Assembly (NCBI GenBank): GCA_017528825.1 | Contig: JAFXOI010000035.1 | Location: 1-64,000 of the forward strand | DNA: 64,000 bases | Source of the DNA: Elusimicrobiaceae bacterium | GTDB lineage: Bacteria > Elusimicrobiota > Elusimicrobia > Elusimicrobiales > Elusimicrobiaceae | Direction: 5' to 3' | Notes under the pieces: generated by a model | What the model was told of the DNA's origin: nothing | Seen by the model: the letters and a program-made list of their open reading frames with translations, nothing else | Databases searched by the model: none | Translations under genes and position numbers: made by a program | Shown here: positions 1-64,000 of the stretch, in pieces | How positions within the stretch are numbered: position 1 is the stretch's first letter | Layout of the letters: every line of letters begins with the position of its first letter

Positions 1-54
1 AAACGTTGCATTACGGGCGTTTTAAGATGATTAAACAGGAGAATAAAAATGTCA
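1..54 (+). repeat. Pilin leader, copy 1 of a duplicated 5' sequence
   Basis: These 54 bases are identical to 37723-37776 in front of the second Cys-repeat pilin. They contain the ribosome binding site (CAGGAG at 36-41), the ATG at 49 and a possible small hairpin AAACG/CGTTT. The window starts inside the repeat, so the identity may extend further left and the promoter of this copy is not visible. Confidence 0.9.
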
Positions 55-1116
55 AAGAAAGCCTTTACTTTAATAGAACTATTAATCGTAGTTCTTATTA
101 TCGGTATTCTTTCTGCTATTGCAATACCGATGTACCAAGGAGCAGTAGACAAAAGCCATTGGAGTACAATGCTTCCGGGAGCTAAAGCGATAAAAGATGC
201 AGAAGAAGCATTTAAGATGTCCAATGACGGATATACCGACACCATGGGTAATTTGGACGTGACTATGGAAAACAGCGATTTAACATTTAATTTAATTACT
301 CCTAATAATACTTCTGACCCCAATGTAATCAGAGTAACTAATAGCAAACTGGCCAATGTAAGACTGGCTAGTTATTTAGATGATAACCCGAAATTTGCCG
401 GGCAGTTGCATTGTGAAGCGGCCACCGGAGATGAGCGCGCCAACAGACTTTGCGGAAAATTACTCATGGGGCAAGAGTTAACCAGTGCAGACGGCTACAC
501 GGGTTATCTATTGGACCAGGAAATCGACAAAGCGACGTGCGACAATGCCAGCCGCAGTTGGAGCACGAGTAAAACCAAGTGTTATAAAGATGATCAAACT
601 CGTTGTGATGCACTTAATATGAATTATTTGGGAGATGGTCAATGTGGTTTTGATGATGAAGCCGGTAGAGGACAAGTGATAGGAGCAGAAGGTGTATGCT
701 ATGGACATACTCGTGATAGAGGTTGTGCCTATGCGCAAATTAAAGAGGGAGGAGCATGTATAGTAACAGATGACCGCGGCTCTTGTGCTAGTATTAGCGT
801 AACGGGAGGAACAGCAATTTGTGTTAAAGGATCTGGATGTAGCTATTCTACATTTGATAATGGAATTTGCGTAGCAGCTAATCACATGTCGTGCCAACGA
901 AATAAATTTATAAATGGTTCTATTTGCTATGCTCCAAATGGTGGGTGGGCTGCTTGCGGAGGAACAGCCAATTACGATTCTGCTACTGCCGCCGCTACTT
1001 TCTATGACGACACCTCTTGTTGTTGCGGGGCCGGGTGTGGAACGGCACCTAAATGTGCGGACCGTGGCATAGCTTGTGATCCCTATTATATGGATTTAAG
1101 CAATTTTATGAATTGA
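49..1116 (+). CDS. Type IV pilin-like protein with Cys-rich repeat head
   Basis: A 355-residue secreted, membrane-anchored pilin or pseudopilin. The N-terminus has a short basic leader (MSKKA), then FTLIELLIVVLIIG with Glu at mature position 5, the prepilin peptidase and methylation signal. Residue -1 of the cleavage site is Ala instead of the usual Gly. Residues 30-180 form a pilin-type domain almost identical to the protein at 37771. Residues about 207-303 hold five units of 19-21 residues with the pattern C-x3/4-hydrophobic-x2-GG-x-hydrophobic-C, which suggests a disulfide-rich solenoid. A second Cys cluster (SCCCGAGC) follows. A CAGGAG site precedes the ATG by 7 bases. It is a single-gene unit that ends at a terminator. 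A role in surface display, adhesion or pili is inferred from the family; the exact function is unknown. Confidence 0.85.
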   Translation: MSKKAFTLIELLIVVLIIGILSAIAIPMYQGAVDKSHWSTMLPGAKAIKDAEEAFKMSNDGYTDTMGNLDVTMENSDLTFNLITPNNTSDPNVIRVTNSKLANVRLASYLDDNPKFAGQLHCEAATGDERANRLCGKLLMGQELTSADGYTGYLLDQEIDKATCDNASRSWSTSKTKCYKDDQTRCDALNMNYLGDGQCGFDDEAGRGQVIGAEGVCYGHTRDRGCAYAQIKEGGACIVTDDRGSCASISVTGGTAICVKGSGCSYSTFDNGICVAANHMSCQRNKFINGSICYAPNGGWAACGGTANYDSATAAATFYDDTSCCCGAGCGTAPKCADRGIACDPYYMDLSNFMN

Positions 1117-1137
1117 TCACGAATAGACAAGTAAAAG

Positions 1138-1170
1138 AAATACCCTGAGAGCATTTATCCCGGGGTATTT
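1138..1170. terminator. Bidirectional terminator between pilin and tgt
   Basis: AAATACCC (1138-1145) pairs with GGGTATTT (1163-1170) between two convergent genes. The A/T flanks allow termination in both directions. Confidence 0.6.
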
Positions 1171-1183
1171 AATCAAGTAAAAC

Positions 1184-2344
1184 TTACTGATATTTCTTGA
1201 TAAATTCTTCTTTGAACTGCAGGAAAGTTCCGTTTTCAATAGCGGCGCGGATGCGCTCCATGGTGCGCGTTAAGAAACGGATATTGTGCATAGACAATAG
1301 CCGGTGGCTGGTCAGCTCGCCGCTGCGGAACAGGTGACTTAGATAAGCCCGTGAATAATTACGGCAAGCAAAACAATCGCAATGCTCGTCCAAGGGGCGG
1401 GTATCTAAGCGGAAAGTGGCATTTTTAATGTTGAGTCGACCTTCCTCGGTCATAACCATACCATTGCGGGCCACGCGCGTAGGCCACACGCAGTCAAACA
1501 TATCCACCCCGCGTTCCACACAATGCAAAATCTCAACCGGCGTTCCAAGGCCCATAAAATAGCGCGGCTTTTGTTCGGGTAAATTTTCGGTGACGGCTAA
1601 AACGGCTTCATCCATTTGCTCGATAGTTTCTCCCAACGATAAACCGCCAATGCAATACCCATGCGTGGGCAAAGAAGCCATGGTGCGGGCCGCATCTTGA
1701 CGTAAATCCGGGAAAATAGAACCTTGTATAATGCCAAACAAAAGCGAATTGCCAACACTAAAAGAACCGTCTGCCTGCTGGGTAATCAATTGTTGCGCAA
1801 CGGTTTTTTGGTATTGGGCGGCGGCTCGTTCAGCCCAACGTTTGGTCTGTTCTAAGGCTTGGCGCGCCTCTTGTTTGGAAGGGTCTTTGGCATGGATACA
1901 GACGTCTAGCATCGTCCAAATATCCGAGCCGATTTCTTTTTCAAACTCAATGACATTTTCGGGCGTAAAAAGATGTTTCGTCCCGTCATGGTGGGAACGA
2001 AACAAAACCCCTTCTTCGCTAATTTTGCGAAATTGAGAAAGACTGTACACTTGGAATCCGCCGGAATCAGTCAAAATACTTCCGTCCCATTTCATAAAGT
2101 CGTGCAGTCCGCCCAGCGTTTGTAAGGTTTTCGTGCCCGGCCGTAAATACAAGTGATAGGTGTTGGAAAGCAAACACTCTGCGTGCACTTCTTTTAAGTC
2201 AGCAGAGGTTAAGGCTTTCACACTGGCCTGCGTAGCTACCGGCATAAAAACGGGGGTTTGAACAGCCCCATGCTTGGTATACAATACACCGGTGCGGGCT
2301 TTAGAGTGAGCATCTTTGGTCTTAATTTGAAAGGGAGAAAGCAT
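1184..2344 (-). CDS. tgt: Queuine/preQ1 tRNA-guanine transglycosylase
   Basis: 386 residues, full length for bacterial TGT. The enzyme exchanges guanine-34 of GUN-anticodon tRNAs for preQ1 in the queuosine pathway. Visible family signatures are the N-terminal TPVFMPVATQ segment, LTDSGGFQV with the catalytic-region Asp, GGLSLGE, the nucleophile-region MFDCVWPTR and the zinc ligands C-D-C-x2-C near residue 320. It is the last gene of a minus-strand run ruvA-ruvB-spoIID-queA-yrbL-like-tgt, and it is separated from queA, the next enzyme of the pathway, by one small gene. The ATG at 2344 fits the family N-terminus. The call is secure. Confidence 0.97.
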   Translation of the reverse strand: MLSPFQIKTKDAHSKARTGVLYTKHGAVQTPVFMPVATQASVKALTSADLKEVHAECLLSNTYHLYLRPGTKTLQTLGGLHDFMKWDGSILTDSGGFQVYSLSQFRKISEEGVLFRSHHDGTKHLFTPENVIEFEKEIGSDIWTMLDVCIHAKDPSKQEARQALEQTKRWAERAAAQYQKTVAQQLITQQADGSFSVGNSLLFGIIQGSIFPDLRQDAARTMASLPTHGYCIGGLSLGETIEQMDEAVLAVTENLPEQKPRYFMGLGTPVEILHCVERGVDMFDCVWPTRVARNGMVMTEEGRLNIKNATFRLDTRPLDEHCDCFACRNYSRAYLSHLFRSGELTSHRLLSMHNIRFLTRTMERIRAAIENGTFLQFKEEFIKKYQ

Positions 2345-2353
2345 AATAAATCC

Positions 2354-2971
2354 TTAAAAAGTTAAATCAGCCAATGCATCGGCCACCGTCGGCGGCAACC
2401 GGTGCGGAATGCTGTTTTGAACAAAGCGGTTCCAGTACCGTTTTATTTTGGCCTTGGCCAGCGGTGCCAAAAAATATTCTAGCGGCAAAACGGAACTGCT
2501 TCCCATATCGTTAATGAGCACCAAGCGGAAATTATTTTCCCCTAAGCGTTGGTATAAAATATTTTCCGGATAAATAGACATCGCAATAATACGATATTTG
2601 AGCATTTGATTGCGTAAATGTAATAAAGCATCGTGAATTTGCGTGATTTGTTGGGAAGTGCACGCCGGATTATTCAAAATGGTTTCAATGCTGGCCGATA
2701 TTTTCCCGTCCGCGTCGCAAACTAATTCAAAACAGTGGCCGGTACCCAAATTGGTTTCTACAGGGCCATAATAAGCCGGTAAAATGCCGCTTTCTGCCCC
2801 ACGTTTGCCAAGGATATGAGTTAAATAGTGAATTTCGCGATTGAGGTCGGTTTGGCCGGCCTGATTGTACGGTACTTTAATGCACTGACGCTCTTGTTGC
2901 GGATGGCGGAAACACTGTTTGTGACTGCCTTTGGCAATAAATTGTTCCTCTGTTAAAAGTACGGTAGACAT
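2354..2971 (-). CDS. YrbL-like (PhoP regulatory network) protein
   Basis: 205 residues resembling the YrbL family, small kinase-fold-like cytoplasmic proteins of unknown activity. Supporting traits are the N-terminal phrase AKGSHKQCFRHP followed by CIKVPYN (the lysine of a kinase-like small lobe), REIHYL, and the later pair MSIYPENILYQ and VLINDMGSSS, which resemble a degenerate catalytic loop and metal-binding Asp. It lies 8 nt after queA and 9 nt before tgt, so it is probably co-transcribed with the queuosine genes. A link to queuosine or tRNA modification is only suggested by position. The family call is moderately sure. Confidence 0.65.
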   Translation of the reverse strand: MSTVLLTEEQFIAKGSHKQCFRHPQQERQCIKVPYNQAGQTDLNREIHYLTHILGKRGAESGILPAYYGPVETNLGTGHCFELVCDADGKISASIETILNNPACTSQQITQIHDALLHLRNQMLKYRIIAMSIYPENILYQRLGENNFRLVLINDMGSSSVLPLEYFLAPLAKAKIKRYWNRFVQNSIPHRLPPTVADALADLTF

Positions 2972-2979
2972 AGTCGCTC

Positions 2980-4014
2980 CTAAAGAATTAACATACTATC
3001 CCCAAACGAGTAAAAACGATATTTTTGTTCTACGGCTTCTTGGTAGGCTTGATAGATAAAATCTTCTCCTGCCAGTGCGGTCACCATGCATAGGGGGGTA
3101 GAATCCGGAAAGTGAAAATTAGTAATTAAATGGGTAATGGCTTTGAACGTGTAGCCGGGATAAATAAATAAATCGGTCCATTTTTTACCGGAGGAGGTTA
3201 CGCCGTTTTGCGTAAAACTTTCCAAGGTGCGGGTACTGGTGGTACCCACAGAAAAAATGGCTTTTTGGGCGCGGCGTGCCTGATTAATTATTTCCGCGGT
3301 TTGAGATGAAATTTCCGCTAGTTCAGGCAACATTTGATGTTGCTCCGGTTCTCCACGCAAGGGTTTAAACGTGCCCCATCCTACATGTAACGTGATATAA
3401 GCAATCTGCACGCCTTTGGCTGCTAATTTATCTAACAATTCTTGCGTAAAATGAAAACCTGCCGTGGGGGCCGCAATAGAACCCTCATACTTGGCATAGA
3501 CGGTTTGATATCGTTCTTTATCCGTAGACAGGCTGGGGGTTAATCCTTCATGTTTGCGGGCTTTTTCAATATACACCGGAAGAGGCATCAGCCCGTGTTC
3601 ATGGCAAAAAGGTAAAATATCTTCCTGATTAAAACGAATCAGCACTTCGTTATTTCCCGTTTTACCCAACATGGTTCCGGTTAAACCGTCGCCAAAATCC
3701 AGCTCTGCATTTTCTTTATAATCACGGGTCAGCGTGGTCCAAACATACGGGTCTGCCTGCGGGCGAACTAGTAAAATTTCCACTTTACCGCCGGTGGCCT
3801 TATGAGCAAATAATTTAGCCGGAAATACTTTAGTATTGTTAAGCACCAGTACATCCCCTGCCTGAAAATAATCAGTAATATCCCGAAAAATACGATTTTC
3901 AATGACGTGTGTGTCTCGGTGCAACACCATCAGCCGGGCACTGTCTCTGGGAGTGGCAGGTTGCTTGGCAATTAAGGGATCGATATTAAATTGTTTGAAA
4001 CGTTCAAAAGCCAT
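2980..4014 (-). CDS. queA: S-adenosylmethionine:tRNA ribosyltransferase-isomerase
   Basis: 344 residues, the usual QueA length. It transfers and isomerises the ribose of SAM onto preQ1-34 in tRNA to give epoxyqueuosine. Family features seen are the N-terminal RDSARLMVL, VLVLNNTKVFPAKL, SIAAPTAGFHFT, ITLHVGWGTFKP and the C-terminal TNFHFPDSTPLCMV. It sits between spoIID (6 nt upstream) and the YrbL-like gene, in the same unit as tgt, so two steps of queuosine synthesis are encoded together. The ATG at 4014 gives the canonical N-terminus. Confidence 0.97.
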   Translation of the reverse strand: MAFERFKQFNIDPLIAKQPATPRDSARLMVLHRDTHVIENRIFRDITDYFQAGDVLVLNNTKVFPAKLFAHKATGGKVEILLVRPQADPYVWTTLTRDYKENAELDFGDGLTGTMLGKTGNNEVLIRFNQEDILPFCHEHGLMPLPVYIEKARKHEGLTPSLSTDKERYQTVYAKYEGSIAAPTAGFHFTQELLDKLAAKGVQIAYITLHVGWGTFKPLRGEPEQHQMLPELAEISSQTAEIINQARRAQKAIFSVGTTSTRTLESFTQNGVTSSGKKWTDLFIYPGYTFKAITHLITNFHFPDSTPLCMVTALAGEDFIYQAYQEAVEQKYRFYSFGDSMLIL

Positions 4015-4020
4015 AATACC

Positions 4021-5136
4021 TCATAGTGTGGTCAAATCTGACGAGGGGAAATAGTTACTCAAAATTTGTTTGTAGTCTTTGCCTTCCTGCGCCATGCCTT
4101 TGGCTCCGTCTTGGCACATGCCCACGCCGTGGCCATAACCCCGGCCGGCAAAAGTAAAGTCAGATCCGTGTTTACTGATATCCGTAATCTTACAGCTCTT
4201 AAGCAAAGAGGCTCCTACGGCTAAGCGGAATTGAGCACAAGAGAGAGTTTTGCTCCCTTGCTTGGTGGTAAATTGCAGGGTAACTGCCCGCTTAGTATGG
4301 GTTTTTTCTTGTACTTTGATTTTAGTGACCGATCCGGAAAGGCCGTTTTTATTGACAAATTTGTTGATGGAGCTCAAAGCAATTGTATTGCTCCAGGTGT
4401 AACTTTTGCTATGACTGTCCGTTGAGCAAGAGGCTCCTTGCAAAGGTTTGATGGTAGCATTTTTATTGCCCGTCCAAATTTTTGCATCATCAGTACCACC
4501 ACCGCAATTGGCATGATAGTAGGTATTAAATAATTCCCCTTTGTATTTGAGCACTTTTCCTTGGGTTCCTTCTACGGCTTGACGTACACTATCATATACT
4601 TTAGCCGAGCCCTTATACATTTGACTGCGAACGTCGTTATACAGGTCAAAATCTGTCTTCTTATTGTTTTGAATTTGCATCAAAGTGTATGTGCGAGCCG
4701 CTACCGCCTGTGCTTTGAGTGCTTCAACGGGCCAAGAATAACTCATTTCATAAGGGAGCACCCCTAACAAATAGTTCTCTAGATCGGTATATTCCACTAC
4801 GCGGAAGGTATTTTTGGCAGGGATTAAATAAAATTTACCGGTATAGGTGTTCTTCTGAAATGTTAAAATTACGTTTGTGTCGGGTTCTATCACTAGGGTA
4901 TCTGCACTGGTTAGCGCGCCGATTTGCAATTTCCCTTTGCGCCAAAGGATATCAATCGTTTCCGGACGGCTTACTTTGTATTTCTTGGAGTTATTCAAAG
5001 CGTAAATATACACGCGTCCAGAAGTTTGCACTTGGGCCTTTGTAAGATCTTCAGCTAATTGGACCCGCACCGTTTGTTGGGCATAGCTGAGCGTTGCAAT
5101 TGCTACGAGCAGACAGAAAAGAATGATTTTTTTCAT
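4021..5136 (-). CDS. SpoIID/LytB-domain secreted protein
   Basis: 371 residues with an N-terminal signal peptide ([19 protein letters not shown]). The SpoIID domain is recognised from LENYLLGVLPYEMSYSWP, EALKAQAVAARTYTL and the C-terminal GRGYGHGVGMCQDGAKGMA. SpoIID/LytB proteins act on peptidoglycan; SpoIID itself is a lytic transglycosylase needed for sporulation. The organism type gives no reason to expect spores, so a general wall-remodelling role is more likely. Two Cys (about residues 211 and 237) may form a disulfide in the periplasm. The start codon overlaps the ruvB stop (TAATG), so translation is coupled. Confidence 0.85.
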   Translation of the reverse strand: MKKIILFCLLVAIATLSYAQQTVRVQLAEDLTKAQVQTSGRVYIYALNNSKKYKVSRPETIDILWRKGKLQIGALTSADTLVIEPDTNVILTFQKNTYTGKFYLIPAKNTFRVVEYTDLENYLLGVLPYEMSYSWPVEALKAQAVAARTYTLMQIQNNKKTDFDLYNDVRSQMYKGSAKVYDSVRQAVEGTQGKVLKYKGELFNTYYHANCGGGTDDAKIWTGNKNATIKPLQGASCSTDSHSKSYTWSNTIALSSINKFVNKNGLSGSVTKIKVQEKTHTKRAVTLQFTTKQGSKTLSCAQFRLAVGASLLKSCKITDISKHGSDFTFAGRGYGHGVGMCQDGAKGMAQEGKDYKQILSNYFPSSDLTTL

Positions 5137-6158
5137 TAAAACAAAAGTCCTTCGTCGCGTTTTTTACCTAAATGGTCATAGGCTTTTTTGGTAGCCACAC
5201 GACCGCGCGGGGTGCGGGCAATAAATCCGGCCTTAATTAAATAAGGTTCGATAGCATCTGTAAGCGTATCTACTGCTTCGGAAACCGCAATCGCTAGGTT
5301 GTCTACACCCACAGGGCCTCCTCCAAAGCGTTCAATCAGGGCCTGCAAAATACGCTTATCTACGCTGTCTAGTCCCTCGCTATCAATATCTAAAGAGTTC
5401 ATCGCTGTGATAGCAATTTCTTCGGTAATAACGCCGTCGCCTTTGACCTGCGCAAAATCTCGCGCGCGACGCAATAAGCGGTTGGCAATGCGTGGCGTTC
5501 CTCGGGAACGTTTGGCCAGTTCGGTTAATCCGGCACGGTCTGCGGCAATATTTAATAAACGGGCCGAACGAGCCAAGATATCTGTAATTTCCTTGATTTC
5601 GTAAAAACCCAAGTTAAATACAATGCCGAAGCGGTCGCGCAGCGGTCCAGTCAGTAATCCGGAACGAGTCGTGGCACCCACCAAGGTAAATTTCGGTACC
5701 GCTAATTTGAGCGTGGTGGAGCCGGCACCTTTGCCGGTATTGATAAAGAAAGTAAAATCTTCCATGGCCGGATATAACGCCTCTTCTACGGCCGGATTCA
5801 AACGGTGGATTTCATCTACAAATAAAATATCTCCGTCGGCCAGTTCGGTGGTGAGCATGGCGGCCAAATCCCCCGGGCGCGCCAGTACAGGGCCGGAGGT
5901 TACTTTAATGTTAACTCCCATTTCTTTGGCTAAGATATTGGCCAGCGTAGTTTTTCCAAGCCCCGGTGGAGAATAAAACAGACAATGGTCCAAGGCTTCC
6001 CCGCGGCTGCGGGCGGCTTCAATAAAAATGCGCAAGTTTTCTTTTAATTTATCTTGCCCAACAAATTCGTCTAGGTTATTAGGGCGCAAGGCCGCTTCCA
6101 AGCCACCTTGTTCTTCCGCTAATTGCTGTACGTTTAATACTTCGTTTTGATTGGTCAT
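5136..6158 (-). CDS. ruvB: Holliday junction branch migration DNA helicase RuvB
   Basis: 340 residues, full length. An AAA+ motor that forms hexamers on DNA flanking the RuvA-bound junction. Seen: the N-terminal [12 protein letters not shown], Walker [12 protein letters not shown], Walker [11 protein letters not shown], sensor 1 [11 protein letters not shown] with the arginine-finger segment GPLRDRFG, and the C-terminal winged-helix region [12 protein letters not shown]. It overlaps ruvA by 4 nt (ATGA) and spoIID by 1 nt. Confidence 0.98.
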
Positions 6159-6766
6159 TTTTTAAGTACCCGTAACGCTTCGGTAATGATACGTTCAATT
6201 TTTTCCGAAGGAGAAATTCCTTCTTGATATAATTGTTCAATAGCCCGTCTGGATTCGGCGGCAGAATAGCCTAAGGCCGTAAGTGCCTCTAATACTTCGC
6301 TCATGTAAGGAGCTTGGTCCAATACTTTGATTTTGCTGCTTCCCTGCACGCTGACGGCATCCATTTTGTCTTTCAGAGAATTGATTAATTTTTCGGCTGT
6401 TTTAGCGGTAAAGCCAAAGATGCCGGTCAAAATTTTTGGATCGCGGGCCAAAATGGCCTGATGAAAATCTGCCACAGAACGTAAGGCCTTGTTCAAATAT
6501 TCCAATGCTTTTTTGGCCCCTGTATTGGGAATAGCCGTCTTGAAAAGGGTCCACAACTCTTTGTCTTCTTTGGTCAAAAACCCGTACAATACAGTGCCGT
6601 CATAGGGGGAAATAGACTCGGCAATATAGAGCGCAATTTCCCGTCCAGAGTCCAACTCGGCGGCATTGCTGCGGGCCAAATTAATCTCATACCCTACTCC
6701 ACCGCAGACTAAGATGACACTTTCTTCGCGTACTTCCAATATCGTTCCCTGTAAATAAGCAATCAT
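6155..6766 (-). CDS. ruvA: Holliday junction branch migration protein RuvA
   Basis: 203 residues, the usual length. It binds four-way junctions and docks RuvB. Seen are the N-terminal OB-fold [12 protein letters not shown] and VGYEINL, the helix-hairpin-helix region, and the C-terminal domain III ([15 protein letters not shown]) that contacts RuvB. It is the first gene of the minus-strand unit. No Shine-Dalgarno site precedes the ATG; an extended -10 element lies 6 nt upstream (see promoter), which suggests a leaderless mRNA. Confidence 0.97.
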
Positions 6767-6782
6767 AGTTCTATTTTAGCAT
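6767..6782 (-). promoter_or_regulatory. ruvA promoter, -10 six bases before ATG
   Basis: Read on the minus strand, TGC-TAAAAT is an extended -10 box (TAAAAT = 6778 to 6773), followed by 6 bases and then the ruvA ATG. Transcription would start at or beside the A of the ATG. No convincing -35 box is seen, as is common with extended -10 promoters. Confidence 0.55.
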
Positions 6783-6823
6783 ATCTGTCAGGAACACTTG
6801 CGAAATATCGGAAAAGTAAAAGG

Positions 6824-6853
6824 TTGCAAGGAGTTTTTAGTTTTTGATATAGT
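6824..6853 (+). promoter_or_regulatory. Promoter of the glycosyltransferase pair
   Basis: TTGCAA (6824-6829), an 18-nt spacer and TATAGT (6848-6853) lie 27 nt before the GTG start at 6880 and face away from ruvA. Confidence 0.5.
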
Positions 6854-6879
6854 TTTGTACAAGGAGATGTTCGAGAGGT

Positions 6880-8391
6880 GTGTTGCATATGAAATTGTGG
6901 AATAAAGGAATATGGTGGGCTATTTGGGGTTTAATCTTCATGTGGGCAGTTGCATGCCGGGTTCTGATTGTAGAGATTGGACTGGAGTATGATGAGGTAT
7001 TTACAGCGATTACCTCTAATCCGGCGCTATCGTTTGGCTGGATAATCTCTCATTGGTTGATGGTGGATGTACACCCGCCTTTACACAATTTTATTTTGCA
7101 TATCTGGAATTATTTTACTCCGTATGGGTCGGAAGTATGGTTAAGAATTCCCAGTATATTGTTTACAATGGGTACTTTTTTATCTGCCTGGTTTTTGTTT
7201 CCCAAACGGTGGGGATACCAACTTCGCCTTGTTTTCCTGCTCTTTTTGGCTAGCAATGGCTACATGATTATTTACTCCCAGCATGCACGTCCCTATGCAT
7301 TGATGTTGTTATTGTCTACGATACTGACTTTTAATTTCCTGGAAATATCACGCTTGGTGGTACATAAACGCGATATCCCCCGTTCAAAATGGATGGTGTT
7401 TGGTATATTTTCTTTGCTCTTGAGTTATAGCCACTACTTCGGAGCATTATTATTTGGTATTTTTTCCGTGTTGCTGTTCGTGCAAGCATGGTACCACAAA
7501 CGTCCCTTAAAGTGGTTTATCGCAGTGCCGGTGGTGGTATTTATCTTATTCCTTCCGTGGTTACTTCCGAATTTATGGACAAATATCGGTTTGCAACGTT
7601 TTGAAGGAGAGTGGTGGGGAAACGAGAAAGCGTGGAGTAAAGTCCCTTTTAACTTTTCCGTGTTCTTTTTTACCTCGTTTATTAGTTTGGGAATATGGAT
7701 TGTTACGATGATCATCGGGGCTATTTATCAATATCTGCGCTATCGTAAAACACACGTATTTGCCTATTCGCGGGAACTGATATTACTAGGTATTACGCTA
7801 GTGAGTGTAGTAGGTATTGCATTCTTGTTGTCTATAAAAATTCATTTGTTTTTTGGCCGATATTTTACGGAAATACTACCAGCATTTTACATATTTATTT
7901 GTTTGCTGATTGCGCCTCTGGCACGAAAATCAAATATTATTTGTTTGGCGATGACAATTGCATTTATAATGGCTGTGTTCGTATTTTATAGAGAGTATCC
8001 TTCTTTCCTAAAACCGAATAGTTTTTCGGCACGCGCTACGGCTGCCTTCTGGCGAGATCGTTTCCCGGAACAGGATTTATTAGTGGCCAGTATGACCGGA
8101 TACCCACCTGCTTCCATGAATGCCATGTATGGTTATTATTTGAATGATGTATGGAAGAAAAATGTGAAAGTATATGAGTTATTCCATATTCCGGAAGAGG
8201 AGCGGGAAGCAATTTTAAATGCTCATCCGGAATCTTGGATTTATTTGCCGGCTTGTATGGATAAAGATCTTCCGCGCTTAGCGCAAAAATGGAAACGTTC
8301 CATCCTGTTGCGGCGGACGTTTGGCGCATCTTGTTATGTTCAAGTATCTCCTTACGGGGATATGCGCCCTCCAAAAGAATGGTTTCGATAG
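6880..8391 (+). CDS. GT-C-type membrane glycosyltransferase
   Basis: About 500 residues with roughly ten transmembrane segments, resembling the ArnT/PMT-like GT-C glycosyltransferases that move a sugar from a polyprenyl-phosphate carrier to a target on the outer face of the inner membrane. The first periplasmic loop carries the acidic pair EYDEVF and, after it, DVHPPLH, both typical of this fold. The last 110 residues form a soluble tail (SWIYLPACM). The start is uncertain: GTG at 6880 has AAGGAG 13 nt upstream, while ATG at 6889 has GAGAGG 10 nt upstream. The next gene encodes a dolichol-phosphate-type GT2, the expected donor-making partner. Acceptor and sugar are unknown. Confidence 0.75.
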   Translation: MLHMKLWNKGIWWAIWGLIFMWAVACRVLIVEIGLEYDEVFTAITSNPALSFGWIISHWLMVDVHPPLHNFILHIWNYFTPYGSEVWLRIPSILFTMGTFLSAWFLFPKRWGYQLRLVFLLFLASNGYMIIYSQHARPYALMLLLSTILTFNFLEISRLVVHKRDIPRSKWMVFGIFSLLLSYSHYFGALLFGIFSVLLFVQAWYHKRPLKWFIAVPVVVFILFLPWLLPNLWTNIGLQRFEGEWWGNEKAWSKVPFNFSVFFFTSFISLGIWIVTMIIGAIYQYLRYRKTHVFAYSRELILLGITLVSVVGIAFLLSIKIHLFFGRYFTEILPAFYIFICLLIAPLARKSNIICLAMTIAFIMAVFVFYREYPSFLKPNSFSARATAAFWRDRFPEQDLLVASMTGYPPASMNAMYGYYLNDVWKKNVKVYELFHIPEEEREAILNAHPESWIYLPACMDKDLPRLAQKWKRSILLRRTFGASCYVQVSPYGDMRPPKEWFR

Positions 8392-8411
8392 GAGCTTGTA
8401 AGGAGTATTAG

Positions 8412-9341
8412 ATGAAACAATTATCTATTGTGGTGCCCGTTTATAATGAACAAGAAATGATTCCTCTGTTTTTCAAGCGGATGGAGGGTTTGCTCCGGGA
8501 ACGTTTCACGTACGAATATGTATTTGTCAATGACGGAAGCAAAGATAATTCGCTGGCTATTTTGAAAGAATTAGCTGCGCAACATAGCTGTGTAAAAATT
8601 GTTTCCTTATCGCGGAATTTTGGAAAAGAGGCGGCGGTAACGGCCGGACTTTCTTATACGCAGGCCCAAGCGGTTGTTATTATGGATGTGGATTTGCAAG
8701 ATCCGCCCGAGTTGATTCCTACATTTTGGGAAAAATTTGAGCAAGGATATGAAAATATATATGGGCAACGAGTGGACCGTTCCTCCGATTCCTTTTTCAA
8801 ACGCATCACGGCGCAATCCTTTTACAAGCTGTATAATAAAATGGCTTCTTGGCCCATTCCTTATAACACGGGGGATTTTCGGATGATGAGCCGCCGTGCG
8901 GTGCAGGCGGTATGCAGTTTGCCGGAAAAAGAACGTTTTATGAAGGGATTATTTTCCTGGGTGGGATACAAAAGTATTGCCGTTCCCTACCGGCGTGAAT
9001 CTCGGGCGGCCGGACAGACCAAATGGAATTACTGGAAATTGTGGAATTTTGCTTTAGGGGGGATTACTTCCGCCACCTCTATTCCGCTGAAACTGTGGAC
9101 GTATTTTGGTTTATTGGTTTCGTTCGGGGCTTTTATATTTGCGGCATGGATTGCCTATAAAAAATGGGTATGGGGCAACCCGGTAAGCGGGTACGCTTCC
9201 TTGATGGTAACCATTTTGTTTTTCAGCGGCGTACAGCTGATTACTTTAGGAGTTATCGGAGAGTATTTGAGCCGTATTTTTGTAGAAGTAAAACAACGGC
9301 CTGCTTACTTGGTGGATGAAACCATTAATTTGAGCGAGTAG
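8412..9341 (+). CDS. Polyprenyl-phosphate glycosyltransferase (GT2, GtrB/ArnC-like)
   Basis: 309 residues. Residues 1-230 are a GT-A domain beginning LSIVVPVYNEQEMIPLFF, with the nucleotide and metal-binding MDVDLQDPPEL. The C-terminus has two membrane helices (around 235-255 and 268-290), ending in GVIGEYLSRIFVEVKQRP, a tail typical of GtrB, ArnC and DPM1 bacterial homologues. Such enzymes charge undecaprenyl phosphate with a hexose or aminosugar for a GT-C partner, which is the gene just upstream (20 nt gap, AAGGAG site). Its 3' end overlaps the convergent ruvC by 17 nt. Confidence 0.85.
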   Translation: MKQLSIVVPVYNEQEMIPLFFKRMEGLLRERFTYEYVFVNDGSKDNSLAILKELAAQHSCVKIVSLSRNFGKEAAVTAGLSYTQAQAVVIMDVDLQDPPELIPTFWEKFEQGYENIYGQRVDRSSDSFFKRITAQSFYKLYNKMASWPIPYNTGDFRMMSRRAVQAVCSLPEKERFMKGLFSWVGYKSIAVPYRRESRAAGQTKWNYWKLWNFALGGITSATSIPLKLWTYFGLLVSFGAFIFAAWIAYKKWVWGNPVSGYASLMVTILFFSGVQLITLGVIGEYLSRIFVEVKQRPAYLVDETINLSE

Positions 9342-9921
9342 TACGCACTTTTCTGGTGATTGTTTGTATTTGGGCGGCTTTGGCCGCCTTTATTTTTTCT
9401 AAGAAGGCGGCTTGTGCTTGAATTTGCCGGTTAAGAGGGGCCGTTTTGTGGTGGCAAATTGCGATTGCAACAGCATCTGCCACATCATCTGGCTCTGGTT
9501 TTTTATCCAAATTGAGCGTGAGCTGTACCATACGTTGTACTTGTTTTTTGTCCGCTGTTCCGGTGCCGCATAAAATCATTTTGACGCGTTTGGGAGGATA
9601 AAAAGAAATTGTTTTTTTAGCTTGTTCGCAAGCTACAATAATTACACCGCGGGTCATTACGGTGTTAGCCATGGTGACTGCGCGTTTCAAAAAGAAGTTT
9701 TGTTCCATGGCCACTTGGTCGGGGTTGTACTGGGTAAGAATTTTTTGTAATTGTTCGTAAACATAGGCCAAGCGTTGGGGTAAGTCTTGACCGGCGGCTG
9801 TGTGTAATAACCCGCAGGCAATAAGCTGCAGCTGATTGCGCTCCGTGCGGCGTACTACCGCCCAACCGGTACGATCTAAACCGGGGTCTATGCCCAAAAT
9901 GGTGGTAGTAAGTTTATTCAT
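9325..9921 (-). CDS. ruvC: Crossover junction endodeoxyribonuclease RuvC
   Basis: 198 residues, slightly longer than the usual 170 because of a basic tail. RuvC resolves Holliday junctions as a dimer. The RNase H-like catalytic acids are visible: LGIDPGLDRTGWAVV (Asp near residue 11), VAMEQNFF (Glu) and EPDDVADAVAIA (Asp pair). It is separated from yebC by a terminator-like hairpin and from ruvAB by the two plus-strand glycosyltransferase genes. Confidence 0.95.
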   Translation of the reverse strand: MNKLTTTILGIDPGLDRTGWAVVRRTERNQLQLIACGLLHTAAGQDLPQRLAYVYEQLQKILTQYNPDQVAMEQNFFLKRAVTMANTVMTRGVIIVACEQAKKTISFYPPKRVKMILCGTGTADKKQVQRMVQLTLNLDKKPEPDDVADAVAIAICHHKTAPLNRQIQAQAAFLEKIKAAKAAQIQTITRKVRTTRSN

Positions 9922-9931
9922 TGTTTAGAAA

Positions 9932-9962
9932 ACCGCCCGTGGCCAAAGAGGACGCGGGCGGT
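9932..9962 (-). terminator. Terminator between yebC and ruvC
   Basis: ACCGCCCG (9932-9939) and CGGGCGGT (9955-9962) form an 8-bp stem followed on the minus strand by TTTT. It lies 16 nt after the yebC stop and may only reduce read-through into ruvC. Confidence 0.6.
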
Positions 9963-9978
9963 ATAATATAAACCAAGT

Positions 9979-10734
9979 TTATTTATCTAATTTGGCCATA
10001 ATATCATCGGGGATATTATAGTTGGAATATACGTTTTTCGTATCGTCGTGATCATCCAGCTCTTCCATCATGTTAAGCAGAGATTCGGCTGTATGTTCAT
10101 CGGTGATATTTACTTCCGTATCCGGTAACATGGTCAGTTCGGCTGATTCCGGCGTGATTCCTTTTGCTTCAATGGCTTTTTTCACTTCGTCGAAAGTGGC
10201 GTCCGGAGCGGTGATGACCTCATAGGCATCGCCTTCTGTGCGTACATCTTCGGCACCCGCTTCCAAAGCCAAGTTCATCAAATCATCTTCACCAATAGCA
10301 TCTTTTGCAATCACAATCACACCTTTGCTTTTGAACATGTAAGATACACAACCGGAAGTACCGATAGAGCCGCCGCGGCTGGTGAAAATTTTACGGATTT
10401 CCGCAAAGGTACGGTTTTTGTTATCAGTTGTACATTCTACGATTACCGCCGTAGAACCCGGTCCGTATCCTTCATATGTAATTTCTTCATAAGACACACC
10501 GGGCAGTTGGCCGGTACCTTTCATGATGGCGCGTTTCATGTTTTCCATCGGCATGTTGGCTGCACGCGCATCATCCATCGCTTTTCTCAAACGAGGATTT
10601 TGATCGGGATTGCCGCCGCTCATTTTAGCCGCAATCGTAATTTCTCTTAAAATCTTGGTAAAGACTTTACCTTTTTTTGCATCTACGAGGGCCTTTTTGT
10701 GTTTAATACCAGCCCAGTGTGAATGTCCACCCAT
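9979..10734 (-). CDS. yebC: YebC/PmpR-family protein
   Basis: 251 residues, typical family length, with the signature N-terminus MGGHSHWAGIKHKKA followed by KVFTKILREITIAAK and the central YEGYGPGSTAVIVECTTDN. YebC/TACO1-family proteins have been described both as DNA-binding regulators and as factors that aid ribosomes on difficult sequences such as proline runs. It is commonly linked with ruvC, as here. AAGGAG precedes the ATG. A TGC-TAGAAT extended -10 element (10767-10775, minus) lies about 33 nt upstream of the start. Confidence 0.95.
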   Translation of the reverse strand: MGGHSHWAGIKHKKALVDAKKGKVFTKILREITIAAKMSGGNPDQNPRLRKAMDDARAANMPMENMKRAIMKGTGQLPGVSYEEITYEGYGPGSTAVIVECTTDNKNRTFAEIRKIFTSRGGSIGTSGCVSYMFKSKGVIVIAKDAIGEDDLMNLALEAGAEDVRTEGDAYEVITAPDATFDEVKKAIEAKGITPESAELTMLPDTEVNITDEHTAESLLNMMEELDDHDDTKNVYSNYNIPDDIMAKLDK

Positions 10735-10766
10735 GGATGACTCCTTACTACTAGATTAGATATCTT

Positions 10767-10775
10767 ATTCTAGCA
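10767..10775 (-). promoter_or_regulatory. yebC extended -10 promoter
   Basis: On the minus strand TGC-TAGAAT matches the TGC-TANNAT element seen before ruvA, yceD and the pilins. A leader of roughly 25 nt with an AAGGAG site would follow. Confidence 0.45.
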
Positions 10776-10807
10776 AATTTTTTTATAGAGATATACTGAA
10801 ATGAATT

Positions 10808-10880
10808 TGCCCCGTGCGGGATTCGAACCCGAACCACCGGTTCCGAAGACCGGTACTCTATCCAGTTGAGCTAACGGGGC
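10808..10880 (-). tRNA. tRNA-Arg (anticodon TCG)
   Basis: On the minus strand the 7-bp acceptor stem GCCCCGT/ACGGGGC, a D arm GCTC/GAGT, the anticodon stem CCGGT/ACCGG with loop CTTCGGA (anticodon TCG, read as Arg CGN), a 4-nt variable loop and the T loop TTCGAAT are all present. Position 49-65 of the T stem is a mismatch. The gene is 73 nt including the discriminator A. The 3' CCA is not encoded, which fits the CCA-adding-type enzyme at 13646. Confidence 0.96.
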
Positions 10881-10910
10881 TTTTATGTATTGTAGCATTT
10901 TATCTGTTAT

Positions 10911-11130
10911 GAAAGCGAAAGCAGAGGAGATGCTGAACAAAAACCTTTCAGCATGACAATATTTTTTTGTCGTTATCCCATGCCGTCATCATGAATCCTG
11001 CGGACTGCTACTTCGGCAATGACAATATAAAATTAAGGTCATCCCTGAAACGCCACTCCCTGTCATCCCCGAAACACCCCCCTCTGTCATCCCCGAAATT
11101 TGTAATCGGGGATCTCCACCTTATTTGCTG
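10911..11130. repeat. Palindromic repeat cluster, copy 1
   Basis: This gene-free stretch is built from imperfect palindromes. GAGATGCTGAA...TTCAGCATGACAATAT (hairpin 10930-10937/10947-10954) has a close relative at 17691-17724. Three 24-bp steps starting at 11038, 11062 and 11086 each begin GTCATCC(C)nGAAA. The last one forms the perfect hairpin ATCCCCGA/TCGGGGAT (11089-11096/11106-11113), followed by CTCCACCTTAT, matched by CTCCAACTTAT at 17664. The two halves appear in opposite order at the two sites. Confidence 0.75.
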
Positions 11131-11164
11131 TTACAAATCGGCCTTGAAGCGTAGTAAAAAAGAG

Positions 11165-11240
11165 TCTGCAAAAGGGGTAGTCTGTTTGATATGTATGAGC
11201 AAAGCGAGTTTATCAAACAGCCGTTTGCAGATGCTTTTTT
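11165..11240 (+). terminator. Long hairpin with T run, possible terminator
   Basis: TCTGCAAA (11165-11172) pairs with TTTGCAGA (11224-11231), and inside it CTGTTTGATA (11182-11191) pairs with TATCAAACAG (11211-11220). A T6 run follows at 11235-11240. No gene lies directly upstream, so it may be part of a repeat element rather than a working terminator. Confidence 0.45.
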
Positions 11241-11266
11241 GTTTCTTGGCCGACCGTCTTTTTGTG

Positions 11267-11292
11267 TACTTTTTCTTCGGAAAGAAAAAGTA
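11267..11292. repeat. Inverted repeat upstream of pilin promoter
   Basis: TACTTTTTCTT (11267-11277) and AAGAAAAAGTA (11282-11292) are perfect 11-bp arms with a 4-nt centre. It ends 14 bp before the -35 box. The other two poly-T pilin promoters have shorter inverted repeats in the same place (17533-17548, 37632-37646), so this may be an operator. Confidence 0.6.
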
Positions 11293-11306
11293 TTAATAAA
11301 AAACAC

Positions 11307-11333
11307 TTGACTCGTTTTTTTTTTTGCTACGAT
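11307..11333 (+). promoter_or_regulatory. Pilin promoter with T11 spacer
   Basis: TTGACT (11307-11312) and TACGAT (11328-11333, extended by TGC) are separated by only 15 nt, of which 11 are an uninterrupted T run. The same layout with 16- and 17-nt spacers is found at 37657 and 17559. Confidence 0.7.
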
Positions 11334-11437
11334 TAGGGAAGATGCAGGGGTCGTTGGTGACACTTGCGTTGTTAAAGTTGTTTTTAGCCGTGTTTTTGCA
11401 GGAAAAAACAGTTGTTTATTTTTAGTTGGGAGGGATT

Positions 11438-12862
11438 ATGAAAAGAGGTTTCACCTTAATTGAACTATTAGTAGTGGTACTCATTATCGGAGTGCTGACC
11501 GCAGTTGCCTTACCGCAGTATCAAACCGCCGTAGATAAAAGCCGTTATGCTACGTTAATGCCGATGGCTAAGAGTGTGGCCAATGCCCAAGAAGCATTTT
11601 ATATGAATGGCGGACACTATTCGGATGATTTGGCCTATTTAGATGTACAGTTACCCAATGACCCGAGTGGCACCGTAGCCAATGTGGGAGACGGCTTAAA
11701 AGTAGAGATTAGTGAAGATAGTGATTATGGATTTGTAAAAATGTCCAAAGAAGGGCTAGAAAATAATTACATTATTTACCAAGAGAACAGTCTAAACTAT
11801 CCCAAAGAAATCCACTGTGAAGCATTAACAGGCAGTGAACGGGCAGAGCGTTTGTGTAAGAGCTTAGGCGGCTCATTCATTAGCGGTAGTTTAACAGATG
11901 GCTATGACACGTATGTGTTGGAAGGGGGTGGCAGCGGCACTCCGTGGAGTTTAGCACATGCCGATACAGAACCTGCAGGAGTAGAAGGATGTGACTCTTA
12001 TCCATGTGTGAAAGAATGTACAGCACAAATGAATAAAATGATGAATAATTTGTTTGGAGGAGATCTTATACCAGTATCTTGTCAGGCAACCTATCAAGAA
12101 GATGGGAGTATGACAGAAGGATTTTGTATACCAGATGAAGGGTGTGTTACTACGGAATATACCGAAACAGGAGCCAATATGACGCTATGTATGGATGTAG
12201 AGGGGCAAACATTGTGTCCGTATGAATATCAATTTAATAGCCAAGGAGAAGTAGTAGGTTACACTGGATGCAATGATATCTCAATGATTGGAGAAAATGG
12301 TAGATGTACTTCGTATTCTGATGTGGGAGAAATGACATACGAATATGATAATGAAGGAAATAAAATCAGTGCTTCAGATAGATATTGTTCAGGAGATCAT
12401 ATAAATAGTAATGGGCACTGTTCTTCATATGACGGTGGGGGAGATACTACATTTGATAACTATGGTAATCCAACGCATTATAGGCAATGTTCTTCTGGTG
12501 ATTGCACCTCGTTTAATAATGCTGTAGATTATACCTATGAGTATGATATAAATGGGAATAAGATTTCTTCATCTTCGAAGTCTTGCTGGCTTGGAGATGG
12601 TGGTGACGGAAATTGTTCAACATATGATTCTGGAGAAGATATTATTTATGACAATAATGGAATTCCTTTATCTATTCAGAGTTGTAGTTTTTATGATGAA
12701 GACGGCAATTGTAGACATGTTCCTTTATCTAGAATTGAGAATACATATGATGAAAATGGAAATAGAATATCATATAGAGAATGTCATGCCTGGGGCGGGG
12801 GATGTGGCGATGACGGGTGTTCCTCTCAGTGTGATAGTTGGTCAGATTGGATTTCTCTATAG
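11438..12862 (+). CDS. Type IV pilin-like protein with YD/RHS-like repeats
   Basis: 474 residues from the ATG at 11438, which has GGGAGG 4 nt upstream; an in-frame TTG at 11426 lies ahead of that site and is rejected. The N-terminus MKRG/FTLIELLVVVLIIG is a standard prepilin signal with Gly at -1 and Glu at +5. Residues 30-150 are a pilin-type domain that shares the HCEALTGSERAERLC motif with the other large pilins. From about residue 260 to 450 there are six YD-like units such as YEYDNEGNKIS, YEYDINGNKIS and TYDENGNRIS, each ending in Cys about ten residues later and alternating with C-S/T-x-Y/F segments. These resemble the YD motifs of RHS proteins but are much shorter. It is probably a surface head domain; function unknown. 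Confidence 0.85.
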   Translation: MKRGFTLIELLVVVLIIGVLTAVALPQYQTAVDKSRYATLMPMAKSVANAQEAFYMNGGHYSDDLAYLDVQLPNDPSGTVANVGDGLKVEISEDSDYGFVKMSKEGLENNYIIYQENSLNYPKEIHCEALTGSERAERLCKSLGGSFISGSLTDGYDTYVLEGGGSGTPWSLAHADTEPAGVEGCDSYPCVKECTAQMNKMMNNLFGGDLIPVSCQATYQEDGSMTEGFCIPDEGCVTTEYTETGANMTLCMDVEGQTLCPYEYQFNSQGEVVGYTGCNDISMIGENGRCTSYSDVGEMTYEYDNEGNKISASDRYCSGDHINSNGHCSSYDGGGDTTFDNYGNPTHYRQCSSGDCTSFNNAVDYTYEYDINGNKISSSSKSCWLGDGGDGNCSTYDSGEDIIYDNNGIPLSIQSCSFYDEDGNCRHVPLSRIENTYDENGNRISYRECHAWGGGCGDDGCSSQCDSWSDWISL

Positions 12863-12887
12863 ATTGGTGGTATAAATATCCTTATTT

Positions 12888-12922
12888 GCCCCCGCTCAGT
12901 CGTTTTGAGCGGGGGCATTTTT
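12888..12922 (+). terminator. Terminator after YD-repeat pilin
   Basis: An 11-bp perfect stem GCCCCCGCTCA/TGAGCGGGGGC (12888-12898/12906-12916) is followed by ATTTTT. Confidence 0.9.
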
Positions 12923-12995
12923 AGTAAGTAAGGTTGATAAAAAATAGTTAGAGGATTATCTAAAGAAAATTTTCCTTTTCAATCTCACCTTTTTA

Positions 12996-13004
12996 TGCTA
13001 TAAC
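12996..13004 (+). promoter_or_regulatory. Promoter placing the start at the ATG of 13012
   Basis: TGC-TATAAC is an extended -10 element; its last base lies 7 nt before the ATG at 13012 and no Shine-Dalgarno site is present between them. A leaderless transcript is inferred. Confidence 0.55.
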
Positions 13005-13011
13005 ATACCAT

Positions 13012-13665
13012 ATGAGATCAATTAAATTAACCGAAAATTTATGTTGTCCCAATGGCTGTGAGACGTTTGAAGCAGACCGCTGGACGTTTGTGAATGTGAC
13101 CCAAAATCCCGAACTGAAAGATGCGGTACTCGGCGGGGAATTGAATTTGTTTTGTTGTCCCCAGTGCCAAACTTTCTTTCATGGCGATACCGATTTGATT
13201 TATTTGGATGAAGAGGCACGTTTGTTGATTTTTGTATTTTCCGAGAAAAACCGCGATCAGCAAGCGCAATTAGTGCACAAAATGCAACACGATTATTTGC
13301 TGTTAAAAGATACCCTTTTAAAGCAAATTAATTTAGACTTTGGCCCGATGTGTGTCTTCGGCCTAGAGGAATTAAAGGGGGTTGTGCAGAAAGAAGAAGA
13401 ACGTATGGATGAGTCGCAAGTCATTGCGGCAGCCGCGGCGTCACTGGGGATGAGAGTGGCGCGTTTGGAGCCCGCGTGGGCACGGGAACATAATTTTCCG
13501 TTATATGTGGCTGTCGGGGCGGATGAAACAGCGAAAAGCTTTGCTGGTTCCGCCCGTAAGGTGCTTAAGTCCGGTCTGAAAAGCCCGTTGCTTAAACACT
13601 TTGCCGAACAGGTGGGGGAAGGCGCTTTAGCGCCCAAAGTGTGTTATGATACCGAGAAAACATAA
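13012..13665 (+). CDS. CpXC-domain-like protein
   Basis: 217 residues, cytoplasmic. Two Cys pairs near the N-terminus, ENLCCPNGCETFEA and FCCPQCQTFFHG, look like the metal-binding knuckles of the CpXC family, whose function is not known. The middle contains a helical segment (EKNRDQQAQLVHKMQ) and the end is Ala/Leu rich. It overlaps the following CCA-adding-family gene by 20 nt, so the two are co-expressed. The family call rests on the paired Cys motifs and is moderate. Confidence 0.6.
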   Translation: MRSIKLTENLCCPNGCETFEADRWTFVNVTQNPELKDAVLGGELNLFCCPQCQTFFHGDTDLIYLDEEARLLIFVFSEKNRDQQAQLVHKMQHDYLLLKDTLLKQINLDFGPMCVFGLEELKGVVQKEEERMDESQVIAAAAASLGMRVARLEPAWAREHNFPLYVAVGADETAKSFAGSARKVLKSGLKSPLLKHFAEQVGEGALAPKVCYDTEKT

Positions 13666-14743
13666 AGAATTATTGCAAACTATCGGCACGTATGCCGACA
13701 AATTAGGTCTAAAAGCATGGGTAGTGGGAGGAGCTGTCCGTGACTTTTATCTCAAAAAAGATACCAAAGATTTGGATCTGACTTTTGAAGGATCACCGGA
13801 GTCTGTTGCAGGATTTTGTATTCGAACGTGGGGGGGAGAAAAACGAAAATTTTCCCAATTTAATACTTATCGGGTCACCCTTTCCAGCGGTATGAAGCTA
13901 GATTTGGTGCAGGCCCGTAAGGAAACTTATGCTCGGCCCGGAGCCTTGCCGGAAGTGACTCCGTCTAATATCAAGGACGATTTGTTCCGACGAGATTTTA
14001 CGGCGAATGCTTGGGCACTCAGCATTTCTCCTAAAAATTTTGGGGCGTCCTATGACCCATTCGGTGCACAAAAAGCCATCGACGGTGGATTCTTGAAAAT
14101 CTTGCACGAGCGGAGTTTTTCGGATGATCCAACTCGTTTGTATCGTATTGTCCGTTTTGCGGGACGTTTTGGATGGAGTATCGAACGTAAAACGGCGCAA
14201 CTTTTGCAAGATGCCGTGCGGCAAGAGTATCCGTTTATTTTATCACGGGAAAGAGTCAGGCAGGAATTGGTAAAAATTCTGTCGGAAAAAAATGTATGCG
14301 ATATTTTTGCTTTATTGCAAAAGTATGATTTGACGCCTTTCTTATATCCCGGAATTAAATGGGGCGACGAAATTGCCAAGGGCAAAACGGTAGAAGCAAA
14401 ACTGGGCATTTTGGCTTGTTTACTCGCCTCCAGCGGTCCGGAATTTTTGATGAGTTTACACCTGCCGAAAGAATTGACCCATGAATTGTTGGGAGCGTGG
14501 TCGGTTTTCGACAGTCAAAAATCTCCGGCAGCGGTCCTGACCTCTATGCAAGAAGAAATCGTGCGGGCGATGTGTCCGGGCTTAAAACGGACGGCTTTGG
14601 AACCCTGTTTTATCAAAGGCCGTGACCTTCGGGACCTGGGAATGAGCGGCCGCAAAATATCGGCCACGATGGAACGCTTTAGCAAGCTGCAATGGGCGGG
14701 CCGTATTTCCAGCCGTGAACAAGCATTGAGCTTTTTAGAATAG
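13646..14743 (+). CDS. tRNA nucleotidyltransferase / poly(A) polymerase family protein
   Basis: 365 residues of the class II CCA-adding/PcnB superfamily. The nucleotidyltransferase core is clear: WVVGGAVRDFYLKKDTKDLD with the GG and DxD metal-binding motifs, then DDLFRRDFTANA and DPTRLYRIVRFAGRF. The C-terminal region is short and no HD phosphohydrolase domain is visible. Since the tRNA in this window lacks an encoded CCA, a CCA-adding role is plausible; poly(A) addition or A-only addition cannot be excluded. It starts inside the end of the CpXC gene and is followed by a terminator. Confidence 0.85.
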   Translation: MIPRKHKELLQTIGTYADKLGLKAWVVGGAVRDFYLKKDTKDLDLTFEGSPESVAGFCIRTWGGEKRKFSQFNTYRVTLSSGMKLDLVQARKETYARPGALPEVTPSNIKDDLFRRDFTANAWALSISPKNFGASYDPFGAQKAIDGGFLKILHERSFSDDPTRLYRIVRFAGRFGWSIERKTAQLLQDAVRQEYPFILSRERVRQELVKILSEKNVCDIFALLQKYDLTPFLYPGIKWGDEIAKGKTVEAKLGILACLLASSGPEFLMSLHLPKELTHELLGAWSVFDSQKSPAAVLTSMQEEIVRAMCPGLKRTALEPCFIKGRDLRDLGMSGRKISATMERFSKLQWAGRISSREQALSFLE

Positions 14744-14762
14744 GAGTAGATAGCATACAAAC

Positions 14763-14792
14763 ACCCCGCTCTGTTAAGGGCGGGGTATTTTT
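14763..14792 (+). terminator. Terminator after the nucleotidyltransferase gene
   Basis: ACCCCGC (14763-14769) pairs with GCGGGGT (14780-14786), then ATTTTTA. Confidence 0.85.
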
Positions 14793-14829
14793 ATACAAGG
14801 GAACAGAAGTTGTGGCCCTCTAATTAAAA

Positions 14830-14856
14830 TTAGCACTCGATTAAAAGACTTGCTAA
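14830..14856 (+). promoter_or_regulatory. CIRCE-like HrcA operator upstream of lon
   Basis: The left arm TTAGCACTC (14830-14838) is an exact match to the CIRCE consensus. A 9-nt spacer, the canonical length, separates it from ACTTGCTAA (14848-14856), which keeps the last six bases of the consensus right arm GAGTGCTAA. The right arm overlaps the -35 box of the lon promoter. Repression by HrcA and relief on heat shock is inferred; hrcA is not in this window. Confidence 0.75.
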
Positions 14857-14878
14857 TTTTAAGCAAATTTGTTATACT
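14850..14878 (+). promoter_or_regulatory. lon promoter
   Basis: TTGCTA (14850-14855), 17 nt, TATACT (14873-14878). The -35 box lies inside the right arm of the CIRCE element, so HrcA binding would block RNA polymerase. Confidence 0.7.
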
Positions 14879-14889
14879 ACCATTAATCA

Positions 14890-14937
14890 CCCCTCTCGGT
14901 TAGGCTAGTGAGGGGCTTTTTATCCTATTTATAGGAG
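14890..14937 (+). promoter_or_regulatory. Structured lon leader
   Basis: CCCCTC/GAGGGG (14890-14895/14910-14915) plus a T5 run would lie at the very 5' end of the mRNA predicted from the promoter. It could stabilise the message or stop read-through from upstream. A second small hairpin TCCTA/TAGGA (14923-14927/14932-14936) covers most of the AGGAG ribosome binding site (14933-14937) and could act as a thermosensor. This is inference only. Confidence 0.45.
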
Positions 14938-14943
14938 CGAGTT

Positions 14944-17460
14944 ATGCAAGAAAATACCAATATTCTTTCTTTACCTACCGTAGTGCCGGCCGTAGCCATA
15001 CGCGATGTAGTCATGTTTCCCGGTATGAATTTGCCGTTGTCGGTAGATCGACCTAAATCTGTGGTAGCCATTGAGCTGGCTTTGGAAACTCCCAACAAAT
15101 ATGTACTGGCTTTATCACAAAAATCAGCGGAAGTGGATGAGCCGAAAGCGGAAGATATTTATCATTTCGGGGTGTTGAGTGAAATTACCCAATCGCTCAA
15201 GATGCCGGATGGTTCCGTAAAAGTATTTTTGCAAGGATTGGTGCGGGCCAAAGTGGAAAAGCTGGAATTGCATCCGGTTACTCGCACTTGGTTTGCCACC
15301 GTTGAGTATATTGAGGAAAAAGAAGATAATAGCCCGGTCGTGCAGGCACTCATGCGCAAGGTGCTCGATGAATTTGATCATTATGCGCGCGTTTCTCATC
15401 GGATTGCGGTGGAAGGAGTCTCCTTTTTACGTCAGATTGAAGATCCTTCCAAACTGGCCGATACCATCGCTTCCAATATGATGGTCAAAGCCGAACAGCG
15501 ACAGCAAATTTTGGAAACGGCCAACGTAAGAGAACGTTTGGAAAAAATTTTAAAGCTGATTACCAGTGAAGTGGAGATTTTGGGACTGGAGGAAAAAATC
15601 CACTCCAAAGTCCGCGCTCAAATTGAGAAGAATCAAAAGGAGTATTATCTCAATGAGCAAATGAAAGCCATTCAAAAAGAACTCAGCCAAAAGGATGATT
15701 TTCAGAAAGAATTAGATGGTATTCGAGCTAAAATTAAGAAAAATGGTCTGCCGCCTACGGCTAAGGAAGCGGCTGAAAAAGAAGTGGACCGTCTGCAAAA
15801 AATGCAACCTTTTTCACCGGAAGCCACGGTGGCGCGTACGTATCTAGATTGGTTAGTTAATATGCCTTGGAATCAGACGACCCAAGATGTATTGGATATT
15901 GCCCAAGCCAAAAAAGTATTGGATGATGACCATTTTGGTTTGGATAAACCCAAAGAGCGTATTTTGGAGTATATCGCGGTGAGTAAATTGACCGAGGGCC
16001 TGCGCGGACCGGTATTGTGTTTTGTGGGGCCTCCGGGAGTGGGGAAGACGTCTTTGGCCAAATCTATTGCAAGAGCTATCGGACGAAAGTTTGTGCGAAT
16101 GTCGCTAGGTGGCGTGCGGGATGAAAGTGAAATCCGCGGGCACCGCCGTACGTATATAGGCTCTATGCCGGGACGGATCATTCAGGGGATTAGCAAGGCA
16201 AAGAGTTCTAATCCGGTCTTTTTACTTGATGAAATTGATAAGATGGGCTCTGATTGGCGCGGTGATCCGGCGGCAGCTTTACTGGAACTATTAGATCCGG
16301 AGCAGAATAAAGATTTTGTGGACCATTTTTTGGATGTGCCGTACGATGTTTCTAAAGTTTTGTTTATTACGACGGCCAATTCCTTGGGGTCCATTCCGGG
16401 CACGTTGCGCGACCGCTTGGAAATTATTGATTTTTCCGGTTACACGGAATATGAAAAACATGAAATAGCGGACCGTTATTTAATCCCTAAACAAATGAAA
16501 TTGCATGGATTAAAACCCGAAGCATTGCACATTTCTCATGATGCTGTTGCGCTGGTCATGCGTGAGTACGTGCGGGAAGCCGGGGTGCGTAATTTGGAGC
16601 GGGAAATCGGCACTTTGTGTCGTAAAGCGGCCAAACAATATGTAGAAAACGGCAATAAAAAGATTACGATTACGGCCAAAAATCTGCATGAATATCTGGG
16701 CGTTCCTAAGTATGCCAATTTTGCCACCGAAGAAAACGGAATAGGTATTGCCACCGGCCTTGCGTGGACGAGTGTGGGTGGGGAAACCTTATCTATTGAA
16801 ACCACTAAAATCCCGGGCAAAGGCCAGCTTATTTTGACAGGGATGCTGGGAAATGTGATGAAAGAATCGGTTCGGGCGGCACTGACGTATGCACGTAGCC
16901 GCGGTTTTGGCAAGAAAGTAAATTTTGATCGTACCGACTTTCATTTCCACTTCCCCGAAGGAGCTGTACCCAAAGACGGCCCTTCAGCCGGTATTACCAT
17001 TACGTCTGCGCTAGTTAGTTTGCTTTCCGGCTTGCCGGTAAAAAAACGGCTTGCTATGACGGGTGAAGTGACCATTACCGGCCGCGTATTGCCGGTGGGC
17101 GGCATTAAAGAGAAATTTTTGGCGGCTTATCGGGAAGGCGTGAAAACAATTCTCTTTCCGCATACCAATGAAAAGGATGTGTCGGAACTACCCGAAAAAG
17201 TACGCAAGGAATTAACTTTAATTCCGGTCAAGCATATGGATGAAGTGTTACCGTTGGCATTAGAAGGATATAAAGGTGCAAAGGCATCCGCATCCACAGT
17301 TAAACCGTCGCCAAAGAAATCTTCTGCCGACAAAGAGAAGATTGCTAAAAAGGCAAAAAAAATCGCTGCTAAGAAACCGGTTAAAAAAGTGAGCAAAAAG
17401 GTAGCTGTTAAAAAAGTAACCATTAAAAAACCGGCCAAAAAAGTAGCCAAAAAGAAATAA
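14944..17460 (+). CDS. lon: ATP-dependent protease Lon with lysine-rich C-terminal tail
   Basis: 838 residues. Order of domains: N-terminal substrate-binding LAN domain ([20 protein letters not shown]), coiled middle, AAA+ module with Walker [13 protein letters not shown] (about 360) and Walker [11 protein letters not shown] (about 427), then the protease domain with the Ser-Lys dyad in [12 protein letters not shown] (Ser about 681) and [10 protein letters not shown] (Lys about 723). A cytosolic hexamer that degrades misfolded and regulatory proteins. Residues about 779-838 form an unusual basic tail of AKK, VKK and PKK repeats, unlike typical Lon. AGGAG lies 6 nt before the ATG. The CIRCE element upstream points to heat-shock control. 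Confidence 0.97.
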
Positions 17461-17476
17461 TTTTGTGCTGACACAA

Positions 17477-17506
17477 AACCCCGCTCCTTTGAGCGGGGTT
17501 TTTTTT
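17477..17506 (+). terminator. lon terminator
   Basis: AACCCCGCTC/GAGCGGGGTT (17477-17486/17491-17500), a 10-bp stem with a 4-nt loop, then T8. Confidence 0.92.
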
Positions 17507-17532
17507 GTCGCTGCCGTGTTTTTGTTTGGCTG

Positions 17533-17587
17533 TTTTCTCGTCGGAAAATAAAAAAGGCTTGACTTGTTTTTTTTTTTTTTTTACTAT
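17533..17587 (+). promoter_or_regulatory. Pilin promoter with T16 tract and upstream inverted repeat
   Basis: Inverted repeat TTTTC/GAAAA (17533-17537/17544-17548), then AATAAAAAAGG-like DNA, the -35 TTGACT (17559-17564), and -10 TACTAT (17582-17587) with a 17-nt spacer. T16 covers 17567-17582. The stretch from TTTTCTCGTCG to TTGACTTG is almost the same as at 37631-37664. Confidence 0.7.
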
Positions 17588-17605
17588 CATTTAAAAAAAT
17601 TAACC

Positions 17606-17746
17606 AAGGAGGTTGTTTGTTGTAAATAAAATAAGGTCATCCTGAAGTGTTTTAGTTCAGGATCTCCAACTTATTTTAAAGAAAGCGGAGGAGATGCTGA
17701 GCAAAGACGACTCAGCATGACAATATGAATTATTAAAGGAGGTTGT
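17606..17746. repeat. Palindromic repeat element flanked by direct repeats, copy 2
   Basis: AAGGAGGTTGT occurs at 17606-17616 and again at 17736-17746, around about 119 bp that hold two hairpins: TCCTGAA/TTCAGGA (17640-17646/17656-17662) and ATGCTGAG/CTCAGCAT (17694-17701/17711-17718). The outer parts GTCAT and ATGAC are also inverted. The 11-bp direct repeats look like a target duplication, and one copy is the pilin ribosome binding site. Related units lie at 10911-11130. Confidence 0.7.
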
Positions 17747-17748
17747 AT

Positions 17749-18252
17749 ATGTTGTTAAGAAATAACAGAGCGTTCACGCTCATTGAGTTGTTGGTAGTAG
17801 TATTAATCATCGGCATATTGTCAGCTATTGCCTTGCCGCAGTATGAAAAGGCAGTAGCCAAAGCGCGTTTTGTACAATTACAAACGATGATGAATTCCTA
17901 TGAAAAAGCTGGACATATTGCATTAGCTACCAATGGATACGTGACGGATGGAACCAATTATCTAACTGGCACCAATGCAATTGCAGATATATCTATACAA
18001 GGAACTCCAGAAGGATCTATCACCAAAACAGAGTGGGGGGATATTACATCTAATTGTGGTTGGGGATACTGTTGGTTAAATTTTAGTGGTAAAGGGAAAT
18101 ATGCTGGAGTTACTATTAATTATGAATGGGGAAATTCAACGCACCAGAGTGTATTTGCTGCTAGCTCATCTCAAAATGCTGCCATGCAGAAAGTACTTTG
18201 TGAATGGGCGAATTCTTATTCATCTAACGTTACTGAACCAAAGTGTAAATGA
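17749..18252 (+). CDS. Type IV pilin-like protein, small
   Basis: 167 residues from ATG 17749, with AAAGGAGG 6 nt upstream; the in-frame TTG at 17743 is too close to that site. Leader MLLRNNRA, then FTLIELLVVVLIIGILSAIALPQYEKAVAKAR; cleavage would follow Ala, not Gly. The rest is a compact pilin head with TSNCGWGYCW and a C-terminal Cys pair (KVLCEW...PKCK) that could form the disulfide loop typical of type IV pilins. It is transcribed alone from a poly-T promoter and its leader carries a palindromic repeat element. Confidence 0.87.
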   Translation: MLLRNNRAFTLIELLVVVLIIGILSAIALPQYEKAVAKARFVQLQTMMNSYEKAGHIALATNGYVTDGTNYLTGTNAIADISIQGTPEGSITKTEWGDITSNCGWGYCWLNFSGKGKYAGVTINYEWGNSTHQSVFAASSSQNAAMQKVLCEWANSYSSNVTEPKCK

Positions 18253-18285
18253 ATTTGAAAATTTTTCATGTATTATATATTTAAA

Positions 18286-18311
18286 ACAGCCCCACTGGTT
18301 GGTGGGGCTGT
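18286..18311. terminator. Hairpin between pilin and frr
   Basis: ACAGCCCCAC (18286-18295) pairs with GTGGGGCTGT (18302-18311) between convergent genes. The T run is weak on the plus strand; on the minus strand the hairpin is followed by TTTTAAA. Confidence 0.65.
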
Positions 18312-18334
18312 AAATTTATAGTCAAAAGCAGTAA

Positions 18335-18898
18335 TCAAACCTTCATAATTTCGGCTTCTTTTTCGGCTACCAATTTGTCAATTTGGGCAATGTTGGCATC
18401 GGTGGATTTTTGCACATCGGCCTCATAACGTTTCAAATCATCTTCCGTTACTTCGCCGGCTTTTTGTGCTTTTTTCACTTTTTCCAAAATATCGCGGCGC
18501 GTATTGCGTACGGCCACTTTGAAATCTTCGCTCATTTTAGAAATGTTTTTGGCCAGCAATTTGCGGCGGTCTTCCGTCATAGAAGGCAACGTAATGCGGA
18601 TGACTTTACCATCGTTTACCGGGCTGGCTCCCAAATCGGCTTTTTGTAACGCTTTGTCAATTTCGTTTAACGAAGAAATATCCCACGGTTGTATTTCCAA
18701 GGTTTTGGCATCTAGCACATTGATCAAAGCCATTTGCTTAATTGGGGTGGGGGTACCGTAATAGTCTACACGGATATTTTCCAACAGTTGCGCACTGGCG
18801 CGGCCGGTGCGGATAGTGGCTAAATCTTTTTGCAGTTTGGCCACGTGTTCGGCCATTTCGGCCTTGCCTTTGCTAATAAATTCGTTAATTCCTTCCAT
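18335..18898 (-). CDS. frr: Ribosome recycling factor
   Basis: 187 residues, full length. It works with EF-G to split ribosomes after termination. Signature parts are LATIRTGRASAQLLENIRVDYYGT, TPIKQMALINVLDAKTLEIQPW, VIRITLPSMTEDRRK and VRNTRRDILEKVKK. GAGGAAA precedes the ATG. It closes the rpsB-tsf-pyrH-frr group, but two unknown genes separate it from pyrH. Confidence 0.97.
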   Translation of the reverse strand: MEGINEFISKGKAEMAEHVAKLQKDLATIRTGRASAQLLENIRVDYYGTPTPIKQMALINVLDAKTLEIQPWDISSLNEIDKALQKADLGASPVNDGKVIRITLPSMTEDRRKLLAKNISKMSEDFKVAVRNTRRDILEKVKKAQKAGEVTEDDLKRYEADVQKSTDANIAQIDKLVAEKEAEIMKV

Positions 18899-18938
18899 AA
18901 TTTCCTCTGTTAGTGAGATGATTTATTATATAAATTTT

Positions 18939-19925
18939 TTATTGTGTGATGCAGTCATGCGGATATAAGGCGCAGTAATCAGGTGCATTTTTCCAGTGAC
19001 TGCGCGCAGGTAAAATCATTTGATCTGAAAGTATTACTTGTCCTTGCTCATCCATTTTTCCGCTTACGAGCCCCAAATCCTGCTTTTCAGAAGGAGTGAG
19101 AATTTGTTTTTGATAGATAAAATTCGGAAACTCCGATTTTTTAAGTGAATAAGTTTGCACCTTGTTTTCGCCGATTGAAAAGGCATATTGTATCATAGGC
19201 ATTTTGGGGTCTGTTTTGAGAGTGGAAAAAGCAATCATCTCAGTCGTCTGATTATTAGAGCGGATAGTTTTACTGCTAAACAAACCGTCACTGGTGAAGG
19301 TAAATAGCTTGCTTTCCGTCGGACTAGGGTAAAACTCCAAGGTATCAATTTGACCGTTTTTATACAAAGTTATTTTCTGGATAGGGGTTTTATCGTTCAT
19401 ATCTTTGAAATCCATGCGTTCGCGTAAAACATTTTGGCTGAATAACACAACGCTACTGGAATGGTCTTCGTAAGTGTACAGGGTGCAGACGGGGTGGAGG
19501 TAGTTAGTATGTGTTGGAAAGATATGACAGGCAGCGGAAGAACGCGTAGTTCGCATAGAGGTAACTTTGCTTCCTCGGGCATTCTGGTCAAAAGATAAAT
19601 TACTTTGGTGTAGGGGTGCTTCCGTAGCAGATTGTTGTTGATCGGCTTTTTTCTGCATATCTATCATCGTTTGCATCAAAGGCGGTAGGGGCTGGTCAGC
19701 AGAAGCGGAAACGTTTTCCGGCGTTTGATTTTCCGAGGTTTCGCTCGGGTTCGGCACGGACTCAGTAGAGAAGGGTTGTGAAACAGGTATCTCTTGTTGA
19801 GCGGTTGGCTCCGGCTCAGAATGAGTAGCAGTAATCTTATGTATTAATAACGCGCCACCCAGTATAACTACCAGCAGTAATACCAGCAGGACGGTCAAAT
19901 TATTTTTTGAGTTCGGATTTGTCAT
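18939..19925 (-). CDS. Membrane-anchored protein of unknown function
   Basis: 328 residues, no family recognised. A single N-terminal membrane helix (LTVLLVLLLVVILGGALLIH, about residues 9-28) is followed by a Pro/Glu/Ser/Thr-rich linker to about residue 105 and then a folded, probably extracytoplasmic domain with about five Cys (ACHIFPTHTNYLHPVC and the end DYCALYPHDCITQ). The domain has regular short beta-like segments (DKTPIQKITLYKNGQIDTLE). Its start overlaps the end of the upstream unknown gene by 26 nt, so the two are translated together. Confidence 0.7.
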   Translation of the reverse strand: MTNPNSKNNLTVLLVLLLVVILGGALLIHKITATHSEPEPTAQQEIPVSQPFSTESVPNPSETSENQTPENVSASADQPLPPLMQTMIDMQKKADQQQSATEAPLHQSNLSFDQNARGSKVTSMRTTRSSAACHIFPTHTNYLHPVCTLYTYEDHSSSVVLFSQNVLRERMDFKDMNDKTPIQKITLYKNGQIDTLEFYPSPTESKLFTFTSDGLFSSKTIRSNNQTTEMIAFSTLKTDPKMPMIQYAFSIGENKVQTYSLKKSEFPNFIYQKQILTPSEKQDLGLVSGKMDEQGQVILSDQMILPARSHWKNAPDYCALYPHDCITQ

Positions 19926-20496
19926 ACATTTGTTCTAAATGTTCCACATACGGATTTTGTTTGAATAAAGAGCCGGTGGGCAATTGTTTGTGCTGGGATA
20001 GTTCTGCGAGTAATAAACTGTGTAACCGATTTAACGGCACATTGAGCTGCCCGCCGAAAGTGACGGGAGTTCCGTATCCCTTCCAATAACATTGCATGAG
20101 TTGCCGGTGCAAAGAACTGCGTTGTTGCGCAATGATTTCTTCTGGGTTGTCCACCATAAACATCAGCCAGCCATCGTGTTTGTTGGCGTAGTGAGCATAA
20201 ATCATGGAGATATTTTTCCAAGGAAGTATAATTTCTTTCTTAGTTTGCGGATGAATAATAACGGAGTATTCATCAAAGTACAAAGCGGGTTTCCCCCAGG
20301 CAAGCAGTGGGGAGAGGAAAAGACAAATCAACAGTAAGAGTAACGCCACAGGAACTACGATAAATGTGAGCGTCTGTGAAGTTAACGGAGAACCGATAAA
20401 CCAGAGGGCCGCCGTCCACAGACCTGCAAACGACGCCAACACCAAGCTCACAGCGAGTAATCTGATTTTGTCGTAATAAAAACTTTGTTCCCTCAT
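19900..20496 (-). CDS. Two-helix membrane protein, PH-like domain
   Basis: 198 residues. Two membrane helices at about 12-33 and 42-65 are followed by a cytoplasmic region beginning PALYFDEYSVII and IILPWKNISMIYAHY, the pattern of small bacterial membrane PH-type proteins such as the STM3941 family (two helices, then a residue stretch ending in W-x-x-I). The C-terminal half, with many Gln, Leu and His, is not recognised. It lies between pyrH (19 nt) and the next unknown gene (overlap), inside a translation-factor operon. Family assignment is tentative. Confidence 0.6.
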   Translation of the reverse strand: MREQSFYYDKIRLLAVSLVLASFAGLWTAALWFIGSPLTSQTLTFIVVPVALLLLLICLFLSPLLAWGKPALYFDEYSVIIHPQTKKEIILPWKNISMIYAHYANKHDGWLMFMVDNPEEIIAQQRSSLHRQLMQCYWKGYGTPVTFGGQLNVPLNRLHSLLLAELSQHKQLPTGSLFKQNPYVEHLEQMYDKSELKK

Positions 20497-20514
20497 AGCA
20501 TCGAAAGTGTCTCT

Positions 20515-21231
20515 TTAATAAATCAACGTGCCGATATCTTCTCCGCAGACCGCACGTTTGATATTGCCTTTTTTGTGCAGGTTAAATACTTGTACGGGTA
20601 CTTGGTTTTCCATACAAATAGCCAACGCGGCAGTATCCATAAATTGCAACCGCTTTTCAATGGCTTCTTTATAAGAAATCTTTTTAATGCGTTTGGCTTT
20701 GGGATTTTTCTTGGGGTCGCTGTCATACACGCCGTCCACTTGCGTGGCCTTTAACAAGACGTGCGCCCCAATTTCAGAAGCGCGCAACGCCGCGGCGCTA
20801 TCGGTGGTAAAATACGGGTTGCCCGTACCACCTGCAAAAATGACAATACGTCCTTTTTCTAAATGGCGCAACGCGCGGCGACGCACAAACGGCTCGGCCA
20901 TTTGATAAATGTTGACAGAGGTTTGCACCCGGGTAGGGGCGCCGGCTTCTTCCAAGGCAGATTGCAGGGCAATGGCATTAATTACAGTAGCGAGCATACC
21001 CATACTGTCTGAATTAACGCGGTCAATAACGCCACCACCGTCGCGCACACCGCGCCAAATGTTGCCACCGCCGATTACAATGGCCAGTTGGCAATGGGTA
21101 TCTTTGTGCATGTGGGCAATTTCTTCTGCAATGGCTTTAAGGGAAGTGGCGCTGACACCGCGGTGTCCGTCTTTACTTAACGCTTCTCCGGAAAGTTTTA
21201 ATAAAATTCTTTTTGTTTTCTTTTGAGGCAT
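20515..21231 (-). CDS. pyrH: UMP kinase
   Basis: 238 residues, full length. It phosphorylates UMP to UDP as a hexamer. Visible are the N-terminal RILLKLSGEALS, the glycine-rich IVIGGGNIWRG, VINAIALQSALE, the nucleotide-binding IFAGGTGNPYFTTDSAAALRA and VDGVYDSDPKKNPKA. Basic MPQKKTK extension. It follows tsf after a terminator. Confidence 0.97.
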   Translation of the reverse strand: MPQKKTKRILLKLSGEALSKDGHRGVSATSLKAIAEEIAHMHKDTHCQLAIVIGGGNIWRGVRDGGGVIDRVNSDSMGMLATVINAIALQSALEEAGAPTRVQTSVNIYQMAEPFVRRRALRHLEKGRIVIFAGGTGNPYFTTDSAAALRASEIGAHVLLKATQVDGVYDSDPKKNPKAKRIKKISYKEAIEKRLQFMDTAALAICMENQVPVQVFNLHKKGNIKRAVCGEDIGTLIY

Positions 21232-21310
21232 AAATTCCTCCTGTGTTTTGTGTATTGTATCAAATTATCATAAGCAGAGACTTTTTTCTGTAACGGCCTT
21301 ACCGGTACAG

Positions 21311-21335
21311 AAAAAAGCCCCTCTTGCGAGGGGCT
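21311..21335 (-). terminator. tsf terminator
   Basis: AGCCCCTC/GAGGGGCT (21316-21323/21328-21335) followed on the minus strand by T6. It separates tsf from pyrH, so pyrH probably has its own promoter or relies on read-through. Confidence 0.85.
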
Positions 21336-21340
21336 CATTA

Positions 21341-22162
21341 TTAGAAGCGTACAAAACGTACCACTTTTAATTCTCCGCCTAAGGTCTTAGACTCTTCGGC
21401 CAAGTAATCGGCAACGGTTTTTTTGTTGTCTTTAATGGTCGGTTGTTCTAACAGGCAGGTTTCTTTGGCGAACTTTTTGAGTTTGCCCGGTAACATTTTG
21501 GCAATCATTTCATCAGATTTGCCTTCGTTTTTGGCTTGGGTGCGATAGATATCCAATTCTTTTTCTTTATCAGCTTCCGGAATATCTTTGGCTTCTACCC
21601 ACATGCTTTGCATACCGACGGTGTGCATCGCCAGTCCGCGGGCAATTTCAGCGGCTTTGGTTGTATCTGCACCGTTAGCGGCTAATTCCAATAAAGAGGC
21701 TTTTTTGTTATCGGAGTGCACATAAGAAGCAATGACGTTACCATTGGCGGCCGTCCAGTTATAGGCACCTTTGAAAGTGGTGTTTTCACCGAATTTCGGA
21801 GCTTTTTCCACAATCATGGCTTTGATGGTTTCGTCAGCGGTATAATCAGTTACTTCCGGATGTTGCAATACATAATCGGCAATGGCATCGGCTAAACCAA
21901 TGAAATCCGGCGTTTTTGCCACGAAATCTGTTTCGCAGCCTAAATAAGCCATGGCAAAATGTTTGCCGTCGGTTTTAACGGATACACGGCCTTCCTTGGT
22001 CGCGCGGTCGGCGCGTTTGGCTAAATCGGCCAATCCTTTTTTGCGCAAATAGACAATGGCTTGTTCCATGTCATTATTGTTTTCTTCTAAGGCTTTTTTG
22101 CAAGCCATTAAGCCTGCGCCTGTTTTTTCACGTAAAATTTTGATATTTTCAGCTAAAGACAT
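21341..22162 (-). CDS. tsf: Translation elongation factor Ts
   Basis: 273 residues. It recycles EF-Tu by GDP exchange. The N-terminal UBA-like domain (IKILREKTGAGLMACKKALEE), the conserved CETDFVAKTPDF and the central NAEIARGLAMH-like segment are present. It follows rpsB across a strong hairpin without a T run. Near full length for the single-dimerisation-domain type. Confidence 0.96.
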   Translation of the reverse strand: MSLAENIKILREKTGAGLMACKKALEENNNDMEQAIVYLRKKGLADLAKRADRATKEGRVSVKTDGKHFAMAYLGCETDFVAKTPDFIGLADAIADYVLQHPEVTDYTADETIKAMIVEKAPKFGENTTFKGAYNWTAANGNVIASYVHSDNKKASLLELAANGADTTKAAEIARGLAMHTVGMQSMWVEAKDIPEADKEKELDIYRTQAKNEGKSDEMIAKMLPGKLKKFAKETCLLEQPTIKDNKKTVADYLAEESKTLGGELKVVRFVRF

Positions 22163-22182
22163 ATTTTCTCCTAACTTATATC

Positions 22183-22208
22183 CGGAAGGCCGCCTCTGCG
22201 GCCTTCCG
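22183..22208 (-). promoter_or_regulatory. rpsB-tsf intergenic hairpin
   Basis: A perfect 11-bp stem CGGAAGGCCGC/GCGGCCTTCCG with a 4-nt loop but no T run. It is more likely an mRNA-processing or stability element than a terminator; it would decouple the levels of S2 and EF-Ts. Confidence 0.6.
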
Positions 22209-22220
22209 TAGGTTTAAAAC

Positions 22221-22276
22221 TTATTTGGCCTCTTCGGCTACTGCTTCTTTGGTCGCTTTTTTAGCGGTGGTTTTTT
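22221..22276 (-). other. Probable frameshift at the 3' end of rpsB
   Basis: On the minus strand the A tract at 22276-22271 has six A, whereas the two equivalent repeats just upstream in the gene have seven. As written, the frame leaves the KKTTA repeat and ends [12 protein letters not shown] at 22238. With one more A it continues [18 protein letters not shown] and stops at TAA 22223-22221. The second reading looks like natural coding sequence. A sequencing error, a real mutation, or slippage is possible. Confidence 0.7.
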
Positions 22277-23293
22277 GGCAGTGGTTTTTTTAGCAGTGGT
22301 CGTTTTTTTGGCAGTAGTTGTTTTCTTGGCAGTTGTCTTTTTGGCAGCTGCTTTTTTGGCCGGTTTTTCTTCGGCAGCAACTTCTTCTTTCACTTCTTCT
22401 GCCTTCGGAGCTTCTTGGGTTTCTACGACTTCTACTTTTTCTTCCACTACTACTTCGGCTACCGGTTCAACTTTGGCAGCTTCGGTTTTTTGTTCAGCTT
22501 TTTCGCTGGCGAGCATTGCACTTTCAAAAGCATTGGCCATGGCCGGGTTGACAGGAGCGGCTTCACCTTCTTCGGTAGCAGCAGCATCAGCCGGTTTGTT
22601 GGCGGCTTCTACTTCAGCACGTCCTTCTAACACAGAATCAGCAACAGCCGCGCAGAATAATTTGATAGAGCGGGCGGCATCATCGTTACCCGGTACGGGC
22701 ACATCAATCAAATCCGGATCGGAATTGGTATCGCAGACCGCTACCACAGGAATGCCTAATACGTGGCTTTCGCGCACAGCACCAGCGGTATCAACCGGAT
22801 CAATCACAAATACTACATCCGGTAATACTTTCATGTCGCGGATTCCACCTAATAATTTTTGCAAGCGGTTTAATTCTTTAGTCAAGCGGCTGGCTTCTTT
22901 TTTGGAGATAGCTTTAAATACACCGGAGGCTTCCCATTTTTCCAGTTCGTTCATGCGTTCAATAGATTTTTTAACGGTTTGGAAGTTGGTTAACGTACCG
23001 CCCAACCATTTTTCATGAATGCAATAAGCACCACATCGGGCTGCTTCGGCTTGAATAGCTTCTTGGGCTTGTTTCTTGGTGCCGACAAATAAAAATTTAG
23101 AACCTTTTTTGGCTTCTTCTTTTACAAAAGCACAGGCTTTTTTCAATTCTTTGGCGGTTTTTTGCAGATCTAAGATATGCACCCCGTTGCGTTCACCGAA
23201 AATATAGCGGCTCATTTTGGGGTTCCAGCGGGAGGTTTGATGTCCGAAATGGACGCCCGCTTCCAACATAGACTTCATGGATACATTACTCAT
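22238..23293 (-). CDS. rpsB: 30S ribosomal protein S2 with long acidic and lysine-rich tail
   Basis: 351 residues from the ATG at 23293, which has AAGGAG nearby; in-frame codons further upstream have no such site. Residues 1-230 are standard S2 ([60 protein letters not shown]). S2 binds late to the small subunit with S1. The following about 120 residues are not usual: an Ala/Glu/Val-rich acidic stretch, then AKK-TT repeats. The last 12 codons appear frameshifted (see separate entry). First gene of the rpsB-tsf-pyrH-frr group. Confidence 0.95.
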
Positions 23294-23432
23294 TATTACT
23301 CTCCTTGTGGGGTTTATATCTAAATTTGGAAGATTACTTCCCGGTGATATAATACCCGGATTTACCGAAGGAAGCGCTTGAATTTGCAACCAGGTTGCGC
23401 ACTTACCTAAAATAAATCCACCTATATTATAC
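23294..23432 (-). promoter_or_regulatory. rpsB leader and promoter
   Basis: A TATAAT -10 (about 23423-23428, minus) is followed by about 120 nt of leader with small hairpins: GCAACC/GGTTGC (around 23388-23400) and GGAAG/CTTCC (around 23328-23342), then AAGGAG. Autoregulation by S2 through such a leader is known in other bacteria; here it is inferred from length and structure only. Confidence 0.4.
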
Positions 23433-23465
23433 AAAAAAACGCGCCCCTTTGCAGGAGCGCGTTTT
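23433..23465 (-). terminator. Terminator of the surface-repeat gene
   Basis: AAAACGCGC (23436-23444) pairs with GCGCGTTTT (23457-23465); the minus strand continues with a T run. Confidence 0.85.
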
Positions 23466-23479
23466 GAAAGTTTCTGAAA

Positions 23480-24058
23480 TTAGAAACGTCCATTGACGAT
23501 AACCATCGCAGGCAACCAACCGTTCTTGGCGATGTTGATTAAACCGATTTGCAAACCTTTGATGTGATTGACATAGTTCACCAAACCGAGTTGCACACCG
23601 GTTAAGCTGCCAGTGTTCCAGTTCACAAGACCTGCTTGTACACCGACTACTTCACCTTTGGCAATGTTTACATAACCGTCATGTAAACCGGTCAAGTCGC
23701 CTTCACTGATGGATACTAAACCACCTTGAATACCACGCATATCTTGTTTGTTGATAGTAATTAAACCGCCTTGCAAACCATATACGATATCAGCAGTATT
23801 GTAGATAAACGCAGATTTGACACCGCGTGTTTTGTAGGTGTTGCTGTAGATTAAATCTAATTGAACGCCATCTACCGTATCGGCTTTAGAACCAATACCG
23901 AGATCTAAACCGGTAATGTTGTGGATGTTGTTCGGGGCAGCGATAGCAATATCATCCCACAAGGACAATTTGATAATACCGGTATCACCGGCGGTAGCAG
24001 CAGACGGCAAAGCGCATAACAAACCTAATAGCGCAGCCATTAATACTAATTTCTTCAT
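23480..24058 (-). CDS. Secreted protein with GLQxGLVN-type repeats
   Basis: 192 residues with a signal peptide (MKKLVLMAALLGLLCALPSAATA). From about residue 65 onward, units of 19-22 residues recur: VYGLQGGLITI, MRGIQGGLVSI, LTGLHDGYVNI, VVGVQAGLVNW, LTGVQLGLVNY, IKGLQIGLINI. The pattern G-hydrophobic-Q-x-G-L-hydrophobic-N matches surface repeat proteins such as the LA_2272 type, predicted to fold as a beta solenoid at the outer surface. Function unknown. It is a single gene with its own terminator; AAGGAG lies 11 nt before the ATG. Confidence 0.75.
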   Translation of the reverse strand: MKKLVLMAALLGLLCALPSAATAGDTGIIKLSLWDDIAIAAPNNIHNITGLDLGIGSKADTVDGVQLDLIYSNTYKTRGVKSAFIYNTADIVYGLQGGLITINKQDMRGIQGGLVSISEGDLTGLHDGYVNIAKGEVVGVQAGLVNWNTGSLTGVQLGLVNYVNHIKGLQIGLINIAKNGWLPAMVIVNGRF

Positions 24059-24152
24059 GTAGTTTATTTCTCCTTAATTAATGAATAGTACGACCCTTTT
24101 ATTATATGTTTTTTATAATACATGCGCAAAATTTATTTAGGGCAAGTTTATT

Positions 24153-24161
24153 TGCTACAAT
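24153..24161 (+). promoter_or_regulatory. yceD promoter, -10 seven bases before ATG
   Basis: TGC-TACAAT is an extended -10 element that ends at 24161; the ATG is at 24169 and no ribosome binding site is present. Leaderless initiation is inferred. Confidence 0.6.
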
Positions 24162-24168
24162 AATATAT

Positions 24169-24663
24169 ATGGTAGAAAATACGTTTTATCAGAATTATGA
24201 GGTGCCGGAAGATTTGCGTTTTCGTACGCAAGATATTTTGCGTAATGGGGGGCTAAATTGTTCGGCCAAATTAGAGCCCAAATATTTTGAAAATATTTTT
24301 ACGCCGCCCAACCGGATTACGCAGGTGCATGTGAATTTGGAATTTTGGCCCACCGGCAAAGAAATCACGGTGCGTGGCCATGTGTGGGGCAAGCGAACCG
24401 TCCGATGTGACCGCTGTTTGAAAGAGACGCAACAAGATTTTGACGAAACTTTTTTAGAGACCGCTAGCGCGAAAGCCGAAATAATTGATATAATGTTATT
24501 TGTGCGGCAAACACTTGCTTTGACCGAGGATATTCAGTTTTTGTGTAGTCCCGACTGTAAGGGATTATGCGCTCAGTGTGGAAAAAACCTGAATGATGGT
24601 CCGTGTGAGTGTAAGCCGGAAATCCTTTCGCCGTTTGCGGCATTAAAAGGAAAATTTAAATAA
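24169..24663 (+). CDS. yceD: YceD/DUF177 family protein
   Basis: 164 residues. The C-terminal half has the family pattern: VRCDRCLKETQQDFDETF, then FLCSPDCKGLCAQCGKNLNDGPCEC, with four CxxC-like pairs that could bind zinc. DUF177 proteins are linked to 23S rRNA maturation and are nearly always encoded next to rpmF, as here (32 nt). A more upstream in-frame ATG at 24106 lies before the promoter and is rejected. Confidence 0.9.
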   Translation: MVENTFYQNYEVPEDLRFRTQDILRNGGLNCSAKLEPKYFENIFTPPNRITQVHVNLEFWPTGKEITVRGHVWGKRTVRCDRCLKETQQDFDETFLETASAKAEIIDIMLFVRQTLALTEDIQFLCSPDCKGLCAQCGKNLNDGPCECKPEILSPFAALKGKFK

Positions 24664-24695
24664 ATTAGACGTGTTTCACGTATAGGAGTAACAAA

Positions 24696-24899
24696 ATGCC
24701 TAATCCAAAGAAAAAACATACTCGTTCTCGCAGAGATTTGAGAAGATCTCATAACTCCGTGATTGAAGTGGCCCAATTAGTGGAATGCCCCAACTGCAAA
24801 GCCATGCGCCTTCCGCATAATGTGTGTCCTTCTTGCGGGTTTTATAAGGACCGCGTAGTAGTCGCTCAAAAAGCGGCTCAAAAAGAAGAAGCCAAATAA
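24696..24899 (+). CDS. rpmF: 50S ribosomal protein L32
   Basis: 67 residues, usual length. MPNPKKKHTRSRRDLRRSH at the N-terminus, then the zinc-knuckle pairs CPNCKAMRLPHNVCPSC. TAGGAG precedes the ATG by 7 nt. It sits between yceD and plsX, the common order. Confidence 0.97.
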   Translation: MPNPKKKHTRSRRDLRRSHNSVIEVAQLVECPNCKAMRLPHNVCPSCGFYKDRVVVAQKAAQKEEAK

Positions 24900-24905
24900 T
24901 TTCCT

Positions 24906-25949
24906 ATGATTAAGATAGCCCTCGATGCACTCGGCGGGGATTTCGGAGCCAAGCCCAATGTATTAGGCGCCTTAGCGGCGGCTAAAGTGTTGGACGCCGA
25001 AGTTATTTTGGTCGGTGACGAAACCGTCCTGCGTCAGGAATTTGCTAATTTAGGATATTCGGCTTTGCCGAAAAAGCTTTCTATCGTGCACGCCCCCAAC
25101 GTGATTGATATGGGGGCGGAGCCCGCCAAAGAAGTTCGTACCAAAAAAGATGCCAGTATTGTAGTATGCGCTGAACTGGTGCATACGGGTAGAGCGGATG
25201 CTTTTGTGTCGGCCGGCCATAGCGGAGCTGCCATGGTGGCTGCGCTGTTTGGCATGGGACGTATTAAAGGTGTGCTTCGTCCGGCCATTGCCAGCCCGAT
25301 GCCTACCTATAAGGGTGTCAGTCTGCTTCTAGATGCAGGAGCCAATGCAGATTGTAAGCCGGTACATCTCTTGCAATTTGCAGTGATGGGTTCTGCCTAC
25401 ATGCAAAAAGTATTTGACGTGGAGACCCCTAAAGTGGGTATTTTGTCTATTGGAGAAGAAGAAACCAAAGGCAATATGCTGGTTAAGCATACCGTACCGC
25501 ATATGCGGGAAATTGGGGTGAATTTTGTAGGAACGGTGGAAGGAAGAGATGTAAATACAGGCGAAACCGATGTGATTGTGTGTGATGGTTTCGTCGGAAA
25601 TATTGTATTAAAGACGGCTGAAGGGTTAGCACGTACCATGATTAACATGATTAAGCGGGAAATCAAAAAACGCCCGCTCGCTATGTGTGGTGCTTTGCTT
25701 TCCAAAGCGGCCTTCAAAGCAGTAAAAGATCACACAAACCCGGATCAATACGGCGGAGCTCCGCTGGTAGGGGTGAACGGGGTGGCCATTATTGCTCATG
25801 GTAAATCCAATGATATAGCTATTTTAAATGCTTTGAAAACAGCTGAAAAATTGGTAAAAAAGAATTTTATAGCCGATGTGGCGGCCCGAATGGCTGCGCT
25901 CAAAGATACGTTTTCCCGTATTGAAGAGGAAGGGGGACATCATGGCTGA
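24906..25949 (+). CDS. plsX: Phosphate acyltransferase PlsX
   Basis: 347 residues. It converts acyl-ACP to acyl phosphate, the first step of membrane phospholipid synthesis by the PlsX/PlsY route. Seen: N-terminal KIALDALGGDFGAKPNV, the conserved FVSAGHSGAAMVAALF, RPAIASPMPTYKG, LSIGEEETKGN and the end GGAPLVGVNGVAIIAHGKS. It starts 6 nt after the rpmF stop and overlaps fabG by 8 nt. Confidence 0.96.
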   Translation: MIKIALDALGGDFGAKPNVLGALAAAKVLDAEVILVGDETVLRQEFANLGYSALPKKLSIVHAPNVIDMGAEPAKEVRTKKDASIVVCAELVHTGRADAFVSAGHSGAAMVAALFGMGRIKGVLRPAIASPMPTYKGVSLLLDAGANADCKPVHLLQFAVMGSAYMQKVFDVETPKVGILSIGEEETKGNMLVKHTVPHMREIGVNFVGTVEGRDVNTGETDVIVCDGFVGNIVLKTAEGLARTMINMIKREIKKRPLAMCGALLSKAAFKAVKDHTNPDQYGGAPLVGVNGVAIIAHGKSNDIAILNALKTAEKLVKKNFIADVAARMAALKDTFSRIEEEGGHHG

Positions 25950-26685
25950 TTTTGCCGGACAAAAAGTAGTGATTACAGGGGCGACGCGCGGGATTGGTTA
26001 TGCGTTGGCGGAAGCATTTGCAAAGGCCGGAACAGACGTGGCCGTGTGCGGTACCCATGAAGATGCCGTACAACAGACCGTAGAAAAATTACGGGCGTTT
26101 GGTACCAAAGTTTTTGGCTTACGTACGGATATTTCCAGCGAAGCCGATTGCGAAAATTTTGTCCAAGGTGCCGTTAAAGAATTGGGTGGTTTAGATGTGT
26201 TAGTCAATAATGCCGGTATTACCAAGGACGGTTTGACGGTGCGTATGAGCGAGGCCGATTGGGCCAACGTGATCAATGTCAATTTGACAGGAACATTTTT
26301 GATGTGTAAAGCCGCGTTAAAAGTGATGTTTAAGAAACGCAGCGGCAGTATTGTAAATATTTCTTCCGTCATCGGCCAAATGGGTAATGCCGGTCAGGCC
26401 AATTATGCCGCCAGTAAAGCGGGTATTATTGGACTTACAAAATCGCTGGCACGAGAATTTGGTTCGCGCGGCGTGCGCGTCAATGCCGTTGCACCCGGAT
26501 TTGTACGCACGGCTATGACCGATGCGTTAAGCGAAGAAATGAAGGAAAAAGCTTTAGAAGCGGTTGTATTAAAAAGATTTGCAGAACCGCAGGATATCGC
26601 CAAAGCAGTAATGTTTTTGGCCAGCCAAGACGCTGCCTATATTACCGGACAGGTGTTGGCCGTCAACGGCGGACTGTATATTTAA
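25942..26685 (+). CDS. fabG: 3-oxoacyl-ACP reductase FabG
   Basis: 247 residues from the ATG at 25942, inside the plsX stop (ATGGCTGA overlap), with GAAGGGGG upstream. A short-chain dehydrogenase with the NADPH-binding [20 protein letters not shown], catalytic Ser in [15 protein letters not shown] and Tyr-x3-Lys in YAASKAG, and the end [12 protein letters not shown]. It reduces beta-ketoacyl-ACP in fatty acid elongation. Confidence 0.96.
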
Positions 26686-26704
26686 GTTATATTCGGAGGA
26701 CAAC

Positions 26705-26950
26705 ATGTCTGTAGAAAACGTACAAGAAAGAGTGAAAAATATCATCGTGGAACAATTGGGAGTAGAAGCCGATCAAGTAAAACCGGAAGCCCAATTTGTC
26801 AACGATTTAGGTGCTGATTCTTTGGATACCGTGGAACTGATCATGGCTTTGGAAGAAGAATTTGACATCGAAATTCCGGATGACAAAGCTGAAAAAATTA
26901 AAACCGTGGGCGAAGCGGTCAGCTACATTGAAGCAAACGCCAAAAAATAA
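26705..26950 (+). CDS. acpP: Acyl carrier protein
   Basis: 81 residues. The phosphopantetheine attachment site is [15 protein letters not shown] with Ser at about residue 39. Acidic overall, as usual. CGGAGG is 7 nt before the ATG. It carries the growing acyl chain used by the neighbouring FabG and PlsX. Confidence 0.98.
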
Positions 26951-26955
26951 CCAAC

Positions 26956-27621
26956 GTGCCTACTGAGTTAGAACAAATCATTGGTTATAGCTTCAAAGAT
27001 ACGGCGATTTTAAAGGAAGCACTCACTCATAAGTCTTTTGCGGGAGAACACCGCGCCATTACTCATAATGAGCGATTGGAGTTCTTGGGCGATAGTATAT
27101 TGGGAGCCATTGTGGCTAACTATATCTATGGCAAATGTCCGCACAGCGAAGAGGGAGTGCTTTCTAAAATCAAGTCCAATCTGGTTTCCAGACATAACTT
27201 GTATCTTTGGGCTAAAGAGCTGGATCTGGGCCGATTTATGCGTTTGGGGCATGGAGAACTTGCCACCGGAGGCCGCCAGCGCGATAGTATTTTGTCTAAC
27301 GCCATGGAAGCTGTGTTGGGAGCGGTGTATTTAGATGGTGGATACGAAGCCGCCGAGCAAGTAGTATTACCTTGGGTACGTACCCAAACATTAAATCAGG
27401 ACGGTGGTGATTTCAAGAGTATGTTGCAGGAATATGTTCAAAAACATTCTCGTGAAGTGCCTACCTATGAAATTGTGCAGACCGTCGGGCCGGAACATGA
27501 TAAAACGTTTACGGTGGAAGTTTCCTTAAACGGAAAACGATTGGGGATTGGCAAAGGACATAATAAAAAATCAGCCGAACAAGCTGCTGCGCAAAATGCA
27601 TATCAACATTTGAAGAAATAG
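26956..27621 (+). CDS. rnc: Ribonuclease III
   Basis: 221 residues, GTG start 5 nt after the acpP stop and without its own clear ribosome binding site. The RNase III domain shows NERLEFLGDSILGAIVA with the catalytic acids and AMEAVLGAVYLDGGY; the C-terminal dsRNA-binding domain ends GIGKGHNKKSAEQAAAQNAY. It processes rRNA precursors and structured mRNAs. Confidence 0.96.
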   Translation: MPTELEQIIGYSFKDTAILKEALTHKSFAGEHRAITHNERLEFLGDSILGAIVANYIYGKCPHSEEGVLSKIKSNLVSRHNLYLWAKELDLGRFMRLGHGELATGGRQRDSILSNAMEAVLGAVYLDGGYEAAEQVVLPWVRTQTLNQDGGDFKSMLQEYVQKHSREVPTYEIVQTVGPEHDKTFTVEVSLNGKRLGIGKGHNKKSAEQAAAQNAYQHLKK

Positions 27622-27627
27622 AACGTT

Positions 27628-28818
27628 ATGGCATTCAAAAAAAATTCTTCTAAAATTACAATTACGCAAACCAAACAAGTCCGTGAGGTCGTACAAAAGG
27701 CCAAAGGCAGACCTTGGCTTGCTTTGGGTATCATTGCATTTGTACCTGTTTTATTTTTATTAATATGGACGACTATGAGCGGCCCTAAACATGGAAAGCC
27801 CGCTAAAAATTCTGCCAAAACAGAAACCATTTTAATCCGTCAGACTCCGCAGGAACTAGCCGAAGAGGCAACAACCGCCTTGCGCAAAGGAGATACAGAC
27901 GCGTTTTTGGATTTATTGGGAACCAAAGTTAAGGATCCTAACATTACCAATAGTTACGGAGACAGTTTATTGTTGGCTGCGGCTACTTTGGGAAACGTAG
28001 ATGCGGTGCAACAGCTATTGGCTATGGGGGCAGATGTAAACAAACAGAATTATAATACACGAGATACGGCCGTCTTACGTAGTATAGCTGCAGATCATGA
28101 TGAAATTACTCGTCTGCTCGTGTATGAGCATGCCGATTTGAATATTCCCAATAACTATCGTCAAACACCGATGGGACTTGCTGTGGAGAAACAAAAAGGC
28201 GAACTGGTGGATTTATTCTTAGCCAACGGAGTCAAAGCAGGATTAACGAGTGAAACTTTGTTTCGGGCCGTGGCACAAAAGAATTTAGTGGGTGTTTGGG
28301 GAATGCTCAAAGGAGGAGTAGATCCGAACGTTACCAATGAAAAGAGTAATACTCCTTTGATTATTGCGGCGTCTTTGGGAGACACGGACTCGGTGCGGGC
28401 GCTACTAGCTTATCGTGCCGATGTCAATAAAGCCAATAACGACGGCAACACCCCTCTTATTTATGCCGCGCGGTATAATCATCCCAATACGGTGATGGCT
28501 TTAACCGCCCCTTTGACTATGCAATACCGGGTCGATTTGGATGCGCAGAACAAGCGCGGAGAAACAGCCTTGTATTGGGCGGCGCAAAAAGGATATCCTG
28601 CTGTGGTAAAGATTTTATTAGCCTATGATGCAGATAAAAATATCAAAACTGCGGCCGGTCTTACGGCATTAGATGCGGCGAAAAAATATAATCGCCAAGA
28701 CGTAATTAATTTGTTGACGATGAATATCAATCAATTAAAGGCTTCTTTTAATCAACAACTGCAAGCTCAGCAACAAACTCAAGCAGATGCACAGGCAGAG
28801 GCTGAAGCGGCACAGTAA
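27628..28818 (+). CDS. Membrane-anchored ankyrin repeat protein
   Basis: 396 residues. A basic N-terminus, one membrane helix (PWLALGIIAFVPVLFLLIW, about 29-47), then about seven ankyrin repeats from residue 100 to 375, for example DSLLLAAATLGNVDAVQQLL and NTPLIYAARYNHPNTV and ETALYWAAQKGYPAVVKILL. The tail is Gln/Ala rich. Ankyrin repeats mediate protein binding; the partner is unknown. It begins 6 nt after rnc and ends the plus-strand run at a terminator. Confidence 0.88.
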   Translation: MAFKKNSSKITITQTKQVREVVQKAKGRPWLALGIIAFVPVLFLLIWTTMSGPKHGKPAKNSAKTETILIRQTPQELAEEATTALRKGDTDAFLDLLGTKVKDPNITNSYGDSLLLAAATLGNVDAVQQLLAMGADVNKQNYNTRDTAVLRSIAADHDEITRLLVYEHADLNIPNNYRQTPMGLAVEKQKGELVDLFLANGVKAGLTSETLFRAVAQKNLVGVWGMLKGGVDPNVTNEKSNTPLIIAASLGDTDSVRALLAYRADVNKANNDGNTPLIYAARYNHPNTVMALTAPLTMQYRVDLDAQNKRGETALYWAAQKGYPAVVKILLAYDADKNIKTAAGLTALDAAKKYNRQDVINLLTMNINQLKASFNQQLQAQQQTQADAQAEAEAAQ

Positions 28819-28836
28819 AATTTTTGCTGTTTTTAC

Positions 28837-28869
28837 AACTCCGAGGGCATATGTCTTCGGAGTTTTTTT
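28837..28869. terminator. Terminator between ankyrin gene and xer
   Basis: AACTCCGA/TCGGAGTT (28837-28844/28857-28864) and T7 on the plus strand; convergent genes on either side. Confidence 0.85.
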
Positions 28870-28877
28870 ATGTTTTC

Positions 28878-29792
28878 TTATCCGTGCGGATGAAACTTTT
28901 TGTGTTTTTGTTTTAGGTCGGTTACGTCTAAATGTGTGTAAATTTGGGTAGTAGTCAAATTGGCATGCCCCAACATTTCCTGCAAACTGCGCAAATCTGC
29001 GCCGCCTTGCAGTAAATGGCTGGCAAAAGTATGCCGAAATAAGTGAGGATGTAAAGGCTGCGAGATGCCGGCTTTTCGCCCAAGTGCGGCCAGATCCTTC
29101 CACACACTAACACGGCTGATTTTTTTCCCGTTTTTGTTTAAGAACAACTCAGAGCCCACCGTGCTTTTACTGGCAAAATGAGCTTCCCGTATGGCTAAAT
29201 AATTACGGATGCGCTCACAACAAATCGGATGTATGGGAACAAATCGTTGTTTTCCTCCTTTACCAAAAGCTAATACCCACCCTTCCTCTATATTTACGTT
29301 TTCTAGTTGTAAATTAATGAGTTCACTTACACGCAGGCCGGTGGCATACAATAGTTCGATGATGGTTAACGTGCGTATTTCATCAAATTTTTCAGCGGGA
29401 TAGGAGAGTAATTTTTCCATTTCCGCGCGGGATAGTTGCTCGGGCATATGCTGGGGTAAGCGCGGGGATTTTAATAGACCGGTTGGGTCTTTTTTTAAGT
29501 GTCCCTCTACAAGCAAGAATTTATAGAAACATTTTACGGCTTCTATTTTGCGGAAAATACTGGCAGGAGATAATTTTTCATTTTCGCGTAGTTGATATGT
29601 AAAACTATCTAAAAACTGAGGCTGTATTTCCAGCGGTGAAATTTCGTTAGCTGCGCAATACTCCAGGTAGTGTGCCACGTCGGCGGTGTAAGCCTGGCGC
29701 GTGTTGACACTCAGTTGGCGCTCAAAGGCCAAATGATTTTGAAAATCCTCCCACAAGAGGTCGGTAGAAGGGGGAAGTATTGGATCAGACAT
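28878..29792 (-). CDS. XerC/XerD-type tyrosine recombinase
   Basis: 304 residues, the standard Xer length. N-terminal SAM-like domain (HLAFERQLSVNTRQAYTADVAHYLEYC), C-terminal catalytic domain with Arg in YATGLRVSELINL, the Lys region GKGGKQRFVPIH, H-x-x-R in HPHLFRHTFASHLL, His in LGHANLTTTQIYTHL with the Tyr nucleophile. Resolves chromosome dimers at dif with a partner. The ATG at 29792 follows a TATAAT by 6 nt with no ribosome binding site. No integrated element is nearby, so a housekeeping role is likely; XerC and XerD cannot be told apart here. Confidence 0.92.
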   Translation of the reverse strand: MSDPILPPSTDLLWEDFQNHLAFERQLSVNTRQAYTADVAHYLEYCAANEISPLEIQPQFLDSFTYQLRENEKLSPASIFRKIEAVKCFYKFLLVEGHLKKDPTGLLKSPRLPQHMPEQLSRAEMEKLLSYPAEKFDEIRTLTIIELLYATGLRVSELINLQLENVNIEEGWVLAFGKGGKQRFVPIHPICCERIRNYLAIREAHFASKSTVGSELFLNKNGKKISRVSVWKDLAALGRKAGISQPLHPHLFRHTFASHLLQGGADLRSLQEMLGHANLTTTQIYTHLDVTDLKQKHKKFHPHG

Positions 29793-29804
29793 ATAAGTAT
29801 TATA
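29793..29804 (-). promoter_or_regulatory. xer promoter, -10 six bases before ATG
   Basis: TATAAT (29804 to 29799 on the minus strand) and then six bases to the ATG. No Shine-Dalgarno site. Leaderless start inferred. Confidence 0.6.
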
Positions 29805-29891
29805 AAATTTTTGTTTGAAAAATGGGGCAGAAAATAGAGAATCTTTTTACCTCAGACAGATAACCCCCAGTTTAATTGCATTCGTGTCCAT

Positions 29892-29931
29892 AAAAAACAC
29901 TCTTTGAGGAATTTTCTTCAAAGAGTGTTTT
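29892..29931. terminator. Terminator downstream of pilT
   Basis: A 14-bp perfect stem AAAACACTCTTTGA/TCAAAGAGTGTTTT (29894-29907/29918-29931). It ends the gltX-pilT unit on the minus strand and lies upstream of xer. Confidence 0.85.
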
Positions 29932-29947
29932 AGCAAAATAAGTTCTT

Positions 29948-31072
29948 TTATTTGAAAGAAGTTTGCCCGGTTTTTTGTGTCAGGTAATTCTTCAAACCGG
30001 ACGGATCATTGGAATGTACCAACGCTTCTTGGAAGGTAACCTTCTTTTGGAGATATAATTCTCCCAAGGTCTGGTTCATGGTGATCATACCTTGGTTAGC
30101 ACTGGTCTGCATGGTGCTCATAATCTGTTCAGCTTTTCCGTCGCGGATCAAGTTGCGTACCGCGGAATTGGCTAGCAACACTTCTGCCGCCATGACACGC
30201 CGTCCATCGACCCCTTGTAATAATTGCTGGGAAATAATGGCTTCCAATACGAAAGATAATTGGGTGCGTACCTGCGGTTGTTGATTGGCCGGGAACACGT
30301 CAATAATACGGTTGATGGACTGAATAGCATCATTGGTGTGCAAGGTAGCAAACACCAAGTGACCCGTTTCTGCCAAAGTCAAACAGGCCTCAATCGTTTC
30401 AATATCGCGCAACTCACCTACCAGAATTACATCCGGGTCTTCGCGCAGGAAGTGTTTCAAGGCATCTTGGAAGGATTTTGTATCGGCGCCCACCTCACGT
30501 TGGTTGACAATACTACGTTTATGCGGATGCACGAATTCGATAGGGTCTTCTACCGTGATGATGTGATTACTCTCGTGCATGTTAAGGTAGTTAATCATGC
30601 TAGCTAGAGAGGTAGATTTACCAGAACCCGTGGCTCCGGTAACCAACACCAACCCTTTTTCCAATTTCATCAAATTGTAAATAACCGCCGGCAACCCTAA
30701 CTGTTCAAAGGATTTGAATTCATTGGGAATGGAACGCAAAGCGGCCGCTACACAACCTTTTTGTTTGTATACGTTGACACGCAGACGGCCCAAACTTTTT
30801 AAGCCGAAAGAGAAATCTAGTTCCAAATGTTCTTCAAAATGCTGTCTTTGTTCATCGGTCATGATAGAATAAATTAATCGCTGTGCCACTTCCGGGGTCA
30901 AGGCTTCGTATTGGGAAAGTTGATATAATTTTCCTTGTACGCGCAACACAGGCGGCACCCCTACTGTTAAGTGAATATCGGAGGCATTATTTTTCTTCAT
31001 GATTTGAAACAAATCATCCATAATAATGGTTTTATATTTAGACATCTCTTGCGGATTTACATTATCTGCCAT
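29948..31072 (-). CDS. pilT: Type IV pilus retraction ATPase PilT
   Basis: 374 residues. Cytoplasmic hexameric ATPase that powers pilus disassembly. Seen: N-terminal ASDIHLTVGVPPVLRVQGKL, Walker A GATGSGKSTS, Asp box ITVEDPIEFVH, Walker B REDPDVILVGELRD, His box ATLHTNDA and the C-terminal AEVLLANSAVRNLIRDGK. It is the likely motor for the pilins encoded around the window. It lies 16 nt after the GYF-like gene and is co-transcribed with it and gltX. Confidence 0.95.
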   Translation of the reverse strand: MADNVNPQEMSKYKTIIMDDLFQIMKKNNASDIHLTVGVPPVLRVQGKLYQLSQYEALTPEVAQRLIYSIMTDEQRQHFEEHLELDFSFGLKSLGRLRVNVYKQKGCVAAALRSIPNEFKSFEQLGLPAVIYNLMKLEKGLVLVTGATGSGKSTSLASMINYLNMHESNHIITVEDPIEFVHPHKRSIVNQREVGADTKSFQDALKHFLREDPDVILVGELRDIETIEACLTLAETGHLVFATLHTNDAIQSINRIIDVFPANQQPQVRTQLSFVLEAIISQQLLQGVDGRRVMAAEVLLANSAVRNLIRDGKAEQIMSTMQTSANQGMITMNQTLGELYLQKKVTFQEALVHSNDPSGLKNYLTQKTGQTSFK

Positions 31073-31088
31073 ACACCCTCTCTTTGAA

Positions 31089-32549
31089 CTATTTAAGTTT
31101 TCCCACTAAGTCTAGTGTAATATTATTCAAAGCTCCCGTCAATTGCTTTTTGGCGGTATCCACTTGGAAAATATACACAATGGGTTCTTGACGCGTTTTA
31201 GCTAAGCGATATTTTACGACGTACATCTGTTTGTGCAACGGCTCGGCAGACCATACGGCTGCATAGCCTGATGCTAATTGTGAAGCATATTTTTTCTGCA
31301 AAAATGTTTCTATCGTGCCCCGTTGCGCATCCAGTACATGCTGTTGCACAATTTGTTTAGCTAAATCTTCTTTGGTTAGGGCCGGTGCCTTTGGTGCAGG
31401 GGTCTCTTGTGCCGGCGTTTTTGCAGGGACTACCTCGGCAGAAACAGCCGTGGGTTTCGCCGCCTGCTTGTCAGGTGATTTGAACACGGTAGGTGCCGGC
31501 GCAGTTTGTTGGGGCTCTTCCGCTTTTGCAACAGCAGGTGCCTTTTGTGCCGGGGCCGTTATTTTAGTACGCAAGACCCAAGCGCTTATCATGGCCATTA
31601 GTACAATAATTCCAATCCCCACCAAACCTACCATCAACCATTTAGGTTTATTCGTAGTTTTTTGTGTTTGAGTAGGAGTGGGGTCCTTTTGTATGTCGTT
31701 GGGTGTGATAAGCACCGGCTGTGGATCTGCGGGAAGGTCCTTTTGCGTATCGGGAACTTTCTCTTCCGTTTTTATTTCTTCCGGCATTTCTTCCGGCGCT
31801 GAAGGAGGAGGGGGAAGCTCTTTGGCTGATTTTTTAATCTCTTCTTGTTCCAAAGTGGCCTGTGTCTTACGGTCTGCTTCTTCTAGCGTAGAAATAGATT
31901 CTTCTTTCTTTGTTTTAGGAGTAAATTCGTCAAACGGATCTTCTCCCTCTGCCATCGGTTGCCCACCGGTAACGGGATCTGTCTTTTCAAATTGTTTTTC
32001 CAACACACGAGCCAAATTCATATCGGAATTTGCTTTCGGATCCGGCATTCCCAAAATGTTACCTAAATCTCCCGTGCGCATCGTGTTAAAATACTCTTCG
32101 ATAGGACTGGCCTGCCCGACAGTTTGTGTAACCAATAAAGGCTGTTCTTGTCCGGCGGCCTGAGTACCCTTTGCGGAGGTATCGTTTTCAGCGTTTGGTT
32201 GTATGTTGGGAGAAGTTTCCGTAAATTGATCTACGGGAGTGGTTAATTCTTCCGGCTCCAGCCCTTCCAGCGCACTTAAGTCATGCAGAGTTTTATTTAA
32301 CTCTTCTACGAGTTGCTCAGCTCGTTCGGAAACGGGCTCTGCCGCAGGAACTTCGGCCGTTTGCTCTGTCTGAGTTGCATCCTTCCAAGAAAACTCTTCG
32401 TATTCCCGGGCAGCTTTCCAATAAGATTCTTCTTCACTGTGCTCTTGAGGGCAGACTAAACTGTGCGCACCAAACCCCTTCCGCTGTAATAATTCTTCTG
32501 CGGAAAAAGGTCCTACTACATCACCGCCCTCAAAAAGACAGTATTTCAT
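31089..32549 (-). CDS. GYF_2-like domain membrane protein of unknown function
   Basis: 486 residues. The first 55 (YCLFEGGDVVGPFSAEELLQ) match the small GYF_2/DUF4339-type domain, thought to bind proline-rich or protein partners. Residues 60-300 are a Glu/Pro/Thr-rich low-complexity region, followed by one membrane helix (WLMVGLVGIGIIVLMAMISAW, about 304-324), a Pro/Ala/Lys-rich periplasmic linker and a C-terminal domain of about 100 residues (AQRGTIETFLQKKYASQLAS). Tucked between gltX (2 nt) and pilT (16 nt), it may link pilus retraction to the envelope. That role is inferred from position. Confidence 0.7.
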   Translation of the reverse strand: MKYCLFEGGDVVGPFSAEELLQRKGFGAHSLVCPQEHSEEESYWKAAREYEEFSWKDATQTEQTAEVPAAEPVSERAEQLVEELNKTLHDLSALEGLEPEELTTPVDQFTETSPNIQPNAENDTSAKGTQAAGQEQPLLVTQTVGQASPIEEYFNTMRTGDLGNILGMPDPKANSDMNLARVLEKQFEKTDPVTGGQPMAEGEDPFDEFTPKTKKEESISTLEEADRKTQATLEQEEIKKSAKELPPPPSAPEEMPEEIKTEEKVPDTQKDLPADPQPVLITPNDIQKDPTPTQTQKTTNKPKWLMVGLVGIGIIVLMAMISAWVLRTKITAPAQKAPAVAKAEEPQQTAPAPTVFKSPDKQAAKPTAVSAEVVPAKTPAQETPAPKAPALTKEDLAKQIVQQHVLDAQRGTIETFLQKKYASQLASGYAAVWSAEPLHKQMYVVKYRLAKTRQEPIVYIFQVDTAKKQLTGALNNITLDLVGKLK

Positions 32550-32551
32550 AT

Positions 32552-34012
32552 TTATTTACAATAGGATAATGCTTTTTGTAATCGGTTAATTACCGTCTCG
32601 CGTCCCATATATTCCAACATTTTGAATAGAGTGGGGCCATGGGTTCTGCCAGATACTGCTACACGCACCGGATGAAATACTTGGCCGGCTTTGTAGCCGT
32701 TTGTTTTGGCAAACCCGCGGGCTGCTGCTTCTAAGTTGGCTTCTGTAAATTCCGGCAATTCGCTATAGGTTTTGATCATTCCCTCTAGTACGGCTTTTGC
32801 TTCCGGTTTACCAAACACTTTGTCTAAAGCTTCTTGCTCGAACACAGGATCTTCAAAAAAGAAACGAATTAAATCCGGAATTTCCGTTAGTAGTTTATAT
32901 TTTTCTTGCTCAAGTCCGACAATGCCTTCCAATTGGGCACGGGATACTTTACTGACATCAATCCCGGCTTTCTCAATAAACGGCAGGGCATAATCGGTAA
33001 GAGTAGCGATGGGTGTTTGGCGGATATATTCGCCGTTCATCCAATTCAGCTTTTCCGGATCCATTACTGCCGGACTGGGTTGGCAACCGGAAATATCAAA
33101 TTTTTCTTCCAGCTCACCGGGGGCAAAGATTTGTTGGGAATCTGAAGTAGCCCAGCCGAGTAACGCCAGATAATTTTTGAGTGCTTCCGGCAAGTAACCC
33201 ATATTGCGGAACTCTACCACATTGGTGGCACCGTGACGCTTGGACAGTTTTTTCCCATCTGGTCCGTGAATCATAGACAAATGGGCAAAGATAGGTTCTT
33301 TCCAACCCAAGGCACGGTAGATTTGAATTTGAGCCGGTGTGTTGGAAATATGGTCATCACCGCGAATTACATGTGTCATGCGCATCAAATGATCGTCCAC
33401 CACGACCGCAAAGTTATAGGTGGGATATCCGCTGGTCTTTTGAATTACCAAATCATATAAGTCCTTACTGGCAAATTTAACGTGGCCGCGGATATCATCC
33501 CATTCTACGTCCCCTTCCGTCGGCATGCGGAAGCGAATTACATATTTGCGGCCTTGTGCCTCCAATTCTTTTTGTTGTTCCGGGGTTAAATCACGGCACT
33601 TGCCGCTGTATTTGGGGGGGCGGTGTTCGGCCAAACATTTTTGGCGATTTTCTTCCAATTCTTCTTCTGTACAATAACACTTATAAGCCTTACCTTCGGC
33701 GATTAATTGGTCAATATATTTTTTGTAAATACCTTGATCTGCACGAATGGCCTGATAATACGGAGCATCCGGTCCTTTGTTCGTGCCGTCCGGCATAGGG
33801 CCTTCGTCCCAGTTTAGTTTCATCCATTGCATGCCTTCAAAAATAGCATCGGTAGAGGCTTGTGTACTGCGTTCTTCGTCAGTATCTTCAATGCGGAGCA
33901 GAAAAGTGCCTTTGTTTTTCTTAGCAAACAGATAATTGAAAAGCGCGGTGCGTACCCCGCCGATATGTAAAAATCCCGTTGGAGACGGGGCAAAACGAAC
34001 TCTGACTGTCAT
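32552..34012 (-). CDS. gltX: Glutamyl-tRNA synthetase
   Basis: 486 residues, full length. It charges tRNA-Glu. HIGH motif in RFAPSPTGFLHIGGVRTALFNY, the insert RVTHVIRGDDHISNTPAQI, and the KMSKS-type loop DGKKLSKRHGA are all intact. A GAGGAA site precedes the ATG. First gene of a unit with the GYF-like protein and pilT. Whether it also acts on tRNA-Gln cannot be told from the sequence. Confidence 0.97.
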   Translation of the reverse strand: MTVRVRFAPSPTGFLHIGGVRTALFNYLFAKKNKGTFLLRIEDTDEERSTQASTDAIFEGMQWMKLNWDEGPMPDGTNKGPDAPYYQAIRADQGIYKKYIDQLIAEGKAYKCYCTEEELEENRQKCLAEHRPPKYSGKCRDLTPEQQKELEAQGRKYVIRFRMPTEGDVEWDDIRGHVKFASKDLYDLVIQKTSGYPTYNFAVVVDDHLMRMTHVIRGDDHISNTPAQIQIYRALGWKEPIFAHLSMIHGPDGKKLSKRHGATNVVEFRNMGYLPEALKNYLALLGWATSDSQQIFAPGELEEKFDISGCQPSPAVMDPEKLNWMNGEYIRQTPIATLTDYALPFIEKAGIDVSKVSRAQLEGIVGLEQEKYKLLTEIPDLIRFFFEDPVFEQEALDKVFGKPEAKAVLEGMIKTYSELPEFTEANLEAAARGFAKTNGYKAGQVFHPVRVAVSGRTHGPTLFKMLEYMGRETVINRLQKALSYCK

Positions 34013-34104
34013 GTGATTCCTCGTTGTATAAAAAATTTCCTATAGATATATTATACTTATTTATGAAAAATTTTTTAAAATAGAGTAGTAGGTAGTTCAA
34101 GAAT

Positions 34105-35208
34105 ATGGAAAAAGAATTTATGGTATTTTTTGTAGTAGCAAGTATTATTTTACTCTTGATGCAAATTGCAGTAGGGCTATGGTTTTACTTTATTTTTCCG
34201 TCTATTGGTTGGAAAATGCCTGCCGTTGTGGTACCCTTGTGTATGACGTTATTTATTCGCTGGGCCATGGTTTACACCCGCACCCATTACGGAACGTTTG
34301 AAAGTTTATGTTACTATGCGGCATACATTTGGGCAGGGATTGTATTTATTGCATTTTGCATAGTCATTGCTTTTGCCCTTTTGCAACTGATAGGGTCACT
34401 CTGTCATATACAGGCGCGTGCCGTACTGGGGCCTGTCAGCATGGTAGTTTTGATGCTTGCAACGGCGCTGTCTATATACGGTGGTTGGAGCCAGCCTAAA
34501 TTAAAACACATTTATCTTACCTTTCCAAATGCACCGGAGTTAACGATAGCTGTTCTTTCGGACAGCCATTTGGGAGAAGGGGTTTCTTTGGCCCGTTTTC
34601 AAAAGGCATTAACACGGATACAAGCTCAGAAGCCCGATATGCTGTTAGTCTTGGGGGATTTGTTTGAATATGGCATGCATCGCTCGCAATATGCTCAGGC
34701 TCTTAAAGATTTTCACACTCTCTATGGGACTTTTGGTGTGTTTGGCAATCACGAGTATTACATGGGATATCAAAACTCCGTTGATTTTTATCAAGAAGCC
34801 GGAGTCCGTCTTTTACAAAATCAATATGAAACATTGCCCAACGGGGTGCAAATTATTGGAATTAATGATATTAAAACTGCGCACGTAACGGAACAAATGT
34901 TGGATAACTTACTGGAACAAACAGACCCTGACAAGTTGCGCCTTTTGCTCAGTCATCAGCCGCTACTTGTGGAGGTAGCTGCCCGACATCAAATTCCTCT
35001 GATGCTTAGCGGGCATACCCATAACGGACAATTGCTCCCTTTTAATTTACTTGTCAAATTGCAATATGATTATATCTATGGACTTTATCAGACCGGCCCT
35101 CATTCAAATATATATGTAACCTCCGGTATGTTTTATTGGGGAATGCCGCTACGATTGTTTGCGCCGGCCGAGATTGCTATTTTGCACATTCAAAATCATG
35201 AAAAATAA
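34105..35208 (+). CDS. Membrane metallophosphoesterase
   Basis: 367 residues. About four membrane helices in the first 135 residues, then a calcineurin-like phosphoesterase domain: VLSDSHLGEG, LVLGDLFEYG, GVFGNHEYYMGY, LLSHQP and LSGHTHNGQLLP, giving all metal ligands. This layout (helices then phosphoesterase) is the YkuE/YaeI-like type, some of which act on lipid substrates such as UDP-diacylglucosamine or polyprenyl phosphates; the substrate here is unknown. It overlaps the NagZ-like gene by 11 nt. Confidence 0.85.
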   Translation: MEKEFMVFFVVASIILLLMQIAVGLWFYFIFPSIGWKMPAVVVPLCMTLFIRWAMVYTRTHYGTFESLCYYAAYIWAGIVFIAFCIVIAFALLQLIGSLCHIQARAVLGPVSMVVLMLATALSIYGGWSQPKLKHIYLTFPNAPELTIAVLSDSHLGEGVSLARFQKALTRIQAQKPDMLLVLGDLFEYGMHRSQYAQALKDFHTLYGTFGVFGNHEYYMGYQNSVDFYQEAGVRLLQNQYETLPNGVQIIGINDIKTAHVTEQMLDNLLEQTDPDKLRLLLSHQPLLVEVAARHQIPLMLSGHTHNGQLLPFNLLVKLQYDYIYGLYQTGPHSNIYVTSGMFYWGMPLRLFAPAEIAILHIQNHEK

Positions 35209-36862
35209 ATTATTCTTTCTATTCGTTTTCTCTTTTGTGTTACTTTCATCTGCGTGGGCAGCTGGTGAGACAGAGGTCTCTTTTGAGGATTTGTCTATTC
35301 AAGAGAAAATCGGCCAAACGCTTACGGTGTTTGTTGACATAGATAGTGCGGAGCAATTTCGTCCCGTTATCGAAAGCGGACAAGTGGGCAATGTGCTCAT
35401 TCAATGGGGAAATTATTCTTTGGCCCAAACCCGCCAACTGATTGTGAAATTGCAAAAATGGGCCGCTCAAAGTCCGCATCATATTCCTCTTTTAATTTCT
35501 ATCGATTATGAAGGCGGGACAGTTCATACCCCGATTACGCTCGGCTTTGACTATTTGCCAACCAATATGATGCTTTCCGCCGCCGGAGATGAGGATCTGA
35601 CTGCTTCGCTAGCCTATTTAGCTGGTACAGAGCTCAAACGTACCGGAATTCATATTAATTTTTCGCCGGTATTAGATGTAAATAGTAATCCCCATAATCC
35701 TATTATCGGTGTTCGTTCTTTCGGTTCCGATCCGGCCAACGTAACCAAAATGGGCTTGGCATTAATGAATGGCTTTCAAGCGGCAGGTATTATCAGTGTG
35801 GTGAAACATTTCCCCGGGCACGGAGATACTTCGGTAGATTCTCATTATCAAGTGCCGGTAGTAAAAGCCACCGAAAAAGACTTGCGCCGTACCCACATAG
35901 AACCCTTTGCCCAATCCATTAAACACGGAGCACAGGGAGTCATGACCAGTCACATCATTTATCCGGCCTTGGATAAGAAAAATATTGCCACTTTCTCGGC
36001 TCCGATTGTACAAGATTTGTTGCGCAAACAATTAGGATTTCAAGGCTTAGTAGTAACAGATAGTTTGGATATGAAAGCGGCTACCTCTTTTTGCTCTATT
36101 GCAGAGTGTGCGGTCAAGGCCTTGCTGACGGGAAATGATTTAATTTTACTCGGCCGCTATGTCAAACCTAAAGCCACTTTTCAACGTATAGAACAACAAT
36201 TGCAACACAATCCTGAGCTCAAGCAACGGGTCCAAGAATCTGCCAAGAAAATTTTTAATTTGAAAAAAGAACTGGGATTATTAAGACCGCAAGAATCAGC
36301 CCCGGCCCCCATAGACCACGCCTATCAGCAGACTTTGGAACAAATTAGCCGGCGTGCGGTTACATTGGTGCGTGACCGGGCCAATTTGCTGCCGTACACT
36401 CCTAAACTAACTAATAACCAAAAGCCCACCGTTTGCGCAGTATTTTTTGCACCGGCCCGCTTTGCAGACCAGTTGATGCCGTTTACGAAGCCTTTTTTGG
36501 AAAAGGGGTGGAATGTGCGCAGTTATAATGCGGCCTTAACGCCAAAAGCGGTAGATGCCAAGCGCGCCCGCGAATGTGCGCAAGGGGCAGATTTAGTGGT
36601 GTTAACCAGTTTGCAATGGGCCGATAAAACAAATATCAATCAGAAAAACACCATCCGTGCACTGATGGAAGAAAACCCGCGCCATGTCTTTATTTCCACG
36701 ATGAGTCCTTACGATATCGCCAACTATCCTACCGCCAAAACGGTGCTGGCCACCTACGGCCTCAATAAATATGTATTACAAACTGCGGCGGATATTATTT
36801 TAGGTAATCAAAAAGCGCAGGGAAAACTGCCGGTCAAACTACCCGAAGAGATGAGTAAATAG
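35198..36862 (+). CDS. Beta-N-acetylhexosaminidase-like GH3 protein
   Basis: 554 residues from the ATG at 35198, chosen because it gives a signal peptide (MKNKLFFLFVFSFVLLSSAWA). The GH3 domain has NFSPVLDVN, RSFGSDP, VKHFPGHGDTSVDSHYQVP with the His general acid region of NagZ, and VVTDSLDMKAA with the nucleophile Asp. A C-terminal domain (residues 370-554) resembles the second domain of larger GH3 enzymes. NagZ removes GlcNAc from muropeptides; the export signal suggests a periplasmic version. Its ATG lies inside the end of the phosphoesterase gene. Confidence 0.85.
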   Translation: MKNKLFFLFVFSFVLLSSAWAAGETEVSFEDLSIQEKIGQTLTVFVDIDSAEQFRPVIESGQVGNVLIQWGNYSLAQTRQLIVKLQKWAAQSPHHIPLLISIDYEGGTVHTPITLGFDYLPTNMMLSAAGDEDLTASLAYLAGTELKRTGIHINFSPVLDVNSNPHNPIIGVRSFGSDPANVTKMGLALMNGFQAAGIISVVKHFPGHGDTSVDSHYQVPVVKATEKDLRRTHIEPFAQSIKHGAQGVMTSHIIYPALDKKNIATFSAPIVQDLLRKQLGFQGLVVTDSLDMKAATSFCSIAECAVKALLTGNDLILLGRYVKPKATFQRIEQQLQHNPELKQRVQESAKKIFNLKKELGLLRPQESAPAPIDHAYQQTLEQISRRAVTLVRDRANLLPYTPKLTNNQKPTVCAVFFAPARFADQLMPFTKPFLEKGWNVRSYNAALTPKAVDAKRARECAQGADLVVLTSLQWADKTNINQKNTIRALMEENPRHVFISTMSPYDIANYPTAKTVLATYGLNKYVLQTAADIILGNQKAQGKLPVKLPEEMSK

Positions 36863-36863
36863 A

Positions 36864-37508
36864 TTACTGCTTCCGTTTCGCGGCCCATATTTCATATACG
36901 GCCGGCAATACGGAAATGACAATAATTCCTACAATCACAAAATGAAAGTGTTGTTTTATGACCGGCAAATCAGCAAACCAATACCCGCCGCCGGCAAATA
37001 AGGCGACCCATAACGCAGCTCCTATCAAGTTATAGGAAATAAAACGCAGGTAAGTCATTTTGCCAATGCCTGCCACAAACGGCGCAAAAGTGCGGATAAT
37101 GGGAATAAAACGAGCTAAAATAATCGTTTTTCCGCCGTATTTTTCATAGAAATCATGGGCACGGCGCAGATGCTTTTTATTAAAAAGCCAGCTATCGGGA
37201 CGGGTAAATACTTTTGGCCCCAACCATTTGCCGATTTCATAATTGACCGTATCTCCAAGCACGGCGGCGGCAAACATTACCGGTATCAGAATCCATAAAT
37301 CGATGGGACTGCCCGGCCGCGAGGCCAAAGCTCCCGCCGCAAATAACAGGGAATCTCCGGGTAAAAACGGAGTAACTACTAATCCTGTTTCACAAAAAAT
37401 GATGCAAAATAATAGCACGTACAGCCACGGCCCCAATGTGCCGGCCAATGCGTTTAGATACACATCTAAGTGTAGGAAGATATAGAAAATTTGCGATAAA
37501 AATTCCAT
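36864..37508 (-). CDS. DedA family membrane protein
   Basis: 214 residues with about five hydrophobic segments. Family signatures are FCETGLVVTPFLPGDSLLFAAG, GDTVNYEIGKWLG and the conserved ARFIPIIRTFAPFVAGIGKM. DedA proteins act as proton-coupled transporters, and some flip undecaprenyl phosphate or phospholipids. Single gene, convergent with the NagZ-like gene, with only 1 nt between the two stops. Confidence 0.93.
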   Translation of the reverse strand: MEFLSQIFYIFLHLDVYLNALAGTLGPWLYVLLFCIIFCETGLVVTPFLPGDSLLFAAGALASRPGSPIDLWILIPVMFAAAVLGDTVNYEIGKWLGPKVFTRPDSWLFNKKHLRRAHDFYEKYGGKTIILARFIPIIRTFAPFVAGIGKMTYLRFISYNLIGAALWVALFAGGGYWFADLPVIKQHFHFVIVGIIVISVLPAVYEIWAAKRKQ

Positions 37509-37631
37509 GTATATATTGTAGCAAAGACGCTATATCAAAAAAATAGTCAAAATTTTCAGAGTTCCCCACACACCGTTATTTCACGCAGAAACTCTGTGAG
37601 GGTCTGCTTTTGTTGTTTCTTGTTTGTTCGT

Positions 37632-37684
37632 TTTCTCGTCGAGAAATAAAAAAGGCTTGACTTGTTTTTTTTTTTTGCTACGAT
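37632..37684 (+). promoter_or_regulatory. Pilin promoter with T12 spacer and inverted repeat
   Basis: Inverted repeat TTTCTCG-T-CGAGAAA (37632-37646), 10 bp, the -35 TTGACT (37657-37662), 16-nt spacer containing T12 (37665-37676), and TGC-TACGAT (-10 at 37679-37684). A leader of about 80 nt follows. The gap 37509-37770 holds nothing else that can be recognised apart from a loose CAGAGTT/AACTCTG repeat. Confidence 0.7.
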
Positions 37685-37722
37685 TTCTTAGAACGCCGCT
37701 GTTTTCAAGGCACTTGCTTGTG

Positions 37723-37776
37723 AAACGTTGCATTACGGGCGTTTTAAGATGATTAAACAGGAGAATAAAAATGTCA
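37723..37776 (+). repeat. Pilin leader, copy 2
   Basis: Identical over 54 nt to positions 1-54. It covers the end of the leader, the CAGGAG site and the first two codons; the next codon already differs. Confidence 0.9.
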
Positions 37777-38985
37777 AGGAAAGCCTTTACTTTAATTGAA
37801 TTACTAATCGTAGTTCTGATTATCGGAGTGTTAAGTGCTATTGCTATCCCGATGTATCAAGGAGCAGTAGATAAAAGTCATTGGAGTACCATGCTCCCCG
37901 GAGCCAAAGCGATAAAAGACGCGGAAGAAGCATTTAAGATGTCCAATGACGGATATACCAGTGAAATGGGAAATCTTGATGTGACTATGGAAAATAGTGA
38001 TTTAACATTTAATTTAATCACCCCCAATAACACCTCTGACCCTAATGTAATCAGAGTAACGAATAGCAAACTAGCCAATGTCAGACTAGCCAGTTACTTA
38101 AATGACAATCCAAAATTTGCCGGACAACTACATTGTGAAGCAGTCACCGGAGACGAAAGAGCAAACCGACTTTGCGGTGGTTTGTTACAAGGACAAGAAT
38201 TAACTTCGGCTGATGGTTATACGGGTTATTTGTTAGACCAATCTATTGATAAAGCCACCTGTGATAATGCCAGTCGCTCTTGGAGCACAAGTAAAACAAA
38301 ATGTTATAAAGATACTGCCACTCGTTGTACAGATTTAGGTATGGGTGTAATTGCCAGTATGGATGATCAGTGCGGATATGAAAATGGCGTTAGTGGACAG
38401 GTAGTTGGTGCAGAAGGAATTTGTATAGCTACGGGTGGCAATTCTTGTAACGGCGTTATTGTAAAAGATGGTGGAAAATGCCAAGGACAAGGAGCCGAGT
38501 GGGCGTGTCGGGGAGCACACATACAAGAGGGAGGTGTTTGCATTGGATGCAGAAATCCTATTATAGAAGAAGGCGGGGTGCTCTATCATTCCAATGGTGG
38601 GGCACGCATTCAACAAGGTGGCGCGTGTGTGGCGACCAAGGACACGACTACTGGTGATCCCTGTAGAGATTCTGCGGTAAACGGAGGAGCCGTCATTTGT
38701 AATACGGCTCAAAAAAACTATTGCGGTTATGGTGCAACTTTTGATAATGGCGGAATTTGTGTAGCCAATGGACTTGGCAATGCTTGTTGGGGTGCAACAC
38801 TTACAAATAATAGTATTTGTTATGCAAATGTAGCGAATAGTACATGTGACACGTCTCAGTACGCCCACGTCTCTTATGATGAAACCTCTTGTTGTTGCGG
38901 AGACTACTGCGGAGCTTCTCGTCAGTGTTCGTCTGCACGCTGTGCAGAGGCTATTGCTCCATATCAAAAGTATTTAGACGAATAA
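37771..38985 (+). CDS. Type IV pilin-like protein with expanded Cys-rich repeat head
   Basis: 404 residues, paralogue of the protein at 49. Within the first 181 residues only nine differ, yet the DNA carries many silent changes, so the N-terminal domain is under strong purifying selection. Prepilin signal MSRKA/FTLIELLIVVLIIG with Ala at -1. From about 207 to 359 there are eight 14-22-residue units (VKDGGKC, IQEGGVC, IEEGGVL, IQQGGAC, VNGGAVIC, FDNGGIC, TNNSIC), against five in the other copy; one unit has lost its Cys. The same SCCCG cluster ends the head. Probably a variable surface structure. Confidence 0.86.
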   Translation: MSRKAFTLIELLIVVLIIGVLSAIAIPMYQGAVDKSHWSTMLPGAKAIKDAEEAFKMSNDGYTSEMGNLDVTMENSDLTFNLITPNNTSDPNVIRVTNSKLANVRLASYLNDNPKFAGQLHCEAVTGDERANRLCGGLLQGQELTSADGYTGYLLDQSIDKATCDNASRSWSTSKTKCYKDTATRCTDLGMGVIASMDDQCGYENGVSGQVVGAEGICIATGGNSCNGVIVKDGGKCQGQGAEWACRGAHIQEGGVCIGCRNPIIEEGGVLYHSNGGARIQQGGACVATKDTTTGDPCRDSAVNGGAVICNTAQKNYCGYGATFDNGGICVANGLGNACWGATLTNNSICYANVANSTCDTSQYAHVSYDETSCCCGDYCGASRQCSSARCAEAIAPYQKYLDE

Positions 38986-38999
38986 ATATTGTTCTCTAT

Positions 39000-39038
39000 A
39001 AAAAACCCCCGCTCAGTAGTTTAGAGCGGGGGTTTTTT
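39000..39038. terminator. Bidirectional terminator, pilin and A2M gene
   Basis: AACCCCCGCTC/GAGCGGGGGTT (39004-39014/39024-39034) with an A run before and a T run after. It serves both convergent genes. Confidence 0.92.
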
Positions 39039-42000
39039 CTATTTCACTTCCAATTGATTGGTTGCGGTGTGTGCGGCAAATTCCGGCGCATACATGGATT
39101 GTATCTGCGCGGGCAGTGCGTGGTAAACACCGGGCAGCGTAGGCCGTAAAGTATAGCGCAAGGTGTAAGTACCCGCCGGAACGCGGTCGATGAAGAAATT
39201 AGTCGCTCCGTCGCGTACTTCTCGGTAGAAACTCAAGGTATTCCACGTCCAGCCGCTTGTCAAATCCGTATTTTCAAATCCGGCCGGTTTGGGATCGGCC
39301 AGCAGGACATAGTCAAACGCAGAGGAAGCGGTAACAGTCAGTTCCACTTCTACTTCACTGCCGACCGGGATTTGCTCCTGCGGTTGCAAGGCGCGTACTT
39401 TTTCCCGTCCGTCTTCCTGATATTTAAGCAGGTAGCGGCGTTGTACATTTATGACCCCTTCGGGCGAAGCGTTTGCTTGAGCAGTGGTGTACACTGCATC
39501 TAATGTGACAAAAGAGGTCAAACCGCCTTGTTTGCTGGCTTGGGCTGTATAATCTTTTTCAGAAATATCCGGGGCGGTTTTGGTCCAAGTAAGCGGTCCG
39601 CTCCAATCAAACGGTTCCACGCGAATGGATTTTTTCTGTCCATCCCATTGCAAGGAATATTCCGCCGGATCATTAAGTAGGCCGCGGCGTTGCATGTAAT
39701 CAAGCAACGTGTAAATGGCTTCTGCGGTAGAGGCACTATCGCGCCAGGCCTGTGCCTTGCGGTTAAACAAAATCCATTTTACCAGTCCGGCCGCCTGCTC
39801 ATCGTTTGGACGTATTTCTAACAAGGTGCGCAGGGTTGCCGTTTGAGTAGCCAAGGTGTCATTATACCATAGCCAGCTTTGCGCTTCCGGCGCAAAATAC
39901 GAACCGGTAACAGGATTGGTTTGAACACGGGAAAGCACTAAATCTAAATACTCATTGGCTTTCGTTTTATTGCCTAACCGGTAATAAGCCGCGGCGGCGT
40001 AGGTTTGCCCCAGTGGGGTCATATAACGGCTATGTTTATCTGCATAAGTAAGCCACTTTTGTATGGGGGCTTGCTTGATAGATTTCCACGTCTGTGGGAA
40101 GGCAGTATATACGTAGGCTGCATATAAAGCATACGATACCGTAGAAGCATGAGGCGTGCTCTGCGTCAAATTATTTTCAATACGAGAGGACATCCACGCC
40201 AATGCCTTTTCGGCGCTAGTGCGATTTACTTCTCCTCCGTAGCGTAAAATTTGTCCGTAGGCCGCCAGTATTTTAAGCGTAATAAATTCGCTGGCCTGTC
40301 CGTCAGGCATCCAAGAGAAACCGCCTGCTTGGGTTTGGTAGGCTGATAGCTTTTGCTCTAAGCGTTTTTTGGCGGTTTCTACCGAGGACGGATCAAATAA
40401 ATCTGCCAAGAATGCCTCTGATTGCACACCTCCTTTGAAAGTTTGTAACCACGGAGTTTGGCTCAGCAGTAACAAACGGGAAGGATCTTGTTCTTCCCAT
40501 GCCGGTAGCTGGGTGTTTCGTTTGGGCAGTTGTCCTACGGCCTGTTGCAGTAACGGATAGGCCGTGTAAAAGGCTTGCACAACCGCCAACGGAGCATAAC
40601 TGTTCACTAGGCTTAGCGCATCTTTGTAAGCAGGTTGTAACAGTTGGGGCATGGCATTGAGTACACTGCGTAGTAAACTGGGATCCAAACGCAAGGTTAC
40701 TGAGGAAACGTCGCGCGTGTCATCGGGTTGGAGCAGGTTTTCCAAACGCAAAGTTTGCGGCTTATCCTCCAAGGCGGCCGTGACACTGTCTACCACGCGT
40801 GACATCGCGGGCAACAAAGGCAAGGTGCGGCTTTCGGCATCGGTGTAATTACCGCTTCGCACCGTAGCCGTAATTTGCGCCATACCCACTCCCTTCGGTA
40901 CCGACACTTTCCACGTAACAGCTTGGGTGGCTCCCGCCGGTACGGAAATCGTTTGCGTGGCCTTTTCAATTCCAAAAGCGGCCGCGGCCGAGGTTCCGTC
41001 TTTCACGAGATCTAAAGTGATTTCGGCTGTGCGTTTCTTGGCAGTTGTATTGGTGACTTGTGCTACCAAAGTGCTTTGGTCTTTTCCACGCCAGAAACGA
41101 GGCAGAGACAAGCGGATCATTACATCTTTTCGGCTGACCGTTTGGGCTTGATACGATCCTATCTCTACACGCGGAGTGAATGCAAAGGCTTGTATATTCC
41201 ATGCAGTCAAACTTTGCGGGAAAGTAAAAGAAACTATTGCTTTGCCGGCGGTGATGGGCAACATGGAATTAAAATAAGCCGTTTCCGCAAAATCGGTACG
41301 AGGAGTAGGCGTGTTACCAGCGGAAGCGCCCATAGCACGTTCAGATTCGGCAACGGCCCCGGCAGATTCTTCCTTCATATCGTTTACTGCCATATCCATA
41401 GCGGGGGCTGCTTTAGCCATTAACATCATGGGAGCGGCGGCTCCTCTTGTAGCGAACATACGTTTGCTTTGATAAGAGTGGTAATAGGCCTGCAAGTTTA
41501 ACCGAGGCGGTCGGGGTGATTCTAAGGGATCGTACACTTGGCGGCCCGTGTAATGTTGTTGGGCATAGGTTTGGAAACGGCTATCTGAAAAATTAGCCCG
41601 TAGCGAAGCGGACGGATATAGTTTTTCCATGGATAATAACGGAGAAATAGCGGCATAATAATCCAGTGATTTGTCATAGACCCGCAGAGAAGCCTGTCCG
41701 TTAATGGGATTGGAAGCGGCGTCTTTAGCGGTTAATTTCCAAGATACTCGTTCTCCCGGTTGTACGTGGTCGGGCACATTTATGGTTAAAGACAGCGCTT
41801 GATTATCATGCGGAACTTGCACAAAAGTTTGTCCTTGATACATCTGATAATCGCTTGCTCCAAACCAACGAACATAAACGCCGCCACGCCAAGTAGGCAG
41901 AATGGGTAATTGATAAATTTCCGCACCGTCTGCTAAGCGTTCTTGTTTGGCAAGGAATTGTCCGTCATCGTATATTTCCAGTTGTTTTACTCCGTGTAAA

Positions 42001-44912
42001 TCTTGCGCGCCTAATAAGATTTTAGCCACAGAGCCCGGATAGTAACTCTTTTCTTGCACAATCGCTACTGCCGGCAAAGCCAAAGAAGATTTGGGGGCGG
42101 CTACCACAAAAACCAATTCCGCCGTCTCTGCATTTTTAGCGCTTAATTTGATTTTATAAATACCTTCCGGTAAACTGGGCAAGTTTAACATGACAGGTTC
42201 TGATTTTTCAACCGTAACGGTGTGCGTTGACACTAAGCGCAATTCTTTGTTTTTACCATACCAGTTTTCTAACGAATTTTCCTGTCGGAAAGTGGCGGTC
42301 GGTTTCTCAGCGGAGAACACATTTTCCAACTCTATAATTTCTGCGGTAAATTTACCGGAAATAGGTTGATTGTTAATATCGGTCAGTTCTATTTCGGCTA
42401 AACTTCCGGCAGTATGTTGCTCATAAAAACCTTTTGTAAAAGAGGCCTTAAAAAATACGGTGTGTTGACTGGCTTTGTAATCGGCTGTCGTGTCAATAGC
42501 GCGGCCGGAGGCATCTCTTACGGATGCTTCTACGTGAAAAGTAGTCGGCCAAGAGGTATCTTTTCCGGCGGTGGGAACGAATGAAATTGTAAAGTTACCG
42601 TCAGAATCGGTGGTTGTTTCTCCGTGGGCAATAATTTCCGGTTGTTGAGCCGGCATCGGACGCCACCACCAACAGAAAGGACGAAAATACTGACGGGTTA
42701 CTTTGTATTGTACCGGAGCTTTGACAAGCGGACTACCTACATAATAAGCCGCTTTGCCGGTAATATGAGCGGTTTTGCCATACTGCAAGGTGGCTGCTTG
42801 AGAAAGTGAAACTTCATATTCAGGACGTTTATACTCTTCTACCGCTATGTCATAATAGGCATTTGCTGTGCGGCCGTCATATTTGTAGGTGGCTTGTGCT
42901 TGATAAGAACCTAGCAATCCTTCTTGCGGCAAGGTAAAAGAAAGTTGGGCCGTACCGTAGGCATTGAGGGAGACCGTTTTGTCCAGTATGGACTGACCGT
43001 TAACGTCACGCACCCGTATTTGTACTTTTGTATGATCCGGCAGAGTTTTTAAGCCGCGTCCGGCTTCTTCTAGTCCATAAACAGCTAGTGTTACGTTTTG
43101 GCCCGGACGGTATACAGCTCGGTCACTTTCTAAGTATAAGCGTACGGGTTGAGGATTGGAAAAGTAAAAATAAACTGAATTAGTTAAAAACGCAGTACTA
43201 CCCTGAGTTTCTGCTTTGGGTAAGATAAAGGACGAACGATCATTGCCATTTACATGGATGGTTTGAGGCAAAGTCAGGACGCCTTTTTCGTCGGTTGTAC
43301 CGTGGCTACGGTTACCTTTCCAATCTGTAATGTAGGTAACGGCGGCATTGGGTTGCGGTTGGCCGCTTTGCAAATTCCAAGTATATATACGAAAAACGGA
43401 CGGAGTGTAAGTCTGGGCTTGACGGGTATGATACTTAGCAGGGTCATCCTCAATAGCGGCTGTGACAAAAAGAGCCAATTCCGTATTGTTTAAGACTACC
43501 GCCTTCACAGGGGCTGTTTGAGGATTAAAAGTTTCATCATAGGATAAAACGGCTATATAGAACCCACGAGCTTCAAGGGGAGGAAGTTCCCAGACTTGCT
43601 TGGCAAAAGCGTGTGGCTTTTCGTAGGCAATGGATTTACTCAAATGAGAAAGCGGCGTGCGTGTAAGTAACTGGGGAATTTGGTCGCTTTGAATTTGAGT
43701 TAAATAACGCCAAGAAGTAGGAGTTTTTTCTTTGTTCCATTTTTGTAATTCTTCTTGTGTAACGGCATATAAACGCAAATATACGGTGGAGATATTGCGA
43801 GCAGAGAAAGATAAGCGAGTGTGTTGCGGGTCTTGGCTAAAAGCGGGGCTTTCTATGTCTAAAACCGGTTGGCGGATTTCTTGGGCTAACTGTTTGCATG
43901 ACTGGCTGTAATAGTTGCTTGCTAAGGTTTGGGCAGTCCAGTCGCATAGTTGGACGGCTTGGATGTATTGTTGGTCTTGATTTAACAAACGGGCTGCTTT
44001 TAAGGCGGCGTAGGCTTGGCCGTAATCGGCCTTGCTGGTGCCCAGCGAGTGTATCCAACGACCTAATTTGTTCCAGATACCGGTTTGTTGGGTATATCCG
44101 CTTAAGGTTTGCAAAATTTCTATTGCTTTTTGGCGGGCTTTTTCTTGATTATCAAATGTGAAAAAGGAAGGGTAATCAAACGGCAGGGTAACACGGTCTG
44201 TTTGCCAAATCAAGCGGGCATCGGCACGATTTTTCCCTTCTAATTGGGCCGCTTCCGCCAGTAAATACTGTAACTTTTGTATGTCTTGTTTGGAAGAAGG
44301 AGCGGGCACTCTGTCCCACGAAAGCATATCTTCTGCCCGAAGGGGGGAGACGGCCTCATTTTCTAGTTGGTTTTTCCATTGTAACAGTACAAAGTCAAAC
44401 AAAGTCGGAATGGCTTTTGTGTCAGTATCTTGCAGTTCTAAAATGAGCGTTTCTTTTTCAATAGGAGCTTCAATCAATTGTTTGCGTAAGGTCCATAATT
44501 GTTCAAAACTTTCATTAATTTTGTCTTGCCATTGGGCGGCACTAAGTTGCTCCAAATCCCCTTCGTCTTCGTCGGATGCGGAAAGGCCGAAACGATAGGT
44601 GTTTTGTACCCGTTGAGCTGTCTGGATGCGGTATAGCAACAGGCGCGCTTGCCACAAAGGCTGACTGGACAACTCAAACCCAAAGGCACTTTGAGCCGCC
44701 TGCATATATTTGCCAAGCATGTATTGGCAACCGACAATGCGTAATTGGACTTGATATAAAGTATCTTGCTTGGCTTGCGGCAATAAGGTTTGATACGTTT
44801 TTAAGGCCTCGCTAAAGCGGCCGTCGGCGTAATCTTTTTCGGCCTGCGCTAAAGTTTGGGCGGCCAAAGAAAGAGAGATAAAACAAGCTAACGACAAAAG
44901 AATTTTTTTCAT
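39039..44912 (-). CDS. Alpha-2-macroglobulin family protein lacking the thioester motif
   Basis: 1957 residues, the largest gene here. Signal peptide MKKILLSLACFISLSLAAQ without a lipobox. An N-terminal TPR-like region (AEKDYADGRFSEALKTYQ) is followed by macroglobulin domains (VYRPGQNVTLAVYGLEEAG, SYYPGSVAKILLGAQD), the A2M core (FNSMLPITAGKAIVSFTFPQ, SLTAWNIQAFAFTP) and a helical C-terminal alpha-alpha toroid region. The usual CxEQ thioester site expected before the toroid (near LLQPAYKDALSLVNSYAPL) is absent. Bacterial A2Ms trap or block proteases in the periplasm; forms without a thioester are known in gut Bacteroidetes. No pbpC gene is adjacent. Confidence 0.88.
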   Translation of the reverse strand: MKKILLSLACFISLSLAAQTLAQAEKDYADGRFSEALKTYQTLLPQAKQDTLYQVQLRIVGCQYMLGKYMQAAQSAFGFELSSQPLWQARLLLYRIQTAQRVQNTYRFGLSASDEDEGDLEQLSAAQWQDKINESFEQLWTLRKQLIEAPIEKETLILELQDTDTKAIPTLFDFVLLQWKNQLENEAVSPLRAEDMLSWDRVPAPSSKQDIQKLQYLLAEAAQLEGKNRADARLIWQTDRVTLPFDYPSFFTFDNQEKARQKAIEILQTLSGYTQQTGIWNKLGRWIHSLGTSKADYGQAYAALKAARLLNQDQQYIQAVQLCDWTAQTLASNYYSQSCKQLAQEIRQPVLDIESPAFSQDPQHTRLSFSARNISTVYLRLYAVTQEELQKWNKEKTPTSWRYLTQIQSDQIPQLLTRTPLSHLSKSIAYEKPHAFAKQVWELPPLEARGFYIAVLSYDETFNPQTAPVKAVVLNNTELALFVTAAIEDDPAKYHTRQAQTYTPSVFRIYTWNLQSGQPQPNAAVTYITDWKGNRSHGTTDEKGVLTLPQTIHVNGNDRSSFILPKAETQGSTAFLTNSVYFYFSNPQPVRLYLESDRAVYRPGQNVTLAVYGLEEAGRGLKTLPDHTKVQIRVRDVNGQSILDKTVSLNAYGTAQLSFTLPQEGLLGSYQAQATYKYDGRTANAYYDIAVEEYKRPEYEVSLSQAATLQYGKTAHITGKAAYYVGSPLVKAPVQYKVTRQYFRPFCWWWRPMPAQQPEIIAHGETTTDSDGNFTISFVPTAGKDTSWPTTFHVEASVRDASGRAIDTTADYKASQHTVFFKASFTKGFYEQHTAGSLAEIELTDINNQPISGKFTAEIIELENVFSAEKPTATFRQENSLENWYGKNKELRLVSTHTVTVEKSEPVMLNLPSLPEGIYKIKLSAKNAETAELVFVVAAPKSSLALPAVAIVQEKSYYPGSVAKILLGAQDLHGVKQLEIYDDGQFLAKQERLADGAEIYQLPILPTWRGGVYVRWFGASDYQMYQGQTFVQVPHDNQALSLTINVPDHVQPGERVSWKLTAKDAASNPINGQASLRVYDKSLDYYAAISPLLSMEKLYPSASLRANFSDSRFQTYAQQHYTGRQVYDPLESPRPPRLNLQAYYHSYQSKRMFATRGAAAPMMLMAKAAPAMDMAVNDMKEESAGAVAESERAMGASAGNTPTPRTDFAETAYFNSMLPITAGKAIVSFTFPQSLTAWNIQAFAFTPRVEIGSYQAQTVSRKDVMIRLSLPRFWRGKDQSTLVAQVTNTTAKKRTAEITLDLVKDGTSAAAAFGIEKATQTISVPAGATQAVTWKVSVPKGVGMAQITATVRSGNYTDAESRTLPLLPAMSRVVDSVTAALEDKPQTLRLENLLQPDDTRDVSSVTLRLDPSLLRSVLNAMPQLLQPAYKDALSLVNSYAPLAVVQAFYTAYPLLQQAVGQLPKRNTQLPAWEEQDPSRLLLLSQTPWLQTFKGGVQSEAFLADLFDPSSVETAKKRLEQKLSAYQTQAGGFSWMPDGQASEFITLKILAAYGQILRYGGEVNRTSAEKALAWMSSRIENNLTQSTPHASTVSYALYAAYVYTAFPQTWKSIKQAPIQKWLTYADKHSRYMTPLGQTYAAAAYYRLGNKTKANEYLDLVLSRVQTNPVTGSYFAPEAQSWLWYNDTLATQTATLRTLLEIRPNDEQAAGLVKWILFNRKAQAWRDSASTAEAIYTLLDYMQRRGLLNDPAEYSLQWDGQKKSIRVEPFDWSGPLTWTKTAPDISEKDYTAQASKQGGLTSFVTLDAVYTTAQANASPEGVINVQRRYLLKYQEDGREKVRALQPQEQIPVGSEVEVELTVTASSAFDYVLLADPKPAGFENTDLTSGWTWNTLSFYREVRDGATNFFIDRVPAGTYTLRYTLRPTLPGVYHALPAQIQSMYAPEFAAHTATNQLEVK

Positions 44913-44928
44913 GATTTCTCCGTGTTAT

Positions 44929-44968
44929 ATAGAAAATCTCTTTGCGCAAAGCGTCAAAGAGATTTTTT
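44929..44968 (-). terminator. argS terminator
   Basis: AAAATCTCTTTG/CAAAGAGATTTT (44933-44944/44955-44966), 12-bp stem, with TTTT on the minus strand. It separates rsfS-argS from the A2M gene. Confidence 0.75.
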
Positions 44969-44986
44969 AGTTTTTCAAAAGCGCAC

Positions 44987-46579
44987 TTACATTTTTTCGG
45001 GGGCGCTGACTCCTAAAAATTCTAATCCTTTCCGGATTCGTTCGGCCACTCGCTGGCAAATCAGCAAGCGGGAGCGTGTAAGCGGTAAATTGTTTTCATC
45101 GAGCACGCGGCAATTATCGTAGAACGAGTGGAACAAGCCCGCTAATTCCATCAGATACGTCGGCAAATGATGCGGGCTCATATCTCGCAAACAGGCCCGT
45201 AATACCGGCTTAAACCATATTAATTTAAGTAGTAAAGTGCGTTCTGCTGCGGAAAGTGGCATCACAATTTCGCCCGGTTCCCATCCTTTTTGGGCGGCTG
45301 CGGCAAAAATGGAATGGATGCGCGCGTGCACATATTGCACATAGTAGACCGGATTTTCATTGGATTGTTTTTTAGCCAGTTGAATATCAAAGGTCATTTG
45401 TGCATTGGGTGTGCGACTGGAGAAGAAAAAGCGGCAAGCATCGGTGCCTACTTCATCGACTAATTCCCGCAAGGTAATAAATTTACCGGCCCGTTTGGAC
45501 ATTTTCACTTGTTCACCGTTATCTAACAAGTGCACTAACTGGTGAATAATGGGGGTAAAAGATTTCTCTTCTTTGCCCAAAGCATGCACGGCGGCTTTCA
45601 TGCGCGGCACATAACCGTGATGATCGGCCCCTAAAATATCAATCAGTTGGTCATAGCCACGGTCAAATTTGTTTTTATGATAAGCAATATCTGCCAAAAA
45701 ATAAGTGGGGCGTCCATCGGTGCGTACCAAGACGCGGTCTTTGTCGTCTTTGGCTTCTTTATCTTGGGTGGAACCAAACCACACGGCATCGTCTTTTTTA
45801 TACGCATAACCGTTATCTTCCAATGATTTTAATGCTTTTTGTACGGCTCCGGCCTGATGTAATTCGGACTCGCGGAACCAGCGCGTAAATTGCACGCGGA
45901 AAGCATTCATATCATCTTGTTGGGTTTTGATTAAATACTCCATGGCCCAACGTCCATAATCTTCTTCTTTCAAATCTTTCGGAGCCACTTTGGCCATATC
46001 AATCAGATAGGAACCATGATATCCGTTTTCCGGCGGTTCTTGCCCGTTGATGCGAGCTTTAAGAGAGGCCGCCAGCATTTGAGCTTGGTTGCCGGCATCA
46101 TTAACATAGTACTCGCTATCGCACGAATAACCTAGAGCACGATAAATGCGCACCAAACTGTCGCCCAATGCCGCTCCGCGCCCAGACGCCATATGCAAAG
46201 GGCCGGTCGGGTTAGCAGAGACAAACTCAATTAAAATTTTATGCTTGGAGCCGTACGGAGAATCGGCCTCTTTAATGCGGCGGTCTAACGCCGCTAAGGT
46301 TAAAAATTTATCTTCTAAGCGGATATTGATAAAACCGGGCGCGGCGGCGGTAGCGCTGTCAATACCGTTCACTTCCTGCAGTAATGTAGCCGCCGTTTTG
46401 GCAATTTCCAAAGGGTTTTTGTGTAATACTTTGGCGGCGGACATAGCCCAGTTCAACGACAAATCTGCACCGGTATGTTCCGGCGCGGGGGAAAATTCAA
46501 CTTCAGGTAAGGTGGCCCCTTGAAAAGCAGGAGCACTGGAAAGTTTGATTTCAATATCTTTTTTCAAATGGGTAAACAT
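44987..46579 (-). CDS. argS: Arginyl-tRNA synthetase
   Basis: 530 residues, a short but complete class I enzyme. N-terminal Add-1 domain, then the catalytic region EFVSANPTGPLHMASGRGAA, where the HIGH motif reads HMAS instead of the common HVGH, the KMSKS-type loop QVKMSKRAGKFITL, and a DALR anticodon-binding domain at the end. It would charge the tRNA-Arg encoded at 10808. The ATG is directly after the rsfS stop (TAA ATG). Confidence 0.95.
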   Translation of the reverse strand: MFTHLKKDIEIKLSSAPAFQGATLPEVEFSPAPEHTGADLSLNWAMSAAKVLHKNPLEIAKTAATLLQEVNGIDSATAAAPGFINIRLEDKFLTLAALDRRIKEADSPYGSKHKILIEFVSANPTGPLHMASGRGAALGDSLVRIYRALGYSCDSEYYVNDAGNQAQMLAASLKARINGQEPPENGYHGSYLIDMAKVAPKDLKEEDYGRWAMEYLIKTQQDDMNAFRVQFTRWFRESELHQAGAVQKALKSLEDNGYAYKKDDAVWFGSTQDKEAKDDKDRVLVRTDGRPTYFLADIAYHKNKFDRGYDQLIDILGADHHGYVPRMKAAVHALGKEEKSFTPIIHQLVHLLDNGEQVKMSKRAGKFITLRELVDEVGTDACRFFFSSRTPNAQMTFDIQLAKKQSNENPVYYVQYVHARIHSIFAAAAQKGWEPGEIVMPLSAAERTLLLKLIWFKPVLRACLRDMSPHHLPTYLMELAGLFHSFYDNCRVLDENNLPLTRSRLLICQRVAERIRKGLEFLGVSAPEKM

Positions 46580-47077
46580 TTATTTCTTTTCCTTTTTGGT
46601 GGTTTTTTTAGCCGTAGTTTTCTTAGCCGGTTTTTTGACGGTTTTGGAGGTGGCTTTCTTAACCGCCGCTTTTTTTGTAGAGGTTTTTTTAGTAACAGTT
46701 TTTTTAGTGGTTGCGGTTTTTTTAACGGTTTTAGGTTTGTGATAGTTCACTTCTTTACCAAAACTAAAAATTTTATCTAAGGCGTAAAAATCGCGCGCTT
46801 CTGCCGTCATAATATGTACTAAAAAAGACCCATAGTCCGATACGCGCCACATCATGCTGTCTGCGCCATCTCGGTTTGATTTATAAATCCCGATTTTCTT
46901 AAGTTGAGTGCTGATTTCTTCTTCCACTGCTTCCAAGTGAGGTTTGGATGTCACGGTAGCCAGGATGATATAGTCACACAAAGAGGATAATCCTTGCAAA
47001 TCTATGACTTTGATATTTTCCGCTTTTTTTTCATCGGCATAACGGGCAGCCAGTATAGCAATGTCCTTATTCTTCAT
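46580..47077 (-). CDS. rsfS: Ribosomal silencing factor RsfS with lysine-rich tail
   Basis: 166 residues from the ATG at 47077, which has GAGGTG upstream. Residues 1-112 are RsfS (AENIKVIDLQGLSSLCDYII, SVQ-type core replaced by DSMMWRVSDYGSFLVHIM and FYALDKIF). RsfS binds L14 and blocks subunit joining in starvation. About 52 further residues are almost only Lys, Thr, Ala and Val in KK-containing repeats, like the tails on Lon and S2 in this window. Co-transcribed with argS. Confidence 0.92.
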   Translation of the reverse strand: MKNKDIAILAARYADEKKAENIKVIDLQGLSSLCDYIILATVTSKPHLEAVEEEISTQLKKIGIYKSNRDGADSMMWRVSDYGSFLVHIMTAEARDFYALDKIFSFGKEVNYHKPKTVKKTATTKKTVTKKTSTKKAAVKKATSKTVKKPAKKTTAKKTTKKEKK

Positions 47078-47163
47078 AAAGCACCTCAACAATAGTATAT
47101 CTTTAGAATAGCATTTTTCGATAGCTTTTTCTATACAATTTACAGCCAAGGGCCACAATTTTA

Positions 47164-47169
47164 TATACT
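47164..47169 (+). promoter_or_regulatory. rsmI -10 box six bases before ATG
   Basis: TATACT at 47164-47169, six bases, ATG at 47176. There is no ribosome binding site. A TTTACA at 47139-47144 is a weak -35 candidate with a 19-nt spacer. Confidence 0.55.
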
Positions 47170-47175
47170 AAGACT

Positions 47176-47880
47176 ATGTTATCTATAGTACCTACCCCGT
47201 TGGGGAATTTGCAAGATATCACCTTGCGCGCATTAGACACACTGAAAAATGCCGATTTTGTGTTGTGCGAAGATACGCGCCGTACGCAAATTTTGCTGAC
47301 CCATTTTGGGATTTCTAAACCTACTGTCCGTTATAATGAAAATGACGAATCGTCCGTGCGGCGTTGCGTGGAACTGGTGCGCCAAGGCAAAAATTGCGCG
47401 TTGGTGTCTGATTGTGGCACGCCGTGTATTTCCGATCCGGGGTGGAAACTGGTGCGCAGAGCGGCGCAGGAAGGATTGCCCATTACCTCGCTACCGGGGC
47501 CCAGTGCGGCGGCTTGCGCGTTGGCCGGGGCCGGTTTTACGGGGGGCGCGTTTACCTTCTTAGGATTTTTGCCACGTAAACCCGGCAAAGCAGCCAAATT
47601 ATTATCGGCCGCCTATGCACAAAAACATCCGGTAATCGTGTATGAATCTCCTTTCCGTGTCATTAAATTGTTGGAATTGATTACCGCTACGCTGGGCGAA
47701 ACCACTCCGGTTGTGGCCGCGCGTGAGATTTCTAAAGTATACGAGGAATGGTTGCGCGGTACGGCAAGTGAAGTGGCAGAGAACTTACGCCGGCGCAAAA
47801 AAGTGCAGGGAGAATTTGTGGTAGTAATTGGTTTACCCGAAACACAGGAAACACCGCATGACGAAGATTTATCCTATTGA
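47176..47880 (+). CDS. rsmI: 16S rRNA 2'-O-methyltransferase RsmI
   Basis: 234 residues. SAM-dependent methylation of C1402 ribose in 16S rRNA. The tetrapyrrole-methylase fold shows LSIVPTPLGNLQDITLRALDTL, CEDTRRTQILL, LVSDCGTPCISDPG, LPGPSAA and VYESPFRVIKLL. The C-terminal small domain found in some homologues is missing. It overlaps tsaC by 23 nt. Confidence 0.95.
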   Translation: MLSIVPTPLGNLQDITLRALDTLKNADFVLCEDTRRTQILLTHFGISKPTVRYNENDESSVRRCVELVRQGKNCALVSDCGTPCISDPGWKLVRRAAQEGLPITSLPGPSAAACALAGAGFTGGAFTFLGFLPRKPGKAAKLLSAAYAQKHPVIVYESPFRVIKLLELITATLGETTPVVAAREISKVYEEWLRGTASEVAENLRRRKKVQGEFVVVIGLPETQETPHDEDLSY

Positions 47881-48490
47881 AAAAATGTCTGAAGCTGAGT
47901 TACAACAAACCGCCACCGCTATTGAAGAAGGCGCGGTGATTGCTTTTGCCACGGACACCGTATATGGCCTAGGTACTAATGCCTTTGCGGAACAGTCTAT
48001 TTCCCGTATTTATCAAATTAAACAACGTCCGGCCTCGGATGCTTTGCAAATTTTGGTGGGCAGTGTGGCGCAAGCTCAGCAAATTACCCAATGGAATAAA
48101 GAGGCGGACCTTCTAGCAAAGGCCTTTTGGCCCGGAGCTTTAACATTAATTTTAAAGCCCAATCTTGCGGGAGAACCTTTGCGGCGCGGATTTGCGGGGT
48201 TGGGCCTGCGTGTGCCGGCGCATACACATTTATTGCGTCTGCTGACCGCCATGTCAGTGCCTTTGGCTTCTACAAGTGCTAATTTGCACGGGCAACCGGT
48301 CTTAACCACGGAGCAGCAAGTGGTTGAATTTTTAGAGGGGAAAGCGGATTATATCTTAACAGGAGGAACACTCTCTGCCACGGCCTCGTCCGTAGTGGAT
48401 TTGACCGGGGAGCCTGTTTTACTTAGAGAAGGAGCGGTGTCTCGCGCTCGGCTGGAAGAAACCTTGCGCAAATCTCTAAAAGAGTTATAA
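47858..48490 (+). CDS. tsaC: L-threonylcarbamoyladenylate synthase
   Basis: 210 residues from the ATG at 47858 (AGGAA 7 nt upstream, inside the end of rsmI). It makes threonylcarbamoyl-AMP for t6A37 on tRNAs. YrdC-domain features: AVIAFATDTVYGLGTNAF, IYQIKQRPASDALQILV, FWPGALTLIL, GLRVPAHTHLLRLL, PLASTSANLHGQPV. The Sua5 C-terminal domain is absent, so it is the TsaC type. Confidence 0.94.
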   Translation: MTKIYPIEKMSEAELQQTATAIEEGAVIAFATDTVYGLGTNAFAEQSISRIYQIKQRPASDALQILVGSVAQAQQITQWNKEADLLAKAFWPGALTLILKPNLAGEPLRRGFAGLGLRVPAHTHLLRLLTAMSVPLASTSANLHGQPVLTTEQQVVEFLEGKADYILTGGTLSATASSVVDLTGEPVLLREGAVSRARLEETLRKSLKEL

Positions 48491-48491
48491 T
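48486..48491 (+). promoter_or_regulatory. Histidine kinase -10 box six bases before ATG
   Basis: TATAAT at 48486-48491 overlaps the tsaC stop; six bases later is the ATG at 48498. No ribosome binding site. The kinase may thus be expressed apart from tsaC. Confidence 0.5.
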
Positions 48492-48497
48492 AAAATT

Positions 48498-49472
48498 ATG
48501 CCTAGCATATTTACCTCTCATCATTATCTTGTTTATTATATCGTGCTCACCACGATATTGATCCTGCTTACCTACTGGATTTCACGGCGTGTCTATTTGC
48601 GCAAAATGAAACGTGCCGTCATGAAGGCCGAGCATAATTATCAACAACAGGTAGCTGCCTTGCAAATGCAACTATCCGGTAAAGTGAATATGCTGGAAGG
48701 CATGGTGGAAAAGTTAAAACTTTCAAACCAAGAACTTAACCGCTTAAGCGAAATCCGTTCTAAATTTATGTCTATTGTGGCCCATGACTTGCGCCAACCG
48801 CTGACTTCTATTCAGGGTTTTACCTCGGTACTTATGATGGATAGCCCGCAGGGAGAAGGCAATAGCGAACAAATCGCATTGAATAATATCTTAAAAGCCA
48901 CAGACAATATGAACCAACTCATGGCCGACTTGATGGACATTTCGATGATTGAGTCCGGTAAATTTAATATGGATTTCAAGGAATTCAATTTCAACCAATT
49001 ATTAGATGATGTGCACGCCTTGCAACAGGTCAATGCACAAAAGAAAGGCATTTTTCTAGTCAAATACGCTTATCCAACGGACGTATTGGTATACGCAGAT
49101 CGTTTCCGTATTTCGCAGGTACTGAATAATTTATTGGGGAATGCCATTAAATTCTCTCCGCAAGGGGGACGCATCGCCGTAGAATATGTGATAGAGAACG
49201 GTTGGTTATTATGTGCTGTGCAAGACGAAGGCCCCGGCATTGCCCCGGATGAACAAGTTAAAATTTTCCAGAAATTTCATCAATCTGAACACGACCATAC
49301 AGCTCGCAAACAGGGCTGGGGGTTGGGTTTGTCTATTGCGCAAGAAATCGTCAATGCTCACCAAGGAGAAATTGGTGTGTCTAGTGCAGGGTTAGGGCAA
49401 GGGGCCACTTTTTGGTTCCGTATCCCGATCACGTCTAATACGCAACCGCTTGAAGGAGTCAGTGATTTATAA
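48498..49472 (+). CDS. Orphan membrane sensor histidine kinase
   Basis: 324 residues. One N-terminal membrane helix (YLVYYIVLTTILILLTYWIS, about 9-28), a coiled-coil stretch (about 45-90), HisKA with the phospho-acceptor His in SIVAHDLRQPLTSIQGF (about 97), then HATPase with LNNLLGNAIKFSPQGG (N box), VQDEGPGIAPDE (G1) and WGLGLSIAQEIV (G2). There is almost no periplasmic sensor region, so it may sense the membrane or a partner. No response regulator is in the window. Confidence 0.93.
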   Translation: MPSIFTSHHYLVYYIVLTTILILLTYWISRRVYLRKMKRAVMKAEHNYQQQVAALQMQLSGKVNMLEGMVEKLKLSNQELNRLSEIRSKFMSIVAHDLRQPLTSIQGFTSVLMMDSPQGEGNSEQIALNNILKATDNMNQLMADLMDISMIESGKFNMDFKEFNFNQLLDDVHALQQVNAQKKGIFLVKYAYPTDVLVYADRFRISQVLNNLLGNAIKFSPQGGRIAVEYVIENGWLLCAVQDEGPGIAPDEQVKIFQKFHQSEHDHTARKQGWGLGLSIAQEIVNAHQGEIGVSSAGLGQGATFWFRIPITSNTQPLEGVSDL

Positions 49473-50402
49473 CTACAGCGGTTGTTTGTAGTCTTCACCG
49501 ATGATAATACGCGCATCACAAATGGCGGTATCTTGTTTTTCCGATATAATTTCGTTATTGAGTCCCATTGCAGAGCTCAGTTGCTTGAGTTGGTTGCGCC
49601 GTCCGGTGAAATCAATGATGTGGGTTTGCGCTTGGCGTTCCCCGTGGAAGGTGTCGTACTGCAATACGTCTACCGACAGTAGGCCTTGCTGGGTTTTATC
49701 CCGCAGGTATTGAGTAAGTTCCATGGCGGCTCCTTTTTTGCCGGATGCATTTAAGATTTCCAGCAACAAGGGCCTGTCCTCTAAAGCTAACGGGGCCTTA
49801 TCTTCCACAGGAGCTAAAATACGGTCCGGCTCAACGGCGGGAGTAGTAGATTTAGAGGCCTTCTTTTTTGTTTTTTCTTCTACATTTTTAATGGTAATAT
49901 CCGTCAGTTCTAAGCGGCTCATGTCCATCGCATAGGATAAAAATTCCGCCGGGGAAAGATTGGTCCGCTTATCATGATAGGCTTGTAAATAATCCCACAG
50001 CAACTGTCCGGCCAATACGGGATTATATCTCCATTGAGTCAGGCGGTTTTTGAATTGCTCCCAAAACTCATCTCGTTTAAGCGTTTTTGGAATATAGTAT
50101 CGTACAGACAAAGTAGGCACTTGAGCTTGTTTGAGTAAATCGTGTGCATTATCAAAAGGAGCTTGAGGCAGTTTGCGCCGTTTAATGGTGGTCCATATGG
50201 ATTTGCGAGAGCTCGGATTATAGGCCGCCACCATAGCCGGTTGCGTCAAAATAGCGACGTATAAAGTGTCGTCTGCTTTTTGGGTAAGCGTGCGCACTGT
50301 TACAGACTGATATTGCGCTAGGGCCGCCCAACCTACCGCGCCTAACAGTCCCAACAAAAATAATTTACCTATTAGGCTGCGTGCTTTACCAGATGATTCC
50401 AT
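49473..50402 (-). CDS. LytR_C-domain membrane protein
   Basis: 309 residues. One N-terminal helix (LIGKLFLLGLLGAVGWAALA), then about 170 extracytoplasmic residues of unknown fold, a Lys-rich linker (KTKKKASKS), and a C-terminal LytR_C-like domain (LLLEILNASGKKGAAMELTQYL). LytR_C domains are often found on envelope proteins next to LCP ligases, but no LCP domain is present here. The start overlaps the end of the NadD-YqeK gene by 31 nt; no other in-frame ATG fits. Confidence 0.75.
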   Translation of the reverse strand: MESSGKARSLIGKLFLLGLLGAVGWAALAQYQSVTVRTLTQKADDTLYVAILTQPAMVAAYNPSSRKSIWTTIKRRKLPQAPFDNAHDLLKQAQVPTLSVRYYIPKTLKRDEFWEQFKNRLTQWRYNPVLAGQLLWDYLQAYHDKRTNLSPAEFLSYAMDMSRLELTDITIKNVEEKTKKKASKSTTPAVEPDRILAPVEDKAPLALEDRPLLLEILNASGKKGAAMELTQYLRDKTQQGLLSVDVLQYDTFHGERQAQTHIIDFTGRRNQLKQLSSAMGLNNEIISEKQDTAICDARIIIGEDYKQPL

Positions 50403-51505
50403 AATTCAATCCCTGCCGGACAAAGCCACTTTTGGCTGTCAATGGTGAACCATAATTTCCGGTTAGCGGCATATAAAAGCGCCTTCTCCAAATCCTGCAT
50501 GGCCAAGGTGCGTATCACAAAAGCATCTTTGTATTTGCGGTCTTTGGAAGAAATATCCGCCACGAACAAAATTTTACTTAATTGCGTCATGTTCAAGCTG
50601 CCCAATGTATGTTCTTCAATGGCGGTTAATACGTCACGGTCCTGTATTGAAAAAAGTTCTTGTGCCAGTTGCGCCGAAACAAACGAATGTAACAGCGCAG
50701 GTTCACATTTGCAAATATCTTCAAAATAGGGGATTTTTAAACGATGTTCTGTGCAATAATGAATTAAATCTTGAGCCGAAAATCCTTTGCCGGCATCATG
50801 CAAAATACCTGCCTGTACGGCTTTTTCGGTAGGGACTTCGTAGATATCGCTTAAGACGGCACATAATTCCGCCACTTTAATAGAGTGTAAATAGCGGTTA
50901 GGTTTAAGATGTTTCTTAAGCCAGCGATGTTGCTCTAACCCGTACAAATCATGCGCCAAAATGATTTTTCCCACTTCGGCCGATATTTTATCTGCCGGAA
51001 TTCCTCCGCTAGATAAAATATGAGTGCGCACGCGCGTGGAAGAAAGTTTCGGAAATTGGCCGGGGAGCATAATATGCTTAAAATCTACATGATTTTCTTT
51101 GAACCCCTTGCGGCGGCCGGCTACAATGGTAGTATGTTTGAAAATATAGTCTGCATTTTTCCAAGCGTGCAAATCGTTTAGGCAATCTGTTCCCACCAAC
51201 AGATAAATGTCCGCCTGGGGGTATCGTGTTTGTAGATATTGCACTAATTGATAAGAATAGGTTTTACCGCCCTGTTTGAATTCATAATCGTCAAAAATTA
51301 AATTAGTATCTAAAGCAGAAAAAGCGGCCTGTGCCATTTGCATACGCAAATGAAACGGGGTGGGGGACTTTGCCTTAAACGGAGATTGGTAAGCAGGAAC
51401 AATATGCGTTACATCCGGTTTAATGACGGCTAAAGCCTTTTTGAGCATGGCCACATGGCCTTTATGTACGGGGTCAAAACTGCCCCCAAAAACGAGTATT
51501 TTCAT
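50372..51505 (-). CDS. nadD: NadD-YqeK fusion: nicotinate-nucleotide adenylyltransferase with HD hydrolase
   Basis: 377 residues from the ATG at 51505; it overlaps the upstream oxidoreductase stop by 4 nt. Residues 1-180 are NadD (ILVFGGSFDPVHKGHVAML with the HxGH site, and SSTRVRTHI), which makes deamido-NAD. Residues about 190-377 are a YqeK-type HD domain (AGILHDAGKGF, HSFVSAQLAQELF, AIEEHTLGS); YqeK enzymes hydrolyse Ap4A. In Firmicutes the two are separate neighbouring genes, followed by rsfS. Here they form one protein and rsfS lies about 4 kb away. Confidence 0.92.
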   Translation of the reverse strand: MKILVFGGSFDPVHKGHVAMLKKALAVIKPDVTHIVPAYQSPFKAKSPTPFHLRMQMAQAAFSALDTNLIFDDYEFKQGGKTYSYQLVQYLQTRYPQADIYLLVGTDCLNDLHAWKNADYIFKHTTIVAGRRKGFKENHVDFKHIMLPGQFPKLSSTRVRTHILSSGGIPADKISAEVGKIILAHDLYGLEQHRWLKKHLKPNRYLHSIKVAELCAVLSDIYEVPTEKAVQAGILHDAGKGFSAQDLIHYCTEHRLKIPYFEDICKCEPALLHSFVSAQLAQELFSIQDRDVLTAIEEHTLGSLNMTQLSKILFVADISSKDRKYKDAFVIRTLAMQDLEKALLYAANRKLWFTIDSQKWLCPAGIELWNHLVKHAA

Positions 51506-52809
51506 GCTTGTATCCCTAATATAGAAGCGATTTCTTTCCCTTGTAATAAACTGCGTTCCATAAACGAATATTCCCAACAGCCATACCGTCCGGCACATAG
51601 CGTATGTTGTTGTTGTAACCAACGGGTAATCGTTGTTACAGCGTCCAAACGATATTTATCATATATGGCATAGGCCGGATTTAAGGTGCGCCAAAATGAA
51701 AAAAGGATTTTATCTTGCTCTTTTATTATACCTTTTTGGCATAGTGTCTTAAAAATGGCTTGTTCGGTCGCCTTACCGGGTGTGATTTTTTGAGTTGTTT
51801 CAATATACAGAGAGCTCGTGCCTTTGGGCGCATTGTATGGCGAAAAAGCACTTTGCATACCTACGCGGTAGAAAGGCATTTCCGGCTCAGGAAAATAAAT
51901 CCAGTGAAATGGCGTTATTTTTCGTCCGATGGCTATTTGAAAGACATATACCGAAGTACTCTTAAGTTTAGAGGCTTTTTGTTTGATATGCTTGGGCAAG
52001 CGGACACAACGCTGGAGAAATACCGGCAACGGCAAGGTATTGATTAGTGTGTCATAAGATACCCACTTGCCTTGAACGAGAGCTCGCTGATTGGCTAAAT
52101 TAATAGAGGTGACTTCTGCCGAAAGCCATGTATTAGGCACGCGCTCGGCCAATGCATCAGCCAGTGCGGCGCACCCTCCGGATTTAGGATAATAAAAATA
52201 GGAATTGTATCCCCAACTTTTTTTCCCGGGACGGCGTGCGCCTTGTTTAATTTGAGTTATGTTGGGGGTGGGGACAAAGGTGCCGCACCAATCACACGTT
52301 AATTCTGTTAGAGGTGTTTGCCAGAGCTTTTGATTGTAAGGTTTGAAAAAACATTCGTACATGTTGCGGCCAAAGGATTGTTGGGCCCATTGTTCAAAAT
52401 TTTTTGGGGATTGAATAGGCTGCTTGGCTGCTTGTAGGGCACCTTCCACGCAAGCACGACGATATTTGGCGGGCAACGCCCATAAATTGGCTTGGAACGG
52501 AAAAGGGATTTTGCGGCCATATAGATTAATAAAAGCGTTGCGTTTGTGTCGTAATAAATTCCCTTTTAACAAACGGCGCACTAATTGTTTGGTGTAGGGA
52601 TTGTGCAAGTGTAATAAATGGCCGGAATAATCAAAGGTGAATCCGTTTTTCACCTCGCTGGCACATAATCCCCCAAAAAATGAATTTTTTTCCACGACTA
52701 GGTAATCGGTTTGTTTCTGCTGTTCTAAATGATAGGCCGTGCTCAGACCGGTTAAACCACCGCCTAAAATCAAGTAACGCACGTGAAGGGATGAAGGTTT
52801 TTTAGTCAT
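51502..52809 (-). CDS. FAD-dependent amine oxidase / protoporphyrinogen oxidase-like protein
   Basis: 435 residues from the ATG at 52809, which overlaps the stop of the upstream WecA-like gene (ATGACTAA). The N-terminal FAD site is VRYLILGGGLTGLSTAYHLE followed by VVEKNSFFGGLCAS, and there is a C-terminal Gly/Arg region (AGRYGCWEYSFMERS). This is the family that includes HemG/HemY-like oxidases and UDP-galactopyranose mutase-like sugar enzymes. Being coupled to a polyprenyl sugar-phosphate transferase, a role in glycan synthesis is more likely than heme synthesis. Confidence 0.8.
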   Translation of the reverse strand: MTKKPSSLHVRYLILGGGLTGLSTAYHLEQQKQTDYLVVEKNSFFGGLCASEVKNGFTFDYSGHLLHLHNPYTKQLVRRLLKGNLLRHKRNAFINLYGRKIPFPFQANLWALPAKYRRACVEGALQAAKQPIQSPKNFEQWAQQSFGRNMYECFFKPYNQKLWQTPLTELTCDWCGTFVPTPNITQIKQGARRPGKKSWGYNSYFYYPKSGGCAALADALAERVPNTWLSAEVTSINLANQRALVQGKWVSYDTLINTLPLPVFLQRCVRLPKHIKQKASKLKSTSVYVFQIAIGRKITPFHWIYFPEPEMPFYRVGMQSAFSPYNAPKGTSSLYIETTQKITPGKATEQAIFKTLCQKGIIKEQDKILFSFWRTLNPAYAIYDKYRLDAVTTITRWLQQQHTLCAGRYGCWEYSFMERSLLQGKEIASILGIQA

Positions 52810-53836
52810 GTGTATGTCCCGAAATACCAATCAGATACAGCGCAATCATTACTGTTAGCAGTAGGGCAACGCCGTACACGCAAAGAGCAGGTAGTAGCGT
52901 AAGCCGCGTGGTCCAAAATGCAAGTATGTTAAATAGAACGCCTGCCGTTAAAAAAGATAATAAAATTGTTTTTGGGGAAATTCCTGCCCGTTGCAAACGT
53001 ATGACGGCATGATCGGGACTGCCCTGCAAAGGATTTTGCCCTTTTTGTAGACGTACTAAACTGACAAAAGAAGTATCAAATATGGGAACCGCTAAAATTA
53101 GTAAGGGTGCCAGAAAACCAACATTTGATAAAGTGCTGTAATCGGCTCCCATGGACAAGGCCGCTATCAGAAAACCGATTAATGTGCTGCCGCTATCTCC
53201 TAAAAAAGATTTCAAACGGCGGCTATGATTATACGGCCAAAAACCAAGGCAAGCTCCCAGTAGGGCGTAAGCTCCGAAATTGACATAAATTTGCTCGGAA
53301 GGGAGGGAAATAAAAATTAAACCCAGACAGCAAATAACAGCTTGCCCCACGCATAAGCCGTCAGCAATGTCTAATAAGTTAAATGCATTGGTAATTCCCA
53401 ACACCCACAAAAAAGTAAGCGTATAAGAAAGCACGGGGGAATCAAATAAGCTGATATGTACTCCATAACGCATAAGGCATAAGGTAGCCAGAATTTGTAT
53501 AAATAATTTAACGGAAATTCCTAAGCCGGCCGGCTTTTTCAAATCGTCTAATAAACCCAGCCCGAAAATCATGGCACCCCCGCATAAAATGCCGCGCAAA
53601 CTATGCAACGTTCCGGTGGGAAAATCAGTAGTATAACGAATAAAAAACAAACTGACTATTAATCCCGCCAACAAGGCGCAACCGCCCACTATAGGAGTAG
53701 ATTGAGCGTGATGTTTTAATCCGCCGGGGCTATCTAACAAGGCCGGTCCGATAGCTGCGCGTAGCAAAGGCAGTGCAATGGCGGTAGTCGTAGCGGATAA
53801 TAATACGGTTAACAAATAAAGTGATAATGTGCTCAT
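52802..53836 (-). CDS. WecA/TagO-like polyprenyl-phosphate sugar-1-phosphate transferase
   Basis: 344 residues with about ten membrane helices. It would join a HexNAc-1-phosphate to undecaprenyl phosphate, starting a surface glycan. Conserved loops of the MraY/WecA superfamily: GLGLLDDLKKPAGLG, TNAFNLLDIADGLCVG, LGDSGSTLIGFLIA and the SPDHAVIRLQRAG region. Divergent from the lipoprotein gene. The exact sugar is not determined. Confidence 0.9.
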   Translation of the reverse strand: MSTLSLYLLTVLLSATTTAIALPLLRAAIGPALLDSPGGLKHHAQSTPIVGGCALLAGLIVSLFFIRYTTDFPTGTLHSLRGILCGGAMIFGLGLLDDLKKPAGLGISVKLFIQILATLCLMRYGVHISLFDSPVLSYTLTFLWVLGITNAFNLLDIADGLCVGQAVICCLGLIFISLPSEQIYVNFGAYALLGACLGFWPYNHSRRLKSFLGDSGSTLIGFLIAALSMGADYSTLSNVGFLAPLLILAVPIFDTSFVSLVRLQKGQNPLQGSPDHAVIRLQRAGISPKTILLSFLTAGVLFNILAFWTTRLTLLPALCVYGVALLLTVMIALYLIGISGHTHD

Positions 53837-53860
53837 TTACTTTATATTATAATATTAAAA
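53837..53860. promoter_or_regulatory. Divergent promoter region of WecA-like and lipoprotein genes
   Basis: The nearly symmetric TATATTATAATATT offers -10 boxes on both strands. On the minus strand TATAAT (53851 to 53846) ends 9 nt before the WecA-like ATG; on the plus strand TATAAT at 53848-53853 precedes the lipoprotein ATG by about 40 nt. Confidence 0.45.
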
Positions 53861-53895
53861 AGGGCATCACCGCCGCAGTATTGACAGGAACAAAG

Positions 53896-54510
53896 ATGAA
53901 AAAATTTTTATTTGCAGGAATATGTCTGCTCGGTTTAGGAGCCTGTGCTTCTGTTCCGGTGCAGAAAAATTGTGCCGAAACAAAAATAATGCCTTCTTTA
54001 TTTGCCGAAGGAAAAACCTTAGCGGCTTTTTATATGCAGGCCAGTAGAAAACAATATGGGCTGGACGGAGTTTTAGAAATCAAGAAATTAGGTGTCAATG
54101 AGTATGAAATAAATGCCTTTTCCGCGGCGGGGGGATATCGTTTATTGCAGGCTATAGTTACCCCAGACAAAACGCAATATCAATTCCTCATTAAACAAGC
54201 AGACAAAGCAGTGGTGCGTGCTAAATTGCAACGTATGTGGACTTTGTTATTATTTCAGCCGGAGAGCATGAGCCGTTGCCAGCGTAAAGAGATGAAAACT
54301 TATATTTCGTATCAGGCTCCGTTTGCAAGAAAATATATATACGAAGATAAGAATTCTTATCCCGAACAAGTGCTTTCCAGCGCACTTTTCAACCGAACAA
54401 CGCTTTTCTTTAAGCACTATCAAACAGTAGCACAAGAGCAAGTGCCGGATGTATTGGAGTATCAAGACGGCGCAATAACGGTGCAACTGCAGCTAATTCG
54501 TCTGAAATAA
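53896..54510 (+). CDS. Lipoprotein of unknown function
   Basis: 204 residues from ATG 53896. A lipoprotein signal peptide with lipobox LGAC (MKKFLFAGICLLGLGACAS). The mature protein has alternating beta and helix-like segments (LDGVLEIKKLGVNEYEINAF) and could resemble a small outer-membrane lipoprotein such as those with LolB-type folds, but no family is recognised with confidence. An ACAGGAA site precedes the start. Single-gene unit with a terminator that overlaps the convergent next gene. Confidence 0.75.
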   Translation: MKKFLFAGICLLGLGACASVPVQKNCAETKIMPSLFAEGKTLAAFYMQASRKQYGLDGVLEIKKLGVNEYEINAFSAAGGYRLLQAIVTPDKTQYQFLIKQADKAVVRAKLQRMWTLLLFQPESMSRCQRKEMKTYISYQAPFARKYIYEDKNSYPEQVLSSALFNRTTLFFKHYQTVAQEQVPDVLEYQDGAITVQLQLIRLK

Positions 54511-54535
54511 GAGTGTGAATAGATAGGTCAATAGA

Positions 54536-55231
54536 TCAACCCTTTGTATTATCAAAGGGTTTTTTGTTGATAAATTGCTCGGATTGATCGGTTACGCGGT
54601 CCAATTCATTTTTGAGCGCCAGTGCGGCAGTTTCCAAATTGGTTTCCTCGGTAATATAAAACGCTTTTCCATAGGTAAAAGCAGTTTTTCCAAACGGTAA
54701 GGGTACGCGCATTTTATCCCAAGAACCAACTTTAAATTTGTGATTTAACGCACTTCCCACTGGAATAATAGGCAACCCTGTTTTGCGCGCCAAATATAAG
54801 ATACCGTGTTGAACTTGATAAATCGGACCTCGCGGACCATCCGGCGTGAGTATCGGATGATAGCCTTCTCGTACAGCGCGTATCATTTCAATTAATGCAC
54901 GTGCACCGCCGCGTGTAGAACTGCCGCGTACGGCTTTCATACCAAAATAGGGCAAAACGCGCGCAATATATTCCCCGTCTTTACTTTGGCTAATCAAGGC
55001 CGCCACTTTTTGCTTGCGGTAGGGATATAATAAGAAAAGCTGTTGATTGTGCCAAATGCAGTAAATATAATTTTTGCCCTGTTTTTCTAAAGCTAAAAAT
55101 TCATCGGTTTTGAACCAATACACGCGTGTAGTCCAGCCCAAAAAGACACTATAGCCGTAAATTAACCATGAAATCATTCGGCGTGATAGGGAAATGGGCT
55201 GTTGAGTAGATTTAGATTTGCGTTTGGCCAT
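54536..55231 (-). CDS. DUF374-type lysophospholipid acyltransferase-like protein
   Basis: 231 residues from ATG 55231. One N-terminal helix (WLIYGYSVFLGWTTRVYW) and then CIWHNQQLFLLYPYRK, LISQSKDGEYIARVLPYFG, VRGSSTRGGARAL, ILTPDGPRGPIYQVQHGILYLA and LPIIPVGSA, the pattern of the DUF374 group of the LPLAT superfamily. Members are thought to acylate lipid A precursors or other lipids in Gram-negative bacteria. The start overlaps the stop of the upstream unknown gene (TAATG). Its last codons double as a terminator of the convergent lipoprotein gene. Confidence 0.85.
   Translation of the reverse strand: MAKRKSKSTQQPISLSRRMISWLIYGYSVFLGWTTRVYWFKTDEFLALEKQGKNYIYCIWHNQQLFLLYPYRKQKVAALISQSKDGEYIARVLPYFGMKAVRGSSTRGGARALIEMIRAVREGYHPILTPDGPRGPIYQVQHGILYLARKTGLPIIPVGSALNHKFKVGSWDKMRVPLPFGKTAFTYGKAFYITEETNLETAALALKNELDRVTDQSEQFINKKPFDNTKG
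54538..54565 (+). terminator. Lipoprotein terminator inside the DUF374 coding end
   Basis: AACCCTTTG/CAAAGGGTT (54538-54546/54553-54561) and T6. On the minus strand the same bases encode the last residues KKPFDNTKG. Confidence 0.8.
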
Positions 55232-55860
55232 TATTTTTTCCCTTTTCGTTTCTTTTTCTGCCAAGGGACAATTAATACCACGGTAGCTTGTGGAGTCAAT
55301 TGTCCGTCTTGCCATGCCACATTGATTTTATCGCTGCTGATATGTGAAAGCAATTGCGGCAAGATTTTAGAGCTGGTCTCTAAATCAGCACGGGAGGCCT
55401 CTTGAAATAATTTGGGTTCGGGAGCCATACCTAATTTAGGTACATAGATAAATTGCGGCTCTTGTGCCTCATATTCTTCTTTTTCGGCCTGTTCTTTAAT
55501 TAAATCCAACACAAACAGGGTAGCCGTGCGTAAAAACTCAAACAACACTACTTGAGCAATCAACTGTTTTTCCGGAGCCCAATCTGCAATATAAGCAATG
55601 GGTTTGTCTCCTAAAGTCACGGCGCAAGCACTAAATATGCCTTGTGCTGCCACAGTTTGAGTGCCTAAATCCCATAGCACATTTTCATTTAACTCATACA
55701 CGGTGCCCGGATCTAGCTGCTGGGCAAGATCGAGCACAAATTTAGATAGCTCTATTTCGTTTGTTAAATTAGCCGCGGTTAAATCTAATCCTAAACGCAA
55801 AATCTTGCGCGTGATTTCTTTTTGGCGGGTACTAATCTTAAAACGTTTAATTTTTCGCAT
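55231..55860 (-). CDS. Protein of unknown function, 209 aa
   Basis: No family recognised. A basic N-terminus (MRKIKRFKISTRQKEITRKI), no signal peptide or membrane helix, and a middle region rich in Leu and Ala with the lines DLTAANLTNEIELSKFVLDL and IFSACAVTLGDKPIAYIADW. The C-terminus is strongly basic (WQKKKRKGKK). Repeated hydrophobic periodicity suggests an alpha/beta fold. It is translationally coupled to the DUF374 gene, so a role in envelope lipid or its regulation may be guessed at. Confidence 0.65.
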   Translation of the reverse strand: MRKIKRFKISTRQKEITRKILRLGLDLTAANLTNEIELSKFVLDLAQQLDPGTVYELNENVLWDLGTQTVAAQGIFSACAVTLGDKPIAYIADWAPEKQLIAQVVLFEFLRTATLFVLDLIKEQAEKEEYEAQEPQFIYVPKLGMAPEPKLFQEASRADLETSSKILPQLLSHISSDKINVAWQDGQLTPQATVVLIVPWQKKKRKGKK

Positions 55861-55917
55861 GGTATTTTAGACAACTTGTATATCAATCCCTAGCAGACAT
55901 TCATATCCAACCTGTCT

Positions 55918-55953
55918 TAAAAGAGGGCGCACCCGAGCGGAGCGCCCTCTTAA
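55918..55953 (-). terminator. secF terminator
   Basis: AGAGGGCGC/GCGCCCTCT (55922-55930/55942-55950) with TTTT on the minus strand, ending the yajC-secD-secF unit. Confidence 0.88.
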
Positions 55954-55961
55954 ACAAAGAC

Positions 55962-56978
55962 TTATCTTCTGTTGCGACGGCTTTTGCGCATGGCTTTTTT
56001 AGAAGGACCTTTCGTTCCTTCTTCCATGGCTGTTACCGGTTCTACTCTTTTGGGAGCCGGAGCCGGTTTGTATTCGTGTTTGGGCAAAGATTCCATATTT
56101 TTGCCGCCTTTAGTCCACACATACACCAACGGAGTCGTCAGTGCAATGGTAGTGTAGAAACCACAAATACAGCCCACCAACATAGCAAACGAGAAGGAGT
56201 TTAACGCTTCTCCACCGATAAAGTAAAGCACGAACAACGCACCAACTACGGTAATAGAGGTAATCGCCGTGCGAGAGAGAGTTTCGTTAATGGATAAATT
56301 AATGAGTTCTCCCAATGTTGCACGCGGGTTCAGACGCATATTTTCGCGGATGCGGTCAAAAATAACGATGGTATCGTTAATAGAAAAACCGGCTACCGTT
56401 AAGAATGCGGCTACCACTACGAGGTCAATTTCGCGCTGTGTAATAGCAAAAGCTACAGCCATCACAAATAAATCGTGGAACAGGGCTACTACGCCGGATG
56501 TGCCCCACAAGATATTGTTAAAGCGAAAGGCTACATAAATGATGATAAACACCAAGGATAAGATAATAGCCCACGCGGCCCGTTCAGTCATATTTTGTCC
56601 TACGGTAGGGCCTACGAAGTTAGTTTGCTGGACTACATAGGGAACATGCAAAGTGTTTAAGGCCGCTTCAATGCGAGCTTGCACTTCTCCTACATTGGAT
56701 TCGGTCCCTTTTTCACGTACCGCAAAGGTTTCATCTCCGTAACTCTGTAAGTCAGAGCTATGACCCGTTTGGCTCAAGGCCGCACGAATTTGGGCCATAT
56801 CCACTTTTTGCTCAAATTTGACTTGTACCATGGTACCGCCGGTAAAGTCAATGCCCAAGTTCAACCCTTTGGTAGAGAATAAGTAAATACCAAAGACAAA
56901 AATCAGGGCAGAAAGGGTAAAGTATATCTTTCTGTATTTGAGGAAATCAATGTGTGTTTTTGGGAAAAAAGTCATCAT
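55962..56978 (-). CDS. secF: Protein translocase subunit SecF
   Basis: 338 residues, six membrane helices. With SecD it uses proton flow to pull proteins through SecYEG. N-terminal KGLNLGIDFTGGTMVQVKFE, LSLVFIIIYVAFRF and FSINDTIVIFDRIREN are diagnostic. The tail is basic (KKAMRKSRRNRR). It overlaps the secD stop by 4 nt. Confidence 0.97.
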   Translation of the reverse strand: MMTFFPKTHIDFLKYRKIYFTLSALIFVFGIYLFSTKGLNLGIDFTGGTMVQVKFEQKVDMAQIRAALSQTGHSSDLQSYGDETFAVREKGTESNVGEVQARIEAALNTLHVPYVVQQTNFVGPTVGQNMTERAAWAIILSLVFIIIYVAFRFNNILWGTSGVVALFHDLFVMAVAFAITQREIDLVVVAAFLTVAGFSINDTIVIFDRIRENMRLNPRATLGELINLSINETLSRTAITSITVVGALFVLYFIGGEALNSFSFAMLVGCICGFYTTIALTTPLVYVWTKGGKNMESLPKHEYKPAPAPKRVEPVTAMEEGTKGPSKKAMRKSRRNRR

Positions 56979-58390
56979 AAGCTGATCTCCTTGGGATTAG
57001 AAGTTAACATCAACTCATACATGGCACGTGTCACAAATACGGCCGTGAACAAGCTGACTACCAGACCAATAATCAAGGTAACGGCAAACCCTTTGACGGG
57101 GCCCGTACCAAATTGCAATAGACAGCAACCCACGATGATGGTGGTGATATTGGAGTCAAAAATAGCAGACCATGCTTTTTCATAACCCAGTTGGATAATG
57201 GTAGCAATCGGTTTGCCCATAAGTTTTTCTTCGCGCATACGTTCAATGATCAGCACGTTGGCATCGATGGCCATGGCCAACGATAAGATGACACCGGCAA
57301 TGCCGGGCACCGTGAGCGTAGCTGAGAAATAACTCATGATTGCCACTAACAAAATGAGGTTGAGAATTAAGGCCGTATCGGCGATAAAACCTGCCCATTT
57401 ATAATAGATGACCATGAACAATAAAATGCCCAGTAAAGCATACAAAGAAGCACTTAAACCGGACTTAATAGAGTCTTCTCCCAAGGTGGGGCCGATGGTC
57501 TTTTTCTCAATGACATGTACAGGAGCCGGCAAAGCGCCTGCTTTGAGTACAATGGTTAATTGTCTGGCTTCATCCAAGGTAAAAGTACCGGAAATGCGGC
57601 CATCTTTAGTAATACGGCTTTGCACTACGGGAGCAGATTGAATTGTGTTATCCAACACGATGGCCAATTGCTTGCCGATGTTGGAGCCGGTCAACTGTCC
57701 GAATTTTTTAGCACCGTCTGCATTGAAAGAGAAAGCAACCTCAGGATATCCGTTGTCGCCATACATGGTTAGACGGGCATTTTCCAAATCAGCACCGGTT
57801 ACTTTGGCTGCTTTATCTACCACATTGTAACCTCCGTCTTTCGTGCGGAAAATGGTATATCCTTCCGGTAACAGTTCGGCAATTTCCGGTTTTAGGTTTC
57901 CGTCTTGATCGTATGGTTCTTCGGTTTCTTCCAACTTGGCAATGGCTTTTTCAGCGCCGGTGGTGTCATTTTTCACAATGTGAAATTCCAACATGGCTGT
58001 TTTGCCGATTAACGCTTCCGCGGCGGCCGGATTGGCTACACCGGGCAGTTGGACCAAAATCCACTTTTCACCCTGACGGGTAATGAGGGTTTCACCCACT
58101 CCGTATTGGTCAATACGGTTGCGGATGATTTCGATGGCGCGGGCCATCGCTTCATTGAGTGGTTCTTTGCTGCTGAGTTTGGATACATCTAATTCCAGTA
58201 GCAGACTACTACCACCTCGCAGGTCTAGACCCAAGTTCAACATACGGGCCGGACGTTCTCCCATGGCTTCCAGTTTGACACGTTCGGCGTTGGGCTTAGA
58301 GTACCAGCGATAATTAGGATAAATCAGCGCTAGAGAGCCCAGCAGTACGACAATGATGATAATCCATTTAATGGCCAGAGACTTGGACAT
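56975..58390 (-). CDS. secD: Protein translocase subunit SecD
   Basis: 471 residues, near the usual short form. N-terminal helix, then LGLDLRGGSSLLLELD, the P1 domain (FSFNADGAKKFGQLT, LDNTIQSAPVVQSRI), and the membrane part with IPGIAG-type TVPGIAGVILSLAMAIDANVLI. It forms SecDF-YajC with its neighbours; start overlaps the yajC stop (TAATG). Confidence 0.97.
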   Translation of the reverse strand: MSKSLAIKWIIIIVVLLGSLALIYPNYRWYSKPNAERVKLEAMGERPARMLNLGLDLRGGSSLLLELDVSKLSSKEPLNEAMARAIEIIRNRIDQYGVGETLITRQGEKWILVQLPGVANPAAAEALIGKTAMLEFHIVKNDTTGAEKAIAKLEETEEPYDQDGNLKPEIAELLPEGYTIFRTKDGGYNVVDKAAKVTGADLENARLTMYGDNGYPEVAFSFNADGAKKFGQLTGSNIGKQLAIVLDNTIQSAPVVQSRITKDGRISGTFTLDEARQLTIVLKAGALPAPVHVIEKKTIGPTLGEDSIKSGLSASLYALLGILLFMVIYYKWAGFIADTALILNLILLVAIMSYFSATLTVPGIAGVILSLAMAIDANVLIIERMREEKLMGKPIATIIQLGYEKAWSAIFDSNITTIIVGCCLLQFGTGPVKGFAVTLIIGLVVSLFTAVFVTRAMYELMLTSNPKEISL

Positions 58391-58701
58391 TATTTGGCTC
58401 CTCCTTGTTTAATGGGAGTAACGGCGGATAAAAACCCGACGACACCCGATTTCAAAACGGTTATTTTAACATTATCGGCCAATTTCACTTCCAAAGCATT
58501 GTCGTGAAACCCGACAACAGTTCCTACAATCCCTCCGGAAATAACAACTTGGTCGCCTTTCTGTAGTGCTTCCAGTTTAGTAAGACGTTCTTGTTCGCGT
58601 TTCTTCTGTCCGCGGCCGGACCAGAATATCATGATGATGAAGAAGGTCAAGATGAGCATTAAAAATAAATTTGCTCCTCCGCCTTGTGCTGCAGTATTCA
58701 T
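58390..58701 (-). CDS. yajC: Sec accessory protein YajC
   Basis: 103 residues from ATG 58701, with GGAGGAA 3 nt upstream. One N-terminal helix (LFLMLILTFFIIMIFW) and the conserved soluble part LQKGDQVVISGGIVGTVVG. Member of the SecDF-YajC complex. First gene of the unit; a longer in-frame start at 58755 has no better site and is not used. Confidence 0.94.
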   Translation of the reverse strand: MNTAAQGGGANLFLMLILTFFIIMIFWSGRGQKKREQERLTKLEALQKGDQVVISGGIVGTVVGFHDNALEVKLADNVKITVLKSGVVGFLSAVTPIKQGGAK

Positions 58702-58796
58702 GCTTCCTCCATAAATGAAAATATATTGATACCTCTCAATTTTAGCATATTTCACGCCTTAAAAAGGAGTTTCTTCTAAAATAAGTGGGGTAATGG

Positions 58797-60533
58797 TTAC
58801 TTTGTCCAAACGGTACGCACCAGATTAATGAGCGGTTGATCTGCCGGCCGAGTTGTGTTTAACGCAATAACCTGCTGCCCTTGTTTAGTGCGTACAATCA
58901 GATAATCTTCTTTAATATCAAAGACGGTGCGCTCGCTATTTACCTCAAACAAGCTATGCCCGAAAAATCCTTTGGGTTGCGGTAGGTTCAACAGATCCAG
59001 CACGGTAGGGGCAATGTCCAATTGACTGGCCAACACATCGGTTACAAGCGGTTTTTGTAAAGCAGGGGCTGTAATTACGGCAAGCGGAATACGGTCAAAA
59101 ACCGGATCAAACGGTTTGAACAAAGCCGGCGTGATCATATTGGAAAAAGAAGGGTGATCCCCTGTCACTAAAATAAGCGTATGCTCATCGAGTAAATTTT
59201 TCTCACGCAAATTTTGCAAAAAGCGCTCGATATCTTGCCCCACACGGGCAAAAGCGCGCGGCAGGGTGGGACGATCATAAAAAGGCGCGTCGATTTCCTC
59301 ATATTGTTGATCTATGTAATCACTCCGGCCCAGCGGCACATGGGTATCTACCGTCAGTAAGGTCAAAAAAGTTTTTTCATCTTGATGCTCTTTTAGATAT
59401 TGCGTAGCATAGTCAAAGAGTTTGCGGTCTAATAATCCCCACCATGTTAAATAGGTAGTATATTCCGGCTTGTCCTCAAAAAAGCGCCACCCTTGCACGA
59501 CATCAAAACCGGCTTGATGAAATAATTCGTTTTCATTCATATAATCTTCGTGCGCACCGCGTACAAAAGCGGTATGGAACCCTGCTTTTTTGAGTTCTTT
59601 TACAAAGGATAATGGATAACCGTTTTGGAAATTTAATTCCGCATACGGATGGGAAGAAAACATAACAGTTAAACCGTATAAAGTGGAAAGTGTAACGGTT
59701 TGTAAGGTGGTGGCAGGATATTGCTCAAACAAGGCATCATAACCGCGCCCGGCTTTAACAGGAATATGGGGGTTAAAGCGGTGCATATATTTGGCTGATA
59801 AAGATTCGGTAGCAATTAAAATAACGCGTTTATAATTTTTGCCGATACCTGTGTTTTGGGCGGTGAATACATGGTATTTTTCAGCGGTAGCCGCCACTTC
59901 TGCGGGTAATTCTGATGTGATAATCGCCTGCGGTGCGGGAGCAATCATTGCTTTAGCTAAATAAACAGGCAGCGGGGGGAGAAAATAGCGGGCAAAAAAA
60001 TCATTGGGTTTTTGTAGCAATACAAAAGGATTTATAAAACTAAAGAAAGCTAGTATAAGTGCGCACAATCCCGCTTGTTTAAGTGCTTGTTTTCGTTCAG
60101 AGGCAGCACACCAGCGGCGTACAATACCTACGCAGAAAAGAGCCACTGCCGCGAAGTAAGATAAAAGCCGCCAATCGGTCATAAAATCATAATCGCCGCC
60201 TTGCAATGTATTAAAATACTTTGCCCCAAAACGCTCTTTGAAATAAAGTAACAAGACAAAATCAGCTGTCATGGCAAAGTAGTACAGAAAGAGCAAGAAA
60301 CTTAAAAACCATTTATTTTTAATTCCGATGGCAAAAAGTACAGATAAACACAAACCCAAAAAGGCATACTCAACTAAAAGGCGTGCGCCCAAGGTTACCA
60401 GCCAAGCGGTAGGGGCGGTGACTTGTACTTGTATCAGTCCGAAGGCCGTTACCGCCAGTGCAGGCAAACTGGCAAGCAATAAGAGTTTATAATGGACGAA
60501 CAAAGGAGATAAAAAAGCAAAAACTCGTTTCAT
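58797..60533 (-). CDS. LTA synthase-like membrane sulfatase family protein
   Basis: 578 residues. About five membrane helices up to residue 200, then a sulfatase/alkaline-phosphatase-fold domain: VILIATESLSAKYM (nucleophile Ser/Thr region), LLTVDTHVPLG, and ILVTGDHPSF with metal ligands. This is the LtaS/OpgB-type family, which moves phosphoglycerol or similar groups onto envelope glycans or lipids. In a Gram-negative-type cell it may decorate periplasmic glucans, lipid A or glycolipids. The substrate is not known. Confidence 0.88.
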   Translation of the reverse strand: MKRVFAFLSPLFVHYKLLLLASLPALAVTAFGLIQVQVTAPTAWLVTLGARLLVEYAFLGLCLSVLFAIGIKNKWFLSFLLFLYYFAMTADFVLLLYFKERFGAKYFNTLQGGDYDFMTDWRLLSYFAAVALFCVGIVRRWCAASERKQALKQAGLCALILAFFSFINPFVLLQKPNDFFARYFLPPLPVYLAKAMIAPAPQAIITSELPAEVAATAEKYHVFTAQNTGIGKNYKRVILIATESLSAKYMHRFNPHIPVKAGRGYDALFEQYPATTLQTVTLSTLYGLTVMFSSHPYAELNFQNGYPLSFVKELKKAGFHTAFVRGAHEDYMNENELFHQAGFDVVQGWRFFEDKPEYTTYLTWWGLLDRKLFDYATQYLKEHQDEKTFLTLLTVDTHVPLGRSDYIDQQYEEIDAPFYDRPTLPRAFARVGQDIERFLQNLREKNLLDEHTLILVTGDHPSFSNMITPALFKPFDPVFDRIPLAVITAPALQKPLVTDVLASQLDIAPTVLDLLNLPQPKGFFGHSLFEVNSERTVFDIKEDYLIVRTKQGQQVIALNTTRPADQPLINLVRTVWTK

Positions 60534-60613
60534 AACAATTCAGCAGGTCTATTCCTAATTTGATATACTTTATTATATAAATTTAGGCGCTTTAGTCGCT
60601 TAAGGACACAATT

Positions 60614-62365
60614 ATGGAAAATAATGAACTTGAAATGAAACGGCATTCTTGTGCGCATATTATGGCCGCTGCCGTACAGCAGTTGTTCCCCGGTACCAAG
60701 TTGGGTATCGGTCCTGCCATTGATAATGGCTTTTATTATGATTTTGATTGCTCCCATGCATTCACTCCGGAAGATTTGAAAACTATTGAAACTAAAATGA
60801 AAGAACTCATTAAAGCGCGCATTCCTTTTGAGCGCAAAGAGATGAGCAAAGCCGAAGCCAAAAAGTTTTTTGAAGCACGCGGCGAAACGTATAAATTGGA
60901 ACTATTAGAAGAATTGGAAGACGGCCAAATTACCGTTTATTTGACGGGCGATTATGCTGATTTGTGCCGTGGCCCTCACGTGGAACATACGGGCAAAATT
61001 AATAATTTCAAACTTTCCGCGATTGCCGGTGCCTATTGGCGCGGAGATGAAAAACGCCCCATGTTGCAGCGCATTTACGGGTTGAGTTTTAATACCAAAG
61101 ATGAACTCAATGCCTATGTGAAGCAACAGGAAGAGGCCGCCAAACGCGACCACCGCAAATTAGGACCGGAACTGGATCTGTTCAGTATTAATGACCATGT
61201 CGGACCGGGACTGATTTTAATGCATCCCAAAGGCGGTATGCTGCGCAAAATTTTGGAAGATTGGATTAAAGACCAAAACTTAAAACGCGGCTATGATTTG
61301 GTGGTCAGCCCGCATATTGCTAGGTTACACTTGTTTGAAATCAGCGGTCATGCCGGATTTTATAAAGACAGTATGTTCCACCCCATGGAAGTAGATAATG
61401 AGGCCTATCAAATTAAGCCGATGAACTGCCCTTTCCACGTGGAAATTTATAAAACGCACTTGCGCTCGTATCGTGATTTGCCGTTACGTTTTAGTGAATT
61501 AGGAACGGTGTACCGCTATGAACGATCGGGTGCGTTGCATGGGATGCTTCGCGTACGCGGATTTACGCAAGATGATGCTCATATTTTCTGCACGCCCGAA
61601 CAAGTGGAAGGCGAAGTGAAACAGGCTTTTGAGTATGCCATGCACATTTTCAAAACTTTTGGCTTTGAAAAATACGCGGTGGAACTTTCCACCCGTGACC
61701 CCGAACATCCGGAACATTTTACCGGAGACGTAGCCGAATGGGAACGTGCTGAGAATGCATTAAAACACGTACTAGAAGAAAATCATATTGAATATACCAC
61801 TCACGCCGGAGAAGCGGCTTTCTACGGGCCTAAAATTGATATTAAGGTAATGGACGCCATCGGCCGTTTGTGGCAATTGTCTACTATTCAGTTTGATTTT
61901 AATTTGCCGCAACGCTTTGACTTGGAATATGTTGCGCCGGAAGGACGTCAGCGCCCGATCATGGTGCACCGCGCGATGTTTGGCAGTATCGAACGTTTTA
62001 CCGGAGTGCTCATTGAACACTATGCGGGTTGGTTCCCGCTCTGGTTAGCGCCGGTGCAAGTAAAACTCTTAACGTTGACAGATGACCAAATTCCGTTTGC
62101 CAAGGAAGTGGCCGCTAAGATGAAGGCCGCCGGTTTGCGTCCGGAACTGGATATCCGTCCGGAAAAATTAGGGTTGAAGATCCGCGAAGCCCATATGCAA
62201 CATATTCCGTACACGGCTATTATCGGAAAGAATGAGGCGGCAGAAGGCAAGCTGACCATTCGTTTGCGCGATGGTAAAAATACGCAAGCCTTGCCGGTAG
62301 ACGAAATTATTGCCAAAATGAAAGAAGAAGTAGAAACTTTCAGTTTGAGTAATTTGTTAAAGTAA
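60614..62365 (+). CDS. thrS: Threonyl-tRNA synthetase without TGS domain
   Basis: 583 residues against about 640 for the common form. It begins directly at the N2 editing domain (KRHSCAHIMAAAVQQLFPGT), so the N-terminal TGS domain is absent. The catalytic domain is intact: zinc ligands in MNCPFHVEIYKTH, motif 2 YRYERSGALHGMLRVRGFTQ, motif 3 VHRAMFGSIERF, then the anticodon domain. AAGGA lies 8 nt before the ATG. No in-frame extension upstream; a promoter (TTGATATACT) sits right there. Confidence 0.96.
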   Translation: MENNELEMKRHSCAHIMAAAVQQLFPGTKLGIGPAIDNGFYYDFDCSHAFTPEDLKTIETKMKELIKARIPFERKEMSKAEAKKFFEARGETYKLELLEELEDGQITVYLTGDYADLCRGPHVEHTGKINNFKLSAIAGAYWRGDEKRPMLQRIYGLSFNTKDELNAYVKQQEEAAKRDHRKLGPELDLFSINDHVGPGLILMHPKGGMLRKILEDWIKDQNLKRGYDLVVSPHIARLHLFEISGHAGFYKDSMFHPMEVDNEAYQIKPMNCPFHVEIYKTHLRSYRDLPLRFSELGTVYRYERSGALHGMLRVRGFTQDDAHIFCTPEQVEGEVKQAFEYAMHIFKTFGFEKYAVELSTRDPEHPEHFTGDVAEWERAENALKHVLEENHIEYTTHAGEAAFYGPKIDIKVMDAIGRLWQLSTIQFDFNLPQRFDLEYVAPEGRQRPIMVHRAMFGSIERFTGVLIEHYAGWFPLWLAPVQVKLLTLTDDQIPFAKEVAAKMKAAGLRPELDIRPEKLGLKIREAHMQHIPYTAIIGKNEAAEGKLTIRLRDGKNTQALPVDEIIAKMKEEVETFSLSNLLK

Positions 62366-62384
62366 GAAAAATAAATCTTCAGTA

Positions 62385-62427
62385 AAAAATAACGCGACAC
62401 AATTTATTTCCGTGCCGCGTTATTTTT
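62385..62427. terminator. Terminator between thrS and pilin
   Basis: AAAAATAACGCG/CGCGTTATTTTT (62385-62396/62416-62427), 12-bp stem, active in both directions; it covers the pilin stop codon. Confidence 0.9.
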
Positions 62428-62956
62428 AGGGAAGTGTAAATCCTTTACTGTTTTGAAATTGAACACCTCCAAATAAGTTGATACAGTAACTTCCTTGTGG
62501 TAAATTAAAACCTGCGGAGGCAGATTCATAACACGAAATTTGATTTTCAGGTAAATTATCGCGTTTAAACCAATATTGGAAACCTCCTCCTTTATATTTT
62601 CCTTTTATTCTATAGATTTCTATTCCATGGTAAGGAACGGAAGAATTATAAAGTAAAATGCTCCATTCATCATTTGATTTCCAATCGGTGAGCATATCGT
62701 AATTAAAAGGATTGTATTTCTCTGTAAATGGAATTTGTACATCTAATTCATCAAATTTAGTGGGATAAGTACCGTTAGCCAAATAGTAGGATTGTTCAGC
62801 TTGCGCAACTGCCTTGAGTAGAGTTTGTGCCTGAACAGCTTTTGCTTTTTCCACTGCTTTTTCATATTGCGGTAAGGCAATGGCCGATAAAATGCCAATG
62901 ATGAGTACTACCACCAACAGTTCTATAAGGGTAAAACCCTTGTTATATTTCTTCAT
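62426..62956 (-). CDS. Type IV pilin-like protein with long structured leader
   Basis: 176 residues from ATG 62956, with AAGGAG 7 nt upstream; an in-frame ATG at 63007 lies before this site and inside a hairpin. Leader MKKYNKG, then FTLIELLVVVLIIGILSAIALPQYEKAVEKAK (Gly at -1, Glu at +5). The head (TYPTKFDELDVQIPF) resembles the small pilin at 17749. Two Cys (ISCYES...SYCINLF) may form the C-terminal disulfide loop. It is the only pilin here without the poly-T promoter; instead it has a long folded leader. Confidence 0.87.
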   Translation of the reverse strand: MKKYNKGFTLIELLVVVLIIGILSAIALPQYEKAVEKAKAVQAQTLLKAVAQAEQSYYLANGTYPTKFDELDVQIPFTEKYNPFNYDMLTDWKSNDEWSILLYNSSVPYHGIEIYRIKGKYKGGGFQYWFKRDNLPENQISCYESASAGFNLPQGSYCINLFGGVQFQNSKGFTLP

Positions 62957-62989
62957 GTGTATTCTCCTTTTTTTCTGTTGTTGGAAAAT

Positions 62990-63200
62990 ACAAATAAAAA
63001 CGGCCATTTATTTGTAAGCTCACGCTAATGCCTTACAATATAAACAGCCGTAGTTTGCCACTCAGTGAGTGGCAAACATTCAGCACAAAACGCCCGGGTA
63101 ATTAGTCCGTTCATTTTGTGCTTGATATCGGCTGTTTTTGGATTAGCGTGAGATTATCCTTGCGGATAATGCTCTATACTCTTCGTATAGTTCCAAAAAC
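62990..63200 (-). ncRNA. Candidate structured leader RNA (riboswitch-like) of pilin
   Basis: About 210 nt between a promoter and the pilin ribosome site. Perfect helices (plus coordinates): P1 63019-63029/63142-63152 (11 bp), P2 63042-63050/63129-63137 (9), P3 63053-63063/63067-63077 (11), P4 63082-63090/63114-63122 (9), P5 63153-63159/63164-63170 (7), P6 63174-63179/63185-63190 (6), P7 62990-62998/63007-63015 (9). P1 closes P2, which closes P3 and P4. On the minus strand P5 has a GCAA (GNRA) loop. A 9-nt stretch 63134-63142 is also complementary to 63192-63200, which competes with P2 and P1. No known riboswitch class was recognised. A small mobile repeat is the alternative. Confidence 0.6.
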
Positions 63201-63207
63201 AGAATAA

Positions 63208-63236
63208 ATTGTAATACTACCTAATCAGTATAACAA
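63208..63236 (-). promoter_or_regulatory. Promoter of the leader RNA and pilin
   Basis: On the minus strand TTGTTA (63236 to 63231), 17 nt, TACAAT (63213 to 63208). Transcription would start near 63201, exactly at the first base of the folded region. Confidence 0.65.
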
Positions 63237-63307
63237 ATTTCACTTATAATTAACATTTATCCTATCGTACGATAACGTGATTAAAATTAGCAAAGCGTAA
63301 CGGAACT

Positions 63308-63336
63308 AAAAACCCCCGGTCGTAGCCGGGGGGTTT
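63308..63336 (-). terminator. Terminator of the DUF885-like gene
   Basis: AACCCCCGG (63311-63319) pairs with CCGGGGGGTT; T5 follows on the minus strand. The stretch 63237-63307 holds nothing further that can be recognised. Confidence 0.85.
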
Positions 63337-63358
63337 CAAAACTAATTTAATGTTTCGT

Positions 63359-64000
63359 TTAGTTCATGTAGAAAGGAGAAGTAAGAGCTTGGGTGACGCG
63401 ACTCTTTTCCCGCGTATACGCGTTTTCCATTTCCGCTTCCAAACGATTGGGGGGAATGTCCCCAATGGCCATCAGCTTAGCGTGGAAATCGGATAAGAGG
63501 AATTTTTTGCCCAATTTCTTTTGATATTTGGCGCGTAAGTTTTTAAGGGCATCATAACCGTAAATATAGCTGACGGCCTCGCCGGGTTGTGCGGCGATTT
63601 GTTTGAGCATGGTTTCGGCAGTTGTTTTCTCAATGCCGTTTTCATCCGTCAACCAATTCAACGCTTCGCTATAAGTCATTTGGCGGTTATGTAAGCTGTA
63701 GTCTGCAATAGCACCGGCGGCGCGCAAATAGTCTGCCCACGCTAAGAACAGTTGTTCTTCGTCTGTAATAATGTAGCCCCGTTCATTGGCTAAATGCTGG
63801 GAATAAACTTCCCACCCATTGCGCAGTGTGGGTACGGGATAGAGCTTGCGGAAAGCAGATAGCCCTTGCCAGTTATAGGCAGACCGATAAGACAAGCCCG
63901 GTATTAACTGTCCGGCAACTAATAATTTGAGAGCTGGGGTATTGAAATCACGGTTTAAGATTTCCTGCTTAGCCAGCTCATTACCGCTGGGCAGTCGCAA
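63359..64000 (-). CDS. DUF885-like protein, C-terminal part (cut by window)
   Basis: 213 residues visible; the N-terminus lies beyond the window. Similarity to the C-terminal half of DUF885 is seen in NGWEVYSQHLANERGY (family: EGWALYAE), DYSLHNRQMTYSEALNWL, AQPGEAVSYIYGYDALKNLR and LSDFHAKLMAIGDIPPNRLE. The usual HE-x2-PGHH metal site would align with AGQLIPGLSYRS, where all His are missing, so this member may be inactive as a hydrolase. It ends YMN and is followed by a terminator. Confidence 0.75.
   Translation of the reverse strand: MRLPSGNELAKQEILNRDFNTPALKLLVAGQLIPGLSYRSAYNWQGLSAFRKLYPVPTLRNGWEVYSQHLANERGYIITDEEQLFLAWADYLRAAGAIADYSLHNRQMTYSEALNWLTDENGIEKTTAETMLKQIAAQPGEAVSYIYGYDALKNLRAKYQKKLGKKFLLSDFHAKLMAIGDIPPNRLEAEMENAYTREKSRVTQALTSPFYMN

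What the first reader, a model, noticed from the sequence alone, without database searches (positions are those of the whole stretch)
17533..17587. Poly-T tracts of different length form the promoter spacers of three pilin genes
All three plus-strand pilin promoters that are fully visible have TTGACT, a T tract, then TACnAT. The tract is T11 at 11315 (15-nt spacer), T12 at 37665 (16-nt) and T16 at 17567 (17-nt). Spacer length near 17 is optimal for sigma-70-type polymerases, so gain or loss of a T would change expression. Phase variation by homopolymer tracts between -35 and -10 is established for surface genes in Neisseria and others. Here it could switch each pilin independently.
Basis: partly seen in the sequence, partly recalled or inferred. 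Interest (0 to 1): 0.72.

Follow-up and report, generated by a model that had tools for sequence, protein, structure and literature searches.

The report
T-tract promoters of dispersed pilin genes
A gut bacterium and its relatives put the same unusual promoter, with about twelve T's in a row at a critical spot, in front of dozens of scattered pilus genes; the T count is mostly kept at twelve but has changed at some genes between sister species, so it may tune or switch single pili.

Summary
The three promoters are real. They hold the only A/T runs of 9 or more in the window and belong to a genus-wide promoter set for type IV pilin genes in gut Elusimicrobiaceae. The genome holds 113 N-methyl (prepilin) matches. 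Two T-tract classes occur. Class A (11315, 37665) sits before large cysteine-rich pilins and is nearly fixed: T12, 16-nt spacer, in 14 of 17. Class B (T16 at 17567) is variable: T6 to T16, spacer 12 to 20, over 15 open pilin frames. By homology the T16 promoter's -10 is TATCAT, which gives a 20-nt spacer, not 17.

T12 is the commonest length in 13 of 15 genomes tabulated, although genus members share only about 66-77% of their DNA. In five closer species I matched 11 orthologous promoter loci: T length differs at 4 (for example T12/T11/T10 with 98% identical upstream DNA) and is T12 throughout at 7. So gain and loss of T happens, but T12 looks like a kept set point. Switching inside a population and any effect on expression remain untested; the phase-variation reading is partly supported. 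In passing: a structured leader RNA with a locus-specific pseudoknot precedes 42 other pilins.

The parts
11307..11333 (+). class A pilin promoter: TTGACT, cg-T11-gc (15-nt spacer), TACGAT; T run 11315-11325
11438..12862 (+). class A pilin, 474 aa, N_methyl at its N terminus, long cysteine-rich C-terminal part
17610..17745 (+). dispersed repeat between the T16 promoter and its gene; copies in leaders of pilins C11:16322 and C31:100985
17749..18252 (+). class B pilin, 167 aa, N_methyl
37631..37656 (+). short palindrome (TTTTCTCGTCGAGAAA) and A-rich stretch upstream of -35, similar in many copies; candidate UP element or operator
   Evidence: by eye, no statistic
37657..37684 (+). class A pilin promoter: TTGACT, tg-T12-gc (16-nt spacer), TACGAT; T run 37665-37676
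37771..38985 (+). class A pilin, 404 aa, type IV pilin N terminus, cysteine-rich repeat C terminus
62996..63205 (-). class C control region of another pilin: structured leader RNA with pseudoknot and terminator-like hairpin (not a T-tract promoter)

Best explanation
The T tract is the spacer of a sigma-70-type promoter used almost only for pilin genes. Selection holds most copies at T12, giving a 16-nt spacer. Replication slippage adds or removes T's, so the spacing and helical phase of -35 and -10 shift and that one pilin's expression changes. Most loci are held at or pulled back to T12. A minority (class B here, four of the orthologous loci compared) wander over T8-T15 between close species and T6-T16 within this genome. 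Expression is then set locus by locus: a metastable promoter, slowly varying by our evidence and possibly fast. Shown here: the dedicated promoter set, the T12 mode, length changes at orthologous loci, open genes behind off-optimum spacers. Inferred: that length controls output, and that changes are reversible inside a population.
For: 18 copies of the motif in this genome and none of the reversed control pattern. All 17 class A copies with room downstream lie 86-104 nt before a pilin start. In relatives, 106 of 118 sites have a pilin within 400 nt, 6 are cut by the record end, 6 neither; in five sister species 131 of 137, 4 cut, 2 neither. T12 is the mode in 13 of 15 genomes. Class A flanks are only about 0.67 (80 nt upstream) and 0.65 (leader) identical at the median while T12 stays. 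Class B is far more variable than A (Levene p 1.3e-4 for spacer; permutation p 1e-4 for T length), yet 15 of 15 frames are open, 160-236 aa. Orthologous loci differ in T length at 4 of 11: T10/T8; T12/T11/T10; T10/T15/T13; T12/T10. Precedent: T-tract length beside the -35 of H. pylori sabA tunes output, T5-T22 among strains (PMC4081817, abstract and passages).
Against: No read-level or same-species data were available, so reversibility is unseen. Seven of 11 orthologous loci show no change. MutS and MutL are both present, so the tract is not obviously hypermutable. Some assemblies compared have few contigs (G021, G035, G068) and may come from long reads with homopolymer errors; using only G012-G070, 2 of 8 pairs differ. 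Expression was not measured, and spacer optima are taken from E. coli knowledge (recalled).
Confidence: 0.52

Rival explanations
1. Fixed architectural promoter. T12 is simply the required spacer (length plus the stiffness or bend of a T tract). Other lengths are slippage noise or decay at weakly selected genes, with no switching role.
For: T12 in 14 of 17 class A promoters with diverged flanks; T12 mode over genus members only about 66-77% identical; 7 of 11 orthologous loci all T12; mismatch repair present. In two G006 copies a G interrupts the tract with the spacer still 16-17.
Against: A perfect T12 run is a fragile way to keep a spacer, and the rest of the window has no A/T run of 9 or more. 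Class B genes are open behind spacers of 12-14 and 18-20.
Confidence: 0.33
2. Rheostat through DNA shape rather than spacing: the T tract together with the A-rich stretch and small palindrome upstream of -35 positions a regulator or the RNA polymerase alpha subunits, as proposed for H. pylori sabA.
For: A-rich stretch and TTTTCTCGTCGGGAAA-like palindrome recur upstream of -35 in this genome and, in variant form, in relatives; sabA precedent.
Against: In sabA the tract is adjacent to -35, not in the spacer. The palindrome was noted by eye only and not tested statistically.
Confidence: 0.08
3. The shared promoter and constant N terminus serve as homology for exchanging pilin genes between loci; the T tract is carried along.
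For: Each lineage has its own version of the -10 flank over many loci: GGTACAAT, GATACAAT, GCTACAAT, CTTACAAT, GATAAATT. At some loci both flanks match between species while the pilin region between does not.
Against: It does not explain why the T count itself is kept at 12. No breakpoint analysis was done.
Confidence: 0.05
4. The length differences are assembly or sequencing errors in homopolymers.
For: Several assemblies have few contigs and may be long-read; errors of that kind shorten runs (recalled).
Against: Differences of 2 T also occur between the two more fragmented assemblies G012 and G070 (T12/T10, T15/T13). Class A and class B differ within one assembly.
Confidence: 0.02

Closest known systems
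Neisseria porA and opc promoter-spacer phase variation (titles seen in the reference list of PMC5084427; mechanism otherwise recalled)
   Same: Homopolymer between -35 and -10 of a surface-protein gene; slippage changes the spacer length.
   Different: One or two genes with G or C tracts and proven switching; here T tracts, dozens of pilin loci per genome, a conserved T12 mode, no proof of switching.
Bordetella pertussis fim2/fim3 poly-C promoters and Mycoplasma hyorhinis vlp poly-A promoters (recalled; only a citation of the Vlp system was seen)
   Same: Several paralogous surface genes, each with its own homopolymer in the promoter.
   Different: Few genes and shown ON/OFF switching; here up to 68-86 promoters per genome and no expression data.
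Helicobacter pylori sabA T-tract rheostat (PMC4081817, abstract and passages)
   Same: T tract at a promoter, length varies T5-T22 among strains, graded effect on output.
   Different: Tract lies beside -35, not between -35 and -10; single genes; broad lengths rather than one sharp mode.
Streptococcus pyogenes Spy1336/R28 T-tract (PMC7098570, abstract and passages)
   Same: T run in the regulatory region; 9T/10T alleles alter transcript level of a surface protein.
   Different: Intergenic tract between divergent genes, not shown there as a -35/-10 spacer in the passages read; one locus.

Membership tests
Homopolymer promoter-spacer phase-variable (contingency) loci | homopolymer located between -35-like and -10-like boxes of a surface gene | tested here: met
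Homopolymer promoter-spacer phase-variable (contingency) loci | tract length varies between close relatives at the same locus | tested here: met
   4 of 11 orthologous loci, 8 of 17 pairs, across sister species only; same-species strains not available
Homopolymer promoter-spacer phase-variable (contingency) loci | reversible high-frequency length change inside one clone | not testable with these tools
   no reads, no second genome of the species
Homopolymer promoter-spacer phase-variable (contingency) loci | expression depends on tract length | not testable with these tools
   no expression data
Sigma-70-type promoter | TTGACA-like and TATAAT-like hexamers about 16-18 nt apart | tested here: inconclusive
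   class A TTGACT or TTGACC and TACVAT at 15-17 nt in 17 of 17; class B spacers 12-20 nt, 7 of 15 at 15-17; no transcript starts
Type IV pilin (N-methyl) family | prepilin N-terminal motif | tested here: met
   Pfam N_methyl over cut-off for all three window genes; PDB profile hits of the class A alignment are type IV pilins
Type IV pilin (N-methyl) family | assembly into surface pili | not tested
   assembly machinery was not surveyed

The most novel reading that the evidence does not exclude
A whole genus of gut bacteria runs a combinatorial pilin display: up to about 70-90 dispersed pilin genes per genome, each behind its own T12-set-point promoter, so slippage makes mosaic pilus repertoires. 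It would be the largest promoter-homopolymer contingency system known to me, with a second, RNA-based control layer (class C leader) on a further set of pilins.
Probability: 0.28. Interest if true: 0.85.

Novelty: new variant of a known kind. Interest (0 to 1): 0.6.

Why it matters
If true, one simple promoter rule controls a very large surface-protein family in a little-studied gut phylum. The T12 mode gives a built-in reference state, so each off-T12 locus can be tested as a switched or detuned gene from ordinary metagenome reads. It also separates two things that are often merged: a homopolymer kept at one length by selection, and a homopolymer free to vary, here side by side in one genome on the same gene family.

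Tried and rejected
Same-species strains: genome contigs and viral contigs pattern scans gave no second genome of this species (the viral scan and the first genome-contig scan found nothing, the second found 104 stretches; the 80 rows listed all bear Elusimicrobia-type names). Orthology by the RRF-adjacent locus was rejected: pilins there match mainly in the N-terminal part. Orthology by the gene block beside the T12 site was too distant, 66-77% for the main matches. Lack of mismatch repair as a cause of instability was rejected. A known RNA family for the class C leader was not found. A convincing solved structural homologue of the C-terminal part was not found: best Foldseek E 1.8e-3 to a fragment of the autotransporter TibA, TM 0.22/0.30, on a model with mean pLDDT 77.

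Rows dropped or changed. One search listed 41 pilins with a T-run box pair: 17 class A and 24 others, of which 15 were kept as class B because they share the TATCATTTAAAA-type -10 and leader. The other nine (C12:14522, C13:18868, C15:40665, C17:42029, C17:6662, C1:85609, C22:9997, C5:47305, C5:52) were left out. For C17:23485 the spacer was set by hand to 15 (TAGCAT) where the script chose 22. One class A promoter at a contig end (C39:53695, T12) has no gene and is not in the 17. In one search, rows without a T7 run were dropped, and I had already left out of the typed list some printed rows of G011, G001, G012, G035 and G028 that plainly held no T-tract promoter, and one with an interrupted tract scored below T7 (G012 C8:58178). 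G006 and G036 were only partly listed (64 of 86 and 33 of 48 used). The printed rows of G030, G015, G003 and G027 were not tabulated because they hold no or hardly any such promoter; the further genomes were not printed. In the ortholog set, one pair passing the script's rule (L351-L390) was removed by hand because its downstream divergence was 0.399; with it the count is 8 of 18 pairs. Ten of the 17 pairs rest on downstream homology up to the promoter without matching upstream DNA next to it. Tract-length searches used different lower limits (T8, T6, T7). A first script for the pseudoknot cut the wrong segment and is superseded.

Full report
What is there. The window lies on a 109-kb contig of a 1.53-Mb, 95% complete genome in 41 contigs. 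Relatives found by exact motif search are MAGs named Elusimicrobiaceae, Elusimicrobiales or Elusimicrobia, mostly from yak, roe deer, reindeer and water buffalo gut; the genome's own name was not seen. They hold the only A or T runs of 9 or more in the window.

The gene family. PF07963 (prepilin N-methyl) matches 113 places in this genome, all over the curated cut-off. I fetched the DNA around them (those in the window were read from it) and sorted the upstream regions. Class A, 17 promoters plus one at a contig end: TTGACY, YG, T11-T13, GC, TACVAT, leader of 86-104 nt. Class B, 15 promoters: TTGACA-like, a T run, then TATCAT-like and TTTAAAAA, normally a leader of about 26 nt; in five of the 15 the distance to the gene is 150-175 nt, and in three of these the repeat found at window 17610-17745 lies in between. 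Class C, 42 pilins: no T-tract promoter but a leader of about 210 nt. The rest have other or no recognised upstream elements.

Class A products. Thirteen class A proteins (two from the window and 11 others) share the first 200 residues or so (one window protein, 11438-12862, is more divergent, 29% to the other) and end in a long region rich in cysteine with repeats like GGxCxAN. A profile finds solved type IV pilins in the PDB by the N terminus (best E 1.9e-12). The AlphaFold model (mean pLDDT 77) shows the pilin helix and many short strands in the C-terminal half; its structural matches are weak and mostly beta-helical proteins.

Tract length within the genome. Class A: T11 2, T12 14, T13 1; spacer 15, 16, 17. 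Class B: T6 to T16; spacer 12 to 20. The variances differ (Levene p 1.3e-4 for spacer and 3.6e-4 for T length; permutation p 1e-4). Class A keeps T12 although paired flanks are only 0.67 (80 nt upstream) and 0.65 (leader) identical at the median over 136 pairs. All 15 class B genes are open over 160-236 aa, 8 of them behind spacers of 12-14 or 18-20 nt. The T16 site belongs to class B. By homology its -10 is TATCAT, 20 nt from -35, so the idea that this promoter has the optimal 17-nt spacer is doubtful.

Tract length across the genus. T12 is the commonest length in 13 of 15 genomes tabulated: G006 54 of 64, G036 28 of 33, G033 16 of 26, G023 4 of 5, G064 8 of 16, G028 11 of 23, G001 2 of 5, G070 56 of 68, G021 17 of 32, G012 14 of 21, G035 4 of 6, G068 5 of 10, and class A here 14 of 17. 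G011 ties at 1 of 2, and G019 has T13 and T14 only. My hand sum is 234 of 330. These genomes share about 66-77% of nucleotides with the window in an orthologous block, so T12 has outlived extensive sequence change. Each lineage has its own version of the -10 flank. The promoters are almost exclusive to pilins: 106 of 118 sites within 400 nt, 6 cut off, 6 neither, and 131 of 137, 4 cut off, 2 neither.

The ortholog test. The closest thing to isolates was a group of sister species (G021, G070, G012, G035, G068; 93-95% identical at some loci, 82-84% at others). I fetched their T-tract sites, aligned upstream and downstream DNA separately up to the promoter and kept pairs whose homology reaches it. 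Eleven loci and 17 pairs remain. Seven loci are T12 in all species compared. Four differ: T10 against T8; T12, T11 and T10 in three species with 98% identical 900-nt upstream DNA; T10, T15 and T13; T12 against T10 with downstream DNA 98% identical. In the downstream flanks, runs of 6-8 nt show an indel in 5 of 117 cases; these are shorter runs and so only a rough control. G021, G035 and G068 have few contigs and might carry long-read homopolymer errors; between G012 and G070 alone, 2 of 8 pairs differ.

How it most likely works. A sigma-70-type polymerase reads TTGACT and the -10 box; the T tract sets their spacing. T12 (16 nt) is the set point that selection keeps at most loci. Slippage changes the number of T's, and off-set-point loci exist here (class B) and in sister species. 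That pilin output then changes is inferred from general promoter knowledge (recalled) and from precedents: the T tract at H. pylori sabA changes promoter output with length (PMC4081817, abstract and passages) and 9T/10T alleles change R28 transcripts in S. pyogenes (PMC7098570, abstract and passages). MutS and MutL are present.

Literature. Searches for Elusimicrobi with pilin, pili, pseudopilin, riboswitch or phase variation, and for Avelusimicrobium, listed no paper whose title or printed start of abstract describes this promoter, the pilin expansion or the leader RNA. PMC11257099 says pilins are the only appendages encoded in Endomicrobiaceae (passage). The E. minutum genome paper was not held, so it may already describe many pilins.

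A finding outside the question. Thirty-six class C leaders (of 42; six divergent ones left out) align over 234 columns; 27 of 49 predicted pairs show double compensatory changes. A pseudoknot joins the segment before the 3' strand of the first stem to the loop of the terminator-like hairpin: 35 of 36 leaders have a perfect run of 8-11 Watson-Crick pairs there, all 36 sequences are different, and only 20 of 1260 mismatched combinations reach 7 (permutation p 1e-4). The terminator's 5' arm can also pair with the end of the first stem (seen in the sequence), so an attenuator is likely. A covariance model finds it in 62 of 66 genus genomes. Of 12 loci examined, 7 precede pilins and 5 precede lipoprotein-like, exported or other frames. 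Rfam gave no match at E up to 10 over the leader for five sources that hold one.

Noticed in passing
window 62996-63205 (-); 42 pilin leaders in the genome; L321-L332: A structured leader RNA of about 210 nt with a terminator-like hairpin and a long pseudoknot whose sequence differs in every copy (36 distinct keys; 35 of 36 with 8-11 perfect pairs). Found in 62 of 66 genus genomes, no Rfam match over it. Candidate new attenuator or riboswitch class for envelope genes.
   Followed up: partly
G000 whole genome: 113 N-methyl (prepilin) matches in 1.53 Mb, mostly single dispersed genes: an exceptional pilin expansion.
   Followed up: partly
window 17610-17745: Dispersed repeat (GGTCATCCTGAA...TTCAGGATCTCC...GACTCAGCATGAC) lodged between the T16 promoter and its pilin; full or partial copies near other pilins.
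   Followed up: partly
window 37631-37646 and the same place in other copies: Short palindrome TTTTCTCGTCGAGAAA or variants plus an A-rich stretch upstream of -35 in several species: candidate operator or UP element, not tested statistically.
   Followed up: no
L344, L351, L381, L394, L400 and others (G012, G021, G070): In the sister-species group the -10 lies in an inverted repeat, GATAAATTTTGGCTATGACCAAAATTTATC-like: possible operator over the start site.
   Followed up: no
L338, L350, L362 (G068, G035, G021): Flanks up to 93% identical between species while the promoter-pilin region between them does not align: pilin replacement at a fixed site.
   Followed up: no

What the first reader, a model, noticed from the sequence alone, without database searches (positions are those of the whole stretch)
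62990..63236. Possible new structured leader RNA (switch-like) upstream of a pilin gene
Seven perfect helices of 6-11 bp lie between a good minus-strand promoter (TTGTTA-17-TACAAT) and the pilin ribosome site. P1 (11 bp) closes a 12/4-nt internal loop, P2, and two inner hairpins P3 and P4, with P5 and P6 at the 5' side. P5 has a GCAA tetraloop on the minus strand, which favours that strand. Positions 63134-63142 can pair either within P2 and the base of P1 or with the first nine bases of the transcript (63192-63200), so two folds exclude each other. I recognise no known riboswitch class. A cyclic-nucleotide or metabolite sensor that controls surface pilin would be sensible but is a guess.
Basis: partly seen in the sequence, partly recalled or inferred. 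Interest (0 to 1): 0.78.

Follow-up and report, generated by a model that had tools for sequence, protein, structure and literature searches.

The report
New switch-like pilin leader RNA family
In front of about 40 pilin genes and some other surface-protein genes in one gut bacterium, and across two distant groups of its phylum, sits a previously uncatalogued folded RNA leader whose pairing pattern looks like an on/off gene switch, possibly one whose copies can pair with each other.

Summary
The window copy (62950-63232, minus strand) is one of about 45 in its genome. A covariance model finds it in 94 of 341 phylum genomes: two families, 8 of 100 genera. Rfam has no match.
The first 10 transcript bases pair with 63132-63141 (H0). 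A long 3' hairpin ending in a U-tract (T) is terminator-like. H0, T, P3-P5 and P1 are supported by pair-preserving or compensatory changes.
It is the predicted optimum only for the full-length window mRNA, in which the ribosome site is free; in the competing fold that site is paired. Mutual exclusion is confirmed.
147 of 156 copies precede a co-directional gene with a ribosome site (reverse control 9/153), mostly pilins, so it is not a MITE.
Most P3 tips are self-complementary (UAAUUA, GAUC, UUAUAA, UCAUGA...), like retroviral kissing loops, which suggests dimerisation. The ligand is unknown and nothing has been tested at the bench.

The parts
63227..63232 (-). likely extended -10 box (TGT-TATACT)
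   Evidence: TGnTATA(C/A)T conserved across copies, with variable distance to the element; not proven
63193..63202 (-). H0 5' strand CTGTTTTTGG, nearly invariant 5' part of the element
   Evidence: pairs with 63132-63141; 99.7% of cells paired in A2
63174..63190 (-). P5 hairpin CTATAC-GAAGA-GTATAG; GNRNA loop in this family, GAAA in the second family
   Evidence: all 5 counted pairs have two-sided changes; loops
63153..63170 (-). P6 hairpin ATTATCC-GCAA-GGATAAT, variable length, often a GNRA-type loop
63142..63152 (-). P1 5' strand ('tail'), pairs with the apical loop of T at 63019-63029
   Evidence: self versus non-self complementarity 23.7 versus 11.2 (sd 2.5) over 160 copies; 117 distinct 10-mers
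63132..63141 (-). H0' CCAAAAACAG; alternatively its end forms the 5' strand of P2 (with 63129-63131)
63082..63122 (-). P3 hairpin
   Evidence: 14 of 16 pairs with two-sided changes
63098..63106 (-). P3 tip loop AC-TAATTA-C: 9 nt, self-complementary hexamer at 63099-63104
   Evidence: 150 of 162 copies with 7/9-nt loops have a palindromic core; P4, P5, P6 loops have none of 6 nt
63053..63077 (-). P4 hairpin
   Evidence: 7 of 8 pairs with two-sided changes
63001..63050 (-). T: terminator-like hairpin (CGGCTGTTTAT ... ATAAATGGCCG), with inner stem T2 and P1 3' strand 63019-63029 as apical loop
   Evidence: 95% of cells paired; U-tract of 5 or more in 145/160 copies
62996..63000 (-). U-tract after T; also start of the helix that pairs with the ribosome site
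62975..62985 (-). site 2 (TCCAACAACAG), second partner for the H0 5' strand (P0)
   Evidence: UCCAAAAA with up to 1 mismatch after T in 52/63 copies of family 2 and 54/159 of family 1, expected about 10; paired in the full-length fold
62950..63000 (-). helix R: 62983-63000 pairs with 62950-62967 and covers GGAG and the ATG
   Evidence: self versus non-self permutation P <= 0.0002 in own genome and in the rest of the family, 0.007 in the second family
62426..62956 (-). type IV pilin-like gene (MKKYNKGFTLIELLVVV...)
   Evidence: PF07963 N_methyl 4.5e-10, PF16732 ComP_DUS 1.7e-6

Best explanation
It is a member of a new family of cis-acting leader RNAs that gate pilin and other surface genes by switching between two exclusive folds. 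OFF fold: the first transcript bases (H0) pair with CCAAAAACAG, which leaves CGGCUGUU free to form the U-tailed hairpin T. The apical loop of T docks by a 10-bp pseudoknot (P1) onto the tail next to H0. Transcription stops at the U-tract, or, if it does not, the RNA after T pairs over the ribosome site and start codon (R). ON fold: the H0 5' strand is held by a second copy of its partner just before the ribosome site (P0), CAG-YCG pairs with CGGCUG (P2), T cannot form and the ribosome site is open. Shown by sequence comparison: the family, its position in front of genes, helices H0, P3, P4, P5, T and P1, and in this family R. Inferred: that T terminates, that P2/P0 is a working state, and that a signal (ligand, protein or partner RNA) acts on the H0/P5/P6/P3 part.
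For: About 45 copies in the genome and 94 of 341 phylum genomes. On alignment A2 the OFF fold has 96% of cells paired, 29 pairs with changes on both sides (shuffled 17.5 +/- 2.0) and covariation score 0.385 (shuffled 0.187, slid 0.07-0.12). RNAalifold picks H0 + T unasked. P1: 144 of 148 distinct copies pair over 7 bp or more, 1411 Watson-Crick versus 44 G-U pairs; 62 of 63 with 7 bp or more in the second family. U-tract of 5 or more in 145/160. A co-directional ribosome site plus ORF follows in 147/156 and 49/58 copies, control 9/153. Window copy: terminated-length RNA folds OFF (-87.0); full-length RNA has ON as optimum (-100.6) and OFF with R as centroid (-95.4). Over 144 copies ON minus OFF falls from +6.2 to +2.4 kcal/mol when the RNA is lengthened past T. 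Site 2 enriched; R helix.
Against: P2 has no two-sided changes: its columns are nearly invariant, so it rests on conservation only. P0 (site 2) is found in only a third of family-1 copies. R is weak in the second family. The promoter/terminator scan did not call T, because its loop is longer than the scan allows. Energy models ignore the pseudoknot. In one search OFF stays lower in 69% of full-length RNAs, and for the window copy the order depends on where the RNA is cut. No transcript data.
Confidence: 0.62

Rival explanations
1. A structured but unregulated 5' UTR: the compact pseudoknotted fold only protects abundant surface-protein mRNAs from decay, and the U-tract serves to pair with A-rich first codons rather than to terminate.
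For: OFF fold is the optimum in about 90% of copies even without P1; the U-tract is part of helix R in family 1; surface genes are highly expressed as a rule (general knowledge).
Against: Does not explain the conserved GC-rich stem followed directly by 5-8 U in both families, a covering helix on the ribosome site, or the duplicated H0 partner.
Confidence: 0.17
2. A ligand-binding riboswitch in the strict sense: the H0/P5/P6/P3 region is an aptamer for a small molecule (for example a cyclic nucleotide) that controls surface genes.
For: Size, conservation of short single-stranded stretches, attenuator-like platform, regulon of functionally linked genes.
Against: No match to any Rfam riboswitch. 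Most single-stranded positions of the pocket candidates (P1 strands, P6, P3 tip) vary freely; the invariant parts are paired. No ligand evidence.
Confidence: 0.12
3. A small mobile element (MITE) with terminal inverted repeats CTGTTTTTGGAA...TTCCAAAAACAG that landed near genes by chance.
For: Dispersed copies, terminal inverted complementarity, copies at contig breaks.
Against: 147/156 copies are followed by a co-directional ribosome site and ORF at a median of 40 nt, against 9/153 in the control; the 3' repeat is missing in two thirds of family-1 copies; conserved parts reach beyond the repeats to the promoter and start codon; P1 covaries in about 200 sequences.
Confidence: 0.03
4. A DNA-level element for pilin variation: inverted repeats that promote recombination or gene conversion between the many pilin genes.
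For: 113 pilin N-terminal motifs in one genome; shared leader plus shared pilin N-terminus offers homology; competence genes are reported in relatives (PMC8809381).
Against: Pair-preserving changes, including U-A to U-G in H0 and T, are the mark of RNA; non-pilin genes carry it too; P1 makes copies differ where recombination would want identity.
Confidence: 0.06

Closest known systems
Riboswitches / attenuator leaders with terminator versus antiterminator folds
   Same: 5' leader with promoter, conserved fold, U-tailed hairpin just before the gene, competing pairing that would undo it, ribosome-site covering helix
   Different: no known aptamer, no ligand shown, regulon of surface genes, 10-bp variable pseudoknot into the terminator loop itself
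c-di-GMP / cyclic dinucleotide riboswitches that control type IV pili and surface attachment (e.g. PMC6366702)
   Same: leader control of pilus and surface genes
   Different: no sequence or structure match in Rfam searches
Retroviral dimerisation initiation sites (HIV-1 SL1 type; GACG loops of MoMuLV)
   Same: hairpin tip with a self-complementary core: 9-nt loops of 2 + hexamer + 1, 7-nt loops of 2 + tetramer + 1, and a few GACG tetraloops
   Different: bacterial, in about 40 different mRNAs per genome; dimerisation not shown; some members have plain or non-palindromic tips
Naturally oligomeric bacterial RNAs ROOL, GOLLD, OLE (PMC12286853)
   Same: possible RNA-only self-association in bacteria
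   Different: those are large stand-alone noncoding RNAs; this is an mRNA leader

Membership tests
Any Rfam 15 family | covariance-model score above the curated threshold | tested here: not met
   no hit for the element in the window or in six diverse homologue loci
Cis-regulatory leader RNA | conserved fold with compensatory changes directly upstream of co-directional genes | tested here: met
Transcription attenuator | intrinsic terminator hairpin with U-tract before the gene | tested here: met
   T stem plus U5-U8 in 145/160; sequence only, termination itself not testable
Transcription attenuator | alternative pairing exclusive with the terminator, supported by covariation | tested here: inconclusive
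   P2 conserved and 99.6% paired but no two-sided changes
Riboswitch | direct binding of a small ligand | not testable with these tools
   needs in-line probing or structure
MITE | terminal inverted repeats at the element ends in all copies | tested here: not met
   3' repeat in 54/159 family-1 copies only
MITE | insertion without regard to gene orientation | tested here: not met
   147/156 co-directional with a gene
MITE | target-site duplications and empty sites | not tested
   no paired empty sites examined
Kissing-loop (DIS-like) RNA | self-complementary apical loop core kept through sequence change | tested here: met
   six different palindromic hexamers plus GATC, AGCT, GGCC; 150/162 cores of 7/9-nt loops; exceptions in the second family and g76
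Kissing-loop (DIS-like) RNA | dimer formation | not testable with these tools
   needs native gels or SAXS

The most novel reading that the evidence does not exclude
The leaders act on each other: the self-complementary P3 tips make pilin leader RNAs form kissing dimers, within one gene's transcripts and between genes that share a tip type, so that the amount of leader RNA feeds back on the fold and output of some 40 surface genes. The copy-specific 10-bp P1 keeps each leader's own switch in cis.
Probability: 0.28. Interest if true: 0.93.

Novelty: new variant of a known kind. Interest (0 to 1): 0.8.

Why it matters
A switch-like RNA family with about 45 copies in a 1.5-Mb genome, in front of some 40 of its 113 pilin-motif genes, would be the main known control layer of the surface of a bacterial phylum that has little experimental genetics. 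The pseudoknot joins the terminator loop to the upstream domain with a different 10-bp 'key' in most copies, an architecture I know from no other leader (own knowledge). Self-complementary tips would extend retrovirus-like RNA kissing to bacterial mRNA control. All parts are testable with 220-nt transcripts.

Tried and rejected
Rfam at gathering and permissive thresholds: only chance hits. MITE: rejected on orientation, position and ends. P1 sequences selected to be mutually different within the genome: not supported; near-identical pairs are if anything commoner than in column shuffles. A phage origin: an exact core pattern finds nothing in IMG/VR (one exact pattern only, weak test). Pilin-only association: rejected; lipoproteins, beta-barrel-like proteins, a sulfatase-like membrane protein, glycosyltransferases and methylase-like genes also carry it (names from sequence appearance, only the window genes were scanned against Pfam). 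Literature: no paper found on an RNA leader of Elusimicrobiota pilins. The genome paper of E. minutum (PMC2681670) is not held. The 14 Elusimicrobiota pilin relatives in named contigs that were tested lack the element, so it is not simply part of every pilin gene.

Full report
OBSERVATION. The minus strand of 62980-63205 folds far better than shuffles (-91.8 against -47.2 +/- 4.2 kcal/mol, z -10.6). The stated promoter is less certain than an extended -10 (TGTTATACT) about 20 nt further upstream, because only the latter keeps its form in other copies.

A FAMILY, NOT A SINGLE SITE. A DNA search of the window's own genome returned 40 matches. A covariance model of the 5' part (R1) finds about 45 copies there, in 80 of 235 class genomes and in 94 of 341 phylum genomes: 8 of 100 genera, in two families of different classes. 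Searches of many genomes scored only 10-15 candidates per genome, so copy numbers there are lower bounds.

POSITION. In the own genome nearly all copies lie about 40 nt before a gene that starts with a type IV pilin signal. Over the collected copies, 147 of 156 in family 1 and 49 of 58 in family 2 are followed within 330 nt by a co-directional ribosome site and ORF; the same test on reversed segments gives 9 of 153. About two thirds (family 1) and half (family 2) of these are pilins; the rest include lipoproteins, beta-barrel-like proteins and sugar or DNA modifying enzymes. The genome has 113 pilin N-methylation motifs, so roughly a third of them carry the leader. Pilins are reported as the only appendages encoded by Endomicrobiaceae (PMC11257099).

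FOLD. RNAalifold on 31 copies chooses H0 (10 bp), P5, P3, P4 and a long 3' hairpin T. Counting pairs on that alignment: 96% of cells paired, 29 pairs with two-sided changes (shuffled 17.5), covariation score 0.385 (shuffled 0.187, slid 0.07-0.12). H0 and the base of T vary mostly by U-A to U-G; P3, P4, P5 and the upper part of T by full compensation. The alignment step leans towards its own consensus, so the stronger evidence is P1, which no nested method used: the 8-11 nt just before H0' pair with the apical loop of T. Self-complementarity is 23.7 against 11.2 (sd 2.5) between copies; 117 different 10-mers occur in 144 copies, with 1411 Watson-Crick and 44 G-U pairs. In the second family 62 of 63 copies pair over 7 bp or more, most over 10-11. 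Distant copies (L215, L216, L226) keep H0, P1 and T with other sequences (by eye). A few copies have non-matching P1 strands (L076, L112, L127); assembly chimeras between repeats would explain them, untested.

TWO STATES. T ends in GCCG followed by 5-8 U in 145 of 160 copies. For the 276-nt window RNA through the start codon the optimum becomes P0 + P1 + P2 with an open ribosome site, while the centroid is H0 + T with the ribosome site and AUG paired. P0 uses a second UCCAAAAA placed after T, enriched in both families. The helix over the ribosome site (R) is gene-specific: in 38 own-genome copies self-complementarity exceeds every permutation. Over 144 copies, lengthening the RNA past T cuts the advantage of OFF from 6.2 to 2.4 kcal/mol. 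P2 itself is conserved but without two-sided changes, so the ON state is inferred, not shown.

P3 TIP. Loops of 9 nt have the form 2 + hexamer + 1 and those of 7 nt 2 + tetramer + 1. Their cores are TAATTA (87), GATC (45), TTATAA (13), TTGCAA, AGCT and TTCGAA; 150 of 162 are palindromes. Other loop sizes add TCATGA, GGCC and GACG. Loops of P4, P5 and P6 in the same RNAs have no palindrome of 6 nt. Distinct loops beat shuffles (11 of 22 against 1.3 expected in family 1), with the caveat that several share one hexamer. This is the layout of the HIV-1 dimerisation loop, and GACG is the known two-pair kissing loop of MoMuLV (PMC5874298, PMC7357161; the exact 2+6+1 count for HIV-1 is own knowledge). 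Against a universal role: family 2 also has GCUAUG and UCGCUA tips, and g76 copies have plain tips.

COMPARISON. No Rfam family matches the element. It works like an attenuator/riboswitch platform, but membership in 'riboswitch' needs a ligand, which is untested. It is not a MITE. Novelty: a new family and a variant architecture of a known kind, with a possible self-kissing module. Confidence: real conserved structured leader family about 0.97; two-state gate of T and ribosome site 0.62; dimerisation with a regulatory role about 0.28.

Noticed in passing
own genome, 113 places; window 62873-62950 is one: 113 pilin N-methylation motifs in a 1.5-Mb genome; only about a third carry the leader. 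What controls the others is unknown.
   Followed up: partly
L214:1263-1365 and 1501-1609 (minus strand): Two leaders in tandem in front of one gene that looks like a DNA-modifying enzyme, in a second-family genome.
   Followed up: no
L076, L112, L127: Copies whose P1 strands do not match each other; may be assembly chimeras between repeats or true swaps.
   Followed up: no
upstream of H0 in many family-1 copies: A variable hairpin and an AAGGAG box lie between the -10 and H0 without an obvious start codon; function unknown.
   Followed up: no
family-1 copies, within 75 nt after T: Instead of UCCAAAAA, 22 of 160 copies carry GAGCCCGA (expected about 1), which could pair with the UUGGGUU strand of T2.
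   Followed up: partly
L207, L218, L227, L232, L234, L239 after T: A dispersed repeat (GCTATGGAAAAATAACTGCTGACAGCC...) follows T in several copies of one second-family genome.
   Followed up: no
G000:C15:1-141 and C16:1-165: Two contigs begin inside identical leader copies: the element breaks the assembly.
   Followed up: no
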